Shown here piece by piece: positions 1-57,931 of a stretch of DNA of 57,931 bases. Origin of the DNA: an uncultured Spirochaetaceae bacterium (GTDB taxonomy: Bacteria > Spirochaetota > Spirochaetia > Sphaerochaetales > Sphaerochaetaceae); NCBI GenBank assembly GCA_900315435.1, contig OMYY01000018.1:1-57931 (forward strand). Reading direction: 5' to 3'. The translations under genes and the position numbers were made by a program. Every line of letters starts with the position of its first letter. The stretch's first letter is position 1. The notes under the pieces are model-generated. The model did not search any database. It was not told the DNA's origin and was given only the letters and a program-made list of their open reading frames with translations.

Positions 1-96
1 GCCCGCCACATAGGCGAGCACCTCCTTGCGCCTCATGAGCCTCTTGAACGCCATGTCGTAGATTGTCTGGATGCGTGCAACAGCAGTAATACTCAA
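1..96 (-). CDS. Rpn-like PD-(D/E)XK nuclease, N-terminal fragment
   Basis: The reverse strand has AGGAGG eight bases before a TTG codon at 96, followed by 32 open codons that run off the left edge. The visible protein contains IYDMAFKRLMRRKEVLAYVA, which resembles the start of Rpn/transposase-like nucleases (YD..FKRLM...E.L). Those proteins act in RecA-independent recombination and are often found in many copies in spirochaetes. The catalytic core would lie outside the window, so the family call rests only on this short N-terminal pattern. Confidence 0.4.
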   Translation of the reverse strand, partial: MSITAVARIQTIYDMAFKRLMRRKEVLAYVAG

Positions 97-170
97 TAGG
101 AATACCTCCTATAAGATTACTACCGGCTTTCCGGCCACTTCCAATTGGCTCCTGTGGAAATCAGTGCGCT

Positions 171-274
171 GGATAGGGTATCCCAGCAGCACTGCAACCT
201 GCCGGCCAAATATGCGGATAAACCCCTGTCGATTGGTGGTTCTCTGTGGAAAGGTCGGTACCCTATCCGATAGG
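171..274. promoter_or_regulatory. Inverted-repeat cluster upstream of the pirin cassette
   Basis: GGATA-GGG-TATCC lies at 171-183 and CCTATC-C-GATAGG at 262-274. In addition GGATAGGGTA (171-180) is the exact reverse complement of TACCCTATCC (259-268). Two related dyads about 90 bases apart, just before the first gene of the cassette, are compatible with a repressor that binds both sites or loops. I know of no regulator to assign. Confidence 0.35.
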
Positions 275-334
275 GCTATCCCTTGGTATATTCGGGCAAC
301 TTACCATAAAGAAAATTCCACAGAGGAGCATCAT

Positions 335-1222
335 ATGCTGAGGCAAGTCGTCAATCAGACCAGAGGCCAGAAGGCAGTCGATGGAGCTGGCGTCCATCTT
401 GTCCGGGTGTTGGGGATCCGGAACACCTCCCTGTATGACCCGTTCTTGATGCTGGACGCGTTCGACAGTACCGATTCCAAGGAGTTTGAGGCTGGTTTTC
501 CGTTGCATCCCCATCGGGGAATCGAGACAGTCTCGTTCATCAGCAAGGGCCAGATGCTCCATCGTGACCATCTGGGTACCGAAGCGGTCGTCCATGATGG
601 CGAGGCCCAGTGGTTGACCGCGGGCTCGGGCGCCGAGCATGAAGAATGGCCGGGTGGTAAGCGGCTTCTTGGAACCCAGCTCTGGCTGAACCTTCCCGCA
701 AAGGATAAGATGACGGCACCTCCTGCCTACCATGGCATTAGTACCGACGAAATCCAGGAATTCCCCTTGGAGGGGGGTATTCTCCGCCTTGTCACTGGCG
801 ACTATCAGGATGCGCACGGCTGGCAGGGAAAGTATCTTCCTTTGGACTTCTACGATATCCATCTGGAGCCGAACGCCAAGGTACCGGTTCCCGTCAAGAA
901 AGGCTGGTCGGCATTCCTTTTTACCTTGCTGGGTGACGTGATGGTCGGCGATACTCTCGTGAAGGAAAAGACCGCGGCCAAGCTGGGAGATGGCGATAGC
1001 GTCGGGCTTGTTGCAGGCGCCAGCGGAGCCGAGGTCCTGCTGTACAGCTCAAAGCCCCTCGGCGAACCGGTCGCCTGGTATGGGCCGATTGTCATGAACA
1101 CCCGCCGGGAACTGGCTGACGCATTCCGCGAGCTTGACGAGGGGACCTTCATCAAGAAACAGGCTGATTACGGCGATACATCGTTGTACGGTGAAAATCG
1201 GGAGAGAAGGAGTTCTTTGTGA
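335..1222 (+). CDS. Pirin family protein
   Basis: Predicted cytoplasmic bicupin protein of 295 residues. The N-terminal cupin carries the pirin pattern: HPHRGIET, then MLHRDHLG, then GSGAEHEEWPGG, which together supply the metal-binding His and Glu residues. Pirins bind iron and some have quercetin dioxygenase activity or act as redox-sensitive cofactors; the substrate here is unknown. I start at ATG 335, eight bases after GAGGAG. The open frame continues upstream to 71 but that part is unlike pirin. Its stop overlaps the GTG of the flavodoxin gene by four bases (GTGA), so the two are probably translationally coupled. The company of flavodoxin, ferredoxin and a membrane Fe-S protein suggests a redox or iron-dependent role. 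Confidence 0.85.
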   Translation: MLRQVVNQTRGQKAVDGAGVHLVRVLGIRNTSLYDPFLMLDAFDSTDSKEFEAGFPLHPHRGIETVSFISKGQMLHRDHLGTEAVVHDGEAQWLTAGSGAEHEEWPGGKRLLGTQLWLNLPAKDKMTAPPAYHGISTDEIQEFPLEGGILRLVTGDYQDAHGWQGKYLPLDFYDIHLEPNAKVPVPVKKGWSAFLFTLLGDVMVGDTLVKEKTAAKLGDGDSVGLVAGASGAEVLLYSSKPLGEPVAWYGPIVMNTRRELADAFRELDEGTFIKKQADYGDTSLYGENRERRSSL

Positions 1223-1671
1223 AAATCGCAATCGTCTATGCTTCCACCCACCACGGGAATACCAGGCGTCTGGCCACGGCAATCGCGCGCTCGGGCCAGG
1301 TGACTTTGATTGACGCCATGCAAAATCCGGATGCTGACCTCTCCCCGTATGAGCTGATTGGATTCGCAAGCGGAATCGCTTTCGGAAAGTATTATCCGCA
1401 GCTCATGGAGTTCGCCAGGCGTCACCTTCCCGAGAACAGGAAGGTTTTTGCCCTGCATACCGCAGGCAGCCCGCGTGCCGGGTATGCCAAGGAGTTGCTT
1501 TCCTTGGTTGGCGAGCGCCACTGCGACTGTCTTGGCGTCTACCAATGCAAGGGTTTCGATACCTTTGGCCCGTTTAAGGTGCTGGGGGGCATCAACAAGC
1601 AGCATCCTTCAGAGGAAGAGATCGAGGGGGCAGTTGCCTTCTTTCACCACATCATCAAGGAATGTCAATGA
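1219..1671 (+). CDS. Flavodoxin-family protein
   Basis: A 150-residue protein with an N-terminal FMN phosphate-binding loop of the flavodoxin type (IVYASTHHGNTRRLA, residues 4-18). The rest has the length and alternating pattern expected of a single flavodoxin fold, with FALHTAGSPRAGYAKEL in the position of the second flavin loop. It would carry electrons in the cytoplasm. The GTG start overlaps the pirin stop, and its own stop lies inside the start of the ferredoxin gene, so the cassette is tightly coupled. The partner is likely the ferredoxin and the membrane Fe-S protein that follow. A small NADPH- or quinone-reductase-like role is also possible. Confidence 0.8.
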   Translation: MKIAIVYASTHHGNTRRLATAIARSGQVTLIDAMQNPDADLSPYELIGFASGIAFGKYYPQLMEFARRHLPENRKVFALHTAGSPRAGYAKELLSLVGERHCDCLGVYQCKGFDTFGPFKVLGGINKQHPSEEEIEGAVAFFHHIIKECQ

Positions 1672-1877
1672 AATCCAAACGATATGCCCTAGTAGACAGA
1701 AATCTGTGCGTGGCGTGTGGGGCCTGTACCCACGAGTGTCCGAAAGCTGCCGTTACCGTCCATAGGGGGTGCTATGCCCAGGTGGATGCGGAATCTTGCA
1801 TTGGGTGTGGCAAGTGCGCGCAGGTGTGTCCCGCCACGGCCATCGTTTTGAGACAACGGGAGGAGCGGAATGCCTAA
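1662..1877 (+). CDS. 2[4Fe-4S] ferredoxin
   Basis: A 71-residue protein with two full cluster motifs, CVACGACTHECPKA (near residues 13-26) and CIGCGKCAQVCPA (near 43-55), the classic clostridial-type ferredoxin layout. It is a soluble one-electron carrier. The gene begins inside the last codons of the flavodoxin gene and its end overlaps the start of the membrane protein by eight bases. This arrangement suggests that flavodoxin, ferredoxin and membrane protein are made in fixed ratio and exchange electrons with each other. An ATG two codons downstream could be an alternative start. Confidence 0.9.
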   Translation: MSMKSKRYALVDRNLCVACGACTHECPKAAVTVHRGCYAQVDAESCIGCGKCAQVCPATAIVLRQREERNA

Positions 1878-2451
1878 GCAACGTACGCATTGGTATGACT
1901 ATCTGTGGATGTGGTCTATCGGCTATTTCGCTTTGGGATTCTGGAATATCCTTTTTGCCTGGCTTGGCCTAATCGATTTCATCGTTCCCCTGCTGTTCGC
2001 CATATTCGCTGGCGACAAGGGGTTTTGCAACCGCTATTGCGGGAGAGGCCAGCTGTTTACCGTCATCGGCAAGCGGGGAAAGTGTTCCCGAGGCATGGCC
2101 ACGCCCCGTTGGCTTGCGTCCAAATGGTTCCGTTACGGATTCCTGGCCTTCTTCCTGACCATGTTCGGCAACATGCTCTTCCAGACTTGGCTGGTGGCCA
2201 GCGGGGCAGCTTCCCTGAAAGAGGCGATCAAGCTTTTCTGGACCATCAAGGTACCTTTCGGCTGGGCCTACACCCCCGGTCTTGTGCCCGATTGGGTCGC
2301 GAAGTTCAGTTTTGGCTTTTACAGCTTGATGTTGACTTCCGCATTGATCGGCTTGATCGTGATGGCGCTCTACAAGCCACGGAGCTGGTGTTGTTTCTGC
2401 CCGATGGGGACGATGACGCAAACCATCTGCAAGCTTAAAGCGCGCGAATAG
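1870..2451 (+). CDS. Membrane 4Fe-4S protein, NapH/Fer4_5 type
   Basis: A 193-residue integral membrane protein with about four hydrophobic segments (residues 15-45, 92-115, 150-172 and a short one before the C-terminus). Cysteine clusters follow two of them: GFCNRYCGRGQLF with GKCSRG, and SWCCFCPMGTMTQTIC. This repeated C..CP.G pattern is that of the Fer4_5 domain in NapH, NosR and related quinol or electron-transfer proteins. It could pass electrons between the membrane and the flavodoxin or ferredoxin encoded just upstream. No other electron-transfer complex subunit is encoded nearby, so the cassette is small and self-contained. Confidence 0.75.
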   Translation: MPKQRTHWYDYLWMWSIGYFALGFWNILFAWLGLIDFIVPLLFAIFAGDKGFCNRYCGRGQLFTVIGKRGKCSRGMATPRWLASKWFRYGFLAFFLTMFGNMLFQTWLVASGAASLKEAIKLFWTIKVPFGWAYTPGLVPDWVAKFSFGFYSLMLTSALIGLIVMALYKPRSWCCFCPMGTMTQTICKLKARE

Positions 2452-2521
2452 GGGGCTGTCCGTTGGTGCCGCGTGCCTGGGTGAAACCATAATAGTGTGT
2501 AAATTGAACAACTATGCTACC

Positions 2522-3394
2522 ATGGGGCACATGAGAATATGCAAGATCTTGCAGACCAGGAAGAAGGGATTCCTTTTCGTTATGCTCGTGGCGTTCAGCC
2601 TTGTGTCGTGTGGTGGCGATTCCCGCCACCCGAGCACGGAGGAGCTGTATGAGGACGAGATCAACGCCACGGTTTCCCTGCCAGCCTATCAGGTGACCGG
2701 TACGTCGTCGTCTCCTGTCACCGACAGTCCCCTCTGGAGTGTGGTGAGCCTGTTGCAGGAACCTCCTCCTTTTCCGACTACCACTACGACCGTGAGGGAG
2801 GAAACCTACCGCTCTGCGGTCTTCGCTTCGGAACTGGATTCTTTGTTTTCTGGTACGGTGACGCTTTCCGGGTCGTTCTCCGGGAAAACCTATGTCAACC
2901 ACCGCAGCATGAAGTCCGACGAATCTCGCGCAGAGCGCTCGGATGACTTTTCCTGCCTGATCCGCGGGAAGGAAGGGTTTCAGGAGCTGGATGGGAGGTG
3001 CACCTTGCGGATGGGGATGCAAGGGATTGTGGAGTTCGATGGGACGCCCATCGTGTCTGAAATCAAAGAGGATGACTGGGATAGCCTTTCTCTGAGGGAG
3101 CGACGGTTCCTCGTTGTGGCCGAAGCCCTCTACGGCAACTTGGAAGGGGGATCGAGAAGCGGGTTCCAGGTGATCAAAGATACCATAGACGGGGAACCGC
3201 TGGCTTCCGGTATGGTGGTGGGAGTCTCGTATCGTCTTCTATCCTGGGATGGGAACCGGGAGAGGGAGCGTAGCATCATCGCAGTCAACTACACCGAGGA
3301 AGAGCGGAGCCATGATATCCTTATCGATCGGTCTGGAATTGACGGGGCGACTGTTGTTTCCTATGTCATCGACCACGTGAAGTACCGGGAGTGA
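2522..3394 (+). CDS. Predicted lipoprotein of unknown function
   Basis: About 290 residues with a Lys/Arg-rich start, a hydrophobic stretch and a lipobox ending LVSC, so it is probably a lipid-anchored envelope protein. The mature part is rich in Ser, Thr and charged residues; I recognise no domain. Three in-frame starts are possible (GTG 2495, ATG 2522, ATG 2531), none with a convincing ribosome site, so the choice is arbitrary. It lies 70 bases after the redox cassette and could be read through from it. The gene is followed by an inverted repeat and then the insertion sequence. Confidence 0.6.
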   Translation: MGHMRICKILQTRKKGFLFVMLVAFSLVSCGGDSRHPSTEELYEDEINATVSLPAYQVTGTSSSPVTDSPLWSVVSLLQEPPPFPTTTTTVREETYRSAVFASELDSLFSGTVTLSGSFSGKTYVNHRSMKSDESRAERSDDFSCLIRGKEGFQELDGRCTLRMGMQGIVEFDGTPIVSEIKEDDWDSLSLRERRFLVVAEALYGNLEGGSRSGFQVIKDTIDGEPLASGMVVGVSYRLLSWDGNRERERSIIAVNYTEEERSHDILIDRSGIDGATVVSYVIDHVKYRE

Positions 3395-3407
3395 TGGGTT
3401 CGCGCAT

Positions 3408-3505
3408 CATGCAACACCAGGCATAATAACGTTGCATGAATGTTGCGTTGTCATGGATTCTTTCTACAAATTTTCGAAAAAGGTATTGAAGTTATAGTAA
3501 CTATA
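3408..3505. promoter_or_regulatory. Dyads between lipoprotein gene and insertion sequence
   Basis: CATGCAAC (3408-3415) and GTTGCATG (3431-3438) form a perfect 8-base inverted repeat 14 bases after the lipoprotein stop. It may end or stabilise that transcript, although no T-tract follows. A second dyad, TATAGT-A-ACTATA, lies at 3493-3505. The stretch is A+T-rich compared with the flanking genes. I see no gene in it. Confidence 0.35.
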
Positions 3506-3536
3506 GGTTCTACGATGCAACAAAAGCAACCGTGAG

Positions 3537-4943
3537 TGTGAACCGTCAGTGATTATTGGGTTTTTCCCTTGCTGAAACAACAGTCATCTGTCCTTCTGGT
3601 ATCTGGAGGATTTCCATGAGGAAGCACAAGGACAGATTGCAGAGAATAAGGGTCGTGGATGCGATACTCAACGGGTATAGGAGCTTTGCCTCCGGGGCAA
3701 GGATCCTGGGTCTCTGCGAGCAGCAGATGCGCAACATCGTTGCCAAGGCAGCCAGGGACGGCATCGACTCGGTTGCCGTTGACGGCAGGGAGAACAACCG
3801 CTCCAGCCGAAGCATTCCCGATAGCACCAGAGAGAAGATAGCCAGCCTCTACAGGGACAAATACACCGATTTCAACTTTGCCCACTTCTCATCGATGCTC
3901 AGGGACATTGAGCACATCGGCATCTCGGACAGCTCGGTCGGACGGATACTCAGGGAAGCCGGATTCAGGGTTCCCAAGGCGAGACGGCGAGCAGCAGTCC
4001 ATTCCAGAAGGGAGCCGAGGGCACATGCCGGAGAGCTCGGCCAGGCGGATGCATCCAAGCACGACTGGTTCCAGGAAGGCATTGATCCGGACACCGGCAA
4101 TCCATCCTACCATCATCTCTACGGCATCATGGATGATGCGACAGGCAGGGTCTTCGCGCTCTGGATGGAGAAGGAGGAAACCACCAGCGGCTACGGGAAT
4201 CTCATGCGCCTCGCCAACGACAGTACAGGGCTTTACCAGTCAATCTATGTGGATCGCAGGGGAACCTTCAGGGCAAACAATGCCAGAAGGACATCGAAGG
4301 ATCCTGTAGCAGAGGACTTCTCCGGCACCGCTGTGGCAGAGACCCAGTTCTCCCGTTCGATGAAAGACCTGGATATTGACATCGTCTTCGCTTGCAGCGG
4401 CCCCGCCAAGGGCAGAATCGAGAGATTGTGGCTGACGCTTCAGGACAGGCTCGTGAAGGAATTCGCCCTCAACGGAATCAAGGATGAGACCGCCGCAAAC
4501 GCATTCTTTCCTGCCTTCCTGAAGAGGTTCAACCACGAGTTCCGGAGAAAGGCATCGGATCCGGAACCTTTCTGGAAGGGCAGGATCCGAAAGGACATCC
4601 TGGACATGGAGTTCTGTCCTCACTTCAAGGCTGTCGTCAGCAAAAGCGGGAGCGTCGCTTTCCGTGGCGGTTATCTGGTCCTGCCCAAGGGATTCCAGAG
4701 GCCGTCTTCTGAAGGACTATTTCTCCTCTTCTGTGGAGATTGTCGTGAGGCCGGATGACGACATCCTCATGAGACTTCCCGACGGAAAAGTTGTCAGGCC
4801 AAAGATCCTATCCAAACGTCCGAAACCGCATTGACTCCCTATCCTTGGAACCGAATTGGGAAACCTCAAGTTTTCATTGACGGATTCCGGACCCAAATAA
4901 TCATTGACGGCTTATTGACCCCAAATTTCATTGACGGCTCACA
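3537..4943 (+). mobile_element. Insertion sequence, ISNCY-like, about 1.4 kb
   Basis: The left end TGTGAACCGTCA (3537-3548) and the right end TGACGGCTCACA (4932-4943) are imperfect inverted repeats (11 of 12). The homology continues inward: CCGTCAGTGATTATTGGG on the left matches the reverse complement of CCCAAATAATCATTGACGG on the right. The right end has three copies of TCATTGACGG at 4874, 4901 and 4928, exactly 27 bases apart. The element encodes one transposase, now frameshifted. The right end sits inside the 3' end of the pectinesterase gene. I could not find a clean target-site duplication. Confidence 0.75.
3616..4834 (+). pseudogene. ISNCY-family transposase, frameshifted near its C-terminus
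   Basis: The reading frame starts at ATG 3616, six bases after GGAGGA. It has an N-terminal helix-turn-helix region (residues about 5-50) and a DDE-type core with QADASKHDWF, HHLYGIMDDATGRVFALW and GPAKGRIERLWLTLQDRLV. This is the pattern of the large ISNCY transposases. The frame then ends early at 4758. The +1 frame from about 4703 continues with RLLKDYFSSSVEIVVRPDDD and stops at 4834, giving the usual C-terminal domain. One extra base near 4690-4703, or programmed frameshifting, would explain this. A plain inactivating mutation or base error is the simplest reading. Confidence 0.75.
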
Positions 4944-5843
4944 CGCCTTCGCCTGTGCCTGGGTGAGTGTACATGCCCTCCGGTTTCTCGTGATTGGACA
5001 GGGCGCTGCCACGTCGTACTCGGCAAAGGTGAAGGGATCGTCCTGTCCGTGCCAGAGCGAATACCCGTCAGGGTGGATGTGCGACCCATAGCGGCAATGG
5101 ATGAAGGTGGCTTTGCCTTTCGGCCTCCAGGGCCGCATCAGGTAGACCGAGCCGTCCGGGGTGTCATGGCTGGTGAACACGCAGTGGTCGAAGACCAGTC
5201 CCCGGTCCTTCCGCCAGCCTGACGGGGCGGTGACATAGCCTCCGCCGTTGGAAATGACCATGCAGTGTTCGAACAGCGCATCTCCTCCACCGAAGATATA
5301 ATCGACATTTCCCTCGATCGTGCAGTCCTTGGCCAGTGTGGTCGTCATGTTCCGTGGAGTGGGCATGCGGGGCCCGTAGAAACCGTCCGGTTCCCTCGGT
5401 TCGGGAGGCAACGGAGCTAAAAACAGGGTGTCCTGATGGGCGGAGAGCGTCACATGCTCGAGCTCGGCCTCCCGCACATCGACATACAGCGCGACCGCCT
5501 GTCCGATGGTCGCCCCGTATCCCGCGTCGTTGACGATGGACAGCCGGCTGAGGCATAGTTTCTCGCCGGAGAAGAAGGCTGTGGCGGAACGGAACGTTCC
5601 CCGTTTGCGGCCTTCCGCCAGCATGGTCTTGCCTGCGTCGCCGTAGATGATGGTGGTCTTGCCCTCTCCTGCGCCTATCAAGGTGATGTCATGCTTGTCG
5701 GAAAAAAGCTTTTCCCAATAGATTCCCGGCTGGATCCTGATGACCGCCCTCGTGGCATAGGGAACCGCATCAAGGGCCTGTTGGATGGTCGTGTAGTCCC
5801 ATTCCAGCCCATTGCCTACCGTAATTGTCATCGTATTGTCCAT
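4866..5843 (-). CDS. Cytoplasmic pectinesterase, 3' end replaced by IS sequence
   Basis: Removes methyl esters from galacturonan fragments. The 325-residue product has all pectinesterase motifs: GQAVALY, HQDTLF, VDYIFGGG with the catalytic Asp, and RPWRP. There is no signal peptide, so it should act in the cytoplasm on imported oligomers. The start at 5843 follows GGAAG by a normal spacing. A second, intact paralogue lies at 16738. Its C-terminus (LTEKQVMALIGSFKV) aligns with LTQAQAKA here, after which the reading enters the insertion sequence and adds about 25 foreign residues containing PSM three times at nine-residue spacing. Only about seven native residues are lost, so the enzyme may still work. 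Confidence 0.85.
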   Translation of the reverse strand: MDNTMTITVGNGLEWDYTTIQQALDAVPYATRAVIRIQPGIYWEKLFSDKHDITLIGAGEGKTTIIYGDAGKTMLAEGRKRGTFRSATAFFSGEKLCLSRLSIVNDAGYGATIGQAVALYVDVREAELEHVTLSAHQDTLFLAPLPPEPREPDGFYGPRMPTPRNMTTTLAKDCTIEGNVDYIFGGGDALFEHCMVISNGGGYVTAPSGWRKDRGLVFDHCVFTSHDTPDGSVYLMRPWRPKGKATFIHCRYGSHIHPDGYSLWHGQDDPFTFAEYDVAAPCPITRNRRACTLTQAQAKACEPSMKFGVNKPSMIIWVRNPSMKT

Positions 5844-6123
5844 GGCGTTCTTCCAACCGACATGCAAACTGTCATTTCCAAAATGACCGGAAATAGCAGG
5901 TCGAGTCGAACCTTCGAATGATAAAACTACGGGAAAAAGCAAGTATGAAAGCGAAATAAAGGTATCTGCAGGACATGCATCCGCACAAAAATATAAGTCA
6001 TTGCCAACGAGCATACACAGTAAGGACAAATGCAACCGGGAACCTTGGCGAGAACGATGACGTTTCACGGTTGGAAAGGAAGACGGTATCCAAAGAGACA
6101 CTTCAGATAAATTGTTACAGTAT

Positions 6124-6145
6124 TGCGAAATTTGTTTATTTCGCA
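6124..6145. promoter_or_regulatory. Operator-like dyad TGCGAAAT-N6-ATTTCGCA
   Basis: A perfect 8-base inverted repeat with a 6-base spacer, centred about 35 bases upstream of the putative -35 box of the importer. The 22-base footprint is typical of a dimeric transcription factor. Because the genes behind it encode an iron-type importer, a metal-responsive activator or repressor is a fair guess, but the sequence does not match a Fur box that I know. Confidence 0.45.
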
Positions 6146-6166
6146 TCGATTTTTTTCTTTCTTTTG

Positions 6167-6194
6167 TTGCGGACAACCAAAAACGGCATATACA
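6167..6194 (+). promoter_or_regulatory. Sigma-70-type promoter for the iron-type ABC importer
   Basis: TTGCGG at 6167-6172, a 16-base spacer and TATACA at 6189-6194. It lies about 30 bases before the ATG of the binding-protein gene, which has the ribosome site GAGGAGG. Confidence 0.5.
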
Positions 6195-6224
6195 ATGGGG
6201 AAAGAAAACCTGAGGAGGTTTCAC

Positions 6225-7352
6225 ATGAAAAAAGTACTTGTTGTGTTGAGCGCTTTGCTGGCTTGTGGCGCGCTGTTCGCCCAGGGTCAGAAAGAATCCA
6301 CCGCCACCACGCCGGCTCCCGCTGGGGTTCCCGGGTATGATGACGCACTTGTCTCCGCCGCCAAGGCCGAGGGCGAGCTGGTCGTGTATGGCTCCTGCGA
6401 GGAAGAATACCTGAACGCGGCTTGCGACAACTTCGAGAAGCTGTTCGGCATCAAGGTCAGCCGCCAGCGCCTTTCCACCGGCGAGGTCCAGGCGAAGATC
6501 GAGGAAGAGAAGGGCAATCCTTCTGCCGATGTCTTCTTTGGCGGTACCACCGATCCGTACAACATCCTGGCGAGCGAGGGTCTGCTGGAGCGCTACGACG
6601 CCAAGAACGCTTCCCATATCACCAAGCCGGTCTATAAGCAGAAGGACAACCTGTGGTATGGTATCTACACGGGTATTCTTGGTTTCATGTACAACAAGGA
6701 CGAGCTTGCCAGACGCAACCTCGAGCCCCCAAAAGATTGGGCTGACCTGACCGACCCGAAGTACAAAGGCCTGATCTGGATGTCCAACTACAACACTGCC
6801 GGTACGGCCAAGCTGATCCTGAACACCGTCATCCAGAAGTACGGCCATGACGAAGGCATCAAGTACCTGGTCGCCTTGGACAAGAACATCGAGGTCTACA
6901 CCAAGAGCGGTTCCGGCCCCTCCAAGAACGTCGGTATCGGCGAGTGCACGATCGGTATCGGATTCCTCCACGACGGTATCTACCAGATCGTGGACAACGG
7001 CTATGCCAACATCGGACTGGTCATTCCTTCCTCCGGCACGTCCTGCGAGATTGGAGCGACCGCCATGTTCAAAGGCGCCAAGCATTCCAACGCCGCCAAG
7101 CTGTGGCTTGAGTACGCGCTGTCTCCGGACTGCGTGAACCAGGCGAAGAACTATGGTTCCTACCAGTTCCTGGTCATCGACAATGCCGAGCAGCCCAAAC
7201 AGGCTACCGAGTTCGGTCTTGATCCCAACAACGTCATGAATTACGACTTTGACGACGCGACCAAGAATACCAAGCAGTACATCAGCGACATCATGAACGC
7301 ATTGGCGAACTCTGGTGCCGACCTGAACGAAGGCCGCTTGCAGGTCAAATAA
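6225..7352 (+). CDS. ABC importer substrate-binding protein, iron(III) type
   Basis: A 375-residue secreted binding protein. The N-terminus is a signal peptide (MKKVLVVLSALLACGALFAQ), perhaps lipid-anchored at the internal Cys. The body follows the FbpA/FutA-like family, with ELVVYGSCEEEY near residue 50, DVFFGGTTDPYNILASEGLL near 105 and LGFMYNKDELARR near 155. Members bind ferric iron, but relatives bind thiamine or phosphonates, so the ligand is not certain. The ATG at 6225 follows GAGGAGG. A strong hairpin lies between this gene and the permease, as expected where the binding protein is made in excess. Confidence 0.85.
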   Translation: MKKVLVVLSALLACGALFAQGQKESTATTPAPAGVPGYDDALVSAAKAEGELVVYGSCEEEYLNAACDNFEKLFGIKVSRQRLSTGEVQAKIEEEKGNPSADVFFGGTTDPYNILASEGLLERYDAKNASHITKPVYKQKDNLWYGIYTGILGFMYNKDELARRNLEPPKDWADLTDPKYKGLIWMSNYNTAGTAKLILNTVIQKYGHDEGIKYLVALDKNIEVYTKSGSGPSKNVGIGECTIGIGFLHDGIYQIVDNGYANIGLVIPSSGTSCEIGATAMFKGAKHSNAAKLWLEYALSPDCVNQAKNYGSYQFLVIDNAEQPKQATEFGLDPNNVMNYDFDDATKNTKQYISDIMNALANSGADLNEGRLQVK

Positions 7353-7366
7353 CAAGGTTCCACGCT

Positions 7367-7399
7367 GGAAGAGGATGGTAGGGGACACCATCCTCTTCC
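7367..7399 (+). terminator. Intra-operon hairpin after the binding-protein gene
   Basis: A perfect 13-base stem (GGAAGAGGATGGT and its complement) with a 7-base loop, between the stop at 7352 and the permease start at 7435. No T-tract follows, so it more likely protects the upstream mRNA end or lowers read-through than ends transcription completely. Confidence 0.7.
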
Positions 7400-7434
7400 A
7401 CGTGCTGTATGCATACTCGTTACGAGGAGTTCTC

Positions 7435-9147
7435 ATGGCTACAAGACAAGGTTCGGCGCTGGACAGGAAGAAACTGCTCGCCGATCCCATCATGGTGACG
7501 ACAATCGTCGTGCTGATTGCCTTCCTCACCCTGTTCATTTTGTATCCGCTCGCCATCCTGCTGGTCGACAGCGTGATTGCAGGCGGCAAGTTGTCACTCA
7601 GCAATTTTATCCGGATCTTCCACATGCCCAACTTCAACAAGGCGATCACCAACACGCTTCGTGTCGGTTTCGTCGTAGGGCTGATCTCCACGGCGATCGG
7701 CCTGCTGTTCGCCTATGTCGAGGTATACGTAAGGATGGGAAAATGTGTCGGAGGGCTGTTCCAGGTGGTATCCCTGCTGCCTGTCGTCTCCCCTCCGTTC
7801 GTCCTTTCCCTTTCCATGATCATGCTGTTCGGAAAGGCGGGCATCATCACCCGTTACCTGATGGGAATCTACGACCACAGCGTCTATGGTTTCTGGGGTA
7901 TCGTCATCGTCCAGGCGATGACCTTCTTCCCGGTCTGCTACATGATGCTCAAGGGATTGCTCAAGAATATCGATCCGTCCTTGGAGGAGGCTGCCCGCGA
8001 CATGGGAGCGAGCCGCTTCAAGGTGTTCACCAGCGTGACGCTTCCGCTGATGCTGCCTGGTCTCGGCAACGCCTTCCTGGTCACCTTCATCGAATCGATT
8101 GCCGACTTCGCCAACCCGATGTTGATCGGTGGTTCCTATGATACCTTGGCGACGACCATCTATCTGCAGATTACCGGCAACTACGACAAGGCCGGCGCCT
8201 CCGCCATGGCGGTCGTCCTGCTCTCGATCACGATGCTGATGTTCATCGTCCAGAAGTACTATCTTGAGGCCAAGTCCACCGCGACGCTGACCGGCAAGGC
8301 ATCGAGGGCCCGCATGTTGATTGTCGATCCCAGCGTGAAGATTCCTCTTACCATCTTCTGCTCGCTGGTCTCGATTTTCGTCATCGTCATGTACCTGTGC
8401 GTCCCCATCGGTTCCCTGTTCCCGACCTGGGGCTACAAGTTCTTCCCGCTGACCGGCAAATGGTTCCAACAGGTCTTCACCAGATATCGTGGTCTGAAGG
8501 CGTTCAAGGACTCGTTTGTCCTGTCGCTGATTGCCGCGCCGATCACCGCCCTGCTGTCGATGATCATCTCCTACCTGATTGTCAAGCGGAAGTTCGCGGC
8601 CAAAGGCTTCATCGAGGTGGTCTCCATGCTCGCCATGGCCGTTCCCGGTACCGTTCTTGGTGTCGGCTACATCCGCGGCTTCGCTGGCGGTGTGTTCCGC
8701 ACCGGTTTCTTGCAGGGGATTTACGGTACCGGCTTGATTCTGGTCATCGTCTTCATCGTCCGTTCGCTTCCGACTGGAACGCGCAGTGGCATTTCCGCTT
8801 TGCGGCAGATAGACAAGTCGATTGAGGAATCGGCGTACGACATGGGCGCAGACAGTCTGAAGGTGTTCACAACGGTCACCCTTCCGCTGATCAAGGATTC
8901 GTTCCTCAGCGGTCTGGTCACCGCATTCGTCCGCAGCATCACGGCTATCTCGGCCATCATCCTGCTGGTCACGCCGCAGTTCCTGCTGATTACCGTCCAG
9001 ATCAATGAGTTCGCGGAGAAAGGCGCCTACAGTCTCGCCTGCGCCTTCGCGACCATCCTGATCCTCATCACCTATGGAGCCGTCTTCCTGATGAACCTCT
9101 TCATCAAATACTTCGGCACCAGCAGAAAAATCAAGGAGACTGAGTAA
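7435..9147 (+). CDS. ABC importer permease, fused two-domain (FbpB type)
   Basis: A 570-residue inner-membrane protein made of two fused permease halves, each with about six transmembrane segments. Each half has its own loop that contacts the ATPase: LEEAARDMGASRFKVF near residue 182 and IEESAYDMGADSLKVF near 462. Such fused permeases are usual for FbpB/FutB iron and ThiP thiamine importers. The start at 7435 follows ACGAGGAG; the frame extends 20 codons upstream through the intergenic hairpin and that part is not coding. It is followed two bases later by the ATPase gene. Confidence 0.9.
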   Translation: MATRQGSALDRKKLLADPIMVTTIVVLIAFLTLFILYPLAILLVDSVIAGGKLSLSNFIRIFHMPNFNKAITNTLRVGFVVGLISTAIGLLFAYVEVYVRMGKCVGGLFQVVSLLPVVSPPFVLSLSMIMLFGKAGIITRYLMGIYDHSVYGFWGIVIVQAMTFFPVCYMMLKGLLKNIDPSLEEAARDMGASRFKVFTSVTLPLMLPGLGNAFLVTFIESIADFANPMLIGGSYDTLATTIYLQITGNYDKAGASAMAVVLLSITMLMFIVQKYYLEAKSTATLTGKASRARMLIVDPSVKIPLTIFCSLVSIFVIVMYLCVPIGSLFPTWGYKFFPLTGKWFQQVFTRYRGLKAFKDSFVLSLIAAPITALLSMIISYLIVKRKFAAKGFIEVVSMLAMAVPGTVLGVGYIRGFAGGVFRTGFLQGIYGTGLILVIVFIVRSLPTGTRSGISALRQIDKSIEESAYDMGADSLKVFTTVTLPLIKDSFLSGLVTAFVRSITAISAIILLVTPQFLLITVQINEFAEKGAYSLACAFATILILITYGAVFLMNLFIKYFGTSRKIKETE

Positions 9148-9149
9148 GT

Positions 9150-10235
9150 ATGGAAAAAATCAAGAAAGGCGTCCGTTTGGAGCACATTTCGAAAATTTAT
9201 CAGGATCCGAAGACCGGCAAGGATTTCTACGCCGTCAAGGATGCGAACCTTACCATCGAGCCGGGGAGTTTCGTGACCCTGCTCGGACCCTCTGGTTGCG
9301 GGAAAACGACTACGCTACGCATGATTGCCGGTTTCGAGAGCCCGGACTCGGGCGAAATCTATCTTGGTGACGATCCAATCAACAGCCTGACGCCCAACAA
9401 ACGCGATACCGCCATGGTCTTCCAGAGTTATGCGTTGCTTCCCCATTACAATATTTTCGACAACGTCGCCTATGGCTTGAAACTGCGCAAGTTCCCCCAC
9501 GAGGTGATCAAGGAAAAAGTGACGAAGATCCTTGAGCTGGTGCAGCTTTCCGGCATGGAAAGCCGCATGACCAACCAGCTTTCCGGTGGCCAGCAGCAAC
9601 GTGTCGCCTTGGCCCGTGCTTTGGTCATCGAGCCTTCCGTGCTGCTGTTCGACGAGCCGCTTTCCAATCTGGACGCCAAGCTGCGTGTCTCGATGCGGAC
9701 TGAGATCCGCCGTATCCAGCAGGAGGTCGGCATCACCGCTGTCTACGTCACCCACGACCAGAGTGAAGCCATGGCCATCAGCGACAAGATCATCATCATG
9801 AACCATGGAGAGGTCGCCCAAGTCGGCACCCCCCAGGAAATCTACTATCATCCGGTCAACGAGTTCGTCGCCGATTTCATCGGTGAGGCGAACTTCCTCA
9901 GGGGGAAGATGACGGGACGGGACGAGAAGGGCCTCTGCATCCTCGAGGTGCATGGCAATCCGGTGCGTGTCGTTGGCGATGATGCGATGCAGGAAGGCAA
10001 GACCTACACGGCAGTGCTCCGCCCCGAGGCGGCAACGCTTGCCGACGAGGGAGGGGTGCCCTGCAAGGTGGTGCTTTCCTGTTTCATGGGTTCCTATCAG
10101 AACTACCACGTCATGGTCGGCGATACCCTGGTCAAGTTGGAAGAGCCCAATCCGAAGAACAAGAAAGTCTACAAGGTAGGCGATGCCTGCCGTCTGGTCT
10201 TCGCTCCTGAATCGGTGCATGTGCTTGGGGACTGA
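9150..10235 (+). CDS. ABC importer ATPase (FbpC/PotA type)
   Basis: A 361-residue ATPase that drives the permease encoded just upstream. It has Walker A GPSGCGKTT (near residue 45), signature LSGGQQQR (near 144), Walker B LLFDEPLSNLD (near 165) and the switch TYVTHDQSEA-like region. A C-terminal TOBE-type domain (from about 240) is of the kind found in iron, spermidine and maltose importers. It is the only importer ATPase in the window outside the oligopeptide-class one, so it may or may not also serve the mannoside permeases. A terminator follows at 10260. Confidence 0.9.
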   Translation: MEKIKKGVRLEHISKIYQDPKTGKDFYAVKDANLTIEPGSFVTLLGPSGCGKTTTLRMIAGFESPDSGEIYLGDDPINSLTPNKRDTAMVFQSYALLPHYNIFDNVAYGLKLRKFPHEVIKEKVTKILELVQLSGMESRMTNQLSGGQQQRVALARALVIEPSVLLFDEPLSNLDAKLRVSMRTEIRRIQQEVGITAVYVTHDQSEAMAISDKIIIMNHGEVAQVGTPQEIYYHPVNEFVADFIGEANFLRGKMTGRDEKGLCILEVHGNPVRVVGDDAMQEGKTYTAVLRPEAATLADEGGVPCKVVLSCFMGSYQNYHVMVGDTLVKLEEPNPKNKKVYKVGDACRLVFAPESVHVLGD

Positions 10236-10259
10236 GTGGAACCGAAGAGAAATCGATTG

Positions 10260-10293
10260 ACAGGAGGCCGGCGTTCGTCCGGTCTCTTGTTTT
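10260..10293 (+). terminator. Rho-independent terminator of the iron-type operon
   Basis: A 12-base stem, ACAGGAGGCCGG against CCGGTCTCTTGT with two G-T pairs, a 7-base loop and TTTT. It begins 25 bases after the ATPase stop. Confidence 0.75.
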
Positions 10294-10294
10294 C

Positions 10295-10312
10295 AGCCAG
10301 CCATGGCTGGCT
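10295..10312. repeat. Perfect 18-base palindrome
   Basis: AGCCAGCCATGGCTGGCT is fully self-complementary. It lies directly after the terminator and about 100 bases before the PrsW-like gene. It could be an operator or the remains of a second hairpin. Confidence 0.5.
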
Positions 10313-10411
10313 TTGGAGAGGGAAATCGGCTTCTCGCTCTTGATTGTCCTGCATCTCTTGGGCACATTTGGAGAAGACGGATCCATTCTGTCGATGCGGG
10401 AGGAAAACGCG

Positions 10412-11137
10412 ATGCTGTTCTTGTGGCCTTTCGAACTTCTGGCGCTCATCTATCTTGGCGCGGCACTCATTCCTGGTTTTTTCTTGCTTAGGTATGTCTA
10501 CCATCTGGACAAGGTGGAGAAAGAGGATCCGCGCTTGCTTGGTTCGCTTGTCGTCCAAGGCGTCAAGGCCGCTCTTCTCTCGATCCTGCTCGAGTTTGTC
10601 GGGTCGATCGTGCTCGATGTGGGCATCTCCCGGGACAGCCCGATATACACGTTGTTCTTCGCCTTCTTCGTTGTTGCGGCGGTGGAGGAAGGGACGAAGT
10701 TCTTCTTCCTGAAGAAGCGGAGTTGGTATATTCCCGATTTCAACTTCCGGTTCGATGGAATCGTCTACGCATGTTTCACTTCGATGGGTTTCGCCATGTT
10801 CGAGAACGTGAAGTACGTGTTCAGCTACGGACTGCAAGTGGCGCTTCCCCGTGCGATTCTCGCCGTTCCTGGGCATCTCGGATTTTCCGTGTTCATGGGG
10901 GTCTTCTACGGACTCGCCAAGCATTACGACATCCGTGGCAGGAAAATGGCGCAGAAGATCTGTCTCTTTTTCGCATGGTTCTCCGCCATGCTGCTCCATG
11001 GCATCTATGACTTCTGCCTGATGCGGGAGACAGGAGAGACCATGCTGGTTTTCCTGCTTTTCGTCGTTGCCATGTACATCGTCGTCATCACCCTGCTGAA
11101 AAAGACGTCTGCACACGACAAGCCGGTATGGGCTTAG
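10412..11137 (+). CDS. PrsW-family intramembrane metalloprotease
   Basis: A 241-residue membrane protein with about seven hydrophobic segments. It carries the PrsW motifs: VEEGTKFFFL (Glu pair), FDGIVYACFTSMGFAMFENV, PGHLGFSVFMGVFYG and LLHGIYDF. PrsW of Bacillus cleaves an anti-sigma factor within the membrane; relatives include CAAX-type proteases. The substrate here is unknown and no anti-sigma factor is encoded nearby. The start at 10412 is chosen for GGGAGG eight bases upstream; an open frame from TTG 10313 lacks such a site. The gene converges with the next one, with only three bases between the stops. Confidence 0.85.
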   Translation: MLFLWPFELLALIYLGAALIPGFFLLRYVYHLDKVEKEDPRLLGSLVVQGVKAALLSILLEFVGSIVLDVGISRDSPIYTLFFAFFVVAAVEEGTKFFFLKKRSWYIPDFNFRFDGIVYACFTSMGFAMFENVKYVFSYGLQVALPRAILAVPGHLGFSVFMGVFYGLAKHYDIRGRKMAQKICLFFAWFSAMLLHGIYDFCLMRETGETMLVFLLFVVAMYIVVITLLKKTSAHDKPVWA

Positions 11138-11140
11138 GAG

Positions 11141-11638
11141 TCATGGGTCGAGGCGGATGAAGCTGACCTGATTGCCATGCAGTTCGATTATTCTTTTCAG
11201 GTCTTCTGTCCGCATCCAGAGCGTTGCGGTATTTCTCTCGGGATTGACGGCGATTTCTCCGCCTTGGAAATCCTGGTCGATGAAGACGGCCACCTTCCGC
11301 TCGGTGTCGTTGAGGATTCCCAGCGGCGTGACCGATCCGGCTTTCAGGCCAAGGTACTGGCCCAGCTCTTCTTGCGAGGCAAAGGAAAGCGGCCTGCTCT
11401 GGATGGTTTTCCTGAGCTCTTTCAAGTCGACGCGCTTGTCTCCTTTGATGACGACCAGGTAGTAGTTCCGTTTCTTGTCGTCACGAAGGAACAGATTCTT
11501 GGCGACAGCCTGGGTGTCCTCGCCTAGGCCGAGCTTCTCCATCTCCTCCATCGTGAAGACAGCCGGATGGGCGACCATGCGGTAGGCCACCTGCTTCTCT
11601 CTGAGCATCTTGAAGACTTCTTCACGGGAAAGCGCCAT
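11141..11638 (-). CDS. YbaK/ProXp-type aminoacyl-tRNA deacylase
   Basis: A 165-residue single-domain protein of the YbaK/prolyl-tRNA editing family. It clears mischarged tRNA, typically Ala- or Cys-tRNA(Pro). Motifs seen: AKNLFLRDDKKRNYYLVVI, the lysine-containing GDKRVDLKEL, SVTPLGILND and the C-terminal NPERNTATL. These match stand-alone PrdX/ProXp-ala proteins rather than a fused prolyl-tRNA synthetase domain. The start codon overlaps the stop of a 74-residue gene upstream (TAATG), so the two are coupled. A second, different YbaK-type gene lies 300 bases away on the other strand. Confidence 0.85.
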   Translation of the reverse strand: MALSREEVFKMLREKQVAYRMVAHPAVFTMEEMEKLGLGEDTQAVAKNLFLRDDKKRNYYLVVIKGDKRVDLKELRKTIQSRPLSFASQEELGQYLGLKAGSVTPLGILNDTERKVAVFIDQDFQGGEIAVNPERNTATLWMRTEDLKRIIELHGNQVSFIRLDP

Positions 11639-11862
11639 TACAGGGAAATCGGCTCCTTTTGGATGTCATGGATGTCATCCAGGTCGAAGGTCCTGCCGTA
11701 GATGGTGACCAGCCCCGCGTCAGGCTGGATGAGGGAGATGGGGCCGGTGACCTGCTCGTCCCTTGTGGCGATGGTGACGGTCTGGCCGATGGAAAGGCTC
11801 TGCAACATACGGGAAAGTTCTTCCTTGGCATGTTTATGGGGTTTGTTGGTTGCGTAGAACAT
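11638..11862 (-). CDS. Small protein of unknown function, 74 residues
   Basis: Real gene by context: its stop overlaps the start of the deacylase gene as TAATG, and it begins at an ATG 83 bases from the divergent YbaK-type gene. The N-terminal third is helical and charged (HKHAKEELSRMLQSL). The rest looks like a small beta-rich fold, with a glycine turn and alternating residues around GPISLIQPDAGLVTIYGR and a final FDLDDIHDI. This recalls YolD-like or SH3-like proteins but no motif settles it. The operon suggests a link to translation quality control. Confidence 0.65.
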   Translation of the reverse strand: MFYATNKPHKHAKEELSRMLQSLSIGQTVTIATRDEQVTGPISLIQPDAGLVTIYGRTFDLDDIHDIQKEPISL

Positions 11863-11945
11863 AGCTTATCCTACCATACACCAGGCACGGATGGCGACAT
11901 GGTTCCCCCTTTTCCGGTACACTGCCTTGCAAGAGGAAGGAGACG

Positions 11946-12434
11946 ATGTCGTATCAGGATGTGCGGGCTTTTTTGCGACAGAACGGTCTTGCTGGCCGGG
12001 AGATGCTGCTGAAAGACAGCATCGACACGGTGGAGCATGCCGTCGCCGCCATCGGTTGCCGTGAAGCGGGACAAATCATGAAGTCCCTGTCGTTTCTGAC
12101 TGATGGAGGGCCGGTCATGGTCTGCATGGCGGGCGATGCCAGGATCTCCAACCCCAAGTACAAGGCGTATTTCCACCAGAAGGCAAGCATGATTCCCTTC
12201 GACCAGGTGGAAGCCTTGACCGGTCATGCCCCGGGCGGCGTTTGTCCGTTCGGCCTGAAGGAAGGCGTGAAGGTCTATCTCGATGTCTCGCTCAGACGGT
12301 ATGACAAGGTCTATTCCGCCGGGGGCGACGACCACAGTGCGATTCCCTTCTCGCCGGATGAGCTGGACAGGTATGTGAAGCCCGTTGCCTGGATTGATGT
12401 CTGCAAGGATTGGCGCGGGCTTCCTAGTCGTTGA
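11946..12434 (+). CDS. YbaK/EbsC-family deacylase
   Basis: A 162-residue protein of the YbaK/EbsC branch, which hydrolyses Cys-tRNA(Pro) and similar mischarged tRNAs. It shows IMKSLSFLTDGGPVMVCMAG with the conserved lysine, DARISNPKYKAYF, and the hallmark TGHAPGGVCPFGL followed by VYLDVSLRRYD and YSAGGDDHSA. A ribosome site AGGAAGGAG precedes the ATG. It is divergent from the 74-residue gene and converges with the MarR remnant, whose stop lies 11 bases inside this gene's end. Confidence 0.85.
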   Translation: MSYQDVRAFLRQNGLAGREMLLKDSIDTVEHAVAAIGCREAGQIMKSLSFLTDGGPVMVCMAGDARISNPKYKAYFHQKASMIPFDQVEALTGHAPGGVCPFGLKEGVKVYLDVSLRRYDKVYSAGGDDHSAIPFSPDELDRYVKPVAWIDVCKDWRGLPSR

Positions 12435-12778
12435 TGGCATCCAGGTGCTTGAGCACCTTTCCCAGCAACATGTTCAGTCGGGAAAGCTCCTCCGGGGTCA
12501 ATCCGAGATTCTGGATACGCTGTTGCTCTTCCTTGTCTGAAAAGAAATGGGCGCAGATGGAAGAACCTTTCTCCCTGAGCTGCACGTATTTCACCCGCTT
12601 GTCGGTGGGATCGCCGAGTTTCCGTACGAACTGCTTTTTCTCGAGGCGGGTGACCGTGCAGAAGGTGGTGGACTGGGCGAGATGGAGCCGCAGTTCCAGC
12701 TCCTTGAAGGAGAGCTTGTGCTCGGGAGCGGACCAGAGCTCGCCTCGTATTGAAGTTCCTCGGCATGATTTTCAGCAT
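12424..12778 (-). pseudogene. MarR-family regulator remnant
   Basis: The frame that ends at 12424 encodes a clear MarR winged helix: ELWSAPEHKLSFKELELRLH, LAQSTTFCTVTRLEKKQFV and PTDKRVKYVQLREKG. That frame is closed by a stop just upstream and has no start codon. A good start with ribosome site (AAGGAGG, then ATG at 12778, MLKIMPRNF) is in another frame. At least two frame changes would be needed to join them, and the usual first helices of a MarR protein are missing. It is therefore a shortened, frameshifted remnant, or damaged by base errors. It faces the symporter gene, whose promoter contains a MarR-like dyad. Confidence 0.7.
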
Positions 12779-12863
12779 AGGCAGTCCTCCTTGCCGTCGT
12801 GTGCAACTTGGAATTGCTGCTTTGTTGGAAAGGGGAAAGCTGACGGATAATATGTTACGATTC

Positions 12864-12897
12864 GATACAAATTGTGAAATATAATACAAAATGTATT
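12864..12897. promoter_or_regulatory. MarR-type operator pair
   Basis: AATACA-AAA-TGTATT (12883-12897) is a perfect inverted repeat with a 3-base spacer. Just upstream, GATACAAATTGTGA (12864-12877) is a weaker copy of the same pattern. The pair lies between the MarR remnant and the symporter gene in an A+T-rich stretch. The site probably served the regulator that is now broken, or a related one elsewhere. Confidence 0.5.
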
Positions 12898-12969
12898 GAC
12901 CAAAAGAATACGGGAGCGATATGTTACAAGCTAGTTCTTGAAAAGACTCTTTTGCTTGAGGAGGACGTT

Positions 12970-14223
12970 ATGGAAAAACAAGACGTCATGAAAAATTATC
13001 GATTCCTGCTGATTCTGATCGCCGCCATGGTGCTTGGCTCGGTGGTGGGAGCGGTTGCTCCCGGCTTTGCCACCTTGATCCAGCCGCTCGGCCAGGTCTT
13101 CATCAATATGATGTTCTGCATCGTGGTTCCGTTGGTCTTTGGCTCGATCGCCTCCTCCATCGCCTCCATGCGGTCACGCAGTCGCGCAGGCAAGATCCTT
13201 GGCGCGACAGTTGCCACGTTTCTGGTCACCGGTGCCTTCGCCGCTGTGGTCATGTTCGTGCTGATGAAGATTTTCCCTCCGGTATTGGTACCGTGGACCG
13301 ATGTTGTCACCGAGGAGATCGGCGATCACGCGACGATGGGGCAGATGGTGGTGAACTTCTTTACCGCCAGTGATTTCCCCGGCCTGATTTCCCGCCGTGC
13401 GATGCTGCCGCTGATTGTCTTTTCCCTGCTCTTCGGCTTTTCGGTCAACCTGGTCGAGCACGGGGAAGGGGTGATGACCTCGTTCCTTGACGCCTTGACC
13501 AAAGTGATGCTGCAGTTCGTGCAGGTGATCACCTACTACGCTCCGGTCGCTTTCTTCGCCATTTTTGCCGGTCTGATCGCCGACTATGGTCCGCAACTGG
13601 TCGCTGGTTCCTACGGCAGGGCTCTTGCCGTCTACTATCCGCTCTGCTTCGTCTATCTGTTCACCGCCTTCCCGCTTTTCGCGGCTATCGGCGGTGGCAA
13701 GGGGGCGGTGAAGGTGATGTTCCACCACCTTGCCAGGCCGGCGGTGGTTTCCCTTGGCACCTGCTCGTCCGTCGCCACGATTCCCACCAACATGGCGGTG
13801 GCTGAGGAGTCCGGCATCTCGAAAGATGTTTCCGAGATGGTCGTTCCCCTTGGCGCGACGATGCACATGGACGGCTCCAGTTTCTCCTGTGTCCTGAAGA
13901 TCGCTTTTGTCCTCGGCGTGCTCGGTTATCCGATGTCGTGGGCCCAGCTTCCCTTCATCGTCCTGGTCGCGGTGCTCTCTTCGGTCGGCATGAGCGGTGT
14001 TCCGGGTGGCGGCTATATCGGAGAGTACATCATCTGCACCATTTTCTTCCCCAACGAGATGGAGCTTGCCTTCCCGATTCTGGTCGCCATCGGCAACCTG
14101 GTCGATCCCCCGGCGACCATGATCAACGCCGCCGGCGACTACGTGGTCTCTTTCATTGTCAGCCGCTTTGTCGACGGCAAGGATTGGCTGCAGAAGAAAC
14201 TGGCTGCCGGAGAGGTGCGGTAA
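12970..14223 (+). CDS. Dicarboxylate/amino acid:cation symporter (DAACS family)
   Basis: A 417-residue membrane carrier with about eight transmembrane helices and two re-entrant loops. It takes up dicarboxylates, glutamate, aspartate or serine with Na+ or H+. Family marks are the serine-rich loop GTCSSVATIPTNMA (near residue 262), GATMHMDGSSFSCVLK (near 297) and GVPGGGYIGEY (near 343). ATG 12970 follows GAGGAGG with normal spacing; an in-frame ATG at 12874 falls in the operator region and is unlikely. lysA follows four bases later, which hints that the substrate may be linked to amino acid metabolism. Confidence 0.88.
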   Translation: MEKQDVMKNYRFLLILIAAMVLGSVVGAVAPGFATLIQPLGQVFINMMFCIVVPLVFGSIASSIASMRSRSRAGKILGATVATFLVTGAFAAVVMFVLMKIFPPVLVPWTDVVTEEIGDHATMGQMVVNFFTASDFPGLISRRAMLPLIVFSLLFGFSVNLVEHGEGVMTSFLDALTKVMLQFVQVITYYAPVAFFAIFAGLIADYGPQLVAGSYGRALAVYYPLCFVYLFTAFPLFAAIGGGKGAVKVMFHHLARPAVVSLGTCSSVATIPTNMAVAEESGISKDVSEMVVPLGATMHMDGSSFSCVLKIAFVLGVLGYPMSWAQLPFIVLVAVLSSVGMSGVPGGGYIGEYIICTIFFPNEMELAFPILVAIGNLVDPPATMINAAGDYVVSFIVSRFVDGKDWLQKKLAAGEVR

Positions 14224-14227
14224 ACCG

Positions 14228-15529
14228 ATGATTTGCGAGAATATTTCGGTTTCGAGAGACGGTTCCCACCTGCTGTTCGCAGGCCAGGATACCGTCTCCC
14301 TGGCGCAGGAGTACGGGACTCCGCTCTATCTGATGGACGAGGAACGGATTCGTAGCCGTTGCAGGACCTATAAGGCCGCCTTTGCCAGGAATTTCGGCCC
14401 TGGCTCGGTTCCGCTCTACGCCTCCAAGGCCAATTGCTTCAAACGGATGTACCAGATCATGCAGGAAGAGGGGATGGGAATCGACGTCGTCTCCTCGGGC
14501 GAGATCTATACCGCCCTGCAGGCAGGATTCGACCTTTCCAAGGCGTATTTCCATTCGAACAACAAGACCGACTGGGACGTCGCATATGCGATGGACAACC
14601 ATGTCGGATATTTCGTCGCCGATAATGCAGAGGAGATCAAGGCGGTCGAGCGCGAAGCCGGGAAACGGAATTTCCGCCAGCAGGTGTTGCTCCGCCTGAC
14701 TCCGGGAATCGACCCGCACACCTACGAGGCGATTTCCACTGGAAAGGTGGATTCGAAGTTTGGCGTCGCCATCGAGACCGGGCAGGCTTCCGATTTGGTG
14801 GGATTTGTCCTGAAGCAGCCTCATGTCGAGCTGTGTGGTTTCCACTGCCACGTTGGCTCGCAGGTGTTCGCCGAGGATGTCTTTGAGCGCGCTGCCGTGA
14901 AGATGCTGGACTTCATCGCGGAGATGAAGCGGAAGTATGGGTACGAGGCCCGACAGCTGGATCTGGGGGGCGGGTATGGGGTCCGGTATGTGGAGTCAGA
15001 CCCGCACCTGGATATCGACGTCAAGGTAGACGAGGTGGCCAGGACAATCCACTCCACCTGCGAGAGGCTTGGCATCCGCGAGCCGGAAATCCACATGGAA
15101 CCCGGTCGCTCGATCGTGGCTGACGCAGGCATGGTGCTCTACACGGTCGGGACGGTGAAGACTATTCCCGGTTACAAGAGCTATGTCTCGATTGACGGCG
15201 GCATGGGAGACAGTCCTCGCTACGCCCTGTACAAGGCAAAGTATACCCTGTACGCGGCGAACAAGATGGCGGAGCCCTGTGATTTCAAGGCGTCCGTGGT
15301 CGGTCGTTGCTGCGAGAGCGGGGATATCATCCAAGCGGGAGTGATGCTTCCATCCTCCATCCATCGCGGGGATATCATCGCATTGTGCACTACCGGCGCC
15401 TACCATTATTCGATGGCATCCAACTACAACCGGCTGCCCCGGCCCGCGACGGTCATGCTTTCAGGCGGGACCTCCTATGTGGCGGTGCGCCGCGAATCCC
15501 TCGAGGATCTGGTGCGCAACGACCTGTGA
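14228..15529 (+). CDS. lysA: Diaminopimelate decarboxylase
   Basis: Makes L-lysine from meso-diaminopimelate, the last step of lysine synthesis. The 433-residue protein has the PLP lysine motif YASKANCFKRM (near residue 62), HCHVGSQ (near 208), the glycine loop LDLGGGYGVRY (near 244), EPGRSIVADAG (near 290) and the substrate-binding CCESGDII. The length is normal for the family. The ATG at 14228 lies four bases after the symporter stop, so the genes are probably co-transcribed. Other decarboxylases of the same fold exist, but the order of motifs fits LysA well. Confidence 0.92.
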   Translation: MICENISVSRDGSHLLFAGQDTVSLAQEYGTPLYLMDEERIRSRCRTYKAAFARNFGPGSVPLYASKANCFKRMYQIMQEEGMGIDVVSSGEIYTALQAGFDLSKAYFHSNNKTDWDVAYAMDNHVGYFVADNAEEIKAVEREAGKRNFRQQVLLRLTPGIDPHTYEAISTGKVDSKFGVAIETGQASDLVGFVLKQPHVELCGFHCHVGSQVFAEDVFERAAVKMLDFIAEMKRKYGYEARQLDLGGGYGVRYVESDPHLDIDVKVDEVARTIHSTCERLGIREPEIHMEPGRSIVADAGMVLYTVGTVKTIPGYKSYVSIDGGMGDSPRYALYKAKYTLYAANKMAEPCDFKASVVGRCCESGDIIQAGVMLPSSIHRGDIIALCTTGAYHYSMASNYNRLPRPATVMLSGGTSYVAVRRESLEDLVRNDL

Positions 15530-15544
15530 GCTTTCGGGTTCCGG

Positions 15545-15788
15545 TCAGGAAAGCGCTTCTTTCAGGGCCTTGAGCTCGGTTTCCGTTTCCGTCAGCCCGA
15601 CCCGTTCCTTCAGATACCAGGTGGGCTCCGATGGTCAACGTGACTATGTCACCGGCCTCGAAGCCTTGGCTTTGCAGCTCCGCGTTCGGCATGGCGAAGA
15701 TGACGTTGCCGTACTTGTCGATGGTGCTGACCGTGGTGGAAACCAAAAGAATGGCGATTCAAAGGGCAAGCATGGGATGTTTCTGCAT
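15545..15788 (-). pseudogene. Remnant of SAM hydroxide adenosyltransferase-like gene joined to a foreign tail
   Basis: From ATG 15788 the frame reads MQKHPMLAL, then TGA, then in the same frame IAILLVSTTVSTIDKYGNVI and NAELQSQGFEAGDIVTLTIG. The whole looks like a signal peptide broken by a stop, followed by the start of a domain like the C-terminal one of SAM hydroxide adenosyltransferases (IDKYGNV). After TIGAH the homology ends. A different frame then reads TWYLKERVGLTETETEL to a stop at 15545, which looks like the C-terminus of another gene. This suggests a deletion that joined two genes, followed by decay. Confidence 0.5.
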
Positions 15789-15815
15789 CGTACTACCTCT
15801 GTATGGCCAAAGGAA

Positions 15816-16445
15816 TTACTCGTCCAAGGTGAGCAGCAGGGCCATCTTGAATGGTCTTTCGGCCTTGACCGAGTGCCTGCCGTTCTTGGCGAAGCGGAAT
15901 TGCTCGCCGGCTTTGATCGGGTATTCCTTTCCCTCGTAGCCGATGACAGCCTCTCCGTCCAAGGCGAACACAATCGCGTCCCCCGGGGCGGCATGTTCGC
16001 CGAGTCCGGTTCCCGCATCGAAGCTCATGACGACGAACTTCATATGCCGGCCACTGATGATGTCGCGGTTGACGATCCGGCCGGCGGCATACGGTACGAG
16101 GGAAGCGAGGTGGAACACCTCTCCTGCCTGCAGTTTCTGATCCATTTGGTTGCCTTCCTTGAGAATCACTTCGAGATAGATGGCTCCGTCAGCGCTCCTT
16201 GCGCCGAAGGGGACGTTCCTGGGGGTGATGACGCAGTCGTTCTTCGCCAGCCTCCAGCTGGTCCCGTCCAGGAGGAAGAGCTCGATCTCTCCCGCGAGGA
16301 CAAGGACCATTTTCCGTTCCTGATAGCTCTCCGCACTGATATCGGTACCCTTGGCAAGGCTGAAGACCACCATGTCAGCGGCAATCTGCTGGCTGACCGT
16401 GCAACCTTCGACCGGCTGGTTGTCCCGTTCCAGAGAGAAGACCAT
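15816..16445 (-). CDS. Bicupin protein
   Basis: A 209-residue protein with two cupin barrels in tandem: the first around AESYQERKMVLVLAGEIELF and the second around GEHAAPGDAIVFALDGEAV with the second motif GEQFRFAKNGRHSVKA. The second barrel keeps His residues that could bind a metal; the first has few of them. No reaction can be assigned. Its start codon lies one base after the stop of the ferredoxin gene, so the two are made together. Confidence 0.75.
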   Translation of the reverse strand: MVFSLERDNQPVEGCTVSQQIAADMVVFSLAKGTDISAESYQERKMVLVLAGEIELFLLDGTSWRLAKNDCVITPRNVPFGARSADGAIYLEVILKEGNQMDQKLQAGEVFHLASLVPYAAGRIVNRDIISGRHMKFVVMSFDAGTGLGEHAAPGDAIVFALDGEAVIGYEGKEYPIKAGEQFRFAKNGRHSVKAERPFKMALLLTLDE

Positions 16446-16446
16446 G

Positions 16447-16635
16447 TCACGCCTCGCTGATGGCGCCGACCGGGCAGTTCTCCTTGGCCTCGGCTGCGGA
16501 ACTTTCCTCAGCGGCTTCGACCTCCCGGTCCTCGGCGACGGCTTTTCCGTCGGCGTTCAGGGAGAAAACCGTGGGACAAGTGCTTTCACACAACCCACAT
16601 CCAATACACACATCTTGATCCACTACATACTTCAT
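16447..16635 (-). CDS. Monocluster 4Fe-4S ferredoxin
   Basis: A 62-residue ferredoxin with CIGCGLCESTCP near the start (residues 10-21) and the fourth ligand in ENCPVGAI near the end. This is the single-cluster type found in anaerobes. The acidic middle (EVEAAEESSAAEAKE) is typical. The gene lies one base before the bicupin gene, as if the two proteins form a redox pair. The start is at ATG 16635; the open frame continues far upstream only as antisense of the pectinesterase gene. Confidence 0.9.
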   Translation of the reverse strand: MKYVVDQDVCIGCGLCESTCPTVFSLNADGKAVAEDREVEAAEESSAAEAKENCPVGAISEA

Positions 16636-16737
16636 GGCGTGCCTCCGTTCTGGCTCTACCATACCCCTTTGTCCGGGAAAAAGCTGTTGGTTTTCCAACT
16701 GGTGATGAAGAAGGCATGGTGGTGTATAATCGGTGGC

Positions 16738-17622
16738 ATGGAACTTACCGTTGGAAAAGAATACCAGACCATTCAGGAAACCTTGAACGCCATTCCCTAT
16801 GACGTTCCCGCCATCGTCCACCTGCCCGGAGGGGTCTACCATGAAAAGCTGTTTAGCGACCATCAGGACCTGACCTTGGTGGGAAGCGGGGAAGAAGAGA
16901 CCAGCATCGTCTTCGAGGAAGGAGCCCGGCAGATCGCTCCGGACGGCAACCAGCTGGGCACCTTCCGAAGCTACACCGCCTTTTTCTCTGGGGAGCGTCT
17001 GGTCATCAAGGACCTGAACATCTCCAACTTCGCCGGTGTCGGATGCAAGGTGGGGCAGGCAGTCGCCCTCTACCTGGACGTGCGCCACGCCCATCTTTCC
17101 CACGTGCGGTTGAACGGCTTCCAGGACACCCTTTTCCTCGCCCCGCTACCCGAGAAGGAACGGGAGCCGGGAGGCTTCCGGGGGCCAAGAGCCTATGCCC
17201 CTCGTCGGAAAAGCGAGGTGGTCGTGGAGCACAGCACCATCCGGGGCGACATCGATTTCATCTTCGGCGGGGCCGAGGCTCTGTTCAACGACTGCGACCT
17301 GGTCAGCCTGCATCCGGGCTATGTGGCCGCCCCGTCAGGCAAACAAGGGGAGCGGGGTTTCGTTTTCTTCCAGTGCCGGTTCACCGCCGAGGTGGCCGGC
17401 TGTGTCGACGAGAGCGTGGCCTTCATGCGTCCTTGGCGGCCCGAGGGAAAGGTGACCACCATCAGCTGTACCTTCGGTCCCCATATCAAGCGGGAGCGGG
17501 TCGTCCACTGGCCGGGGCTGGAGCAGGATCCCCTGCATTGGGACCACTGGCAGCTGGCGGCGAAGGACAACACGCTTACCGAAAAGCAGGTCATGGCCCT
17601 GATCGGCAGCTTCAAGGTATGA
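16738..17622 (+). CDS. Cytoplasmic pectinesterase (intact paralogue)
   Basis: A 294-residue pectinesterase, closely related to the interrupted copy at 4866-5843. It keeps the catalytic set GQAVALYLDV, FQDTLFLAP, IDFIFGGAEAL with the nucleophile Asp, and RPWRPEG. As in the other copy there is no signal peptide; MELTVGKEYQTIQETL begins directly with the first beta strand. It should demethylate imported methylated oligogalacturonides. The stop overlaps the start of the MmcQ/YjbR gene by four bases (ATGA). Confidence 0.88.
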   Translation: MELTVGKEYQTIQETLNAIPYDVPAIVHLPGGVYHEKLFSDHQDLTLVGSGEEETSIVFEEGARQIAPDGNQLGTFRSYTAFFSGERLVIKDLNISNFAGVGCKVGQAVALYLDVRHAHLSHVRLNGFQDTLFLAPLPEKEREPGGFRGPRAYAPRRKSEVVVEHSTIRGDIDFIFGGAEALFNDCDLVSLHPGYVAAPSGKQGERGFVFFQCRFTAEVAGCVDESVAFMRPWRPEGKVTTISCTFGPHIKRERVVHWPGLEQDPLHWDHWQLAAKDNTLTEKQVMALIGSFKV

Positions 17623-18350
17623 GCATCGAGAGCGACTTCTTTCGGAAAACCACCTTCGACCCGCAGTTGCTCCGGAAAGAAGGGGTGAGGGAAGACTCCC
17701 AGGGATTCCATGTCGGCGCTCTGGTGATGGAGGGAAGGTTCCATGCCGAGCTGGTCATCCATCCCGACGGGACGGCAACCGGACGTTTGATTGAATGTGC
17801 CCTGGACGAGGAGTACCTTCCGCTTCGTGCCGTGGGGCAGAAGGGGGCCTTCGTCTCCCGTGTCCGTATGGCCTACCTGGAGTTTCTGAAACAGGTAGCC
17901 GACCGGTATGGCACCACCAGGTACTTTGTCAGCGGGCAACTCAACCGGATCAGCGACTGGGTGTTCGAGGCCTTCGGCGAGCGGCCTGACTTTCCTTTCA
18001 AGAATGTCGGCAACAACGCGGTCTTCCGCAACCATGAGAACCGCAAGTGGTACCTGCTTGCCGTCCTTCCCAAGGGCGAGGAGTGCGAGCTGGTTGACGT
18101 GAAGGTGGACAGGAATCTTGCGCCTGCGATGATGGCGATGCCCGGATTCCTGCCCGCCTACCACATGAACAAACAGAACTGGATCTCCATCAGGATGGAC
18201 GGGACGGTGGATGACGAGCTGGTCAAGGACCTGGTCCGGGAAAGCCGCGCCTTGACCTGCGAGACCATAGAGCGGAAAGATGTCTGTTGGAAGTGGAGGC
18301 GACGCTTGAAAGAGCCCGCTTGTCTTGCTCCAAAAGAGATAAGAGGGTAG
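17619..18350 (+). CDS. MmcQ/YjbR-family protein with N-terminal domain
   Basis: A 243-residue protein. The C-terminal half has the MmcQ/YjbR (CyaY-like DNA-binding) pattern: DFPFKNVGNNAVFRNHENRK, WYLLAVLP and MPGFLPAYHMNKQNWISI. The N-terminal 125 residues form the extra domain seen in many Firmicutes members (GRFHAELVIHPDGTATG, SRVRMAYLEFLKQV). The role of the family is unknown; structures resemble DNA-binding or frataxin-like folds. It starts inside the stop of the pectinesterase gene, an unexplained but tight coupling. Confidence 0.8.
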   Translation: MSIESDFFRKTTFDPQLLRKEGVREDSQGFHVGALVMEGRFHAELVIHPDGTATGRLIECALDEEYLPLRAVGQKGAFVSRVRMAYLEFLKQVADRYGTTRYFVSGQLNRISDWVFEAFGERPDFPFKNVGNNAVFRNHENRKWYLLAVLPKGEECELVDVKVDRNLAPAMMAMPGFLPAYHMNKQNWISIRMDGTVDDELVKDLVRESRALTCETIERKDVCWKWRRRLKEPACLAPKEIRG

Positions 18351-18360
18351 AGTCCTTCCT

Positions 18361-19704
18361 ATGGATTCCCCGAAGCTGCTGTTCTCCAACGCGGATTTGA
18401 AACAGCTGATCGTCCCCCTTGTCATCGAGCAGACATTGGTGATGTTGGTCGGCATCACGGATACCATGATGGTTTCCAATGCCGGCGAGGCGGCGATCAG
18501 CGGCGTTTCCCTGGTAGACATGGTCAACAACCTGGTGGCCACCATCCTTGCCGCTGTCGCCACGGGCGGGGCGGTCATCGTCAGCCAGTATCTCGGCCAC
18601 AAGAACCAGAAGCAGGCGAACCTGGCGGCCAGCCAGCTCTACACGGTCAGCCTTCTGACCAGTTTGTCGGTCACCTTCCTCTGCTTGGTTTTCAACAAAC
18701 AGCTCCTTCGCGGGCTTTTCGGTTCGATTGATGATGACGTGATGGGGGCGGCGACCACCTATTTCCTGATCACCAGCCTCTCGTTTCCTTTCCTCGGCCT
18801 GTACAATGCTGCAGGAGCCTTGTTGCGCTCGATCCAGAAAACCTCCGTCACCATGCGGGTCTCGCTGGTCATGAACCTGATCAACGTGGCCGGGAACGCG
18901 ATCGGCATCTTCGTCCTGCATGCGGGCGTGGCCGGCGTGGCGGTTCCCACCTTGGTCAGCCGCATGTTCGCCGCCATTTGCCTGACAGCCATCCTTTCCC
19001 GCGAGGGCGGCGAGGTACGGATTGCCAGGCATGAGGTTGTTTCCTGGCACCGGGACGTGCTGCACAAGATTCTCTACATCGCGATTCCCAACGGCATGGA
19101 GAATGGGTTCTTCGAGCTCGGACGAGTCATCGTGGTCTCGATCATCGCCCTGTTCGGAACTGCCCAGATTGCCGCCAACGGGGTAGCCAACAGTCTTGAT
19201 ACGATCGGCATCACCGTCAGCAGGGCCATGAATCTGGCAGTCATCCCGATTGTCGGGCGCTGTGTCGGGGCGGGGGAATACGGCCAGGCCAAGTACTATA
19301 CCCGCAAATTGATCCTGATGAGCCACCTTTCCATCGTCATCCTCGGCGGCGCCACCATCGCCCTGCTTCCGGCAATCCGTCTGCTTTACGGGCTTTCGGA
19401 CGAGGCGTGGAGGCTGACGGTCTGGCTGGTGGTCATCCACGAAGGGGTGGCCATGCTGCTCCATCCGCTTTCCTTCAACCTTCCCAACACGCTGCGGGCG
19501 GCAGGGGATGTGCGCTACACGCTGGCCGTCGGCGCCTTCTCCATCGTCTTCTGCCGGCTCTTGGGAGCTTACCTGCTTGGCGTGGTGCTCGGGTGGAAGA
19601 TCATCGGGGTCTGGGTGGCCATGTGCGTTGATTGGGTATTCCGCTCTACCTTCTTCATCGCTCGCTATAAGAGCGGAACATGGATGAGGATCCATCTGGT
19701 ATGA
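18361..19704 (+). CDS. MATE-family efflux transporter (1)
   Basis: A 447-residue membrane protein with about twelve helices, of the MatE family: LVIEQTLVMLVGITDTMMVS in the first helix pair and GAALLRSIQKTS-type loop near residue 155 (here NAAGALLRSIQ). MATE proteins export cationic drugs or metabolites in exchange for Na+ or H+. The stop overlaps the start of the next gene, a second complete MATE transporter, by four bases. Paired MATE genes could make a two-part or complementary export system. Confidence 0.88.
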   Translation: MDSPKLLFSNADLKQLIVPLVIEQTLVMLVGITDTMMVSNAGEAAISGVSLVDMVNNLVATILAAVATGGAVIVSQYLGHKNQKQANLAASQLYTVSLLTSLSVTFLCLVFNKQLLRGLFGSIDDDVMGAATTYFLITSLSFPFLGLYNAAGALLRSIQKTSVTMRVSLVMNLINVAGNAIGIFVLHAGVAGVAVPTLVSRMFAAICLTAILSREGGEVRIARHEVVSWHRDVLHKILYIAIPNGMENGFFELGRVIVVSIIALFGTAQIAANGVANSLDTIGITVSRAMNLAVIPIVGRCVGAGEYGQAKYYTRKLILMSHLSIVILGGATIALLPAIRLLYGLSDEAWRLTVWLVVIHEGVAMLLHPLSFNLPNTLRAAGDVRYTLAVGAFSIVFCRLLGAYLLGVVLGWKIIGVWVAMCVDWVFRSTFFIARYKSGTWMRIHLV

Positions 19705-21026
19705 GCCCCCTCGTTTCCTTCGCCTCCCTCGCCTTCGTGCTGGTGCTCCAGAATGTCGTGACGCTGTCGGTCAACCTGGCTGACAACTTGATGCTGGGAG
19801 GGTATGCCGAGACGGCCCTCAGCGGCGTGGCCGCGGTCAACCAAGTGCAGTTCATCTACCAGCAGCTGCTGATGGCGCTGGGCGACGGTGTGGTGATTTT
19901 CTGCGCCCGCTATTGGGGCGCCCGGGATTTGGAGCCGATGAGACGGATTTCCAGCCTGGCCATGCGCTTGGCGATCGGCATCTCCCTTATCCTTTTTGCC
20001 TTGGCCTCCCTGTTTCCCCGGCAGGTGCTGTTGGTCTTTACCGATGACGAGGCGATCATCGCCGAAGGCGCGCGCTACCTTTCCATCGTCCGTTTCTCCT
20101 ATTGCTTCTTTGCCGTCACCCAGATTGTGCTGGCGACGCTCCGGTCGATCGAGGTGGTGCGCATCTCCTTCTTCCTTTCCATCCTCGCCCTGGTGGTCAA
20201 CTGTTGTATCAACTACACGTTGATTTACGGCCGCTTCGGTTTTCCTGAGATGGGCGTGGAGGGAGCCGCCATCGGCACTCTTTCCTGCAGGATCATCGAA
20301 CTGGTCGTGCTGCTGGCCTTTGTCCGCTTCCGTAAGCTCGCGCTGAAACTGCGTCCCTCTGATTACATGGTGGTCGACCACAGGCTGGCAGGCAGCTATT
20401 TCCGCCTGACCGGACCTTTGGTCTTCAATGCCGCGCTGTGGGGGTTGAACACGGCGATGCAGACGGTGATCCTCGGCCACATGACAGCTGCCGCCATAGC
20501 TGCCAACAGCGCAAGTTCCACCCTGTATCTGCTGGTCAAATCGACCGCCGTCGGTTCGGCGAGCGCCGCCGGCGTCGTCATCGGCAAAGCCATCGGGGAG
20601 GGGGATCGTGACAGGGTCAAGCGGATCAGCAGGCAGTTGCAGGCAGCCTTCCTTGCCATCGGTGTTGCCAGCGGGTTGTTCCTCTTTGCCATCAGCCGTC
20701 CGGTCATGAGCCTGTACCACCTGAGTCCTGAGGCGATGGGGCTGATGCGCCAGTTCTTGCTTGTCCTGCCTGTCACGTTCGTCGGCATGTCCTATGAGAT
20801 GCCGAACAACGCGGTGCTGAAAGCGGGAGGCTGCACCAAAAGCGTAGTGAAGATGAACCTGGTCAGTATCTGGGCCGTCGTCATTCCTCTTTCCCTTTTC
20901 ATGGCGTTCGTCGTACATGCGTCCCCGGTTGCGGTCGTCATCTGCCTGAACAGCGACCAGGTTTTCAAGTGCCTTCCTTCGTGGTATCTGGTCAACAAAA
21001 CCGAGTGGATCCGGTCGCTTTCCTGA
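19701..21026 (+). CDS. MATE-family efflux transporter (2)
   Basis: A 441-residue protein with about twelve transmembrane helices and the MATE features SVNLADNLMLGGYAETALSG in the first helices and the related loop at the middle of the protein. I start at ATG 19701, which overlaps the previous stop (ATGA). An in-frame ATG at 19680 lies within the previous gene and is possible. It is full length, so the pair did not arise by splitting one transporter. A terminator hairpin overlaps its stop codon. Confidence 0.88.
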   Translation: MSPLVSFASLAFVLVLQNVVTLSVNLADNLMLGGYAETALSGVAAVNQVQFIYQQLLMALGDGVVIFCARYWGARDLEPMRRISSLAMRLAIGISLILFALASLFPRQVLLVFTDDEAIIAEGARYLSIVRFSYCFFAVTQIVLATLRSIEVVRISFFLSILALVVNCCINYTLIYGRFGFPEMGVEGAAIGTLSCRIIELVVLLAFVRFRKLALKLRPSDYMVVDHRLAGSYFRLTGPLVFNAALWGLNTAMQTVILGHMTAAAIAANSASSTLYLLVKSTAVGSASAAGVVIGKAIGEGDRDRVKRISRQLQAAFLAIGVASGLFLFAISRPVMSLYHLSPEAMGLMRQFLLVLPVTFVGMSYEMPNNAVLKAGGCTKSVVKMNLVSIWAVVIPLSLFMAFVVHASPVAVVICLNSDQVFKCLPSWYLVNKTEWIRSLS

Positions 21027-21053
21027 AGTGTTTCTCGTGGGTGCTTCAGTTTT
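21023..21053 (+). terminator. Terminator overlapping the stop of the second MATE gene
   Basis: CTGAAGTG pairs with TGCTTCAG (two G-T pairs) around an 11-base loop, followed by TTTT. The stem includes the TGA stop codon at 21024-21026. Confidence 0.55.
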
Positions 21054-21348
21054 CCTCGGCATTGGCGATGCCTGATTTTACTCATTGTGTAATCGCAATA
21101 TCATGATAGGAAAAACACTATGGACCAACCATATGGTTCCTGTGGAAATCAAGTAAAAACCATGGTGTTGTACCGTGTTTTGGAAAACGAAAGGGAGAAA
21201 ATTCTGTCTTTTTCATAATTGCGTACGAGAGAGTTTTTGAAGAATATTTTATCTATTTCTTATCGATTTGGATATTTGTTGACAAGGGAATTGCGCATGG
21301 TAGACTTGAAGTCAGGTTCAAAAAGGAGTTTTTGAAGAGGAGGTTTTC
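21027..21348. other. Intergenic region before the TRAP operon, 322 bases
   Basis: An A+T-rich stretch. It contains the terminator of the MATE pair at the left and the TRAP promoter at the right. I see no gene, no riboswitch-like fold and no clear operator between them. Confidence 0.55.
21279..21306 (+). promoter_or_regulatory. Sigma-70-type promoter of the TRAP operon
   Basis: TTGACA at 21279-21284, a 16-base spacer and TAGACT at 21301-21306. The ATG of the binding-protein gene follows at 21349 after AGGAGG. Confidence 0.6.
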
Positions 21349-22383
21349 ATGAAAAAAGTTAGAGCTCTTTGCGTGATTCTCGGTATGCTCGCATCCGCAT
21401 CTCTCTTTGCTCAAGGCGGTGCAGAGTCGACAGCTTCCACGTCAAAGTCGTCTGGTCCGCGCGTGATCAAGGTCACGACAAAATTTGTAGACAACGAGCA
21501 GACCGCAAAGTCCTTGGTCAAGGTGTGCGAGGGTATCAACAAACGTAGTGGCGGGACGCTTGACCTGCAGCTGTACACGGGCGGCACCTTCCCCATCGGC
21601 AAGGATGGCATGGAACTTGTCACCAGTGGTGCCGACGTCATCTTGGTGGACGGTATCAACTTCCTTGGTGACTATGTGCCCGATTACAATGCGGTCACTG
21701 GTCCGTTCCTCTATACCTCGTTTGACGAGTACCTGGCCATGACCAAGACCGATCTGGTCAAGCACCTGAACGACGAGGCCCTGAAGCAGGGCATCAAGGT
21801 CTTGTCCCTCGACTGGGTTTTCGGCTTCCGCAGCATGATGCTGAACAAGCCGGTCACCAAGCCCGCCGACATGAAAGGCGTCAAGATCCGTGTCCCGACG
21901 AGCCAGCTGTACACCTACACGATGGAAGCGATGGGTGCAAGTCCGGTCGCGATGCCGTATCCTGACACCTATTCCGCAATCCAGCAGGGTGTGATCGATG
22001 GCGTCGAAGGCTCGATCATGACCTATTGGGGAACCAAGCAGTACGAGAACGTCAAGGAATTCTCCCTGACCCGTCACCTGCTCGGTGTTTCCTGCATCTG
22101 CATTTCCAAGGCCTGCTGGGACAGCCTGACTGACGAGCAGAGGGCCATCATCCAGGAAGAAGTCGACAAGGGTACGCAGGACAACCTGGAAGAGACGGAG
22201 AAGCTCGAGTCCGAGTATGCCGAGGATTTGAAGAAAGTCGGGGTGCATTTCCACGAAGTCGATTCCGCCGCGTTCTCCAAGGCCGCCTCTGTCGTGTACA
22301 CGAAGTTCCCGAAGTGGACGCCTGGCATCTATGACCAGATTCAGGCTGAGCTGAGCGGGATTCGCGCCAATCTGAAGAAATAA
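21349..22383 (+). CDS. dctP: TRAP transporter substrate-binding protein (DctP type)
   Basis: A 344-residue periplasmic binding protein with signal peptide (RALCVILGMLASASLFAQG). The DctP-family core is clear: the substrate-carboxylate arginine in GVKIRVPTSQLY (near residue 178) and AIQQGVIDGVEGS (near 204). TRAP systems take up small organic acids using a sodium gradient. The exact ligand (dicarboxylate, sugar acid or sialic acid) cannot be read. The gene is followed by a strong hairpin and then the two membrane subunits. Confidence 0.92.
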   Translation: MKKVRALCVILGMLASASLFAQGGAESTASTSKSSGPRVIKVTTKFVDNEQTAKSLVKVCEGINKRSGGTLDLQLYTGGTFPIGKDGMELVTSGADVILVDGINFLGDYVPDYNAVTGPFLYTSFDEYLAMTKTDLVKHLNDEALKQGIKVLSLDWVFGFRSMMLNKPVTKPADMKGVKIRVPTSQLYTYTMEAMGASPVAMPYPDTYSAIQQGVIDGVEGSIMTYWGTKQYENVKEFSLTRHLLGVSCICISKACWDSLTDEQRAIIQEEVDKGTQDNLEETEKLESEYAEDLKKVGVHFHEVDSAAFSKAASVVYTKFPKWTPGIYDQIQAELSGIRANLKK

Positions 22384-22397
22384 CCGATACATCCGGA

Positions 22398-22429
22398 AAC
22401 AGGGGATGCACATCCACGCATCCCCTGTT
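22398..22429 (+). terminator. Intra-operon hairpin after dctP
   Basis: A perfect 12-base stem, AACAGGGGATGC and its complement, with an 8-base loop and TTTTCCC behind it. It lies between the binding-protein and small-subunit genes. Partial termination here would explain a high ratio of binding protein to membrane subunits. Confidence 0.75.
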
Positions 22430-22452
22430 TTCCCGTTGAGAGGAGTGAAACC

Positions 22453-22944
22453 GTGCGTCTCGATAAGAAGGACTTGCTCGATAATTTCGAGTTGTATATC
22501 GGGGGTGTGTTCATTTCGGTGACGGTAGCCATCGTCATCATGAACGTATTCACCCGGTATTGCCTGCATTTTACCTATTTCTGGTCGGAAGAGATTTCCG
22601 TCGCCTGTTTCGTCTGGACGATTTTCCTTGGTGCCGCCGGCGCGTTCAAGCAGAAGCGCTTGATGGGGGTGGACATCGTCATGCAGATGACGAAGGGGTT
22701 GTGGAAGAACATCTTTTCCTTGGTCAATGCCATTCTCGTAACCATCATCTCGCTCTGGATGTGTGTCATGAGCTTTTTCTACGTGAAGGCATCCACCAAG
22801 GTCACCGCCGCCCTCGAGGTTTCCTACCGGCTGATTACCGTCTCGATCGTCATCTCGTTCGCACTGATGTCGGTCTACGCCGTGGTTGGTCTGGTGCAGA
22901 GTATCCGCGCCTTTGGGAAGCGGAAAGAAGGGGAGGTGGCCTGA
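22453..22944 (+). CDS. dctQ: TRAP transporter small membrane subunit (DctQ type)
   Basis: A 163-residue membrane protein with four predicted helices and the DctQ features TRYCLHFTYFWSEEISVACF and GAAGAFKQKRLMGVDIV. It joins the binding protein to the large subunit. The start is GTG 22453, seven bases after GAGAGGAG. The stop overlaps the start of dctM (TGATG). Confidence 0.9.
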   Translation: MRLDKKDLLDNFELYIGGVFISVTVAIVIMNVFTRYCLHFTYFWSEEISVACFVWTIFLGAAGAFKQKRLMGVDIVMQMTKGLWKNIFSLVNAILVTIISLWMCVMSFFYVKASTKVTAALEVSYRLITVSIVISFALMSVYAVVGLVQSIRAFGKRKEGEVA

Positions 22945-24272
22945 TGTTCTCGTTTGTCTTGCATCCACTGTTCCCGATCGCCCTGTTGTTCATCCTGTTT
23001 TTCCTGAACGTTCCTATCGCCTTGGCGCTGATTGGGTCGTCACTGTATTATTTCACCTTCATCAACACTGCCATCCCGATCCGGATGGTGATCCAGCAGT
23101 TCGTCACCGCCATCGAGTCCTTTCCCTATCTCGCGGTTCCCTTCTTCATCATGCTGGGTTCGGTCATGAACTACTCTGGCATCAGCGAGAAGCTGATGGA
23201 TATGGCGGAGGTGCTCGCCGGTCACTTGAAGGGAGGTTTGGCGCAGGTGAACTGTCTGCTCAGCGCCCTGATGGGTGGCATTTCCGGTTCGGCGAACGCC
23301 GACGCGGCCATGGAATCGAAAATCCTGGTTCCCCAGATGCTCCGCAAGGGATTTCCTCTTGATTTCTCCGCCGCGGTCACCGCGGCATCCTCGGCGGTCA
23401 GTCCGGTGATTCCCCCGGGAAACAACCTGATTCTGTATGCCCTGATCGCCAACATTTCCGTCGGAGACATGTTCTTGGCTGGCTATACGCCCGGTATCCT
23501 GATGACGCTGGCGCTCATGGTCACCACCTACATCATTTCCTCGAAGCGGGGGTACGCCCCGACCCGGGACCACTGGCCCACTCCCAGGCAGATCGGGTCC
23601 CAGTTCGTCGTTTCCCTTTGGGCGCTGGTCATTCCCTTTGTCATCATCCTCGGCATGAGGATGGGGGTCTGCACTCCGACCGAGGCTGGCGGCGTCGCCG
23701 TCCTGTTCGCTCTTGCTGTCGGTCTGCTCGTCTATAAGAAGCTGCGCTGGCATCATGTTCCGCTGATCTTGAAGGAAACGGTCACCAGCACCGGATCGGT
23801 CATGCTGATCATCGCGAGCGCCAAGGTGTTCGGATACTACATGAACTGCGAGCGTATCCCTCAGATTGTCACCCAGGCGCTGATTGCCATGACCGGCAGC
23901 AAGTACGTGCTGCTTTTTGTCATCAACCTCATGCTCCTGTTCATCTGCATGTTCATCGAGGGTGGAGCCGCCTTGGTGATTCTCGCTCCGTTGCTCGTGC
24001 CTGCTGTCTGCTCTTTTGGTGTAGACCCGCTCCACTTCGGTGTCATCCTGATCGTCAACATCATGATTGGAGGCCTGACGCCACCTTTCGGCTCGATGAT
24101 GTTCACCGTCTGTTCCATCGTCGGATGCAAGTTCCAGGACTTCGTGAAGGAGGTCTGGCCGTTCATCCTCGCGCTGCTGGTCATCCTTGTCATGGTCACG
24201 ATGTCGGAGAATGTCGCGCTTGCCATTCCCAAGCTGTTCGGCTACATCCCGAACCATCATTTCTTCGGTTGA
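22944..24272 (+). CDS. dctM: TRAP transporter large membrane subunit (DctM type)
   Basis: A 442-residue permease with about twelve hydrophobic segments. It shows family motifs PFFIMLGSVMNYSGISEKL, ALMGGISGSANADAAMESKI, SPVIPPGNN and the C-terminal GLTPPFGSMMFT. It forms the ion-coupled channel. The ATG 22944 overlaps the dctQ stop; the longer open frame upstream is an overlap with dctQ and is not coding. A terminator follows. Confidence 0.92.
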   Translation: MFSFVLHPLFPIALLFILFFLNVPIALALIGSSLYYFTFINTAIPIRMVIQQFVTAIESFPYLAVPFFIMLGSVMNYSGISEKLMDMAEVLAGHLKGGLAQVNCLLSALMGGISGSANADAAMESKILVPQMLRKGFPLDFSAAVTAASSAVSPVIPPGNNLILYALIANISVGDMFLAGYTPGILMTLALMVTTYIISSKRGYAPTRDHWPTPRQIGSQFVVSLWALVIPFVIILGMRMGVCTPTEAGGVAVLFALAVGLLVYKKLRWHHVPLILKETVTSTGSVMLIIASAKVFGYYMNCERIPQIVTQALIAMTGSKYVLLFVINLMLLFICMFIEGGAALVILAPLLVPAVCSFGVDPLHFGVILIVNIMIGGLTPPFGSMMFTVCSIVGCKFQDFVKEVWPFILALLVILVMVTMSENVALAIPKLFGYIPNHHFFG

Positions 24273-24279
24273 GATGTGG

Positions 24280-24311
24280 TGGGGAACGAGGCCGTACGCC
24301 CCGTTTCCCCA
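24280..24311 (+). terminator. Terminator after the TRAP operon
   Basis: TGGGGAACG-A-GGC pairs with GCC-C-CGTTTCCCCA with a small bulge, eight bases after the dctM stop. The tail is only weakly T-rich. Confidence 0.55.
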
Positions 24312-24331
24312 CATTTCAAACGGAAAGACTT

Positions 24332-24360
24332 TTGACAAAAAAACGGTTTCCGGATAAGGT
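24332..24360 (+). promoter_or_regulatory. Promoter of the third MATE gene
   Basis: TTGACA at 24332-24337, a 17-base spacer and TAAGGT at 24355-24360. Transcription would begin near 24367, just before the leader terminator. No other promoter-like sequence fits between that terminator and the gene. Confidence 0.5.
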
Positions 24361-24370
24361 TTCTTCTGCC

Positions 24371-24454
24371 GTGTGGCGTTTGACGCGTAAATCCAAGCAA
24401 ATTGGATGGACGCGTTTTTTTATGCCTTTGGCTGCGAGGTTCCTGTATGGATGA
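24371..24454 (+). other. Possible leader peptide ORF, 27 codons
   Basis: GTG 24371 opens a frame of 27 sense codons that runs through the whole leader terminator and ends at TGA 24452-24454, inside the MATE start region (ATGGATGA). A ribosome on this frame would melt the terminator stem. The ribosome site is poor and the transcript start may lie only a few bases upstream, so translation is uncertain. Confidence 0.3.
24383..24421 (+). terminator. Leader terminator (attenuator) before the third MATE gene
   Basis: ACGCGT-AA-ATCCAA-GCAAA-TTGGAT-GG-ACGCGT followed by seven Ts: a textbook intrinsic terminator of two stacked 6-base stems. It ends only 25 bases before the MATE start codon, so the gene can be transcribed only by reading through it. 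This points to control by attenuation. Confidence 0.75.
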
Positions 24455-25883
24455 CAATCGTTTTCTTGTGGAGCAACCGGTAGGGCGCCTGATGCACGGT
24501 TATGCGTTGCCCTGCATCATTTCGTTGCTTGTCGGTGCGTTGTACAACATCGTCGACCAGATTTTTATCGCCAATGCCGATTATCTGGGTTCGAATGGAA
24601 ACGCCGCCAATACCGTAGTCTTTCCGTTGACCGTGGTCATGCTGGCGGTTGCCGTCATGATTGGCGATGGGTGCTGTACCTTCGTCAGCCTACAGCTTGG
24701 CTCGGGCAACAAGGAAGAGGCGCATGCTGGTGTGGGCAATGCCATCGTCCTGGTGGTGGCCGCCAGTCTGGTGATGACCATCCTGTTCGCCCTGTTCCGC
24801 GACCAGTTGATCACCGCCTTTGGCGGCAGGGTCAACGCCGAGCTATTCCATTTCGCCCAGGAGTATTTCTCTTGGATCATCGTCGGCATCCCGCTGTACA
24901 TGTTCGGGCAGGCGATGAACGCGATCATCCGTGGTGACGGCTCCCCGAAGTTCGCCATGGCCTGCACGGTTGCCGGCGCGGTCTTCAACATCATCTTCGA
25001 CCCGATTTTCATCTTTGGTTTCCGCATGGGTATGGCTGGAGCCGCCATAGCCACGGTGCTCGGGCAGCTTTTGACCGCAGTCCTGTCCACCTGGTATTTG
25101 TGCCACTTGAAGGCCATCAGATTGGAGAGGCGGAGCTTCCGCCTGAGACCAGCCCTGGACCGACGCATGCTGACCATGGGCATCACCAGCTTCCTCAGCC
25201 AGATTTCGCTGGTTGCCGCCATGGCCGCCATCAACAACATGATCCGAATCACCACTGTCAGAGACCCGTTCTTCGTCCAGCCTGAGTTCTCGCAGATTCC
25301 GATGGCGGTGGTCGGTATCGTCATGAAGGTTTTCCAGATCGTCATCTCCATTGTCGTCGGCATGGCGGCCGGTTGCATTCCTGTTGTCGGCTACAACATG
25401 GGCGCCGGACGCTATGACCGGACCAAAGGCCTTTTGGACAAGTTGTTGTTCTGGGAGGTCGTGGTCGGTGTGGTCGCACTCGTTGTCGTCGAGGTCTTCC
25501 CACGTGCGCTGATCGGCATATTCGGTGCCTCGCACGAGAGCGAGGTCTATACCCAATTCGCCATCAAGGCTTTCCGCATCTATCTTTGCCTGTTGCCGTT
25601 GGCAACCTTGAACAAGGCCGCCTTCATCTTCCTGCAGGCCATGGGCAAACCGATGGCAAGCAGCCTGCTCAGCTTGTTCCGCGAGGTGGTGCTGGGCGTG
25701 GGATTCGCCATCATGCTGCCGATGCTGTTCGGCCTTGACGGGGTGTTGTACGCAATGCCTGCGGCGGACCTTCTGACGGCAGTCGCTTCGATTGCCGTCA
25801 TCATCCTGACCTACCGTGAACTGGGGGTCAGATCGCAGGCTGTCCATCAGGACGGCCGAGTGTCGAGCGTTTCCAAGGACTGA
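24447..25883 (+). CDS. MATE-family efflux transporter (3)
   Basis: A 478-residue transporter with about twelve helices. It belongs to the MepA-like branch: GRLMHGYALPCIISLLVGAL then YNIVDQIFIA, a GDGCCTFVSLQLG loop and AIIRGDGSPKFAM. MepA-type proteins export biocides and tetracycline-like drugs. ATG 24447 follows GAGG by eight bases. The gene sits behind an attenuator-like leader, which fits an inducible resistance gene. Its end overlaps the end of the convergent fourth MATE gene by 56 bases. Confidence 0.88.
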   Translation: MDDNRFLVEQPVGRLMHGYALPCIISLLVGALYNIVDQIFIANADYLGSNGNAANTVVFPLTVVMLAVAVMIGDGCCTFVSLQLGSGNKEEAHAGVGNAIVLVVAASLVMTILFALFRDQLITAFGGRVNAELFHFAQEYFSWIIVGIPLYMFGQAMNAIIRGDGSPKFAMACTVAGAVFNIIFDPIFIFGFRMGMAGAAIATVLGQLLTAVLSTWYLCHLKAIRLERRSFRLRPALDRRMLTMGITSFLSQISLVAAMAAINNMIRITTVRDPFFVQPEFSQIPMAVVGIVMKVFQIVISIVVGMAAGCIPVVGYNMGAGRYDRTKGLLDKLLFWEVVVGVVALVVVEVFPRALIGIFGASHESEVYTQFAIKAFRIYLCLLPLATLNKAAFIFLQAMGKPMASSLLSLFREVVLGVGFAIMLPMLFGLDGVLYAMPAADLLTAVASIAVIILTYRELGVRSQAVHQDGRVSSVSKD

Positions 25884-27234
25884 ATCCCCAAAAAATCCAG
25901 AAGATAAGGCTGGTGAGGATCCAGGAGATTGGGTAGCAGAGCATGATGGTCACCAGACTCGGATGGTGGGGGAAGAAGAAAAGCACCCAGAGGACCCGGT
26001 AGACGCAGACTCCGATGGCGGTGAAGGCTGTGGGGACGACGGCGTTCCCGCAGCCACGTACCGTTCCGGAGAGGATTTCGATCGAGATATAGGTGAGGAA
26101 GGTGGGGGCCACGGTATGGCAGATGACCATGCCGGCGTCGATGACCGCCTCCTCGCTGGTGAACAAATGCAAGAATGTCCTCCCATGGGTCACCAGGATC
26201 AGGCCAAAACCGATGGCGGGTATCATGCTCATGGCGAGGGTGGTCCACATGCCGCGCTTGACCCGCTTGTACTGGCCTGCCCCGTAGTTCTGCCCAGCGA
26301 AAATGGAGATGGCGACTCCGAAGCTGTTGATCGACATCCAGAACATGGCCTCGATCTTGCTATAGGCGGCGTTGCCGGCAATCACGATGGTTCCCAGCGA
26401 GTTGATGGCTCCCTGGATCAGAATGTTGGCTATGTTGTACATGGAACCTTGCAATCCGGCGGGAATTCCGAGCAGCAGCATGCGGCCTAGCAGGGCCCGG
26501 TCGATGGTCAGATCCCGGAAATGGAATTGGAATGCCGCTTCTGGGCCACGGTGGAGCAGCGCTACGACCATGGCCGCGGAAATGGTCTGGCAGAGGATGG
26601 TCGCCACGGCGGCGCCTTTGACTCCCCAGCCGAGAATGGCGATGAAGAAGATGTCCAGGACGATGTTGGAGAGGGTGCCTACGATCAGGCAGTACAGCGG
26701 GGTCTTGCTGTCCCCCATGGCACAGAGGATGCAGGAACCCATGTTGTAGACCAACTGGCTGATGGTTCCAAGAAAGAAGATGTGCAGATAGGTGACCGAG
26801 AGGTCCATGATTTCCTTCGGAGTGCCGATGGCCTGCATGGCCCATCGGCTCACCATGAGTCCGAGAACCATGACGATGGCGCCACTGAGGATCGCCATGC
26901 TCATGGCGGTCTCGATGGCCCGGTGGATGGCCTCTTTCTTCTTGGCGCCGAACTGCTGGCTGATGACGACGCTTGCCCCGTTGGACATGCCTACGAAGAA
27001 TCCGACGAGCAGGTTGACGAAGGTGCTGGTTCCTCCTCCCACCGAGGCGAGCGCCTGGGTTCCGACGAACTTGCCGACGATGATGGCGTCGGTGGCGTTG
27101 TACAGTTGCTGGAAGAAGGAACCGAACAGGATGGGGAAATAGAAATACAGGATCGCACGCGATATCGAGCCTTCGGTAATCGACACCGGGGCGTAGATCT
27201 TGTGCGGGCGTCTATGCAGGGACATGCCGGTCAT
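25828..27234 (-). CDS. MATE-family efflux transporter (4)
   Basis: A 468-residue MATE protein with about twelve helices: RAILYFYFPILFGSFFQQLY and NATDAIIVGKFVG at the start, NGASVVISQQFGAKKKE, and CAMGDSKTPLYCL near residue 160. The start at 27234 lies two bases after the stop of the FAH-family gene, so they form an operon. An in-frame ATG three codons further is possible. The C-terminal codons overlap the end of MATE gene 3 tail to tail; the last 18 or so residues (from about KRSTLGRPDG) lie in that shared stretch. Confidence 0.85.
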   Translation of the reverse strand: MTGMSLHRRPHKIYAPVSITEGSISRAILYFYFPILFGSFFQQLYNATDAIIVGKFVGTQALASVGGGTSTFVNLLVGFFVGMSNGASVVISQQFGAKKKEAIHRAIETAMSMAILSGAIVMVLGLMVSRWAMQAIGTPKEIMDLSVTYLHIFFLGTISQLVYNMGSCILCAMGDSKTPLYCLIVGTLSNIVLDIFFIAILGWGVKGAAVATILCQTISAAMVVALLHRGPEAAFQFHFRDLTIDRALLGRMLLLGIPAGLQGSMYNIANILIQGAINSLGTIVIAGNAAYSKIEAMFWMSINSFGVAISIFAGQNYGAGQYKRVKRGMWTTLAMSMIPAIGFGLILVTHGRTFLHLFTSEEAVIDAGMVICHTVAPTFLTYISIEILSGTVRGCGNAVVPTAFTAIGVCVYRVLWVLFFFPHHPSLVTIMLCYPISWILTSLIFWIFWGFSPWKRSTLGRPDGQPAI

Positions 27235-27236
27235 GT

Positions 27237-27998
27237 TCAGTCGACTCTGTTGGAAAGTGTCCCGATATTCTCGATGGTGATGGCTACCTCGTCCCCATGG
27301 TCCAGCTTGCTGATGCCGCTTGGAGTACCAGTGGAGATGATGTCGCCTGGCAGCAGCGTCATGACATGGCTGATATAGCTGACGAGATAGGGTACGTCGA
27401 AAATCAGGTTCTTCGTGTTGGAGTGCTGTTTCACCTCTCCGTTGACCCTTGTGCAGAGGTCGAGGTTCGCGGGGTCCAGGTCGGTCTCGATGACTGGACC
27501 GAGCGGACAGAAGGTGTCGAAGCCTTTGGCCACCGTCCATTGTCCGGTTTTCGGCTGCAAGTCCCGGGCCGTCACGTCGTTGGCGATGGTATAGCCCAGC
27601 ACGTACTCCTTCCAGTCCTTGGCGTCGACATTCTTGGCCTTCCTTCCGATGACGACGGCAAGCTCGCCTTCGTAGTCCAGATGGCTGGTCATGCCGGTCG
27701 GATAGTGGATGTCGGCAAAGGGGTCGAGAAGCGAGGTCGATGGTTTCATGAACAGCATGGGCTTCTCGGGAATCGGGAGCTTGAACTCCGTGGCGTGGTC
27801 GCGGTAGTTCAGACCGACGCAAACCGCCTTGGTGAAGCGGCAGGGGGCCAGCAGGGACACTTGGGAAAGGTCCACTATTTCACCCGTCTGGTGATGGGTG
27901 CCGAAATAGGAGCCGTCCAGGACATGGACCGTCTCTCCATCGAGAACGCCGTAGCCTTCCCAGGCTCTGTCCCGGCGAAGAAAATGTACATACTTCAT
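27237..27998 (-). CDS. Fumarylacetoacetate hydrolase-family enzyme
   Basis: A 253-residue FAH-fold enzyme. It has GLNYRDHATEF, the metal-binding DYEGELAVVIG, YTIANDVTARDLQ, and TGTPSGI near the C-terminus. Members hydrolyse or decarboxylate beta-diketo acids (fumarylpyruvate, acylpyruvates, oxaloacetate) with Mg2+. The specific substrate is unclear; acylpyruvate hydrolase or oxaloacetate decarboxylase are likely. The MATE gene behind it suggests export of a product or a shared promoter only. Confidence 0.85.
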   Translation of the reverse strand: MKYVHFLRRDRAWEGYGVLDGETVHVLDGSYFGTHHQTGEIVDLSQVSLLAPCRFTKAVCVGLNYRDHATEFKLPIPEKPMLFMKPSTSLLDPFADIHYPTGMTSHLDYEGELAVVIGRKAKNVDAKDWKEYVLGYTIANDVTARDLQPKTGQWTVAKGFDTFCPLGPVIETDLDPANLDLCTRVNGEVKQHSNTKNLIFDVPYLVSYISHVMTLLPGDIISTGTPSGISKLDHGDEVAITIENIGTLSNRVD

Positions 27999-28088
27999 AC
28001 CCCACGTTATACATGAAGATCCAAAAGGAATCCATCGGGGAAGGTGGCGAGAATTGACAGAGCGTGTCAAAAGGGAGAGTCTTGTGCC

Positions 28089-29306
28089 ATGCGTTATGAA
28101 AAGTGCCCGTTGATGGAAAAATGTGGTGGTTGCCAGCTGATGGACCTTGCCTATGAGGACCAGCTGGACGAGAAGCAGGCCTTTGTCGAGGACAACCTGT
28201 CCGGCTATGGTCCGGTCGCACCGATTATCGGCATGGAGGATCCAACCCACTACCGTACCAAGGTGCAGGCGGTGTTCGGACGCGAATACAAGGGCAGGCG
28301 GATCATCAGCGGCATCTATGCCTATGGGACACACCACATCGTTCCCATCCACGATTGTCTGGTAGAGGATGAGGTGGCGGACCGGATACTGGGCACGGTC
28401 AGGAACCTGATGGGGAATTTCCGGATCGATCCCTGGGACGAAGACAAACAGACCGGGTACATCCGTCATGTGCTGGTCAAGCGCGCCAGCTACACCGGGC
28501 AGGTGATGGTGGTGCTCGTCTGCGGAGACTGGCCGATTCCCCACAAGGACGATTTCGTCAACCTGCTCCGTCAGCGCAATCCCGAGATCAAGACCATCCT
28601 GCTGAACATGAACAGCGCAAAGACCAGCATGGTCCTCGGCCCTGACCCGGAGAAGACCTTGGTGGGGCCTGGTTTCATCGAGGAGAGACTGTGCGGGCTC
28701 TGGTTCCGGATCAGTGCCAAAAGCTTTTTCCAGGTCAATCCCCGCCAGACCAAGGTGCTCTACGATATCGCCATGAAGATGGCGCGCTTGAAGCCGACGG
28801 ACACCGTTGTCGACGCCTATTGTGGTACCGGCACCATTGGCATGATTGCCGCAAGCAAGGGAGTCAAAGAGGTAGTCGGCATCGAATTGAACCCTGACGC
28901 GGTCAAGGATGCCGAGGCAAACAGGGAGCGCAACAAGCTCGGGAATATCCGTTTCATCTGCGATGATGCTTCCAGCAGGCTGAAGCAGATGGCAAACGAG
29001 GGCGTGCAGTGCGACGTGCTCTTCCTGGATCCTCCCCGGATGGGCAGCGACGAACGCTTCCTTGCCAGCGCCATCAAGCTTGCTCCCAGCACCATCGTCT
29101 ACATCAGTTGCAACGTGAACACCCTTGCCCGCGACCTCCACTACCTGGAAGCGTTCAGCGATTACCAGGTGCTCGGCATCCAGCCGGTAGACATGTTCCC
29201 CCACACGACGCATGTGGAGACGTGTGTCCTGCTCGTTCGGGAGCATAATCACGATGACGATATGGTTGCAATGAGTGGAGAAAAAGACGGTGATTCGGGA
29301 AGATAG
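28089..29306 (+). CDS. rlmD: 23S rRNA (uracil-5)-methyltransferase, RlmD type
   Basis: A 405-residue SAM-dependent RNA methyltransferase of the TrmA/RlmD family. Near the N-terminus CPLMEKCGGCQLM gives Fe-S cysteines, without a preceding TRAM domain. The SAM site is VVDAYCGTGTIGM (near residue 240), then LDPPRMG and the catalytic cysteine in YISCNVNTLARDL (near 340). It methylates a uridine of 23S rRNA, though TrmA-like or dual RlmCD targets cannot be excluded. ATG 28089 is chosen for GGGAGAG upstream; a GTG at 28044 is also open. Confidence 0.85.
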   Translation: MRYEKCPLMEKCGGCQLMDLAYEDQLDEKQAFVEDNLSGYGPVAPIIGMEDPTHYRTKVQAVFGREYKGRRIISGIYAYGTHHIVPIHDCLVEDEVADRILGTVRNLMGNFRIDPWDEDKQTGYIRHVLVKRASYTGQVMVVLVCGDWPIPHKDDFVNLLRQRNPEIKTILLNMNSAKTSMVLGPDPEKTLVGPGFIEERLCGLWFRISAKSFFQVNPRQTKVLYDIAMKMARLKPTDTVVDAYCGTGTIGMIAASKGVKEVVGIELNPDAVKDAEANRERNKLGNIRFICDDASSRLKQMANEGVQCDVLFLDPPRMGSDERFLASAIKLAPSTIVYISCNVNTLARDLHYLEAFSDYQVLGIQPVDMFPHTTHVETCVLLVREHNHDDDMVAMSGEKDGDSGR

Positions 29307-29427
29307 GTAGCGGCTGAGAAGCCTTCATACGAGAGGATAAAGGAAGCGCAAGACCGTTCCCTGCCCGCCTGAGAAGGAAGAAGCTGTCATGGTGGTTTTC
29401 AAACATTTCCTTCTGATCCAAACACAA

Positions 29428-29460
29428 GGGCTGTTCTCTTCGGAGAATGGCCCATTTTAT
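29428..29460 (+). terminator. Terminator between rlmD and fic
   Basis: GGGCTGTTCTC, a TTCG loop, then GAGAATGGCCC (two G-T pairs) and ATTTTAT. It is 120 bases after the rlmD stop and can act only in the forward direction. Confidence 0.65.
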
Positions 29461-29517
29461 AGAGCCAAATGCTTTCTGCATACCGATAACCGTGTTTTTC
29501 TCACAAAATGCATGTTG

Positions 29518-29550
29518 TTTTGGGAGAAATCATGAATCATTGGGAGAAAG
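29518..29550. repeat. TTGGGAGA repeats at the 3' side of fic (two copies)
   Basis: Two direct copies of T(T)TGGGAGAAA lie at 29518-29529 and 29539-29550, 20 bases apart, ending just before the fic stop codon at 29553. The same word occurs three more times on the other side of the gene. Confidence 0.7.
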
Positions 29551-29552
29551 CA

Positions 29553-30596
29553 TCAAACCTTGACGTACTTGGTTGCTCGCCCCGTTCCAATCTTTTTCAG
29601 GAATCCTTCGTTGCAAAGCATTTTCAGCGATGCCTCAACTGATGAGCTTTTAATCGCGGGACAAAGCTCCAAGATCTCGCTCTTGGTGAAGTCGGCGATT
29701 TTACGCTCTGTGGCGCGTTTTACCAGATCGTAAGCTGACAACTTCTCATCGAACAGATGCACACGATCCTCAAAGTCTCTATATGCTTTAAGCACGACTC
29801 CCAGGAGATACTTGATAAAGGCTGTGTAACTATTCTCGCCTTTATGCCAACCTTCCGATGTCTCTTGTAAAACATCGTAATAAGAAATCTTTGTCTTTTC
29901 GATGATGTGTTCCAGACTGATATATCGTCCGACAACATATCCTCTCTGGTAGAGAAGCAGGGTCGTAAGAAGCCTGCTCATGCGCCCATTTCCGTCATGA
30001 AACGGATGGATGCACAGGAAGTCTATGACGAATATCGGTATCAGCAAGAGCGGATCAACAATGCCCTCATCCACAGCCCGGTTGAACTGGTCGCATATGC
30101 GGTCAACTGCTTGTGGAGTTTCATAGGGAGGGAGCGGCGTGAAAAGCACATATTGCCTGCCGTCCACAGTTGTTGCGCTGATGAAGTTTTGAGTATTCTT
30201 AAACCTGCCTCCAATATCGATACCTGAATACTGATACAAATCACGATGCAACTGCAGAATGACAGATGACCGGATTGGGATGTACTCGAATCTTTCATGA
30301 ATAAGAGCAAGCACATCCCTATATCCAGCTATTTCCTTTTCATCCCGATTCCGTGGAGTTGTTTTCTCTGCTACAAGTTCTTTTATCCTTGTGTTGGTAG
30401 TGACGATACCTTCTATCTTATTAGAGCTCTCCGTACTCTGGATCTTTGCGACTTCAACCAAATGATCAAGCACTGCCGGCTTTTGTTTCAGGTAGAGTTC
30501 CTGCCGTCCTTTACACTCATGAATCTGGGCAAGCAGGGCAACAAGCTCATTATCCCACTGAACGTCTTTAAAAGAGGAATAATTGAATTCACGCAT
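29553..30596 (-). CDS. Fic-family AMP-transferase with HTH C-terminus
   Basis: A 347-residue Fic protein that would transfer AMP from ATP to Ser, Thr or Tyr of a target protein. The catalytic motif is HPFHDGNGRMSR (residues 198-209). An inhibitory helix motif of the form S-x-x-x-E-G (S58-E62-G63) lies N-terminal, so this is a self-inhibited class II Fic protein. The C-terminal part (about 280-347) looks like a winged helix: KSEILELCPAIKSSSVEASL. ATG 30596 follows AAAGGAGG; the frame upstream is open but non-coding. The TTGGGAGA repeats on both sides suggest auto-regulation. Confidence 0.88.
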   Translation of the reverse strand: MREFNYSSFKDVQWDNELVALLAQIHECKGRQELYLKQKPAVLDHLVEVAKIQSTESSNKIEGIVTTNTRIKELVAEKTTPRNRDEKEIAGYRDVLALIHERFEYIPIRSSVILQLHRDLYQYSGIDIGGRFKNTQNFISATTVDGRQYVLFTPLPPYETPQAVDRICDQFNRAVDEGIVDPLLLIPIFVIDFLCIHPFHDGNGRMSRLLTTLLLYQRGYVVGRYISLEHIIEKTKISYYDVLQETSEGWHKGENSYTAFIKYLLGVVLKAYRDFEDRVHLFDEKLSAYDLVKRATERKIADFTKSEILELCPAIKSSSVEASLKMLCNEGFLKKIGTGRATKYVKV

Positions 30597-30610
30597 ACGG
30601 CTACGCCTCC

Positions 30611-30665
30611 TTTCTCCCAAATCATACTCATTTTTGGGAGATAAGTCGAGGCATTGGGAGAAAAC
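30611..30665. repeat. TTGGGAGA repeats in the fic promoter (three copies)
   Basis: TTTCTCCCAAAT (30611-30622, inverted copy), TTTTGGGAGAT (30632-30642) and ATTGGGAGAAAA (30653-30664). The first two face each other as a dyad with about 10 bases between. They lie just upstream of the fic start, where a repressor would act. Confidence 0.7.
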
Positions 30666-30771
30666 AAGTGTGAACGTTTCTTGCTCAATACGATTCATAT
30701 CCGCCTGCGTAGCCTGTAGTTGATGTCTTAGGAAAGGGAATTTTTTGGTCCTTCGTACAGGAAAGCCTTTC

Positions 30772-31010
30772 ATGGCGAAAGTGTTGGTGGTAGGATCTCG
30801 GCAAATTTGAGGAACGTCTTCGTTCCTACTCGAAGGTTCCTGTCCTGATCCTCGACCCCGAAATTGGAGGTGCGATATGGGGAAACTGCCACGATTGTCG
30901 CCTCCCACGAACTAGGCGAATCTGATGTGGGGCGATTGCTTGCATCTTCCTATGCAAACAATCTCTTCAAAGCCATAGACATGAGGAAGCTCTACAAGGA
31001 AAAGCCTTAG
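30772..31010 (+). pseudogene. Decayed gene of unknown family
   Basis: Three consecutive frames read as one protein if two frame changes are allowed: MAKVLVVGSR, then GKFEERLRSYSKVPVLILD with PEIG, then RYGETATIVASHELGESDV and GRLLASSYANNLFKAIDM to a TAG at 31008. The hydrophobic strand patterns and acidic turns look like real protein. I do not recognise the family. The stretch is divergent from fic and next to the IS21 element, so it is probably an interrupted and decayed accessory gene. Confidence 0.4.
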
Positions 31011-31299
31011 GCTGGTGGTCTGATTTTCTCTTTCAGCTGGCCGGCTTTTGTCGGTCAGCTGGCCTGCCCCGGCGTCGAGCGCAACAGAAAAATGGTTCAG
31101 AGTTAAATCCGGGTTATCGTATCAATTTTTTCAAAAAACACAATAATTGTCACGATAACCCGCAAATAACGGGGTTTGTGGTGCGAGAGGAAGACAGCTA
31201 AACGCACTCAGAAAAACAAGCAAAAGCGGTCACGTACTGTCCCACAAGCAGGTGTCAAGAGGGATTTTTTGGCTACGGGAAGTGGAAGATGCTTCCTTC
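31011..31299. other. Non-coding stretch left of the IS21 element
   Basis: It contains a hairpin-like repeat (CAGCTGGCCGGC and GTCGGTCAGCTGG around 31039-31067), then the long-loop dyad listed separately. I find no gene. It is likely a residue of earlier mobile-element activity. Confidence 0.45.
31110..31162. repeat. 11-base inverted repeat with 31-base A+T loop
   Basis: CGGGTTATCGT (31110-31120) and ACGATAACCCG (31152-31162) are perfect complements. The loop contains a further CAATT and AATTG pair. The arms fold into a stable stem in RNA or cruciform DNA. The site may be a recombination or replication signal, a transposon end, or a small RNA. Confidence 0.55.
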
Positions 31300-31484
31300 T
31301 GTATTCCTTATGCTAAATCGGCGTACTTGTCCAACAGAATCGGGCGGATCATCCAGAGCTTTCGGGCAGGCGGCATGAAGTAACATCCACAGTATCCGGC
31401 ACTCTCGTCCAGAGTTTCCGGGCAGTTGCGATAGCATTGGAGGCGGCTCTTTCGGGCCGTCATCTTATTTTTGGAGGTAGTCTT

Positions 31485-33021
31485 ATGGTTAGAGACTACG
31501 CCCGGCTATTGCGGCTGTTGAAGGAATGACATTCCATCAGCGAGATAGCCGAGGCAATGCACATCAAACGGGATACCGTCGCAGCCGCGAGGGACTGGAT
31601 CATCATGGCATACGGGTCGTTGGAGGCCGTGCCCGATGGACAGACCGACGAGGACATCCATGCCTGGATTGTGCGTCTGCGTAACAGCGGCCATCTACCG
31701 GTCGACTGTGACATGGTCCTCAGGCAGCATCGTAACGGGAAGACCTACGATGAACTGTGGACCGCATACGTGAAGGACGCGGAAGACCGGAGCCTCAGGC
31801 ATTATGGCCGCTCCAGCTTCTGCAGCACCGAAGCCGAGTATGCCAGAATTCATGATATGACAGTCGGAATCGAGAAGCGCCCCGGCTTCAAATGCGAGGT
31901 CGACTGGGTCGGGGACAAGGCCGCAATCACGGACCCCGATACCGGAGATCCCGTCCCCGTCCACATATTCGTCATGGCCCTGCCTTACAGCGGCTGCTTC
32001 TACTGCGAGGGGTTCCTGAACGAGAAGATGGATTCCTGTCTGACCGGCCATATCCATGGCTCCAACTTCTTCGGCGGTGTTCCCGTGATGATTGTTCCCG
32101 ACAACTGCAAGACGGCAGTGGTCGAGGGACGCAGGAATTTCAGGGACGAGGCCGTCCTCAATCCCCGGCTACAAGGATCTTGCAGACCATTACGGAGCTT
32201 TCATACGGCCGGCCCGTGTCCGTCGCCCCAAGGACAAGAGCGTGGTCGAACGCAGTGTCCAGATCATCGAGAAGGACATCATGACGGAGATGGCCAGGCT
32301 GGACATGTTCTCGCTCGAGGAGTTCAACCGGATTCTCGCAAGAAAACTGGAAAGGCGACTGGCAAGGCCCTACACGAAACGCTACGGCTCCCGGACTTCG
32401 ATATTCGAGGAGGAAGAGAAGGACACGCTGCAGCCCCTCCCTGCCACAGGATTCAACTCCTGCAGGGAGAGGGAGGCGGCGGTAGGCAGAGACGGGTACA
32501 TCCAATACTGCAATGCCTACTACAGTGTATCGCCACGGTTCATCAAGAAGAAAGTGATCGTGAGGGAAATCGATGGTGTCCTCTCCATATATGACGACGC
32601 GAGGAACCTGATAGCGGAGCACGGCAAGGCCGTCCGCAAGTGGCAGAGGGTGTCTGTCCCCGAGCACCAGAAGCATGACCTCGCGCTCTATGGCGGGTAT
32701 TCCAGCAACGAGTTCGATGACAGTGCCCGCTCCATCGGGCCGTCCATGCATTCCTGGGTCCGGACGGTGAAGGCACGCCATGACAATGCCGCCGACTCCT
32801 ACAGGACCCTCCTGGGCGCCTTCTCCTTCATCCGCAAGTTCCCGGCCGATCTGGTTGAGAAGGCGGCTGCCGACGCACTGCGCGTGGGCGTATGTTCGGC
32901 AAGAGGGTTCAAGGCCTTCATCTCGGACCACATGGCCGAACAGGAGAAGGACGACGCCCGTGGCTCCAGCATCGACGACATCTACATCTCGCATGAAAAG
33001 GAGGTCTCTCAATGGCGCTGA
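31485..33021 (+). pseudogene. istA: IS21 transposase IstA, with stop codon and frameshift
   Basis: Starts at ATG 31485 after TTGGAGG. The N-terminal helix-turn-helix is broken by TGA at 31527 (LLRLLKE-stop-HSISEIAEAMHIKR), where IstA proteins normally have a small residue. The DDE core follows (FKCEVDWVGDKA, VPVMIVPDNCKTAVV). A second lesion, one extra C in the run at 32163-32166, moves the rest to another frame. That frame continues DLADHYGAFIRPARVRRPKD and KSVVERSVQIIEKDI to 33021. Repairing both would give a normal protein of about 510 residues. Confidence 0.85.
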
Positions 33022-33721
33022 AGAACGACATCCCATTCATCTGCTCCTCGCTGGAGACCCTCGGACAGCAGAAGCTTGCCGACGACATCAGGAATATGGA
33101 GAGGAAGCGTGGCCGTCTTTCGATGGACGACATCACGGCCTGCATCAACGACTTTGCGGCAAGGTTCTCGAACGAGCGCTTCGACAGGTATTTCCGCAGA
33201 GCGAAGATTGGCATCCCCTGCTATTGGAACGACGTCTTCGACATTCCCGAGCAGAAGCTGGACAAGGAGTATCTTCACGAGCTCAACACCCTCGACTTCG
33301 TCTTGCAGCACCGCAACCTGATCGTCTGGGGACCTCCAGGAACCGGGAAGACCTGGATCTCAAAGATGATCGCCACATCGGCCTGTGCAAAGGGCCTGAG
33401 GACGCGGTGGACGACATTCCCTGTCTTGTATGACCAGATGTTCAGGCTGAGCAGGAGCACCGCCGGCCAGACTATAGACAGCAAGCTGGATTACTACTCC
33501 CGGTTCGACATCCTGTGCATAGACGAATTTCCGAACGTCACGGAGATGGACTGCATGCTGGTGCATCGGATCTTTCACAAGTTCTACGAGAAGCAGACCT
33601 CTCTCCTCCTGTGCATGCAAGCTCAGCCGGAAAGGATGGAGGATCTTTTCACGGTGAAGGGCGTAGGCCAATCGGATCGCTGCAGAACGCAAGAAGAGTG
33701 CATCTCAAGGGCCTGACCTGA
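33012..33721 (+). pseudogene. istB: IS21 helper ATPase IstB, C-terminus frameshifted
   Basis: An AAA+ ATPase that assists IstA in target choice. Walker A GPPGTGKTWIS lies near residue 106 and Walker B ILCIDEFPNVTE near 170, followed by sensor-type LLLCMQAQPERMEDL. The start overlaps the end of istA by ten bases. After FTVKGVGQS the frame turns to RCRTQEECISRA and stops at 33716. The neighbouring frame reads LQNARRVHLKGLT to 33721, which is the expected IstB end. A loss of about seven bases near 33690 explains this. Confidence 0.8.
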
Positions 33722-33934
33722 GGATGATGGGCTCTCCCGACGCCTGCCGTCCTTAAGTCGTCAGAGCAGGTTGCCTGACTTTCTTGGACAGCCTGCCCGA
33801 TTTATGCGGACAAACACACCTTTTTATTCGGAAGAAAGCAGGTAGGAACTAAGAAAAAATCTTTCTGCTGATTTCAAAGAAACCATTTTGCATTACAAGC
33901 ATTTGCATGCGATACGATGGAAGGGAGTGCGGTT

Positions 33935-34189
33935 ATGAATGAGCATCCGATTCTCGTGCAGAAGAAATACGCCCGCGTCGTCGCATTGTTTGCAAGAGAG
34001 AACGACTTGTCCTTGGAAAGGGCTCTGGATATCTTCTATCGTTCCGAACGGTATGACCTCATGGGGGAAGGAGTATCGGATATGCATGGCATGAGCGATG
34101 CCTATCTTGCCCTGGATTGGAAGGAAGGGAAACAGCCGTCCGATTCCTTTGCCTTCAGGATGATATCGGCAAGGTCCTCGAAGCATTGA
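33935..34189 (+). CDS. DUF3791-type small protein
   Basis: An 84-residue protein with the pattern ILVQKKYARVVALFAREN, LSLERALDIFYRSERYDLM and SDMHGMSDAYLA, as in short DUF3791 proteins. These often occur in toxin-antitoxin-like pairs with DUF3990 genes, but no such partner is visible here. ATG 33935 follows GGGAG; an ATG at 33917 is also in frame. The C-terminal tail (QPSDSFAFRMISARSSKH) looks less conserved and might follow a small frameshift. Confidence 0.6.
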   Translation: MNEHPILVQKKYARVVALFARENDLSLERALDIFYRSERYDLMGEGVSDMHGMSDAYLALDWKEGKQPSDSFAFRMISARSSKH

Positions 34190-34291
34190 AGCTGATGATG
34201 GCGGAATGAAGCGGGTTGCATGCAAGCGTTTTCTTGCGCTGCATCTGCTTGGTCATTGTGAAATGCCATGTTCCGTGATAGGACGAGGAAT

Positions 34292-34615
34292 ATGATTAGC
34301 GATGAAACCATCAATCGTATTCTCCGTTTTTCCAAAGACCGGGATTGGGACCAGTTCCACAGCCCCGAGAATCTCGCCAAATCCATTGCCATCGAAGCCG
34401 GGGAGCTTTTGGAATGCTTCCAATGGAATGGCGCATCCTTCAAGCAGAAGGATGTCGAGGAGGAACTGGCTGATGTGATGAACTATTGCATCCAGATGGC
34501 CGACAAACTTCATGTGGACCTGGATGCGATCCTCAATGCGAAGCTCGACGTGAACGAACGCAAGTATCCCGTGGAGCGGGCCAAGGGTTCCAGCAAGAAG
34601 TATACGGAGCTGTGA
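34292..34615 (+). CDS. MazG-like nucleotide pyrophosphohydrolase
   Basis: A 107-residue all-alpha NTP pyrophosphatase of the MazG/dCTPase-like class. It converts NTPs or dNTPs to NMPs and pyrophosphate. Metal ligands are visible as SIAIEAGELLECFQW (near residue 34) and VEEELADVMNYC (near 60). The start ATG 34292 follows GAGGAA. The nuclease-helicase gene follows after 56 bases, so the two may be one operon. Such small MazG enzymes occur both in nucleotide cleaning and in phage defence. Confidence 0.85.
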   Translation: MISDETINRILRFSKDRDWDQFHSPENLAKSIAIEAGELLECFQWNGASFKQKDVEEELADVMNYCIQMADKLHVDLDAILNAKLDVNERKYPVERAKGSSKKYTEL

Positions 34616-34671
34616 GGCGATGAAACCCTCATCGGTCGGCAGTCAGACCCGAATAAAGAGAGAACTTTCGC

Positions 34672-36660
34672 ATGATTGTATTTAAATCGACAAAGCAGAA
34701 ATATCTTGCCGAATATGACGGATGGCTTTTGGCCGACGAGATTTCCAAAAACCTTCACCGTGAACCTAATCCCGGCAACAGTGAATATCAATCATGGAAA
34801 GCATCCTTTGAGCCTATTGCAAGGCTCTTGAAGACGGAAAAAATACCGGATGATGTCGGAGTGACCATTGAATATGGGCTGAAAATAGGCAATTTCCGCA
34901 TCGATTACTTTCTTACGGGCAAGGACGCACAGGGAAATGCTGCCGGAGTCATCGTGGAGTTGAAGCAGTGGTCCTTGCCGCACTTCCATCCAAAACCCGG
35001 AGATCCTACGCTTTCCCTCGTGGGAGGGGAGGGATACATGCCGAAAGTCCATCCCTCCTACCAAGCCTGGTCATACAAGGTCATGTTGGACAATTACAAC
35101 CGGCAGGTGCAAGAAACTCCGGTTCTGCTCCATCCCTGTTCCTATTTGTTCAATTACCTTCCAGGCCCTGCTCCCGAGCCGGACATATTGCGTTCCCCGG
35201 GGAATGCCGAGGTGTTGTCGCAATCCCCTTTGTACGACAGGAAAAACTGGGAAGATTTGAAAAGCTTCCTGGAAAGGACGTTCCACCAAGGAGATCCTTC
35301 CTTTCAGATCATCGATTCGATAGATGCCAGCGAGATACGGCCAAGCAAGGCATTGCAGAATGCGGTGAAGGACATGCTGGAAGGAAATGCCGCATTTACC
35401 TTGGTGGATTCCCAGCAAGTGGTGTTTCGTCACGCATATGCCCTGGTTCTCAAGGGTATGGAAGATGGGAAAAAGCGTGCCTATATCGTACATGGAGGGC
35501 CTGGTACAGGAAAATCCGTCATCGCGATCAACCTGATGTCACGCTTGCTCATTGATGGGATTCCACAAAAACTCTTCCGAAAAGAGGTGGAGAAAGTTCC
35601 GGAATCCCTGCAAAAGAAGATTCCTGGAACGCGTGAAAACCGGATTGCCTTGTATTGCCCCTATGTAACCAAGGCAGATAATCCCCGAAAAGTCTATAAG
35701 ACGTTGTTGCTTGACCATTCGGCACAGGGAAAGAAGTGGGGATCCCACATGCTGGAAGGGCTGTTCATTGGGGCGAAAAAAGCATGTTTCCGGCATGCGG
35801 CAGAGAAACCCATTTATGCAGGTTTGATTGTCGATGAATCACATCGTCTGAATGGTGTCGATCGGTTCAACCAGAAAGAACATGGGAATTACCTTGAGGG
35901 AATCCTCTCCAGTGCATACACGACCATCTTCTTCATTGACGACAGGCAACAGATTTCCATAGAAGATTATGGATCGACCGACACCATCAAGCGTCTTGCG
36001 GCGAAACATGGGATCGAGGTGCAGGAAGATGTATTGGAAACCGAATTCCGATGTGTGGCGGGCAATGCATTTATTTCCTGGATTGACCGTCTTTTGTATG
36101 GTCCTGCAGACCAAGTTGGCAAACTTCCTGCTACAAACGGATTCGAAGTAAAGGTTTTCGATGATGTTTCGGAGATACACGATGCCATCATTGCCCGAGA
36201 CAAGGAATCAAGCAAGCAGGAATCCGTGACAAGCCGGGTCGTCGCAGGGTATTGCTGGAACTGGGTGAGCGACGAACAAGACGAAATACCTGATATAAGA
36301 ATCACGGAAAACGGCAAGACCTATGAACGGTATTGGAACATGAAGGCGGATCGTCCCTTTGCTATAGGGGAGAGCAGAGACCAGGTTGGGTGTATTCATA
36401 CCTGCCAAGGGCTGGAATTCGCCTATGTCGGCGTCATCATAGGCGATGATCTCCGGTATGAGGATGGCAAAATCATCACCGACAAGACGAAAAGGGCCAA
36501 AAGGGACAATACGCTGAACAACCGCAAAGGGTCTGAATCCGCATCTCCCGATCAGCTCATCAGAAACACCTATCGTGTGTTGCTGACCCGAGGTCAGAAG
36601 GGATGCTACATCTATTGTACCAACAAACCTCTTGCCAAATTCCTGAAGGAACATTTGTAA
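34672..36660 (+). CDS. Nuclease-helicase, DUF2075 type
   Basis: A 662-residue protein. The N-terminal 110 residues contain FRIDYFLTGKDAQ (Asp near 77) and VIVELKQW (Glu and Lys near 95-97), the layout of a PD-(D/E)XK nuclease. A superfamily 1-like ATPase/helicase of the DUF2075 group follows: Walker A HGGPGTGKSV (near 272), Walker B GLIVDESHRLNG (near 383), TIFFIDDRQQIS (near 418) and VLLTRGQKGCYIY (near 635). It should cut or unwind DNA or RNA using ATP. Its place beside MazG, DUF3791 and IS elements suggests defence or stress roles. Confidence 0.8.
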   Translation: MIVFKSTKQKYLAEYDGWLLADEISKNLHREPNPGNSEYQSWKASFEPIARLLKTEKIPDDVGVTIEYGLKIGNFRIDYFLTGKDAQGNAAGVIVELKQWSLPHFHPKPGDPTLSLVGGEGYMPKVHPSYQAWSYKVMLDNYNRQVQETPVLLHPCSYLFNYLPGPAPEPDILRSPGNAEVLSQSPLYDRKNWEDLKSFLERTFHQGDPSFQIIDSIDASEIRPSKALQNAVKDMLEGNAAFTLVDSQQVVFRHAYALVLKGMEDGKKRAYIVHGGPGTGKSVIAINLMSRLLIDGIPQKLFRKEVEKVPESLQKKIPGTRENRIALYCPYVTKADNPRKVYKTLLLDHSAQGKKWGSHMLEGLFIGAKKACFRHAAEKPIYAGLIVDESHRLNGVDRFNQKEHGNYLEGILSSAYTTIFFIDDRQQISIEDYGSTDTIKRLAAKHGIEVQEDVLETEFRCVAGNAFISWIDRLLYGPADQVGKLPATNGFEVKVFDDVSEIHDAIIARDKESSKQESVTSRVVAGYCWNWVSDEQDEIPDIRITENGKTYERYWNMKADRPFAIGESRDQVGCIHTCQGLEFAYVGVIIGDDLRYEDGKIITDKTKRAKRDNTLNNRKGSESASPDQLIRNTYRVLLTRGQKGCYIYCTNKPLAKFLKEHL

Positions 36661-36773
36661 ACATCCCCAAGGCGCCGTTTGTATGGGGAAGGCCTGCTCC
36701 GGAATTACCAATCAGAGTGGTCTGCAAAACAAAGATGCATGGAAAGGAAATCACGCATGCCCGATAGCGGCTT

Positions 36774-37697
36774 TCATGCATTGCCTGTTGCCGGCTTCAG
36801 AACGGGCAGATGCGCTTCAGCCAGCTTGATGAGGTATTGGACTTCCTCCGTGTTTTCCAGATTCTCCCTGCAAATGACGGCGTTCAGCCGAGTTATGGGA
36901 GGAGTGAGGGAGAAATAGCAAATTGCCAGATTGTCCGTTGCGGTCGATCGTGGCATGAAGGAGACCGCGATATTGTGGCTAATCATATTTCCGAGCGTCG
37001 TCATGTTGCTGATTTCGCAGACGATATTCGGATGAAACCCCGCTTTCTCTAATGCTTTGTCCACCATGCGTCGGGAACTGGAATTGGTCTTGCTGAGAAT
37101 GAAGGGCTCTTTGCTGAAATACGCCACCAACTCTGGAATGGAAAGCGTGGTTGTTCCGGCGGGTATTTGCGACAGGGCCATATTCTTTCGGCTGACCGCA
37201 AAGACCACTTCCTCCTGACGAAGAATCTTCTGGTAGCCGGAGAATCCATTGAGCGTGTCCGTAGCAAGAAAGGCGAGGTCGATGGATTCTTCCTGAATAT
37301 ATTTCTTGAGCTTCTGGTGATTCTCATCGTACAGTTCCAGCTTCGAATCGGGATATCGGTCATGGAAAACAGGGGTTATGGTGGCCATGAGGGTATTGCC
37401 CCAGATGGAATTGATGCCGACCCGGATGTGGGTGAATCCCCGCATTCTGCCGATTTCCGCTTTCATCTTTTGTTCCAGGTCCCGCATTCGGGCGGCATAT
37501 GCATGATAGACTTGGCCCTCCGGGGTGAGCGTCAGGTTGCCTTTCTTGCGGTAGAAGAGCTTGCAGTCGAGTTCGTTTTCAAGATTCGACAGATACTGGC
37601 TCAATGAAGATTGAGAGACATGCACCTCCTCGGCTGCCTTGTTCATGTTTCGTTGTCTGGCTATCTCGAGAAAGTACCCCAGCTGTGCGGTATTCAA
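36774..37697 (-). CDS. LysR-family transcriptional regulator
   Basis: A 307-residue regulator with the LysR HTH at the N-terminus (QLGYFLEIARQRNMNKAAEE then VHVSQSSLSQYLSNLE) and a type 2 periplasmic-binding effector domain after residue 90. It is divergent from the oligosaccharide importer and enzyme genes, with 141 bases between, the standard layout for a LysR activator controlled by a pathway intermediate. A uronate or a keto-deoxy sugar acid is a likely effector. Confidence 0.92.
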   Translation of the reverse strand: MNTAQLGYFLEIARQRNMNKAAEEVHVSQSSLSQYLSNLENELDCKLFYRKKGNLTLTPEGQVYHAYAARMRDLEQKMKAEIGRMRGFTHIRVGINSIWGNTLMATITPVFHDRYPDSKLELYDENHQKLKKYIQEESIDLAFLATDTLNGFSGYQKILRQEEVVFAVSRKNMALSQIPAGTTTLSIPELVAYFSKEPFILSKTNSSSRRMVDKALEKAGFHPNIVCEISNMTTLGNMISHNIAVSFMPRSTATDNLAICYFSLTPPITRLNAVICRENLENTEEVQYLIKLAEAHLPVLKPATGNA

Positions 37698-37838
37698 AGC
37701 TATCTCCTTATCTGGATGTTCATTGATTATACTAATTTTCTTTCATAAGTAAAACCGATCAATATCATCAATAATTCGTATTATGCCTTTCCAAAATACC
37801 AAATGTATACTGATTGCAACGAAAAGGAGTGCGCGCTC

Positions 37839-38783
37839 ATGGGTTCCTATGTCCTGAGGAGAATCTGGCAGATGGTGCTGATTCTCTTCCTGATTTCCAT
37901 TGCAATCTTTCTTCTCATGTCCCTGCTGCCGGGAGATCCCGTGTATGCCATGCTGGGAGAGGAGGTTTCTCAGGCCGAATACCAGCGGGTCTATATGGAG
38001 CTGGGTTTGGACAAGCCGTTGATTGTCCGCTACTTCAATTGGCTCCTCGGGGCACTGCACGGCAATTTTGGACAGTCCATCCAGTTTCATAAGGCTACCA
38101 TGGATGTGATTAAGGAACGTATCCCGATTACTTTGGTTCTTTCTTCGCTTGCTTTCCTGATCAGCATCCCGCTTGGAATCTTTTTCGGCGTCATTACGGC
38201 GGTATTCCGTGGGAAAAAGGTTGATACGGTCGTGACGTTCCTTGCGAACCTGACGGCTTGTTTGCCTCAATTCTGGGTCGGCCTTCTGATGATGTATATC
38301 TTTTCCCTAAAGCTTGGATGGCTTCCTTCCTATGGGTTTACCTGGATTTGGGATGATTTCACTACGGGATTGCGGCAGCTGGTCATGCCACTGTTCTGCC
38401 TGTCTCTTGGCGGTATTGCCAGTGTTACCAGGCAGACAAGATCCAGCATGCTGGAGGTCATCCGCCAGGATTATGTGAGGACGGCTTTCTCCAAGGGCCT
38501 TACAGAAAAGAAGATCGTCTTTGTCCATGCGCTGAAAAACGCACTGATTCCCGTCATCACGATTCTGGGCATGAGGCTGGGAACCCTGATTGCCGGTTCC
38601 ATGTTCGTGGAATCCGTTTTCTCGATTCCTGGCATGGGCTCGCTTCTGGTGAAAGCCATCACCTCCAAGGATATCCCGGTAGTACAGGCCTGTGTCCTGA
38701 TTATTGCGCTGGTCTCCTGTGTCATCAACTTGATTACCGACATCCTTTATGCGGTTGTGGATCCGAGAATCCGTCTGGAATAA
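37839..38783 (+). CDS. ABC importer permease, DppB/oligopeptide class
   Basis: A 314-residue inner-membrane permease with six helices: RRIWQMVLILFLISIAIFLL and SLLPGDPV at the start, and the ATPase-contacting loop QDYVRTAFSKGLTEKKIVFV near residue 215. ATG 37839 follows AAAAGGAG. It is the first gene of a run (permease, permease, fused ATPase, binding protein, mannonate dehydratase-like, lyase-like), so the importer more likely carries uronate oligosaccharides than peptides. Confidence 0.9.
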   Translation: MGSYVLRRIWQMVLILFLISIAIFLLMSLLPGDPVYAMLGEEVSQAEYQRVYMELGLDKPLIVRYFNWLLGALHGNFGQSIQFHKATMDVIKERIPITLVLSSLAFLISIPLGIFFGVITAVFRGKKVDTVVTFLANLTACLPQFWVGLLMMYIFSLKLGWLPSYGFTWIWDDFTTGLRQLVMPLFCLSLGGIASVTRQTRSSMLEVIRQDYVRTAFSKGLTEKKIVFVHALKNALIPVITILGMRLGTLIAGSMFVESVFSIPGMGSLLVKAITSKDIPVVQACVLIIALVSCVINLITDILYAVVDPRIRLE

Positions 38784-38794
38784 AGGAGTTTGCA

Positions 38795-39652
38795 ATGTTC
38801 GGAAACAAAAATAGGAATGGAAAATTCATAGCTGCGCTTTTTTCAAGGCGTATTGTCCTGGTCGCTTTCATTATCGTGGTGCTGTTCGTGTTGGTGGCTT
38901 TTTTCGCTCCACTTCTTGCTCCTTACGATCCGGATTATGCGGATTTCGCCGCATCCCTTTCGGGACCTACGAAGGAACACTGGCTGGGGGCCGACAGTTA
39001 TGGCCGCGATGTCCTGAGTCGGATCATCTATGGCACCAGGGTCAGCCTGATTGTGGGTCTTCTTGCCGTTTGTGTTGCCTGTGCCATCGGAACGGTGTTG
39101 GGCATGATTGCCGGTTATTTCGGTGGGGTGGTTGACGACATCATCACGAGATTCACGGAAATGCTCCGTGCAATCCCGCAAGTGGTCTTGGCGATGGCTC
39201 TTACGGCTGTTTTTGGCAGTGGAATCCGCAATCTCGCCATCATCCTCGGCATTTCCTCCATGGCCGGGTATATCCGGATGATGAGAGGCCAGGTGCTGAC
39301 CATCAAGCAGACAGACTACATCATGGCGGGCAAGCTCCAAGGCAACCGGGATTTCCGCTTGATGTTCCATCATATCCTTCCGAACAGCATTTCTCCCATC
39401 ATCGTCATGATGACCCAGCAGGTCGGTTCGACGATTCTTGCGGAGGCTGGCCTGAGCTTCCTGGGTCTGGGAATCAGTGCTCCTACCGCATCATGGGGAA
39501 GCATGGTCAGCGAGGGAAGGATGTTCCTCCTCCAGAATCCGGTCTTTGCACTTTCTCCGGGAATTTGCGTGGCGGTATTGGTCATCAGTCTGAACGTGTT
39601 CGGCGATGGTATTCGTGATGCCTTGGACCCGAGACTCAGAGGGGAGCTATAA
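38795..39652 (+). CDS. ABC importer permease, DppC/oligopeptide class
   Basis: A 285-residue partner permease. It has the DppC N-terminal region APLLAPYDPDYADF and HWLGADSYGRDVLSRIIYGT, then six helices and the contact loop IMAGKLQGNRDFRLMFHHIL near residue 180. It lies 11 bases after the first permease with ribosome site AAAGGAG, and ten bases before the ATPase gene. Confidence 0.92.
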   Translation: MFGNKNRNGKFIAALFSRRIVLVAFIIVVLFVLVAFFAPLLAPYDPDYADFAASLSGPTKEHWLGADSYGRDVLSRIIYGTRVSLIVGLLAVCVACAIGTVLGMIAGYFGGVVDDIITRFTEMLRAIPQVVLAMALTAVFGSGIRNLAIILGISSMAGYIRMMRGQVLTIKQTDYIMAGKLQGNRDFRLMFHHILPNSISPIIVMMTQQVGSTILAEAGLSFLGLGISAPTASWGSMVSEGRMFLLQNPVFALSPGICVAVLVISLNVFGDGIRDALDPRLRGEL

Positions 39653-39662
39653 GGAGGCAGCC

Positions 39663-41696
39663 ATGCATAACAAGCATCTTTGGGAAATCCGGAACATCCA
39701 GACCTGTTTCAGAACGGACGGGAAGAATGTCAAAGCTGTTGACGGGGTCTCCATGTACCTCGACCGAGGGGAGATTATCGGAATCGTCGGGGAATCGGGG
39801 AGCGGAAAATCCGTCACGATGATGAGCATGCTCCAGCTGATTTCTTCTCCCGGAAAGATTACCGGAGGGGAAGTCTATCTGGATGGATTTGAAGGCAACA
39901 TGTTGGATTATGGTCCCCACAGCGAGGAAATGAGAACCATGCGCGGGGGAAGGGTCAGCATGATCTTTCAGGAACCGATGACTTCCCTGAACCCGGTCCT
40001 TACCATCGGCTACCAGATTCAGGAGAACATCATGCTCCATCTGCATCTCTCCAAGGAGGATGCGAGGACGCGGACCATCGAGATGATGAAGATGGTCAAT
40101 ATTCCGGATGCCGAGGAGCGTTTTGACTATTATCCCCAGCAGTTCTCCGGAGGAATGCGCCAGCGCATCATGATTGCCATGGCCATGTCCTCTCAGCCGG
40201 ATATTCTGGTTGCCGATGAGGCAACCACGGCTTTGGATGTTACCACGCAGGCCCAGCTGTTGGAGATGATGAGGGACATCGCCAAGAAAACCGGTACGGC
40301 GGTAATAATCGTGACGCACAATCTTGGAGTCGTCGCCCGGTTTGCGGAGCGTATCTATGTGATGTATGCCGGTTCTGTGGTGGAGACTGCGGAGAGCAGG
40401 GCGCTCTTCAAAAGTCCGGAACATCCCTACACCCGAGCGCTGTTGCGGGCGATTCCAAGGCTGGATGATCCGAAAGACAGAGTGCTCATTCCTATCGACG
40501 GATTGCCGCCAAACCCGGCAACGCGTCCGGACTATTGTCCTTTCTATGACCGGTGCGAATACCGGATGGATTCCTGCAAGACGCAGAAGAAACCGGTTCT
40601 CAACGAGGTCGGGCCTGGACATTTCTCGGCATGTCTTCTTTCGGAAGAGGAAAAAGCAAGAAAGGCACGAATGATTGCTTCCAAAGAGCAAAGAAAGGCT
40701 CCGGAATCCCACATTCTGGAGGAAAGCTGCTTGCAGGTAGAGAATGTCAGAAAGTATTTCCCGGTCTACCGTGGCTTGCTCAGAAAGAAGATTGGGGAAG
40801 TCAAGGCCATAGAGGATATCACCTTTCATGCGAGAAAAGGCGAGACGCTCGGTATCGTGGGCGAAAGCGGATGCGGGAAAACCACGCTTGCCCGGTGCAT
40901 CATGCGGGTCTATAAGCCGGAAGAAGGCCATATCGAATTTTCCGGAACGGACATTTCCCGGTTGTCGGAAAGGCAGATGCTGCCTTACCGGCCAAGAATG
41001 GCGATGATCTTTCAAGATCCGTTTTCTTCGCTGGATCCCAGACAGACTGCAGAATCCATCGTGGGCGAGTCGCTGAAACTCCACCACTTGGTCAAGAACC
41101 GCGAGGAATATGATCAGAGGGTCGATGAGCTTTTCCGTATTGTCGGACTTGATCCTGAGCTCAAGTTCCGAGTTCCTCATGAATTTTCGGGAGGACAGCG
41201 GCAGCGCATCGGTATCGCTCGAGCACTTTCCACGCGTCCTGACTTGATTATCTGCGATGAACCGATTTCTGCCTTGGATGTCTCCATACAGGCGCAGATC
41301 ATCAACCTGCTGGAAGATCTTCAGTCCAGGCTGGGGTTGACCTATCTCTTCATAGCGCATGACCTTGCCGTGGTAAAGCATATCAGTGACCGCATTCTTG
41401 TCATGTACCTTGGCCGTATTGTGGAGATAGCTCCTTGTGAAGAGCTCTATGAGCATGCCTTGCATCCCTATACCAAGGCGCTTCTTGGAGCTGTCCCCGT
41501 AGCCGATCCGGAAATCGAGCACGCTCGTGAGCGAGTCCCGATTTACGGGGAAGTCCCGAGTTTGTCTCGGAGACCTTCCGGTTGTCCGTTCCATGACCGA
41601 TGTCCGCAGGCTTCCGACCGGTGTCGGAAAGAGGTTCCTGCATTGAAGAATTTGGGCAATGGGCACGAGGTTGCCTGTTTCCTGTATGAGGCGTGA
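39663..41696 (+). CDS. Fused two-domain ABC ATPase (DppD-DppF type)
   Basis: A 677-residue protein joining the two ATPases of an oligopeptide-class importer. The first half has GESGSGKSV (near residue 42), FSGGMRQRIMIAMA (near 162) and a cysteine-rich tail (YCPFYDRCEYRMDSC). The second half has GESGCGKTT (near 402), FSGGQRQRIGIARA (near 510) and CPFHDRCPQASDRC. The Cys clusters in both tails are normal for this class, where they can bind Fe-S. ATG 39663 follows AAGGAGG. Fusion ensures one copy of each site. Confidence 0.93.
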   Translation: MHNKHLWEIRNIQTCFRTDGKNVKAVDGVSMYLDRGEIIGIVGESGSGKSVTMMSMLQLISSPGKITGGEVYLDGFEGNMLDYGPHSEEMRTMRGGRVSMIFQEPMTSLNPVLTIGYQIQENIMLHLHLSKEDARTRTIEMMKMVNIPDAEERFDYYPQQFSGGMRQRIMIAMAMSSQPDILVADEATTALDVTTQAQLLEMMRDIAKKTGTAVIIVTHNLGVVARFAERIYVMYAGSVVETAESRALFKSPEHPYTRALLRAIPRLDDPKDRVLIPIDGLPPNPATRPDYCPFYDRCEYRMDSCKTQKKPVLNEVGPGHFSACLLSEEEKARKARMIASKEQRKAPESHILEESCLQVENVRKYFPVYRGLLRKKIGEVKAIEDITFHARKGETLGIVGESGCGKTTLARCIMRVYKPEEGHIEFSGTDISRLSERQMLPYRPRMAMIFQDPFSSLDPRQTAESIVGESLKLHHLVKNREEYDQRVDELFRIVGLDPELKFRVPHEFSGGQRQRIGIARALSTRPDLIICDEPISALDVSIQAQIINLLEDLQSRLGLTYLFIAHDLAVVKHISDRILVMYLGRIVEIAPCEELYEHALHPYTKALLGAVPVADPEIEHARERVPIYGEVPSLSRRPSGCPFHDRCPQASDRCRKEVPALKNLGNGHEVACFLYEA

Positions 41697-41720
41697 AGAG
41701 AGAATCAAGGAGGTTACTCG

Positions 41721-43337
41721 ATGAGAAACGCAATGAAGAAGACGGCATTGTTGCTGTCAGTCGCCACGATGCTTGTATCCCTTGCAGGATGCGGGGGAAA
41801 GAAAGTTGCCGAGCAAGCCAAAGCTTCCCAGGTGGCCGCACCTACTACGGTGGCGAAGTCCGTCCAAGCCCCGGAAGAATCGGCTTATAAAGAGGGAGGA
41901 AAACTGGTCATCGCGGCTGCGGTCGGAGCCAATACGTTCTTCATGCCGACTTCCAGTACCACCGGCAACAACTTCATGGCTGCCGCCGCAATCGAACAGC
42001 TTGGTCGTGTCGAAGCCAATGGCGAGGTGATTCCCTGGCTTGCGGAGCGTTTTGAGACCGATGCAGAGAAGTTGACGTTCACCATCAAGCTCAGGCCTGA
42101 AGTGAAGTTCCATGATGGATCTGCTTGCGATGCCGATGCCGTTGCCTGGAATATCGAGCAGTACATCGCCAATGGTCATGCTTCTGAAATCGGATCCCCG
42201 AAAGAGGTGAGGGTCGTTGATCCTCTTACGGTCGAGATCCAGTACGACAAGTGGGCCAACAACTGGGCGAATGTCATCGGAGCTCTTTTCATCAGCTCGA
42301 AGGAAGCCTATGAGAAGAACGGTAAGGAATGGTGCGCCATCAATGCGGTCGGTACCGGTCCGTTCAAGCTTACGGAGTTCATTGCGGATAACAAAGCTGT
42401 CTATGTCAAGAACGAGAATTATCGCATCAAAGGGCTGCCCCATCTGGATGAACTGGAAATCGATGTCGTCAGCGACATGAATACGCGCGTCTCCGCGTTG
42501 ATGAACAAGGAAGTCAACGTGGCGATCAAGTTCGAGAATGCCAAGATCATCGAGATGGTCAAGAAGGCAGGTTTCGAGAGTATTGGAAGACAGAATGCGA
42601 ATGTTGCCGACATCAAGCACATCATTTGGAACAGCAAGAGCACCAAGCATCCTATGGGAGACCTGAAGGTCCGTCAGGCCATCATGCATTCCATCGACTG
42701 GGACAACGTGGCTAAGAGTCTTACCGGTGGTCTTGGGGTAGCAACGCCGCTGTTCTGCACGAAGGATTCTTGGGCAATGAGTCCAGATGCCCAGTTCTAT
42801 ACGTTTGATCCGGAACTGGGAAAGAAGATGCTTGCCGAGGCAGGGTATCCGAATGGCTTTGATACCACCATCTATTGCACATCGGCCAACAACGATACCG
42901 CCACTGCGTTCCAGGCATGCTTGTCTCTTGTGGGCGTCAGGGCAAAAGTTGAGGTCCTCGACAAGTCCAAGCTTGCCAAGATGCAGGTTGCTGACGATAT
43001 TGATGGGTTCATCGCCAACCGCGGTGCCAGCCAGATGGACTATACGGCAAACTACATCCGCCTCTATTCTTCCGAAGGCATCAAGAACCATGGCATCATG
43101 CTTCGTCCGGCAGAGTTCGAGGAGCCTCTCTTTGCCGCGCGTGCCGCCAAGACGCTTGACGAAAAGAAGCATAATCTCCAGAAGGCTGCAAAAGCCCTTG
43201 TGCAGGATTATGTCATGTTGACGCCGATGGGTGTGGTCTACTACCAGTCTTTCGCGCAGCCTGATGTGGTGAATACCGGCATCTATGATGCTTCGCTTGA
43301 GCAGTGGACGCCGGAAGCAGTTGCCTTCAAGAAATAA
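41721..43337 (+). CDS. Solute-binding lipoprotein, family 5
   Basis: A 538-residue extracytoplasmic binding protein with a lipobox (LVSLAGC near residue 25) and the family 5 pattern AIEQLGRVEANGEVIPWLAE, LRPEVKFHDGSACDADAV and GTGPFKL. This family includes peptide, nickel and oligosaccharide binders. With a mannonate dehydratase-like and an alginate lyase-like enzyme next to it, uronate oligomers are the best guess for the ligand. Confidence 0.9.
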   Translation: MRNAMKKTALLLSVATMLVSLAGCGGKKVAEQAKASQVAAPTTVAKSVQAPEESAYKEGGKLVIAAAVGANTFFMPTSSTTGNNFMAAAAIEQLGRVEANGEVIPWLAERFETDAEKLTFTIKLRPEVKFHDGSACDADAVAWNIEQYIANGHASEIGSPKEVRVVDPLTVEIQYDKWANNWANVIGALFISSKEAYEKNGKEWCAINAVGTGPFKLTEFIADNKAVYVKNENYRIKGLPHLDELEIDVVSDMNTRVSALMNKEVNVAIKFENAKIIEMVKKAGFESIGRQNANVADIKHIIWNSKSTKHPMGDLKVRQAIMHSIDWDNVAKSLTGGLGVATPLFCTKDSWAMSPDAQFYTFDPELGKKMLAEAGYPNGFDTTIYCTSANNDTATAFQACLSLVGVRAKVEVLDKSKLAKMQVADDIDGFIANRGASQMDYTANYIRLYSSEGIKNHGIMLRPAEFEEPLFAARAAKTLDEKKHNLQKAAKALVQDYVMLTPMGVVYYQSFAQPDVVNTGIYDASLEQWTPEAVAFKK

Positions 43338-43349
43338 GGAGACGTGATT

Positions 43350-44333
43350 ATGACCTGTCAGACAGGGATACGAGTTCAGCAGCTGGTTACCTCCGACTAT
43401 ACGGATGAGCAGCTCCTTTTTCTCAAACAGATGGGCATTGATGATGTCTGTGTCTTATTCAAAGACCATCATACAGATTATGACTCCGTCATGAGATTCG
43501 TAGATCGTCTGCACAGGTTTGATCTGCATCCTTCTGATGGTGGGAATCGCACTATCTACAAGAATCCAGCCATTCATCTCGGCCTTCCTGGCCGTGATGA
43601 AGGCATCGACGCCTACAATGCCTTTTCCCGCATCCTTGCCAAGGCTGGCATTCTTGTCAATTACATGACCTGGGAGCCCAATGGAGTTCTCCAGACCCGT
43701 TATGGAGTGGGAGCACATACGCGAGGCGCCATCGGACGTATTGTCGATGTCGACCAACTGAAGACGCTGCCTTACAGCCATGGTCGCTCCTATTCCAAAG
43801 AGGAGATGTGGCAGAACTACCAATACTTTATTGAGCGGGTGATTCCCGTTTGCGAGGAGCTGGGGATGAAGATTGCCATCCATCCCAATGATCCACCGGT
43901 TCCGGAACTTTGTGGCATCAGCAATCTGATTATCAGCTCGGACGATTACCGCAAGGCCATCGCATTGGCTGATGGCAGTCCCGTCATCGGCATCAAGATG
44001 TGTATTGGTTGCTGGCTGGAAGGGGGGACCCATTTCGGAGATGTCCTGAAGGATATTGACGAGTTCGTCAAAGCCGGAAGGGTGTTGAGTGTTCATTTCC
44101 GCAATGTCAGCAGCCCTGTTCCGAAATTTGAGGAAACGCTGATCGAGGATGGCTATATGGACATGTACCAGGTGCTCAGACAATTTGTGAAAAGCGGGTA
44201 TCAAGGTCCTGTTTCCGTCGACCATGTTCCGGAATATGTGGCTTCTTGTGGCGGCAAAAATGCTTCCTTGGCATATTCCAATGGATATCTCAAGGCACTT
44301 TTGTCCTGTGCGCTTCGAGGAGACCGCTTGTGA
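43350..44333 (+). CDS. uxuA: Mannonate dehydratase-like enzyme
   Basis: A 327-residue TIM-barrel enzyme of the UxuA type, which dehydrates D-mannonate to 2-keto-3-deoxygluconate with Mn2+ or Mg2+. Motifs seen: MKIAIHPNDPPVPELCGISN (near 175), KMCIGCWLE (near 213), VLSVHFRNVSSPVPKF (near 245) and VDHVPEY (near 290). It is shorter than E. coli UxuA (394 residues), so it may be a related dehydratase or a xylose isomerase-like enzyme. ATG 43350 follows AAGGAG. The stop overlaps the next start by four bases (GTGA). Confidence 0.75.
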   Translation: MTCQTGIRVQQLVTSDYTDEQLLFLKQMGIDDVCVLFKDHHTDYDSVMRFVDRLHRFDLHPSDGGNRTIYKNPAIHLGLPGRDEGIDAYNAFSRILAKAGILVNYMTWEPNGVLQTRYGVGAHTRGAIGRIVDVDQLKTLPYSHGRSYSKEEMWQNYQYFIERVIPVCEELGMKIAIHPNDPPVPELCGISNLIISSDDYRKAIALADGSPVIGIKMCIGCWLEGGTHFGDVLKDIDEFVKAGRVLSVHFRNVSSPVPKFEETLIEDGYMDMYQVLRQFVKSGYQGPVSVDHVPEYVASCGGKNASLAYSNGYLKALLSCALRGDRL

Positions 44334-45454
44334 TTTTCTATCCAAAAGATTTTCGAATCAAGCCGGATGCCGCCGGGTTGTTTGATGAAAAGGATGTCAT
44401 GGCCCAGGCCGAGAAAAGCCTTCGCGTGGCCATCCCGCATATTACCGATGCGGTCAGTCCTCATAGCCCAGGAACAATCCATGATTACTATTCCGATGCT
44501 GATTACTGGTGGCCGGACGAGACAAAACCTGATGGACTTCCTTTCGTCATGAAGGATGGCCAGACAAATCCGGATAATTTTGTGCGGCACCGGCTTATCC
44601 TTCGTCAGATGCGGAATCTGGTATCAAGCCTGGCCTGTGGTTATCAAATATCGGGAAGGGAGGATTTCGCGGAAAGGGCGGTCGGTATTCTCAAGGAATT
44701 CTTTTTGGATGAGCGAACCCGGATGCATCCGAATCTGGAGTATGCCCAGGCTATCCAAGGCATTTGCAAAGGGAGGAGCATTGGGGTCATCGATACCCTT
44801 CATCTGGTAGATGTTCCTTTTGCAATCGAAGCGGTCAAGCATGCTTCTTGCATGGACCAGGAAACGTACCAGCGTCTTCAGGATTGGTTCGCGCAGTATC
44901 TTGGCTGGATGCTGACTTCCCGAAACGGCATAGGGGAGATGATTCATCCCAACAACCATTCGATCTGTTATTTTGTCCAGGTGGCTGCTTTTGCGTCCTT
45001 TACGGATAATGAGCAGATTTTGCAGTTCTGCAGGGATCAGTTCAAAACCCACCTGATTGGGCAACTCAAGAGCGATGGTACCTTTCCGAAGGAACTTCAT
45101 CGCACAAAGCCGTACAGTTATTGTGCCTTCGTGCTGGACAACTTCATTACGCTCTGCTATCTGTTGTCGACTCCGGATGACAATCTTTGGGCCTTCCGTT
45201 CGCCGGAGGGAAGCTGTTGCCGGAAAGCTCTGGATTTCATGATGCCCTATCTGGTCGATAAGGCTTCTTGGCCATATCCCCCGGATATCATGCATTTTGA
45301 GGCGTTCCCCGTTCGATATTCCTTCTTGGTCTTCGCCGGCCTGATGCTGGGGGATGAGAGGTGCCTGGCTCTGTATAGGCGCCTGCCCCTGCATTCCGAT
45401 GATGAGGAAGCCCGTAGAAACATGGCTATCCAGTATCCGATGCTCTGGGTCTGA
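44330..45454 (+). CDS. Alginate lyase-family (PL5-like) protein
   Basis: A 374-residue alpha-alpha toroid protein. It has YQISGREDFAERAVGILKEF, TRMHPNLEYAQAIQGICKG, IGVIDTLHLVDVPF and the catalytic-region pattern MIHPNNHSICYFVQVAAF (near residue 208), as in alginate lyase-domain proteins, where Asn, His and Tyr act. No signal peptide is present, so it should work in the cytoplasm on imported oligomers. The GTG 44330 overlaps the UxuA-like stop. The substrate could be mannuronate oligomers, or another uronate-containing sugar. Confidence 0.75.
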   Translation: MIFYPKDFRIKPDAAGLFDEKDVMAQAEKSLRVAIPHITDAVSPHSPGTIHDYYSDADYWWPDETKPDGLPFVMKDGQTNPDNFVRHRLILRQMRNLVSSLACGYQISGREDFAERAVGILKEFFLDERTRMHPNLEYAQAIQGICKGRSIGVIDTLHLVDVPFAIEAVKHASCMDQETYQRLQDWFAQYLGWMLTSRNGIGEMIHPNNHSICYFVQVAAFASFTDNEQILQFCRDQFKTHLIGQLKSDGTFPKELHRTKPYSYCAFVLDNFITLCYLLSTPDDNLWAFRSPEGSCCRKALDFMMPYLVDKASWPYPPDIMHFEAFPVRYSFLVFAGLMLGDERCLALYRRLPLHSDDEEARRNMAIQYPMLWV

Positions 45455-45561
45455 TTGTGCTCCAAGCAGATGAATCTTTCCGTGCGCGCTTTTCCGATAA
45501 TCTCAATGATCCGTCGCCACGGATTTCCTTTGGTTTGTGCAGGCAAGTACCCATTTGCGTT

Positions 45562-45590
45562 TTGACAGAAACAGTATTCTGGTATATGTA
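45562..45590 (+). promoter_or_regulatory. Promoter of the GGDEF gene
   Basis: TTGACA at 45562-45567, a 17-base spacer and TATGTA at 45585-45590, about 80 bases before the ATG at 45672. I see nothing else in the 217 bases between the lyase and this gene. Confidence 0.5.
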
Positions 45591-45671
45591 TCAATATATG
45601 CATAGGGGTACAGGGAAAACCTTCCTGTAGGTGCTTGAAACAGACGAGGGAAGAGGGTCGTTTTCTATCAC

Positions 45672-46556
45672 ATGAATCCAATAGGATATGACGAATTGGT
45701 GTTGAAAGGCGCAGGATTGTGCCTTTTCGAAGTAGATGTGACACGGCAGAAATACCTCTATTTCAAGAATCCAGAAGCAATATATGGCGCCTCCAAAGAT
45801 CAGATTCTCTCTGATTTGGAGCGTTTTTCCTCGTTGGTACCCGAGGCCTACATGAAGGCAGTATCGGATTATTTCGTGCACCCTGACGATCATGAGGTTG
45901 TCTCCGATGCATTTGGGAAGGTGTTTGGCGGCCAGCAGGCCGTCTATGACGCACGGATGAAAAGAAGAACCGGCGAATACCGGTGATGTCGGGTATGTGC
46001 CATCCCCTATGCGCAGGAGGACGGATTGCACATGCTCGGTATCGTCTCCGACGTCAACAACTTCTATGACCTGATCTTGAAAGAAAAGGAAAAGGCCAAG
46101 AAGGATGCGTTTACCGGATGCTATCACAAGAACGCCTTCAAGGAATTGTGCGAGAGAATCCTGGACAAGAAACCAAGACCGACCTTCGCGTTCCTCATGC
46201 TCGATCTGGATGGGTTCAAGGCAATCAACGATCAATACGGACATGCCGAAGGGGACAAGGTGCTTCTGGATACCGTACGGCAGATACGGCAGTTTTTCCC
46301 GAAACAGTCGTTGATAGGACGCTTCGGGGGCGATGAATTCTTGGTGCTCTGTCCCTACTATCAGAAAAACTCGTTGATGGCACTGTTGGATGCATTTCTG
46401 AAAAACGAGGATTCCCTCTATTCGGTGACCAAAAGCATCGGATGTCTTTTGGTTTCCGACGAAGACGAGAACTTTGAGGAAATGCTGAAAAAGGTGGACC
46501 AGGCCTTGTATGAGGCGAAACGGAAGAAGAACTGCGCGGTGTGCTATCCGGAATGA
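45672..46556 (+). pseudogene. PAS-GGDEF diguanylate cyclase interrupted by TGA
   Basis: The frame from ATG 45672 encodes a PAS-like sensor (LCLFEVDVTRQKYLYFKNPE, SDYFVHPDDHEVVSDAF), reaches EYR-TGA at about 45984, and continues in the same frame with CRVCAIPYAQEDGLHMLGIV. The GGDEF domain follows, with MLDLDGFKAINDQYGHAEGD and GRFGGDEFLVL, an intact active site for making c-di-GMP. A single TGG to TGA change explains the break. GAGGA precedes TTG 46025 and ATG 46032, so the GGDEF part might be translated alone. Confidence 0.8.
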
Positions 46557-46639
46557 CCCAGTCTTTCCTTCAAGATCAATTCAAGAAGGCACACGATATT
46601 TGTTGGTGATTTTTCTCGGAAGCATGCTACGATAGCGGT

Positions 46640-48391
46640 ATGTTCCAGAAAGGCAGGGCGAGAGGCCAGTATTCCATCACCAGGACCATGCTATCGGTCG
46701 GTTTGTTGTTGATGGGGGTGATGGCCGGTTTTCTGGCTTTCGTGCAAAACCAATACACCAAAGTACTGGTGAATGAATATCGGAAGAATCAGCAGACCTC
46801 TACCGCCTTTGTCGCAGACAATATCGAACAGTTTTCCCAAAGCGTTTCGGGGTATGCCCGTTCCATGATGTCCAATGCAAGTTTGGGAAACCTGATCATG
46901 GATTTCGAGGGGACTGGTGATTGGTATCAGGAAAATCAGTTTGTCGAGGCGGTTTCCAAGATTATCAGGCCTGTTTCCTACTCTCAGAACTACATAGCTT
47001 CTACCGATGTGCTGGTCGAGCACCTTGAGTTTTATCATTCCCAGCTCAATGGAGTCTTCAACTATCGGGACTATCCAGATGAAGAGGTGGTGGATTTCGC
47101 CCAAAGTCATGCAGTGTCCGGATGGGTACATACCAGAAAACCTAATTTGCCGCTGGATGTAAACGACAAGGAAGTGATTACCTTTGTCCAGAGCCTCTAT
47201 TCCAGTTTGTTCTTTGGGCAAAAAATCGGCCACCTGATCATCAACATAAAGGAAAGCGCCCTATATGACCTGTTGAAACGCAACAAGCAGGTTCCGGATT
47301 CCTTGCTGATTCTGGTGGATGATGACGGGTATGTGCTCAGCAGTACCGATCGTAGCTTGCAAGGTGCTCTGCTTCCTTCTTTCCTCCATGGATATGTGAG
47401 GAATCCGGAGAAATACCAGAAGGTGGTGGGCAAGGCGCGACTCGAACATGACGGGTGGACACTCTACAGCATTACCGATCGAGCTGCCGTCTTGCAACCG
47501 GCAATCGCAGTCTCCCGGCGCGTCGTCTGTATCGAGATAGGTTTTGTCGTCGTACTCTTTTTGGTTGTCCTGTTGATTTCTTTCTGGGTGAGTTCTCCCA
47601 TCAAGCGTCTTGCAAGGGAAATCCAGGATATCGATGTGGATTCAATCGATACGGTTCCCGTCCTCGAGCCGACCTCCATCAAGGAATTGGCTTTGGTGCA
47701 GGACCAGTTCGAATTACTGATCAAGCGGGTAAGCCAGCTGGTGAAGGATATTACGGAGAAAGAACATGAGCGTCAGAAGCTTTCCATCGATATCCTGCAG
47801 GAACAAATCAATCCCCATTTCCTCTACAATACGCTGGATACCATCAATTGGATGGCTTTGTCCCAGCATCAGAAAACCATCAGCAATATGGTGCTTCGGC
47901 TTGGATCTTTCCTTCGGTTGAGCTTGAATCATGGCAAGAGCATCTACACGGTATCCGATGAAATCAAGCACGTGCAGAGCTACATCGAGATACAACAAAT
48001 CCGTTATCAAGGCCAGGTTTCTTGCCATTTCCATATCGATGATTCCGCACGGGGTTGTCGGGTCGTGAAGATCTTGATGCAGCCGTTTGTGGAGAACAGC
48101 TTCTTGCATGGCTTTGAGGATAATCCTGGTACTTTGGACATCACGGTCCGGCACGAGGCGGGCACACTGGTGTTCATTGTCCGGGATGATGGAATCGGCA
48201 TTGCTCCCGAGGTGCTTGCCCAGCTCAATGACCTCTCTTGCCCCATGGGCCATGGGATAAAGAACGTGAAAAAACGGGTCGCCGGGTACTATGGGAAAGA
48301 GGGAAGCGTGCATATTGTTTCGGTATTGGGCAAAGGTACGCAAGTGACAATCACCATTCCGGATACCATTTTGGAGACAGCGCATGTATAA
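46640..48391 (+). CDS. Sensor histidine kinase, YesM type
   Basis: A 583-residue membrane kinase. The first helix is near residues 17-37 and the second near 292-316, enclosing a large extracytoplasmic sensor. A HAMP linker follows, then the His_kinase box EQINPHFLYNTLDTINWMAL with the phosphorylated His near residue 393. The ATP-binding half has DDGIGIAPEVL and GHGIKNVKKRV. YesM-type kinases sense sugars or binding-protein complexes. The end overlaps the response-regulator gene by eight bases. It should control the mannoside genes downstream. Confidence 0.92.
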   Translation: MFQKGRARGQYSITRTMLSVGLLLMGVMAGFLAFVQNQYTKVLVNEYRKNQQTSTAFVADNIEQFSQSVSGYARSMMSNASLGNLIMDFEGTGDWYQENQFVEAVSKIIRPVSYSQNYIASTDVLVEHLEFYHSQLNGVFNYRDYPDEEVVDFAQSHAVSGWVHTRKPNLPLDVNDKEVITFVQSLYSSLFFGQKIGHLIINIKESALYDLLKRNKQVPDSLLILVDDDGYVLSSTDRSLQGALLPSFLHGYVRNPEKYQKVVGKARLEHDGWTLYSITDRAAVLQPAIAVSRRVVCIEIGFVVVLFLVVLLISFWVSSPIKRLAREIQDIDVDSIDTVPVLEPTSIKELALVQDQFELLIKRVSQLVKDITEKEHERQKLSIDILQEQINPHFLYNTLDTINWMALSQHQKTISNMVLRLGSFLRLSLNHGKSIYTVSDEIKHVQSYIEIQQIRYQGQVSCHFHIDDSARGCRVVKILMQPFVENSFLHGFEDNPGTLDITVRHEAGTLVFIVRDDGIGIAPEVLAQLNDLSCPMGHGIKNVKKRVAGYYGKEGSVHIVSVLGKGTQVTITIPDTILETAHV

Positions 48392-49142
48392 ATTGGCAAT
48401 CGTAGATGATGAATCATGGATTTTGGCAGGCTTGAAGACGGTGGTTGATTGGAATTCTGCCGGCTTCGAGGTGGTTGCCTCTTTCTCCAATGGAATGGCT
48501 GCGGAAGCATGGTTGAAAGACCATCCGGTTGATGTATTGCTTTCCGACATACGCATGCCACGGAAAAATGGTCTGGAACTGGTGGAAGCGTTGCGTAATA
48601 TGGGGCAAACCGAGATGGAAGTGGTTTACTTGTCCGGTTATGAGGATTTCCATTATGCCAAGAAAGCCCTCCAGCTGATGGCATGTGACTATCTTCTCAA
48701 GCCGACAGATCCGGAAACCATCCTTGGCGTGTTTGCCCGGGTAAAGGCCCGCCTTGACCAAAAGAAGGAATCGGAAGAAATGGAGGTCGACAGCGTTCGG
48801 TACCATGCGCTGCTGAATCAGGATGCGGGGCCTGATGCCCATAGGCATCTTTGTCGGAACGTGATGGATTTCATTTGTCAAAACTATGCAAGCCCTCTCA
48901 CGGTGCAACATATTGCTGAAGAGTTTTCTCTTTCTGCAAATTACCTGGGCACGGTTTTCCGGAATCTGACCCGGATGGGACTCAAGGACTTTCTCAACAT
49001 GGTCCGTATCGAAGAGGCACAGAGGCTCATGCAGAGTGGAAGATACCGATTGTATGAGGTGGCAAGAATGGTCGGATTCAATAATTACGATTACTTCCGA
49101 AAGCTCTATAAAAAGCACAAGGAAGAGGTAATCGGGTCGTGA
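48384..49142 (+). CDS. AraC-type response regulator, YesN type
   Basis: A 252-residue regulator. The receiver domain has the acidic pair VDDE (residues 8-9), the phospho-acceptor Asp55 in LLSDIRMP and the lysine in DYLLKPTDPE. The C-terminal AraC HTH (about 165-250) has LTVQHIAEEFSLSANYLGTV then FRNLTRMGLKDFLN and RLYEVARMVGFNNYDYF. It is shorter than YesN (368) because the linker is brief. It is likely to activate the ABC importer and alpha-mannosidase genes that follow after about 70 bases. Confidence 0.92.
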   Translation: MYKLAIVDDESWILAGLKTVVDWNSAGFEVVASFSNGMAAEAWLKDHPVDVLLSDIRMPRKNGLELVEALRNMGQTEMEVVYLSGYEDFHYAKKALQLMACDYLLKPTDPETILGVFARVKARLDQKKESEEMEVDSVRYHALLNQDAGPDAHRHLCRNVMDFICQNYASPLTVQHIAEEFSLSANYLGTVFRNLTRMGLKDFLNMVRIEEAQRLMQSGRYRLYEVARMVGFNNYDYFRKLYKKHKEEVIGS

Positions 49143-49219
49143 AAAAGTCCGGTTTCCGTTAAATATCACAGCTTGTCCGGTTTGAGATTCGCCTTCCACA
49201 ATGGTTTGTGGAACGAATT

Positions 49220-50113
49220 ATGCACACGAAAGTCTCACTGAAAAAAAGAAAAGATCGGGAAGGTTTCCTCTATATTGTCCCTTGGCTTGTAGGGGTCGTT
49301 TGCTTTCAAATCGGCCCGATTCTGATTAGTCTGGTGCTCTCTTTCACCAAGTACTCTTTGTTTGCTCCCCCGACCTTCATCGGCATTCGGAATTATGTGG
49401 ACATGTTCCGTGACGAGCTCTTTTCCCAGAGTACCAAGGTCACCATGAAGTACGTGTTGCTTTCGGTTCCTTGCAAGATTCTTTTTGCATTGGCAGTCGC
49501 ATTGATCATGAACCAAAAGATCAAGGCGGTGAACTTCTATCGTACCATCTACTACATTCCTTCCATTTTTGGATCGAGCATTGCGGTTTCCATTCTATGG
49601 AAGCGGTTGTTCGTAAAAGATGGCGTGGTGAACATCTTGCTTGCTCGCATGGGCATTGAGGGACCTTCTTGGTTGGGAAATCCGGTGTGGGTTGTCCCTA
49701 TCCTCGCACTGATGTCGGTCTGGCAGTTCGGGTCGTCTATGGTCATCTTCCTTGCTGGCCTGAAACAGATTCCGGTTTCCTTGTATGAGTCGGCGAGTGT
49801 GGACGGGGCTGGAAAGATCCGTCAGTTTTTTGCCATCACGCTTCCCGGCATCATGCCGCTCATGACCTACAACCTGATGATGCAGACAATCAATGCATTC
49901 CAAGTATTCGCGACTCCATACACCATCTACGATGGAACCGGAGGGCCTTTGAATGCAGGTCTCGTGTATGTCTCGTACCTGTATCGTAATGGGTTCCAGT
50001 ATTTCAACATAGGATATTCCTCGGCGCTTTCCTGGATGCTGTTGGTGATGATTTCGGTGACTGCCTTGCTCATCCATTTCGTGGACAAGAGCGTGAATTC
50101 CTTGGAGGGATGA
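49220..50113 (+). CDS. Sugar ABC importer permease 1 (MalF type)
   Basis: A 297-residue permease with six helices and the contact loop LYESASVDGAGKIRQFFAIT near residue 190. Members of this class import mono- and oligosaccharides. The start is either ATG 49220 or GTG 49208; neither has a strong ribosome site. The stop overlaps the second permease start by four bases (ATGA). Together with the GH38 enzyme the likely cargo is a mannoside. Confidence 0.9.
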   Translation: MHTKVSLKKRKDREGFLYIVPWLVGVVCFQIGPILISLVLSFTKYSLFAPPTFIGIRNYVDMFRDELFSQSTKVTMKYVLLSVPCKILFALAVALIMNQKIKAVNFYRTIYYIPSIFGSSIAVSILWKRLFVKDGVVNILLARMGIEGPSWLGNPVWVVPILALMSVWQFGSSMVIFLAGLKQIPVSLYESASVDGAGKIRQFFAITLPGIMPLMTYNLMMQTINAFQVFATPYTIYDGTGGPLNAGLVYVSYLYRNGFQYFNIGYSSALSWMLLVMISVTALLIHFVDKSVNSLEG

Positions 50114-50970
50114 CTATGGTGACGACCAACCGCTTGCTGAAATCATTCGTGACACATGCGCTGATTATCCTGTTTGGCATCGTGATGATTTATCCGATCG
50201 TCTGGCTTTTCTTTGCAGCATTCAAGCCATCAAGCGAAGTGTTGACCAGCCCGATGTTGCTGCCGACCAGATTCATGCCTTCGAACTTTGTGAACGGCTG
50301 GAAGCTGGTGCGTCCGTTGCAGTTCGGGCACTTCCTGATGAACTCTTTCATTCTGGTTTCGTTCTGTGTGGTCGGAAGCATCCTGATCAGCCTGTTTACC
50401 GGTTACGGATTTGCCCGGTTTGGGTTTTCGGGAAAGAACGTGCTTTTTACGGTGCTTTTCCTGACCATCATGATGCCCGCGACCACCACGATGATTTCGA
50501 AATATGTGATCTTCACCAAACTGGGATGGCTCAATACCTATTTGCCGTTTGCGGTCCCTGCGTTTCTTGGAGTAGGGGTAGGAGGAGGCTTCTTCATCTT
50601 CCTTGTCTGCCAGTTCATCAAGGGGATTCCCCGCGAGCTGGACGAAGCGGCAAAGATTGATGGATGCTCCTCTCTTGGAATCCTATTGCATCTCATTCTT
50701 CCTCTTTCGAAATCGGCACTTTTCTCGGTTGCCATCTTCGCATTCTTGTGGAATTGGGATGATTTCCAGAACCAGCTGCTCTATCTCTCGAACATCAAGA
50801 CGTACACGGTACCGCTTGCATTGCGTTCGACCATCGATGTGGGAGGAGCGGATAACTGGGGCGCGATTATGGCGATGTCGTTTGTCTCGATGCTTCCTGC
50901 CATCATCCTCTTCTTCTCTCTGCAACAGTATTTCGTCGAAGGAATCGCATCGACGGGAATCAAGGGTTAA
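50110..50970 (+). CDS. Sugar ABC importer permease 2 (MalG type)
   Basis: A 286-residue permease with six helices and the contact loop IPRELDEAAKIDGCSSLGIL near residue 180. It is the usual second half of a carbohydrate importer. It starts inside the stop of permease 1. No ATPase gene is present in this operon, so a shared ATPase of the MsmX type encoded elsewhere must power it. Confidence 0.92.
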   Translation: MTMVTTNRLLKSFVTHALIILFGIVMIYPIVWLFFAAFKPSSEVLTSPMLLPTRFMPSNFVNGWKLVRPLQFGHFLMNSFILVSFCVVGSILISLFTGYGFARFGFSGKNVLFTVLFLTIMMPATTTMISKYVIFTKLGWLNTYLPFAVPAFLGVGVGGGFFIFLVCQFIKGIPRELDEAAKIDGCSSLGILLHLILPLSKSALFSVAIFAFLWNWDDFQNQLLYLSNIKTYTVPLALRSTIDVGGADNWGAIMAMSFVSMLPAIILFFSLQQYFVEGIASTGIKG

Positions 50971-50987
50971 TACAAGGAGTAAGACAA

Positions 50988-53900
50988 ATGCTTGCCGTTG
51001 ACAAGAAAATTCAATCAGAACTACGACGTCTCGACCAGTTTTTCTTCTCGGAAGTGAAGGCGCTTTCCGGTTGGGTCGCTCGTCGTTGCCATTATGACAA
51101 TCCGGGTTCCTATCGTTTTCTCGATGCCGATTACTTCCCTTTGGCCGAAGAGGTGAAGATTGGCGGGAAAGGAATCACGGTCTTTTTGAAGAATCAATTG
51201 ACGCTTGATGATTCCTACAAGGGGAAGAAGGTCGCCTTGCTGGCTTCCTTTGGCGGGGAAGGTTGCCTTTCCGTAAATGGAAGGCATTACAACGGTATGG
51301 ACTTCAACCGCTTCATCATTCCGCTCGTTTCTTGCGCCAAGGGTGACGAACACTATGATTTTGAAGCCGAGGTGAATTGCAAGGATTTCCTTCCCGACAG
51401 CAAGTTCTTTGCGCAAGTCGGCATGGCAATCTCCCGCTCGCAGGTTGCGGTGGTCGATCAGAAAGTATGGGACTACTCGTTCCGTACGCATACCATCTTC
51501 GATTATGCAAGCAAGTATCCTGAAGAGTTTGCACGAGATGTGGCCTACAATGCCTTGTATGCCAGTTTCCTGAAACTGGATTACACCAGTCGGGAACGTT
51601 TGGATGCAAGTATCGACGAGGCTGATGCCGAACTGACCAAGCGATTGAAGAAGCTGGAGGGAATCAAGATTCCGGAAACCGTGTATGCGGTAGGTCACTC
51701 GCATATCGACATCGCCTGGCATTGGCCCCTGAAAGAAACCTATCGGAAGACGAGCAGGACGTTTTCTTCCACTCTGCGCCTGCTTGAGGATTATCCTGAC
51801 TTCATCTATTCCCAGAGCATGCCGGCGCTCTATGAGATGGTGGAAAGTACCTATCCTGAGCTGTTTGCCCAGATGAAGAAGCGGATTGCGGAAGGAAGAT
51901 GGGAGACGCTTGGATGCATGTACCTGGAACCGGATTGCAACCTGATCAGCGGGGAGTCGTTTGTCCGGCAGATCATGTTCGGAAAGCGATATTGGAAAGA
52001 AAAGTTCGGGACGGACAGCAGGATCTGCTTCCTGCCGGATACCTTTGGATTTTCTCCCGCCATGCCGCAGATTCTCAAGAAAAGCGGTACCGACTATTTC
52101 TTCACTTCCAAACTGGGCTGGCAGGAAACCAACCGGTTCCCGCACAGCGTGTTCCAATGGAAAGGCCTTGATGGATCCATGGTCTTGTCGGGAATGATGA
52201 TGATGTACAATTTCGAGCAGCCGAAACTGTACAATGGTGATGGTTCTCCGAAAGGCGTAATCGGTTCGTTGGGAGATTTCCGCAACAAGGAAGACGAGCT
52301 GCCCATGTTGTACCTCTATGGATATGGGGATGGAGGGGGCGGCGTCACCTTGGAGATGCTGGAGCATTTCAAGCGAGCAGAGGCTATCCCCCTTGCTCCG
52401 CATGTGAAGGAGACCAACATCCAGGATTACTTTGATGCGGTCGAACAGGCAAGTGTGGGAAAGCAGTTGCCGGTATGGGATGGTCCGCTCTATTTCGAGA
52501 AACATCGCGGGACCTATACCTCGATTGCCAAGAACAAGCGAAACAACCGAAGAAGTGAGTTCCTCTATCGGAATGCAGAATTGACCTCCGTTCTCCGGTA
52601 TCTGGCAACAGGGAAGGCGGGAACAGACTTGACGGAGGGGTGGAAGCTCATCTTGTTGAATCAGTTCCACGATATCCTTCCTGGAACCGCCATTACCGAA
52701 GTGTATGAGTTGAGCGACAAGCAGTACGAGAAGGTTTTTGAGGCAGGAAAAGGCGCGATTGAGGCAAACTTTTCTGCCTTGGGAAAAGACGGGAAGGAAG
52801 GTTTTTCCGTATTCAACCCGCATGCTTGGGACCTCTCCATGACGGTGCATGTGCCAACCGATGGAACGAAATGTGTGGTGGATGAGGAAGGAAAGGAGGT
52901 CCCTCAGGTCCCTTGCGAAGGAGGTATTGATTTTGTGGTACGGGACCTTCCTGCATTCACAACCCGAAGCTATCACCTTGCGCAAAAGGAAATCTGTCGT
53001 ATGAAGACTGGGAGGAAGGAGACCGACACCTTTGAAGCCGGCCCCTATCGGATCAGATTCAACAAGGATGGAGAGCTTGCCAGTTGTTATGACACCCGGT
53101 ATGCAAGGGAAATCCTGAAAGAAGGTCTTTTCGGCAACCGTTTCGAGCTTCTCGAGGATATACCTGTGGAATGGGGTTCTGCATGGGAGACCACCATGAA
53201 GCGGTTCGACAAACCCTCGCTTCCCTTTGAGACGGTAGATTTCCATCTGGTCGATGAGAATGAGCTGTATGTCGCATTCGAGTTGACCCGCAAATCCAGT
53301 CATTCCCTCATCAAGCAGTCCATCCGCATTGATAAGGTTTTGGGCATGATTGCGTTCCATACGCATGTGGACTGGGATGAAACGCATAAGACGCTCCGGG
53401 TTGCATTCCCTGTCGAGATTCGAGCACGACAGGCCTTGTGCGAGTGTGCGTTTGGCAACTACGAGGTGCCGAACCATCGTTCGACCAGCAATGATGAAGC
53501 GATGTTCGAGGTATGCGCGCACAAATGGATTGACCTTTCCGAGGGAGACTATGGCGTCTCGATTCTGAATGACTCTACCTATGGCCATATCGTGAACGAT
53601 TCCGTCATGAGTCTGACCCTGTTGCGTAGTTCCGACCATCCGGCGGATTTCTGTGACAAGGGAGTGCATGAGTTTGCGTATTACTTCTATCCTCATGAAG
53701 GAGATTACCGAAGCGCGGAGACATATCGGTTGGGATACCAGGTGAACAATCCGCTGATGGTGATTCCCCATAGGCTTTCCCTGAAAGGTCTGATCAGGGC
53801 AGACCAGAAGGATGTCGTGATCGAGACGATAAAGATGGCAGAGGATGGGGATGGCATCATCGTCAGATGCTATGAGGCTTGTGGCGAGCACAAGCAGGTC

Positions 53901-54044
53901 AAACTGACTTGTGCGTTTGCCGTGGCCTCCTGTCTGGAGACGGATTTGCTCGAGAGGCCTGTTTCAGAGGTGCATGTAAAAGGATCTGCATGCTCTTTGA
54001 CCATGAAACCCTTTGAAATCAAGACGTTGCGAATTAGGAAATGA
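50988..54044 (+). CDS. Alpha-mannosidase, GH38
   Basis: A 1018-residue glycoside hydrolase family 38 enzyme that releases mannose from alpha-mannosides with zinc. The metal and catalytic motifs are VGHSHIDIAWHWPLKETYRK (near residue 234), LPDTFGFSPAMPQIL with the nucleophile Asp (near 350) and LNQFHDILPGTAITEVYELS (near 559). Length is normal for the bacterial enzymes, including the N-terminal beta domain and long C-terminal domains. It has no signal peptide, so it acts on imported oligosaccharides in the cytoplasm. The ribosome site is AAGGAG. Confidence 0.95.
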   Translation: MLAVDKKIQSELRRLDQFFFSEVKALSGWVARRCHYDNPGSYRFLDADYFPLAEEVKIGGKGITVFLKNQLTLDDSYKGKKVALLASFGGEGCLSVNGRHYNGMDFNRFIIPLVSCAKGDEHYDFEAEVNCKDFLPDSKFFAQVGMAISRSQVAVVDQKVWDYSFRTHTIFDYASKYPEEFARDVAYNALYASFLKLDYTSRERLDASIDEADAELTKRLKKLEGIKIPETVYAVGHSHIDIAWHWPLKETYRKTSRTFSSTLRLLEDYPDFIYSQSMPALYEMVESTYPELFAQMKKRIAEGRWETLGCMYLEPDCNLISGESFVRQIMFGKRYWKEKFGTDSRICFLPDTFGFSPAMPQILKKSGTDYFFTSKLGWQETNRFPHSVFQWKGLDGSMVLSGMMMMYNFEQPKLYNGDGSPKGVIGSLGDFRNKEDELPMLYLYGYGDGGGGVTLEMLEHFKRAEAIPLAPHVKETNIQDYFDAVEQASVGKQLPVWDGPLYFEKHRGTYTSIAKNKRNNRRSEFLYRNAELTSVLRYLATGKAGTDLTEGWKLILLNQFHDILPGTAITEVYELSDKQYEKVFEAGKGAIEANFSALGKDGKEGFSVFNPHAWDLSMTVHVPTDGTKCVVDEEGKEVPQVPCEGGIDFVVRDLPAFTTRSYHLAQKEICRMKTGRKETDTFEAGPYRIRFNKDGELASCYDTRYAREILKEGLFGNRFELLEDIPVEWGSAWETTMKRFDKPSLPFETVDFHLVDENELYVAFELTRKSSHSLIKQSIRIDKVLGMIAFHTHVDWDETHKTLRVAFPVEIRARQALCECAFGNYEVPNHRSTSNDEAMFEVCAHKWIDLSEGDYGVSILNDSTYGHIVNDSVMSLTLLRSSDHPADFCDKGVHEFAYYFYPHEGDYRSAETYRLGYQVNNPLMVIPHRLSLKGLIRADQKDVVIETIKMAEDGDGIIVRCYEACGEHKQVKLTCAFAVASCLETDLLERPVSEVHVKGSACSLTMKPFEIKTLRIRK

Positions 54045-54074
54045 CAAGCAGGGATGCTTGAAAAGGAGAGAAAA

Positions 54075-55370
54075 ATGAAAAAGTTGGTCGTTGCATTGTT
54101 GGCGGCGTGTGCGGTATCTTCCGCATTTGCGAATGGTGCCAAGGAACAGGGTTCGGCAGGCTCGTCCGGGCCCATCGAGCTGAGGATGTCCTGGTGGGGA
54201 AGTGATTCCCGCCATGAGGCAACCTTGAAGGCCTTGGATTTGTACATGCAGCGCAATCCCCACGTGAAAGTGGTTGCCGAGTATCAGGGTTTCAATGGAT
54301 ATCATGACAAGTTGATTACCCAGATCTATTCGGGAACCGAACCGGATCTCTATCAGTTGGACAACAACGTCTATTTTGCAGATCTGGCCATGACGGATCG
54401 TCTCACCGATTTGAAGCCGTTCATCGACCAGGGCATTATCAACCTTGACGACTATCCGAAGGATGCGCTTGACTGGGCCACCTATAATGGTACGGTTTAT
54501 GGAGTTCCGTCAGGATTGAATGGTCCTGTCATGTACTACAACAAGGCTATTTTCGACAAGACAGGCGTTGCCTATCCGACCGATGATTGGACCTGGAAGG
54601 ATCTCGAAGAGGCCGGCAAGAAAATTCATGCTGCCGATCCGAATCTGTATGGCATGAAGGAGCCGAGCTACTTCCTCGTAGAGGCTATGATGCGCCAGAA
54701 AGGCGGTTGGATTGCCGACCCGACGGGTGCCATCCAGGATTTCTCGAAAGAGATGGGCGAGGTGTTCGCTCAGCTGAACGAGTGGAGAGCCAATGGCGTC
54801 ATTCCGCCGCTTGATGTCTCTGCTGGCAGAATGAGCCAGAACGACAACCTGTTCCTTTCCGGAAAGGTGGCAATCGAGGTGAACCACGTCGCCACGTTCC
54901 CGATGCAGTCTGCCGCGGTGGTAGGACAGCCTCCTTGCGCAGTCGCCATGATTCCCGAGTCCAAGACGGCAGGCGGCGTCTACATGCTCGCTTCCATGCC
55001 TTGGACGATCGGCAAGGGTGGCAAGCATAAGGAAGAGGCCGCGAAGTTGTTGAACTTCCTGATCAACGATCCCGATGCGGGCAAGATCTTGATGACCCAG
55101 CGCGGTGTCCCCGGACCGACCCATATCCGCGAGGCCATTACTCCTCTGCTTTCCGATGTCGAGAAGCAGGTCATCAATGGAGTCAACGGCCTTGTGGAGT
55201 GTACCAAGCGTATCGATTATGAGTTCCTGATGCCGGGTAGTGCGGTGATTGAAAACGTCATCAACGAAGAAAGCAGCAACACGGGATATGGACTGAAGAC
55301 GCCGCAACAGGCTGGTATGGACTGCTACAAGAGAATCAAGGATGCGGTCGAAGCAGCCAAAAAGAAATAA
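54075..55370 (+). CDS. Sugar ABC importer substrate-binding protein
   Basis: A 431-residue family 1 sugar-binding protein with signal peptide (KKLVVALLAACAVSSAFANG). It shows IELRMSWWGSDSRHEATLKA and EYQGFNGYHDKLITQIYSGT, with DLYQLDNNVYFADL and YGVPSGLNGPVMYYNK. It delivers the sugar, most likely a mannose oligomer, to the two permeases upstream. The ATG 54075 follows AAAGGAGAG. A hairpin follows and may stabilise its mRNA or reduce expression of manA. Confidence 0.92.
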   Translation: MKKLVVALLAACAVSSAFANGAKEQGSAGSSGPIELRMSWWGSDSRHEATLKALDLYMQRNPHVKVVAEYQGFNGYHDKLITQIYSGTEPDLYQLDNNVYFADLAMTDRLTDLKPFIDQGIINLDDYPKDALDWATYNGTVYGVPSGLNGPVMYYNKAIFDKTGVAYPTDDWTWKDLEEAGKKIHAADPNLYGMKEPSYFLVEAMMRQKGGWIADPTGAIQDFSKEMGEVFAQLNEWRANGVIPPLDVSAGRMSQNDNLFLSGKVAIEVNHVATFPMQSAAVVGQPPCAVAMIPESKTAGGVYMLASMPWTIGKGGKHKEEAAKLLNFLINDPDAGKILMTQRGVPGPTHIREAITPLLSDVEKQVINGVNGLVECTKRIDYEFLMPGSAVIENVINEESSNTGYGLKTPQQAGMDCYKRIKDAVEAAKKK

Positions 55371-55387
55371 TTCTCGACAAGAATCTT

Positions 55388-55428
55388 GAAGTTGCCATAT
55401 ACAAGGGCTTCCTTGTTGTGGCAACTTC
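55388..55428 (+). terminator. Hairpin between the sugar-binding protein gene and manA
   Basis: GAAGTTGCCA pairs with TGGCAACTTC, then an inner stem ACAAGG and CCTTGT with loop GCTT. The total stem is 16 pairs with a small internal loop. The tail has few Ts, so it may be a partial terminator or processing signal. Confidence 0.65.
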
Positions 55429-55448
55429 TTGTATGAAGGGGAGGACCT

Positions 55449-56501
55449 ATGCAAAAACCAGTGAAACTTACCCCGGCAAGAGCCTGGAGAACCTATATCG
55501 GGGGAATCCAGATCGACCGGATTCATGGAATGGAGGGAACTGAGGATTCCCACTTTCCCGAGGAATGGATCATGTCGACCGTCGTGGCACGGAATGCGGG
55601 ACGCGAAGCGCTGGAGGAGGGCATGTGCCATCTCGAAGGTTCAGGCATTTCCCTGAAGCAGTTCCTTTCTTCTCCCGATGCCGTGGCGCTTCTGGGGGAG
55701 CGGCATGTGCAGAGGTGGGGGACCAATACCGGCGTGTTGGTCAAGCTCATCGATGCGGCCGAACGGCTTACAGTGCAAGTGCATCCCGACAAGGACAAGG
55801 CGATGGAATTGTTCCATTCTCCGTACGGAAAGACCGAGTGCTGGCATGTGCTTGGTGGCCGGTCCCTCGATGGGGAAGAACCCAGCATCTACATGGGTTT
55901 CAAGCCTGGCATTACCCGAAGCGAGTGGAAACGGTGTTTTGACGAGCAGGACATTGCTGCGTTGTTGGGCCATATGCACCACATTCCCGTCCATCCGGGA
56001 GAAACCTTCTTGATCGAGGGAGGAGTCCCCCATGCGATCGGCAAGGGTTGCTTGCTGGTGGAGATCCAGGAGCCGACAGACTATACCATCCGCGTGGAAC
56101 GGGTGACCCCGAACGGGTTGAAGGTTGCCGACCAGGGTTGCCATCAGGGACTCGGATTCGAGCGGATGTTCGATTGCTTCCATTATGAAGGACTCACCTT
56201 GGAAGAGGTAGAAGCCCGTTGGAAAATCCCTGCACGAAGGATCGACCAGGTATGCGAGGAAGTGGTGGGCTATGACAAGACCTCCTGTTTCCGGATGGAG
56301 CGGTTTGAGATCTCCTCGCGCTACCAGTTCCATCGCACACCGTTCTGCGGGCTGTATGTGTTGCAAGGAAGCGGAAGGTTGGATGATGCGCCCCTTATGC
56401 AAGGAGACCAGTTCTTTGTTCCTGCAGGAAGTGATTTTTCCCTGGTGAATGAAGGAACAAAGCCACTGGTCGCCTTTGCCTGCTATGGACCTCAGTCCTG
56501 A
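55449..56501 (+). CDS. manA: Mannose-6-phosphate isomerase, class I
   Basis: A 350-residue zinc enzyme that interconverts mannose-6-phosphate and fructose-6-phosphate. Zinc ligands are visible in VQVHPDKDKA (Gln and His near residue 115), YGKTECWHVLGG (Glu near 138) and EGGVPHAIG (His near 198). YTIRVERV supplies the active-site arginine. It finishes the mannoside pathway in the operon by feeding mannose into glycolysis; a mannose kinase is not seen here. Its last codons overlap the end of the convergent YibE/F gene by ten bases. Confidence 0.9.
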   Translation: MQKPVKLTPARAWRTYIGGIQIDRIHGMEGTEDSHFPEEWIMSTVVARNAGREALEEGMCHLEGSGISLKQFLSSPDAVALLGERHVQRWGTNTGVLVKLIDAAERLTVQVHPDKDKAMELFHSPYGKTECWHVLGGRSLDGEEPSIYMGFKPGITRSEWKRCFDEQDIAALLGHMHHIPVHPGETFLIEGGVPHAIGKGCLLVEIQEPTDYTIRVERVTPNGLKVADQGCHQGLGFERMFDCFHYEGLTLEEVEARWKIPARRIDQVCEEVVGYDKTSCFRMERFEISSRYQFHRTPFCGLYVLQGSGRLDDAPLMQGDQFFVPAGSDFSLVNEGTKPLVAFACYGPQS

Positions 56502-57634
56502 TCCGTTTCCCCTTTGGCGTGGGGTTTGTGGAGGATGATGCCCGCCAGGAAGGCGGTAAAGGGTGCCGTGGTGGCAAGCCCGAAACTGCCCGCGATGGTA
56601 TTGATGATTTCCGCGGCTACCTGATTGTTGTTCAGGATGTTGTACAGCGGGGTTCCCTGGGCCATGAAGGTCATGAAGAGGGCGATGCTACTTCCCGTAT
56701 AGGCCAAAAGCAGCGTGGTCGTCATCGTTCCCGTGGCGGTGCGGGCAACGTGCATGCCAGAGATGATTGCATCTTTCCGCGTGATGTCCGGACACTTCTT
56801 GACCACCTCGTTCACCGCGCTGGTGATGTCGACCGAGAGGTCCATGACCGAACCGCTCGCTCCCACGAAGACGCTCGCCATGAAGATTCTGGTAAGGTTG
56901 AGGTATTCGTATCCTGAATAGAGCAAACCTTCTGATTGTGGCATCACGGCACCATGGATCTTGAAACCCTTGGTGGTGATGATTGCCAGAAACGCCGCCG
57001 TTCCCAGGCCGAGCAACGCTCCTCCCGTGGCTGCGGCAAGCCGTCGGTCGAACCCGTAGACGAGCGCGATGATGAGGATGGTAAGCAGCGTCGTGACGGC
57101 AAATCCGGCAAGAATCGGATCGAACCCCTTCAAGTACATCGGTATCAGGATCTTCCAGAGGACCAGCACCGTCACGATGAAGGAGAGCACCGACCTGAGG
57201 CCGGTCATTCCCGCAAAGCAGATCAGGAAGATGGCGAAGGCCACGGCAAGCAGTGCTTCCCCGCCAAGACGGAAGTGGTCGACCAGGTAGACGGAGATGA
57301 TCGCATCCCCCTCATGGCTTACCAGAGCCTGGGCCTTGTCCCCCGGATGGAACAGCTTGTCCAGGGAGAGGGAGCCTCCCAGCATGTTCCCCTCTGCTTC
57401 CATTCCTTTATATTTCCCAGAAAGGAACTGAATACGGCATACTTGCTGTCCGGTACGGATCAGTCCCGTATCGACGATGAGGCTCTCGTCGGTTTCCAGG
57501 ATCAGCGCCTTGCACTTGACTTCGTCCCGGAACTGGAGAGCCCCTTCAAAGCCGGTCGGCATCCATACAAGCAGCAGGATGTCGGCAATTGTTGCCACCA
57601 CCGCTGCGGAAGTTTTGGAAAACAGCCTGGTCAC
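56492..57634 (-). CDS. YibE/F-like membrane protein
   Basis: A 380-residue protein with one N-terminal helix, a soluble domain of about 90 residues, and then seven or more helices. The membrane part has FAGMTGLRSVLSFIVTVLVL, MASVFVGASGSVMDLSVDIT and the conserved GMHVARTATGTMTTTLLLAY. This is the YibE/F (DUF5456-like) family, whose function is unknown; export of peptides or metabolites has been suggested. The start is GTG 57634, one base after the phosphatase stop, so the two genes form an operon. Confidence 0.8.
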   Translation of the reverse strand: MTRLFSKTSAAVVATIADILLLVWMPTGFEGALQFRDEVKCKALILETDESLIVDTGLIRTGQQVCRIQFLSGKYKGMEAEGNMLGGSLSLDKLFHPGDKAQALVSHEGDAIISVYLVDHFRLGGEALLAVAFAIFLICFAGMTGLRSVLSFIVTVLVLWKILIPMYLKGFDPILAGFAVTTLLTILIIALVYGFDRRLAAATGGALLGLGTAAFLAIITTKGFKIHGAVMPQSEGLLYSGYEYLNLTRIFMASVFVGASGSVMDLSVDITSAVNEVVKKCPDITRKDAIISGMHVARTATGTMTTTLLLAYTGSSIALFMTFMAQGTPLYNILNNNQVAAEIINTIAGSFGLATTAPFTAFLAGIILHKPHAKGETDQD

Positions 57635-57635
57635 G

Positions 57636-57931
57636 TCAGTCCTCTTGTACGCTGGTGAGCGCGGCAAGCTTCTTGTAGATGTCGGTGTTGTCGTAGTAGC
57701 CGGCAAACAGTTCCTGTCCGGGACCCTGGGCGAAGACCGGAACCGGAAGACCTGGGTGGGAGTAGGAAGTGAACCCGATTCCACTCTTGTGATTCAGCAC
57801 ATGGGTGAGGGTGACGGTCAGCGGCTCATAGATGCCGTAGAGCTCATACGCTTCCTGGGTGCGGTTTTTGTTTCCGGACATTGTCTTCTCATAGGCGGTA
57901 CGGATTCTCCCGTACTCGTAGTCGGTGAGCA
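57636..57931 (-). CDS. Alkaline phosphatase, C-terminal part
   Basis: About 98 residues from the right edge to the stop at 57636. The end contains SHPGLPVPVFAQGPGQELF with GYYDNTDIYKKL, which matches the C-terminal metal-binding region of alkaline phosphatases (SH.G..VPVFA.GP). It removes phosphate from monoesters, usually outside the inner membrane. The rest lies beyond the window. It precedes the YibE/F gene by one base. Confidence 0.8.
   Translation of the reverse strand, partial: LTDYEYGRIRTAYEKTMSGNKNRTQEAYELYGIYEPLTVTLTHVLNHKSGIGFTSYSHPGLPVPVFAQGPGQELFAGYYDNTDIYKKLAALTSVQED

Follow-up and report, generated by a model that had tools for sequence, protein, structure and literature searches.

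The window analyzed here, a 57,931-nucleotide stretch of DNA from an uncultured Spirochaetaceae bacterium, contains a MATE-family exporter gene preceded by a promoter-like sequence and, between this and the start codon, a strong terminator, which raises the question of how the gene comes to be transcribed. An earlier note, made from the sequence alone, proposed an attenuator in which a drug-stalled ribosome on a leader peptide would prevent termination. We found every element that it named: TTGACA-N17-TAAGGT at 24332-24360, the terminator at 24382-24421, and the MATE start at 24447, with 25 bases separating the end of the T-run (24421) from the ATG, as well as a 27-codon frame that passes through the stem into the MATE start, running from GTG at 24371 to TGA at 24452-24454 inside a listed open reading frame. 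The attenuator is strongly borne out by the comparisons below; the leader peptide is not. Our best reading is that the leader is an ON-switch RNA built into its terminator, apparently undescribed so far and most likely a riboswitch. It is a member of a conserved family of very small cis-regulatory RNAs, which are candidate transcriptional ON switches. The features of the locus are as follows.

24332..24360, + strand: promoter-like sequence, TTGACA at 24332-24337, a 17-nt spacer, and TAAGGT at 24355-24360 (from the sequence; kept in four leaders)
24367..24399, + strand: conserved RNA core, the candidate aptamer, with its start at about the predicted +1 (match to covariance model R2; row 1 of alignment A6)
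24367..24370, + strand: 5' strand of helix P1 (structure counted on 97 sequences)
24371..24375, + strand: 5' side of the internal loop, GUGUG, consensus GNGUR (alignments A6 and A7)
24376..24386, + strand: P2 hairpin, GCGU-UUG-ACGC (A6 columns 12-14/22-24 for the first three pairs; fourth pair by eye)
24387..24395, + strand: 3' side of the internal loop, GUAAAUCCA, consensus GUAARUCCR (A6 and A7)
24396..24399, + strand: 3' strand of P1 (structure counted on 97 sequences)
24382..24421, + strand: intrinsic terminator, type B, overlapping the 3' half of the core (fold z -4.47)
24447..25883, + strand: MATE-family exporter gene, 478 aa, the putatively regulated gene (Pfam MatE, 117.9 bits; NCBIfam matE, 156.1 bits)

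The element begins at about 24367, ahead of the terminator, and holds conserved bases beyond those that the terminator explains. The core scores 31.8 bits (E 5.6e-5) with R2, a model whose 97 training rows include the window sequence. Its P1 pairs are U24367-A24399, G24368-C24398, and C24369-G24397; the loop-adjacent position is a mismatch (C24370 against A24396), and C-A occurs there in 4 of the 97 cores. The terminator hairpin spans 24382-24416, with stem segments 24382-24388/24410-24416 and 24391-24396/24402-24407 followed by seven T at 24415-24421, and folding of 24380-24428 yielded -18.4 kcal/mol, whereas shuffled versions averaged -8.0 (z -4.47; 0 of 200 shuffles equally stable). The MATE start codon is preceded by GAGG at 24436-24439. 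Because a simple consensus scan of the window returned neither the leader promoter nor the leader terminator, the promoter call needed comparison. TAAGGT agrees with TATAAT at only three of six places, so that on this single sequence the evidence for the promoter is weak, and the AA/GG internal loop presumably concealed the hairpin from the scan.

Two further features flank this region. A strong hairpin at 24270-24318 (z -4.48), 3' of an upstream gene that by eye resembles a TRAP permease, has a similar counterpart in a genome of the same genus (G002) and is probably the terminator of the upstream TRAP-permease-like operon. At about 25828-27210 on the minus strand, the translated reading frame appears by eye to be a second MATE-like gene, convergent to the first; R2, run over the whole genome, found no element ahead of it.

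To place the leader in context, we compared 61 genomes, the source genome included. The MATE protein of G002 is 93% identical to that of the window, and its leader keeps the promoter, the stem, and the T-run. A DNA search of the source genome itself revealed a leader copy of 80% identity (E 1.3e-4) on contig C30, before a second MATE gene whose protein is only ≈31% identical to the window MATE and falls in a different tree group. This copy reads TTGACA-N17-TAAGAT, then GTGTGGCG, then CGCGTAAATCCAAGC within a differently built terminator. G002 likewise has a second such leader, on contig C46, ahead of a MATE gene, and TTGACA-N17-TAAG(G/A)T, stem, and T-run are thus kept in four leaders: those of the window gene, its G002 orthologue, the second MATE gene here, and its G002 counterpart. 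Two other pattern matches were rejected as unrelated, one on contig C45 of G002, in which neither T-run nor stem was seen, and one (G037:C134) lying by eye between apparent tRNA genes. R1, a covariance model built from the four leaders, matched in G077, a spirochaete from a different genus, ahead of a reading frame that is MATE-like (E 0.0095), and also ahead of MATE orthologues in Clostridia; weak R1 matches in G095, G011, G072, and G148 look like chance.

The genome collection holds at least 591 MATE relatives, of which we kept the best 80 as loci. A core pattern written without P1 occurs within 700 nt upstream of the gene in 72 of these 80 loci (the best of at least 591), compared with 3 of 1600 shuffles. 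Together with the four spirochaete cores, the pattern matches gave alignment A6 (98 sequences, 97 distinct), from which R2 was derived. The core of ≈35 nt comprises P1 (columns 3-6/34-37) and P2 (12-14/22-24) around an asymmetric internal loop, GNGUR / GUAARUCCR. Across the 97 cores, 88.3% of cells are paired and the covariation score is 0.483, against 0.186 after shuffling (reached in 0 of 500 shuffles) and at most 0.117 when the structure is slid along the alignment. RNAalifold on its own gives the same pairs, minus 3-37. The P1 column pair 5-35 is G-C in 37 sequences, A-U in 33, U-A in 14, G-U in 7, C-G in 5, and unpaired in 1 (n = 97).

A second alignment, A7, consists of 75 sites found with the covariance model at E ≤ 0.001: 67 of 68 from a draw of clostridial genomes (one, already in A6, was left out) and 8 from a draw of the spirochaete phylum. 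It is 90.4% paired, with a covariation of 0.554 against 0.216 after shuffling, in a set that was chosen with the structure and so leans toward it; in 8 of its 71 distinct rows, a P2 pair that is otherwise C-G has become U-A. Base conservation in A6 is in part imposed by the search pattern; still invariant in A7 are G7, G9, UAA, and the last two C. Two clostridial-draw sites retained in A7, L242 and L244, are chance-like. What lies upstream of these protein genes is a conserved secondary structure with covariation, as in riboswitches.

R2 finds only two sites in the source genome, both ahead of MATE genes. Among the close relatives (the best 80 of at least 591), the element is present in 77 of the 80 loci and a predicted terminator that uses part of the core comes after it, with 105 sites in all, every one on the coding strand and 1 to 900 nt upstream. 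The three loci that lack a site include one (L127) for which 280 nt of upstream sequence was available. The terminator, whose lack of conservation among orthologues the earlier note had named as evidence against its attenuator, is conserved, although in one 59%-identical spirochaete orthologue (G035) the upstream bases inspected hold no leader of this kind and R2 has no match at the locus (L003). R2 found no site in 18 other spirochaete MATE loci examined, out of 28. R2 sites at E ≤ 0.05 occur in 24 of the 25 genomes behind the examined loci. The clostridial draw, an even draw of 391 genomes from the class to which G172 belongs (a Lachnospiraceae genome that carries locus L077 and was part of the draw), gave 59 genomes with sites at E ≤ 0.001 and 68 sites in total, and the spirochaete-phylum draw gave 17 of 392 genomes at E ≤ 0.05, some of them by chance. 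In this phylum draw, matches in G592, G675, G625, and the near-identical G780 and G796 were set aside as chance-like, with no exporter gene among the reading frames shown.

Two element copies are present in 28 loci, and in 15 of the 80 loci (the best of at least 591) they are no more than 150 nt apart. Such close pairs ahead of a single MATE gene, an arrangement reminiscent of tandem riboswitches, occur in L064, L065, L066, L081, L085, L093, L094, L098, L103, L106, L107, L108, L116, L122, and L124.

A MATE tree of 41 rows (a 42nd, a fragment, was dropped) places the window protein inside a supported clostridial MATE group, together with scattered spirochaete rows, which suggests that MATE genes were transferred repeatedly, although several branches are long and placements within this group are unsure. 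The C30 protein lies elsewhere in the tree; its branch is long, and its neighbors are clostridial and spirochaete rows that bear the element.

The relation between core and terminator points to how such an element might act. A T-run follows the core in 97 of 97 cases, compared with 392 of 970 when the downstream part is shuffled, and core plus downstream part folds at a mean of -23.8 kcal/mol, whereas shuffling of the downstream part raises this to -9.7, the native energy being lower in all 97. In 62 cores, the downstream arm pairs with the 5' half (GUGURGC), in 24 with the 3' half (GCGUAARUCC), in 9 with both, and in 2 with neither (n = 97); the folded stretch of the last two ended at an early T-run, and the window terminator belongs to the 3'-half group. 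Since the terminator can use either half, it does not account for the conservation of both. Under a loose test of mutual exclusion between aptamer and expression platform (at least four pairs with one half), terminator and core overlap in 95 of 97 cores and also in 722 of 970 downstream shuffles, so that the stability of the terminator in the fold energies, rather than this count, carries the evidence. The core fold and the terminator probably exclude each other, which would make the element an ON switch.

The position of the core relative to the promoter is also regular. Promoter-like pairs (at least 9 of 12 positions) lie upstream of 65 of 96 cores, compared with 177 of 1920 shuffles, and in 60 of the 65 scored promoters, the -10 box ends 3 to 7 nt before the core window. 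In the window itself this distance is 4 nt, with a TAAGGT that is too poor to count among the 65. This nearly constant distance puts the probable start of the RNA on the first base of P1 or close to it.

By BLAST, the 68 clostridial-draw sites precede 39 MATE genes, some only 25 to 30% identical to the window MATE, 7 CarD-like genes, 1 gene for a 79-aa protein, and 21 genes that remained unclassified. The CarD-like genes lie directly 3' of the element (L143, L219, L231, L234, L236, L238, and L241); CarD is an RNA-polymerase-binding family. Pfam names cover part of the 21, the remainder having no clear Pfam name or lying outside the scan, and include MFS (L210, L235, L237), an ABC exporter (L243), UvrA (L217), TetR (L222), DUF2798 (L194), and a cytidylate-kinase-like protein (L240). 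L189, L220, and L226 encode secreted-looking proteins with a copper-amine-oxidase N domain and an esterase-type domain. Outside the clostridial draw, the start of an F1Fo-ATPase gene cluster and a VEG-like gene follow sites. Exporters predominate among the genes after the element, and the diversity of the neighbors does not indicate a single ligand; the esterases suggest, short of showing, a plant-derived compound.

Several of these loci have features of their own. The elements before the L189, L220, and L226 genes have a P1 of AUC/GAU, perhaps a hint as to the ligand. An element-like site in L174 (G166:C4; 34.7 bits) lies ≈0.37 kb before an ATPase_gene1 frame at what appears to be the start of an F1Fo-ATPase cluster. 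The 79-aa protein is often encoded between two element copies before a MATE gene (L087:2658-2894, L072:855-1091, and similar loci), so that its gene has a copy to itself. Neither Pfam, above the cut-off, nor NCBIfam matches it. The AlphaFold model of the protein (mean pLDDT 82) is strand-helix-strand-strand and gave no Foldseek match at E ≤ 0.001, and in a second structural look, the best Z was 5.8, with dodecins at Z 4.1 to 4.3 among many unrelated folds.

We propose the following mechanism for the window leader. The polymerase would start at about 24367, and the first ≈33 nt would be the core, with P1, the asymmetric loop with its nearly invariant bases, and P2. In the absence of an effector, the next ≈20 nt would pair with part of the core, in the window with the 3' half, forming the terminator and leaving the MATE gene off. 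An effector, most likely a small molecule exported by the MATE protein, would settle in the internal loop and hold P1 and P2, in which case no terminator would form and the MATE gene would be transcribed. We put at about even the chances of a fuller account, in which the family is an undescribed riboswitch class of ≈35 nt, fused to its promoter and embedded in its own terminator, widespread among Clostridia and passed with exporter genes to spirochaetes, whose ligand is a compound that is toxic, drug-like, or of plant origin and which turns on MATE, MFS, and ABC exporters along with detoxifying enzymes.

The best-surviving alternative, which we regard as unlikely, is that the same RNA is a site for a protein, either an antiterminator or RNA polymerase itself, and that the protein or a stress at the level of the polymerase stops termination. 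The near-constant spacing between -10 box and core window (3 to 7 nt for 60 of the 65 promoters scored) speaks for this and could reflect an effect on RNA polymerase itself; CarD-like genes after 7 of 68 sites point the same way. The P1/P2 fold is also weak by itself, which counts against the riboswitch reading as well. By nearest-neighbor energies, it averages -1.7 kcal/mol, where the best folds of these 97 cores average -4.95, and is the best fold of few: at least two P1 pairs appear in the best folds of 21, both P2 pairs in 21, and both helices in 9. Short 5' pieces of the two leaders of the source genome are no stabler than shuffles (80 of 200 and 123 of 200 equally stable), and the spirochaete 5' half is able to form a small hairpin of its own. 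If the P1/P2 fold is right, it needs nonstandard pairs, a ligand, or a protein. Against a protein, the element has apparently been transferred, being present in two phyla and ahead of distant MATE subfamilies, and a switch that is self-contained would move more easily; in addition, its most conserved bases are concentrated in one internal loop, as in an aptamer.

A very improbable alternative is that the element belongs to, or varies only slightly from, the guanidine-IV (mepA) or Gd4v riboswitches. The gene class and the logic are alike, and guanidine-IV is reported in Spirochaetes (PMC7736828). However, no hairpin lies upstream here and the core starts at about +1, so that the two-hairpin pseudoknot plan with the 3' hairpin as terminator is not what we find; by eye, the spacing of the guanidine-IV loop bases G62, G66, U67, and G72 also misfits the consensus. 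Slightly less probable still is a plain terminator preceded by a DNA operator, in which case a repressor or activator would bind the conserved bases over the transcription start. The element does sit over the start site, and its inverted repeats could be operator arms, but the P1 arms switch to any Watson-Crick pair, as at pair 5-35, a freedom that a DNA-binding protein would hardly tolerate. The leader peptide of the earlier note, a drug-stalled ribosome on a short frame blocking termination, has almost nothing left in its favor: the 27-codon frame does stay open through the stem, but in the second copy of the same genome, the frame from this GTG is only five codons long, the half-to-half length over 97 cores takes all three values modulo 3 (37, 35, and 25) so that no frame through both halves is conserved, no ribosome-binding site was seen ahead of the frame, where a core window starting 4 nt past the -10 box would leave almost no room, and what is conserved is bases and pairs.

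The riboswitch reading, if confirmed, would place this element among the smallest riboswitch-like RNAs known and would provide a sensor for the real substrates of MATE exporters in gut anaerobes, most of which still await an answer on this point. With its position at the transcript start and two terminator layouts on one core, it would also be a good system for studying transcription decisions made within a few dozen bases.

We compared the element with known RNA families. Rfam 15 at gathering score returned no family in the window, from a set of models that may lack guanidine-IV; for the leader region alone at E ≤ 10, the only match was of ten bases on the opposite strand. Among 18 relatives, Rfam 15 gave five matches (TPP, lysine, tRNA), all away from the leaders, and among 8 relatives at E ≤ 5, it gave six sub-threshold matches, one of them over the L100 leader (Atu_C9, 16.1 bits against a threshold of 40, E 4). 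No description of the element was found in the literature searched, and an earlier sighting in supplements or alignment repositories is possible; PMC11109978, PMC8632094, and PMC6429828 gave no relevant passage on MATE, CarD, multidrug, efflux, or exporter.

One of the closest known systems is guanidine-IV (mepA motif / GGAM-1), which, according to PMC7736828, PMC12186494, and PMC11611296, also has MATE genes downstream, is a terminator-based transcriptional ON switch, and is reported in several phyla, Firmicutes and Spirochaetes included. As described in PMC7736828 and PMC9788692, it has two hairpins and a pseudoknot, constructs of ≈95 nt, and a terminator stem within the binding structure. 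These descriptions set the two apart: two hairpins with kissing loops or a pseudoknot over ≈88 to 95 nt in guanidine-IV, but here a single nested hairpin of ≈35 nt where the transcript is predicted to begin. The Gd4v motif is similarly orphan, gut-enriched, and terminator-linked with MATE among its genes, but differs in its guanidine-IV-like two-hairpin pseudoknot and in a transaminase as its main gene (PMC9788692). A precedent for sensing of aromatic compounds across a broad range is the yjdF (azaaromatic) riboswitch (PMC4793209), which serves another gene. In its proposed working, the element resembles the HMP-PP riboswitch (thiS motif), which PMC6478431 describes as a very small aptamer in an intrinsic terminator, an ON switch with mutually exclusive folds, a short decision window, and a terminator fold that dominates the aptamer fold. 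That riboswitch controls thiamin genes through a P1 stem with a possible pseudoknot, whereas the element here, with no thiamin gene after it among the genes that could be named, precedes exporter and other genes.
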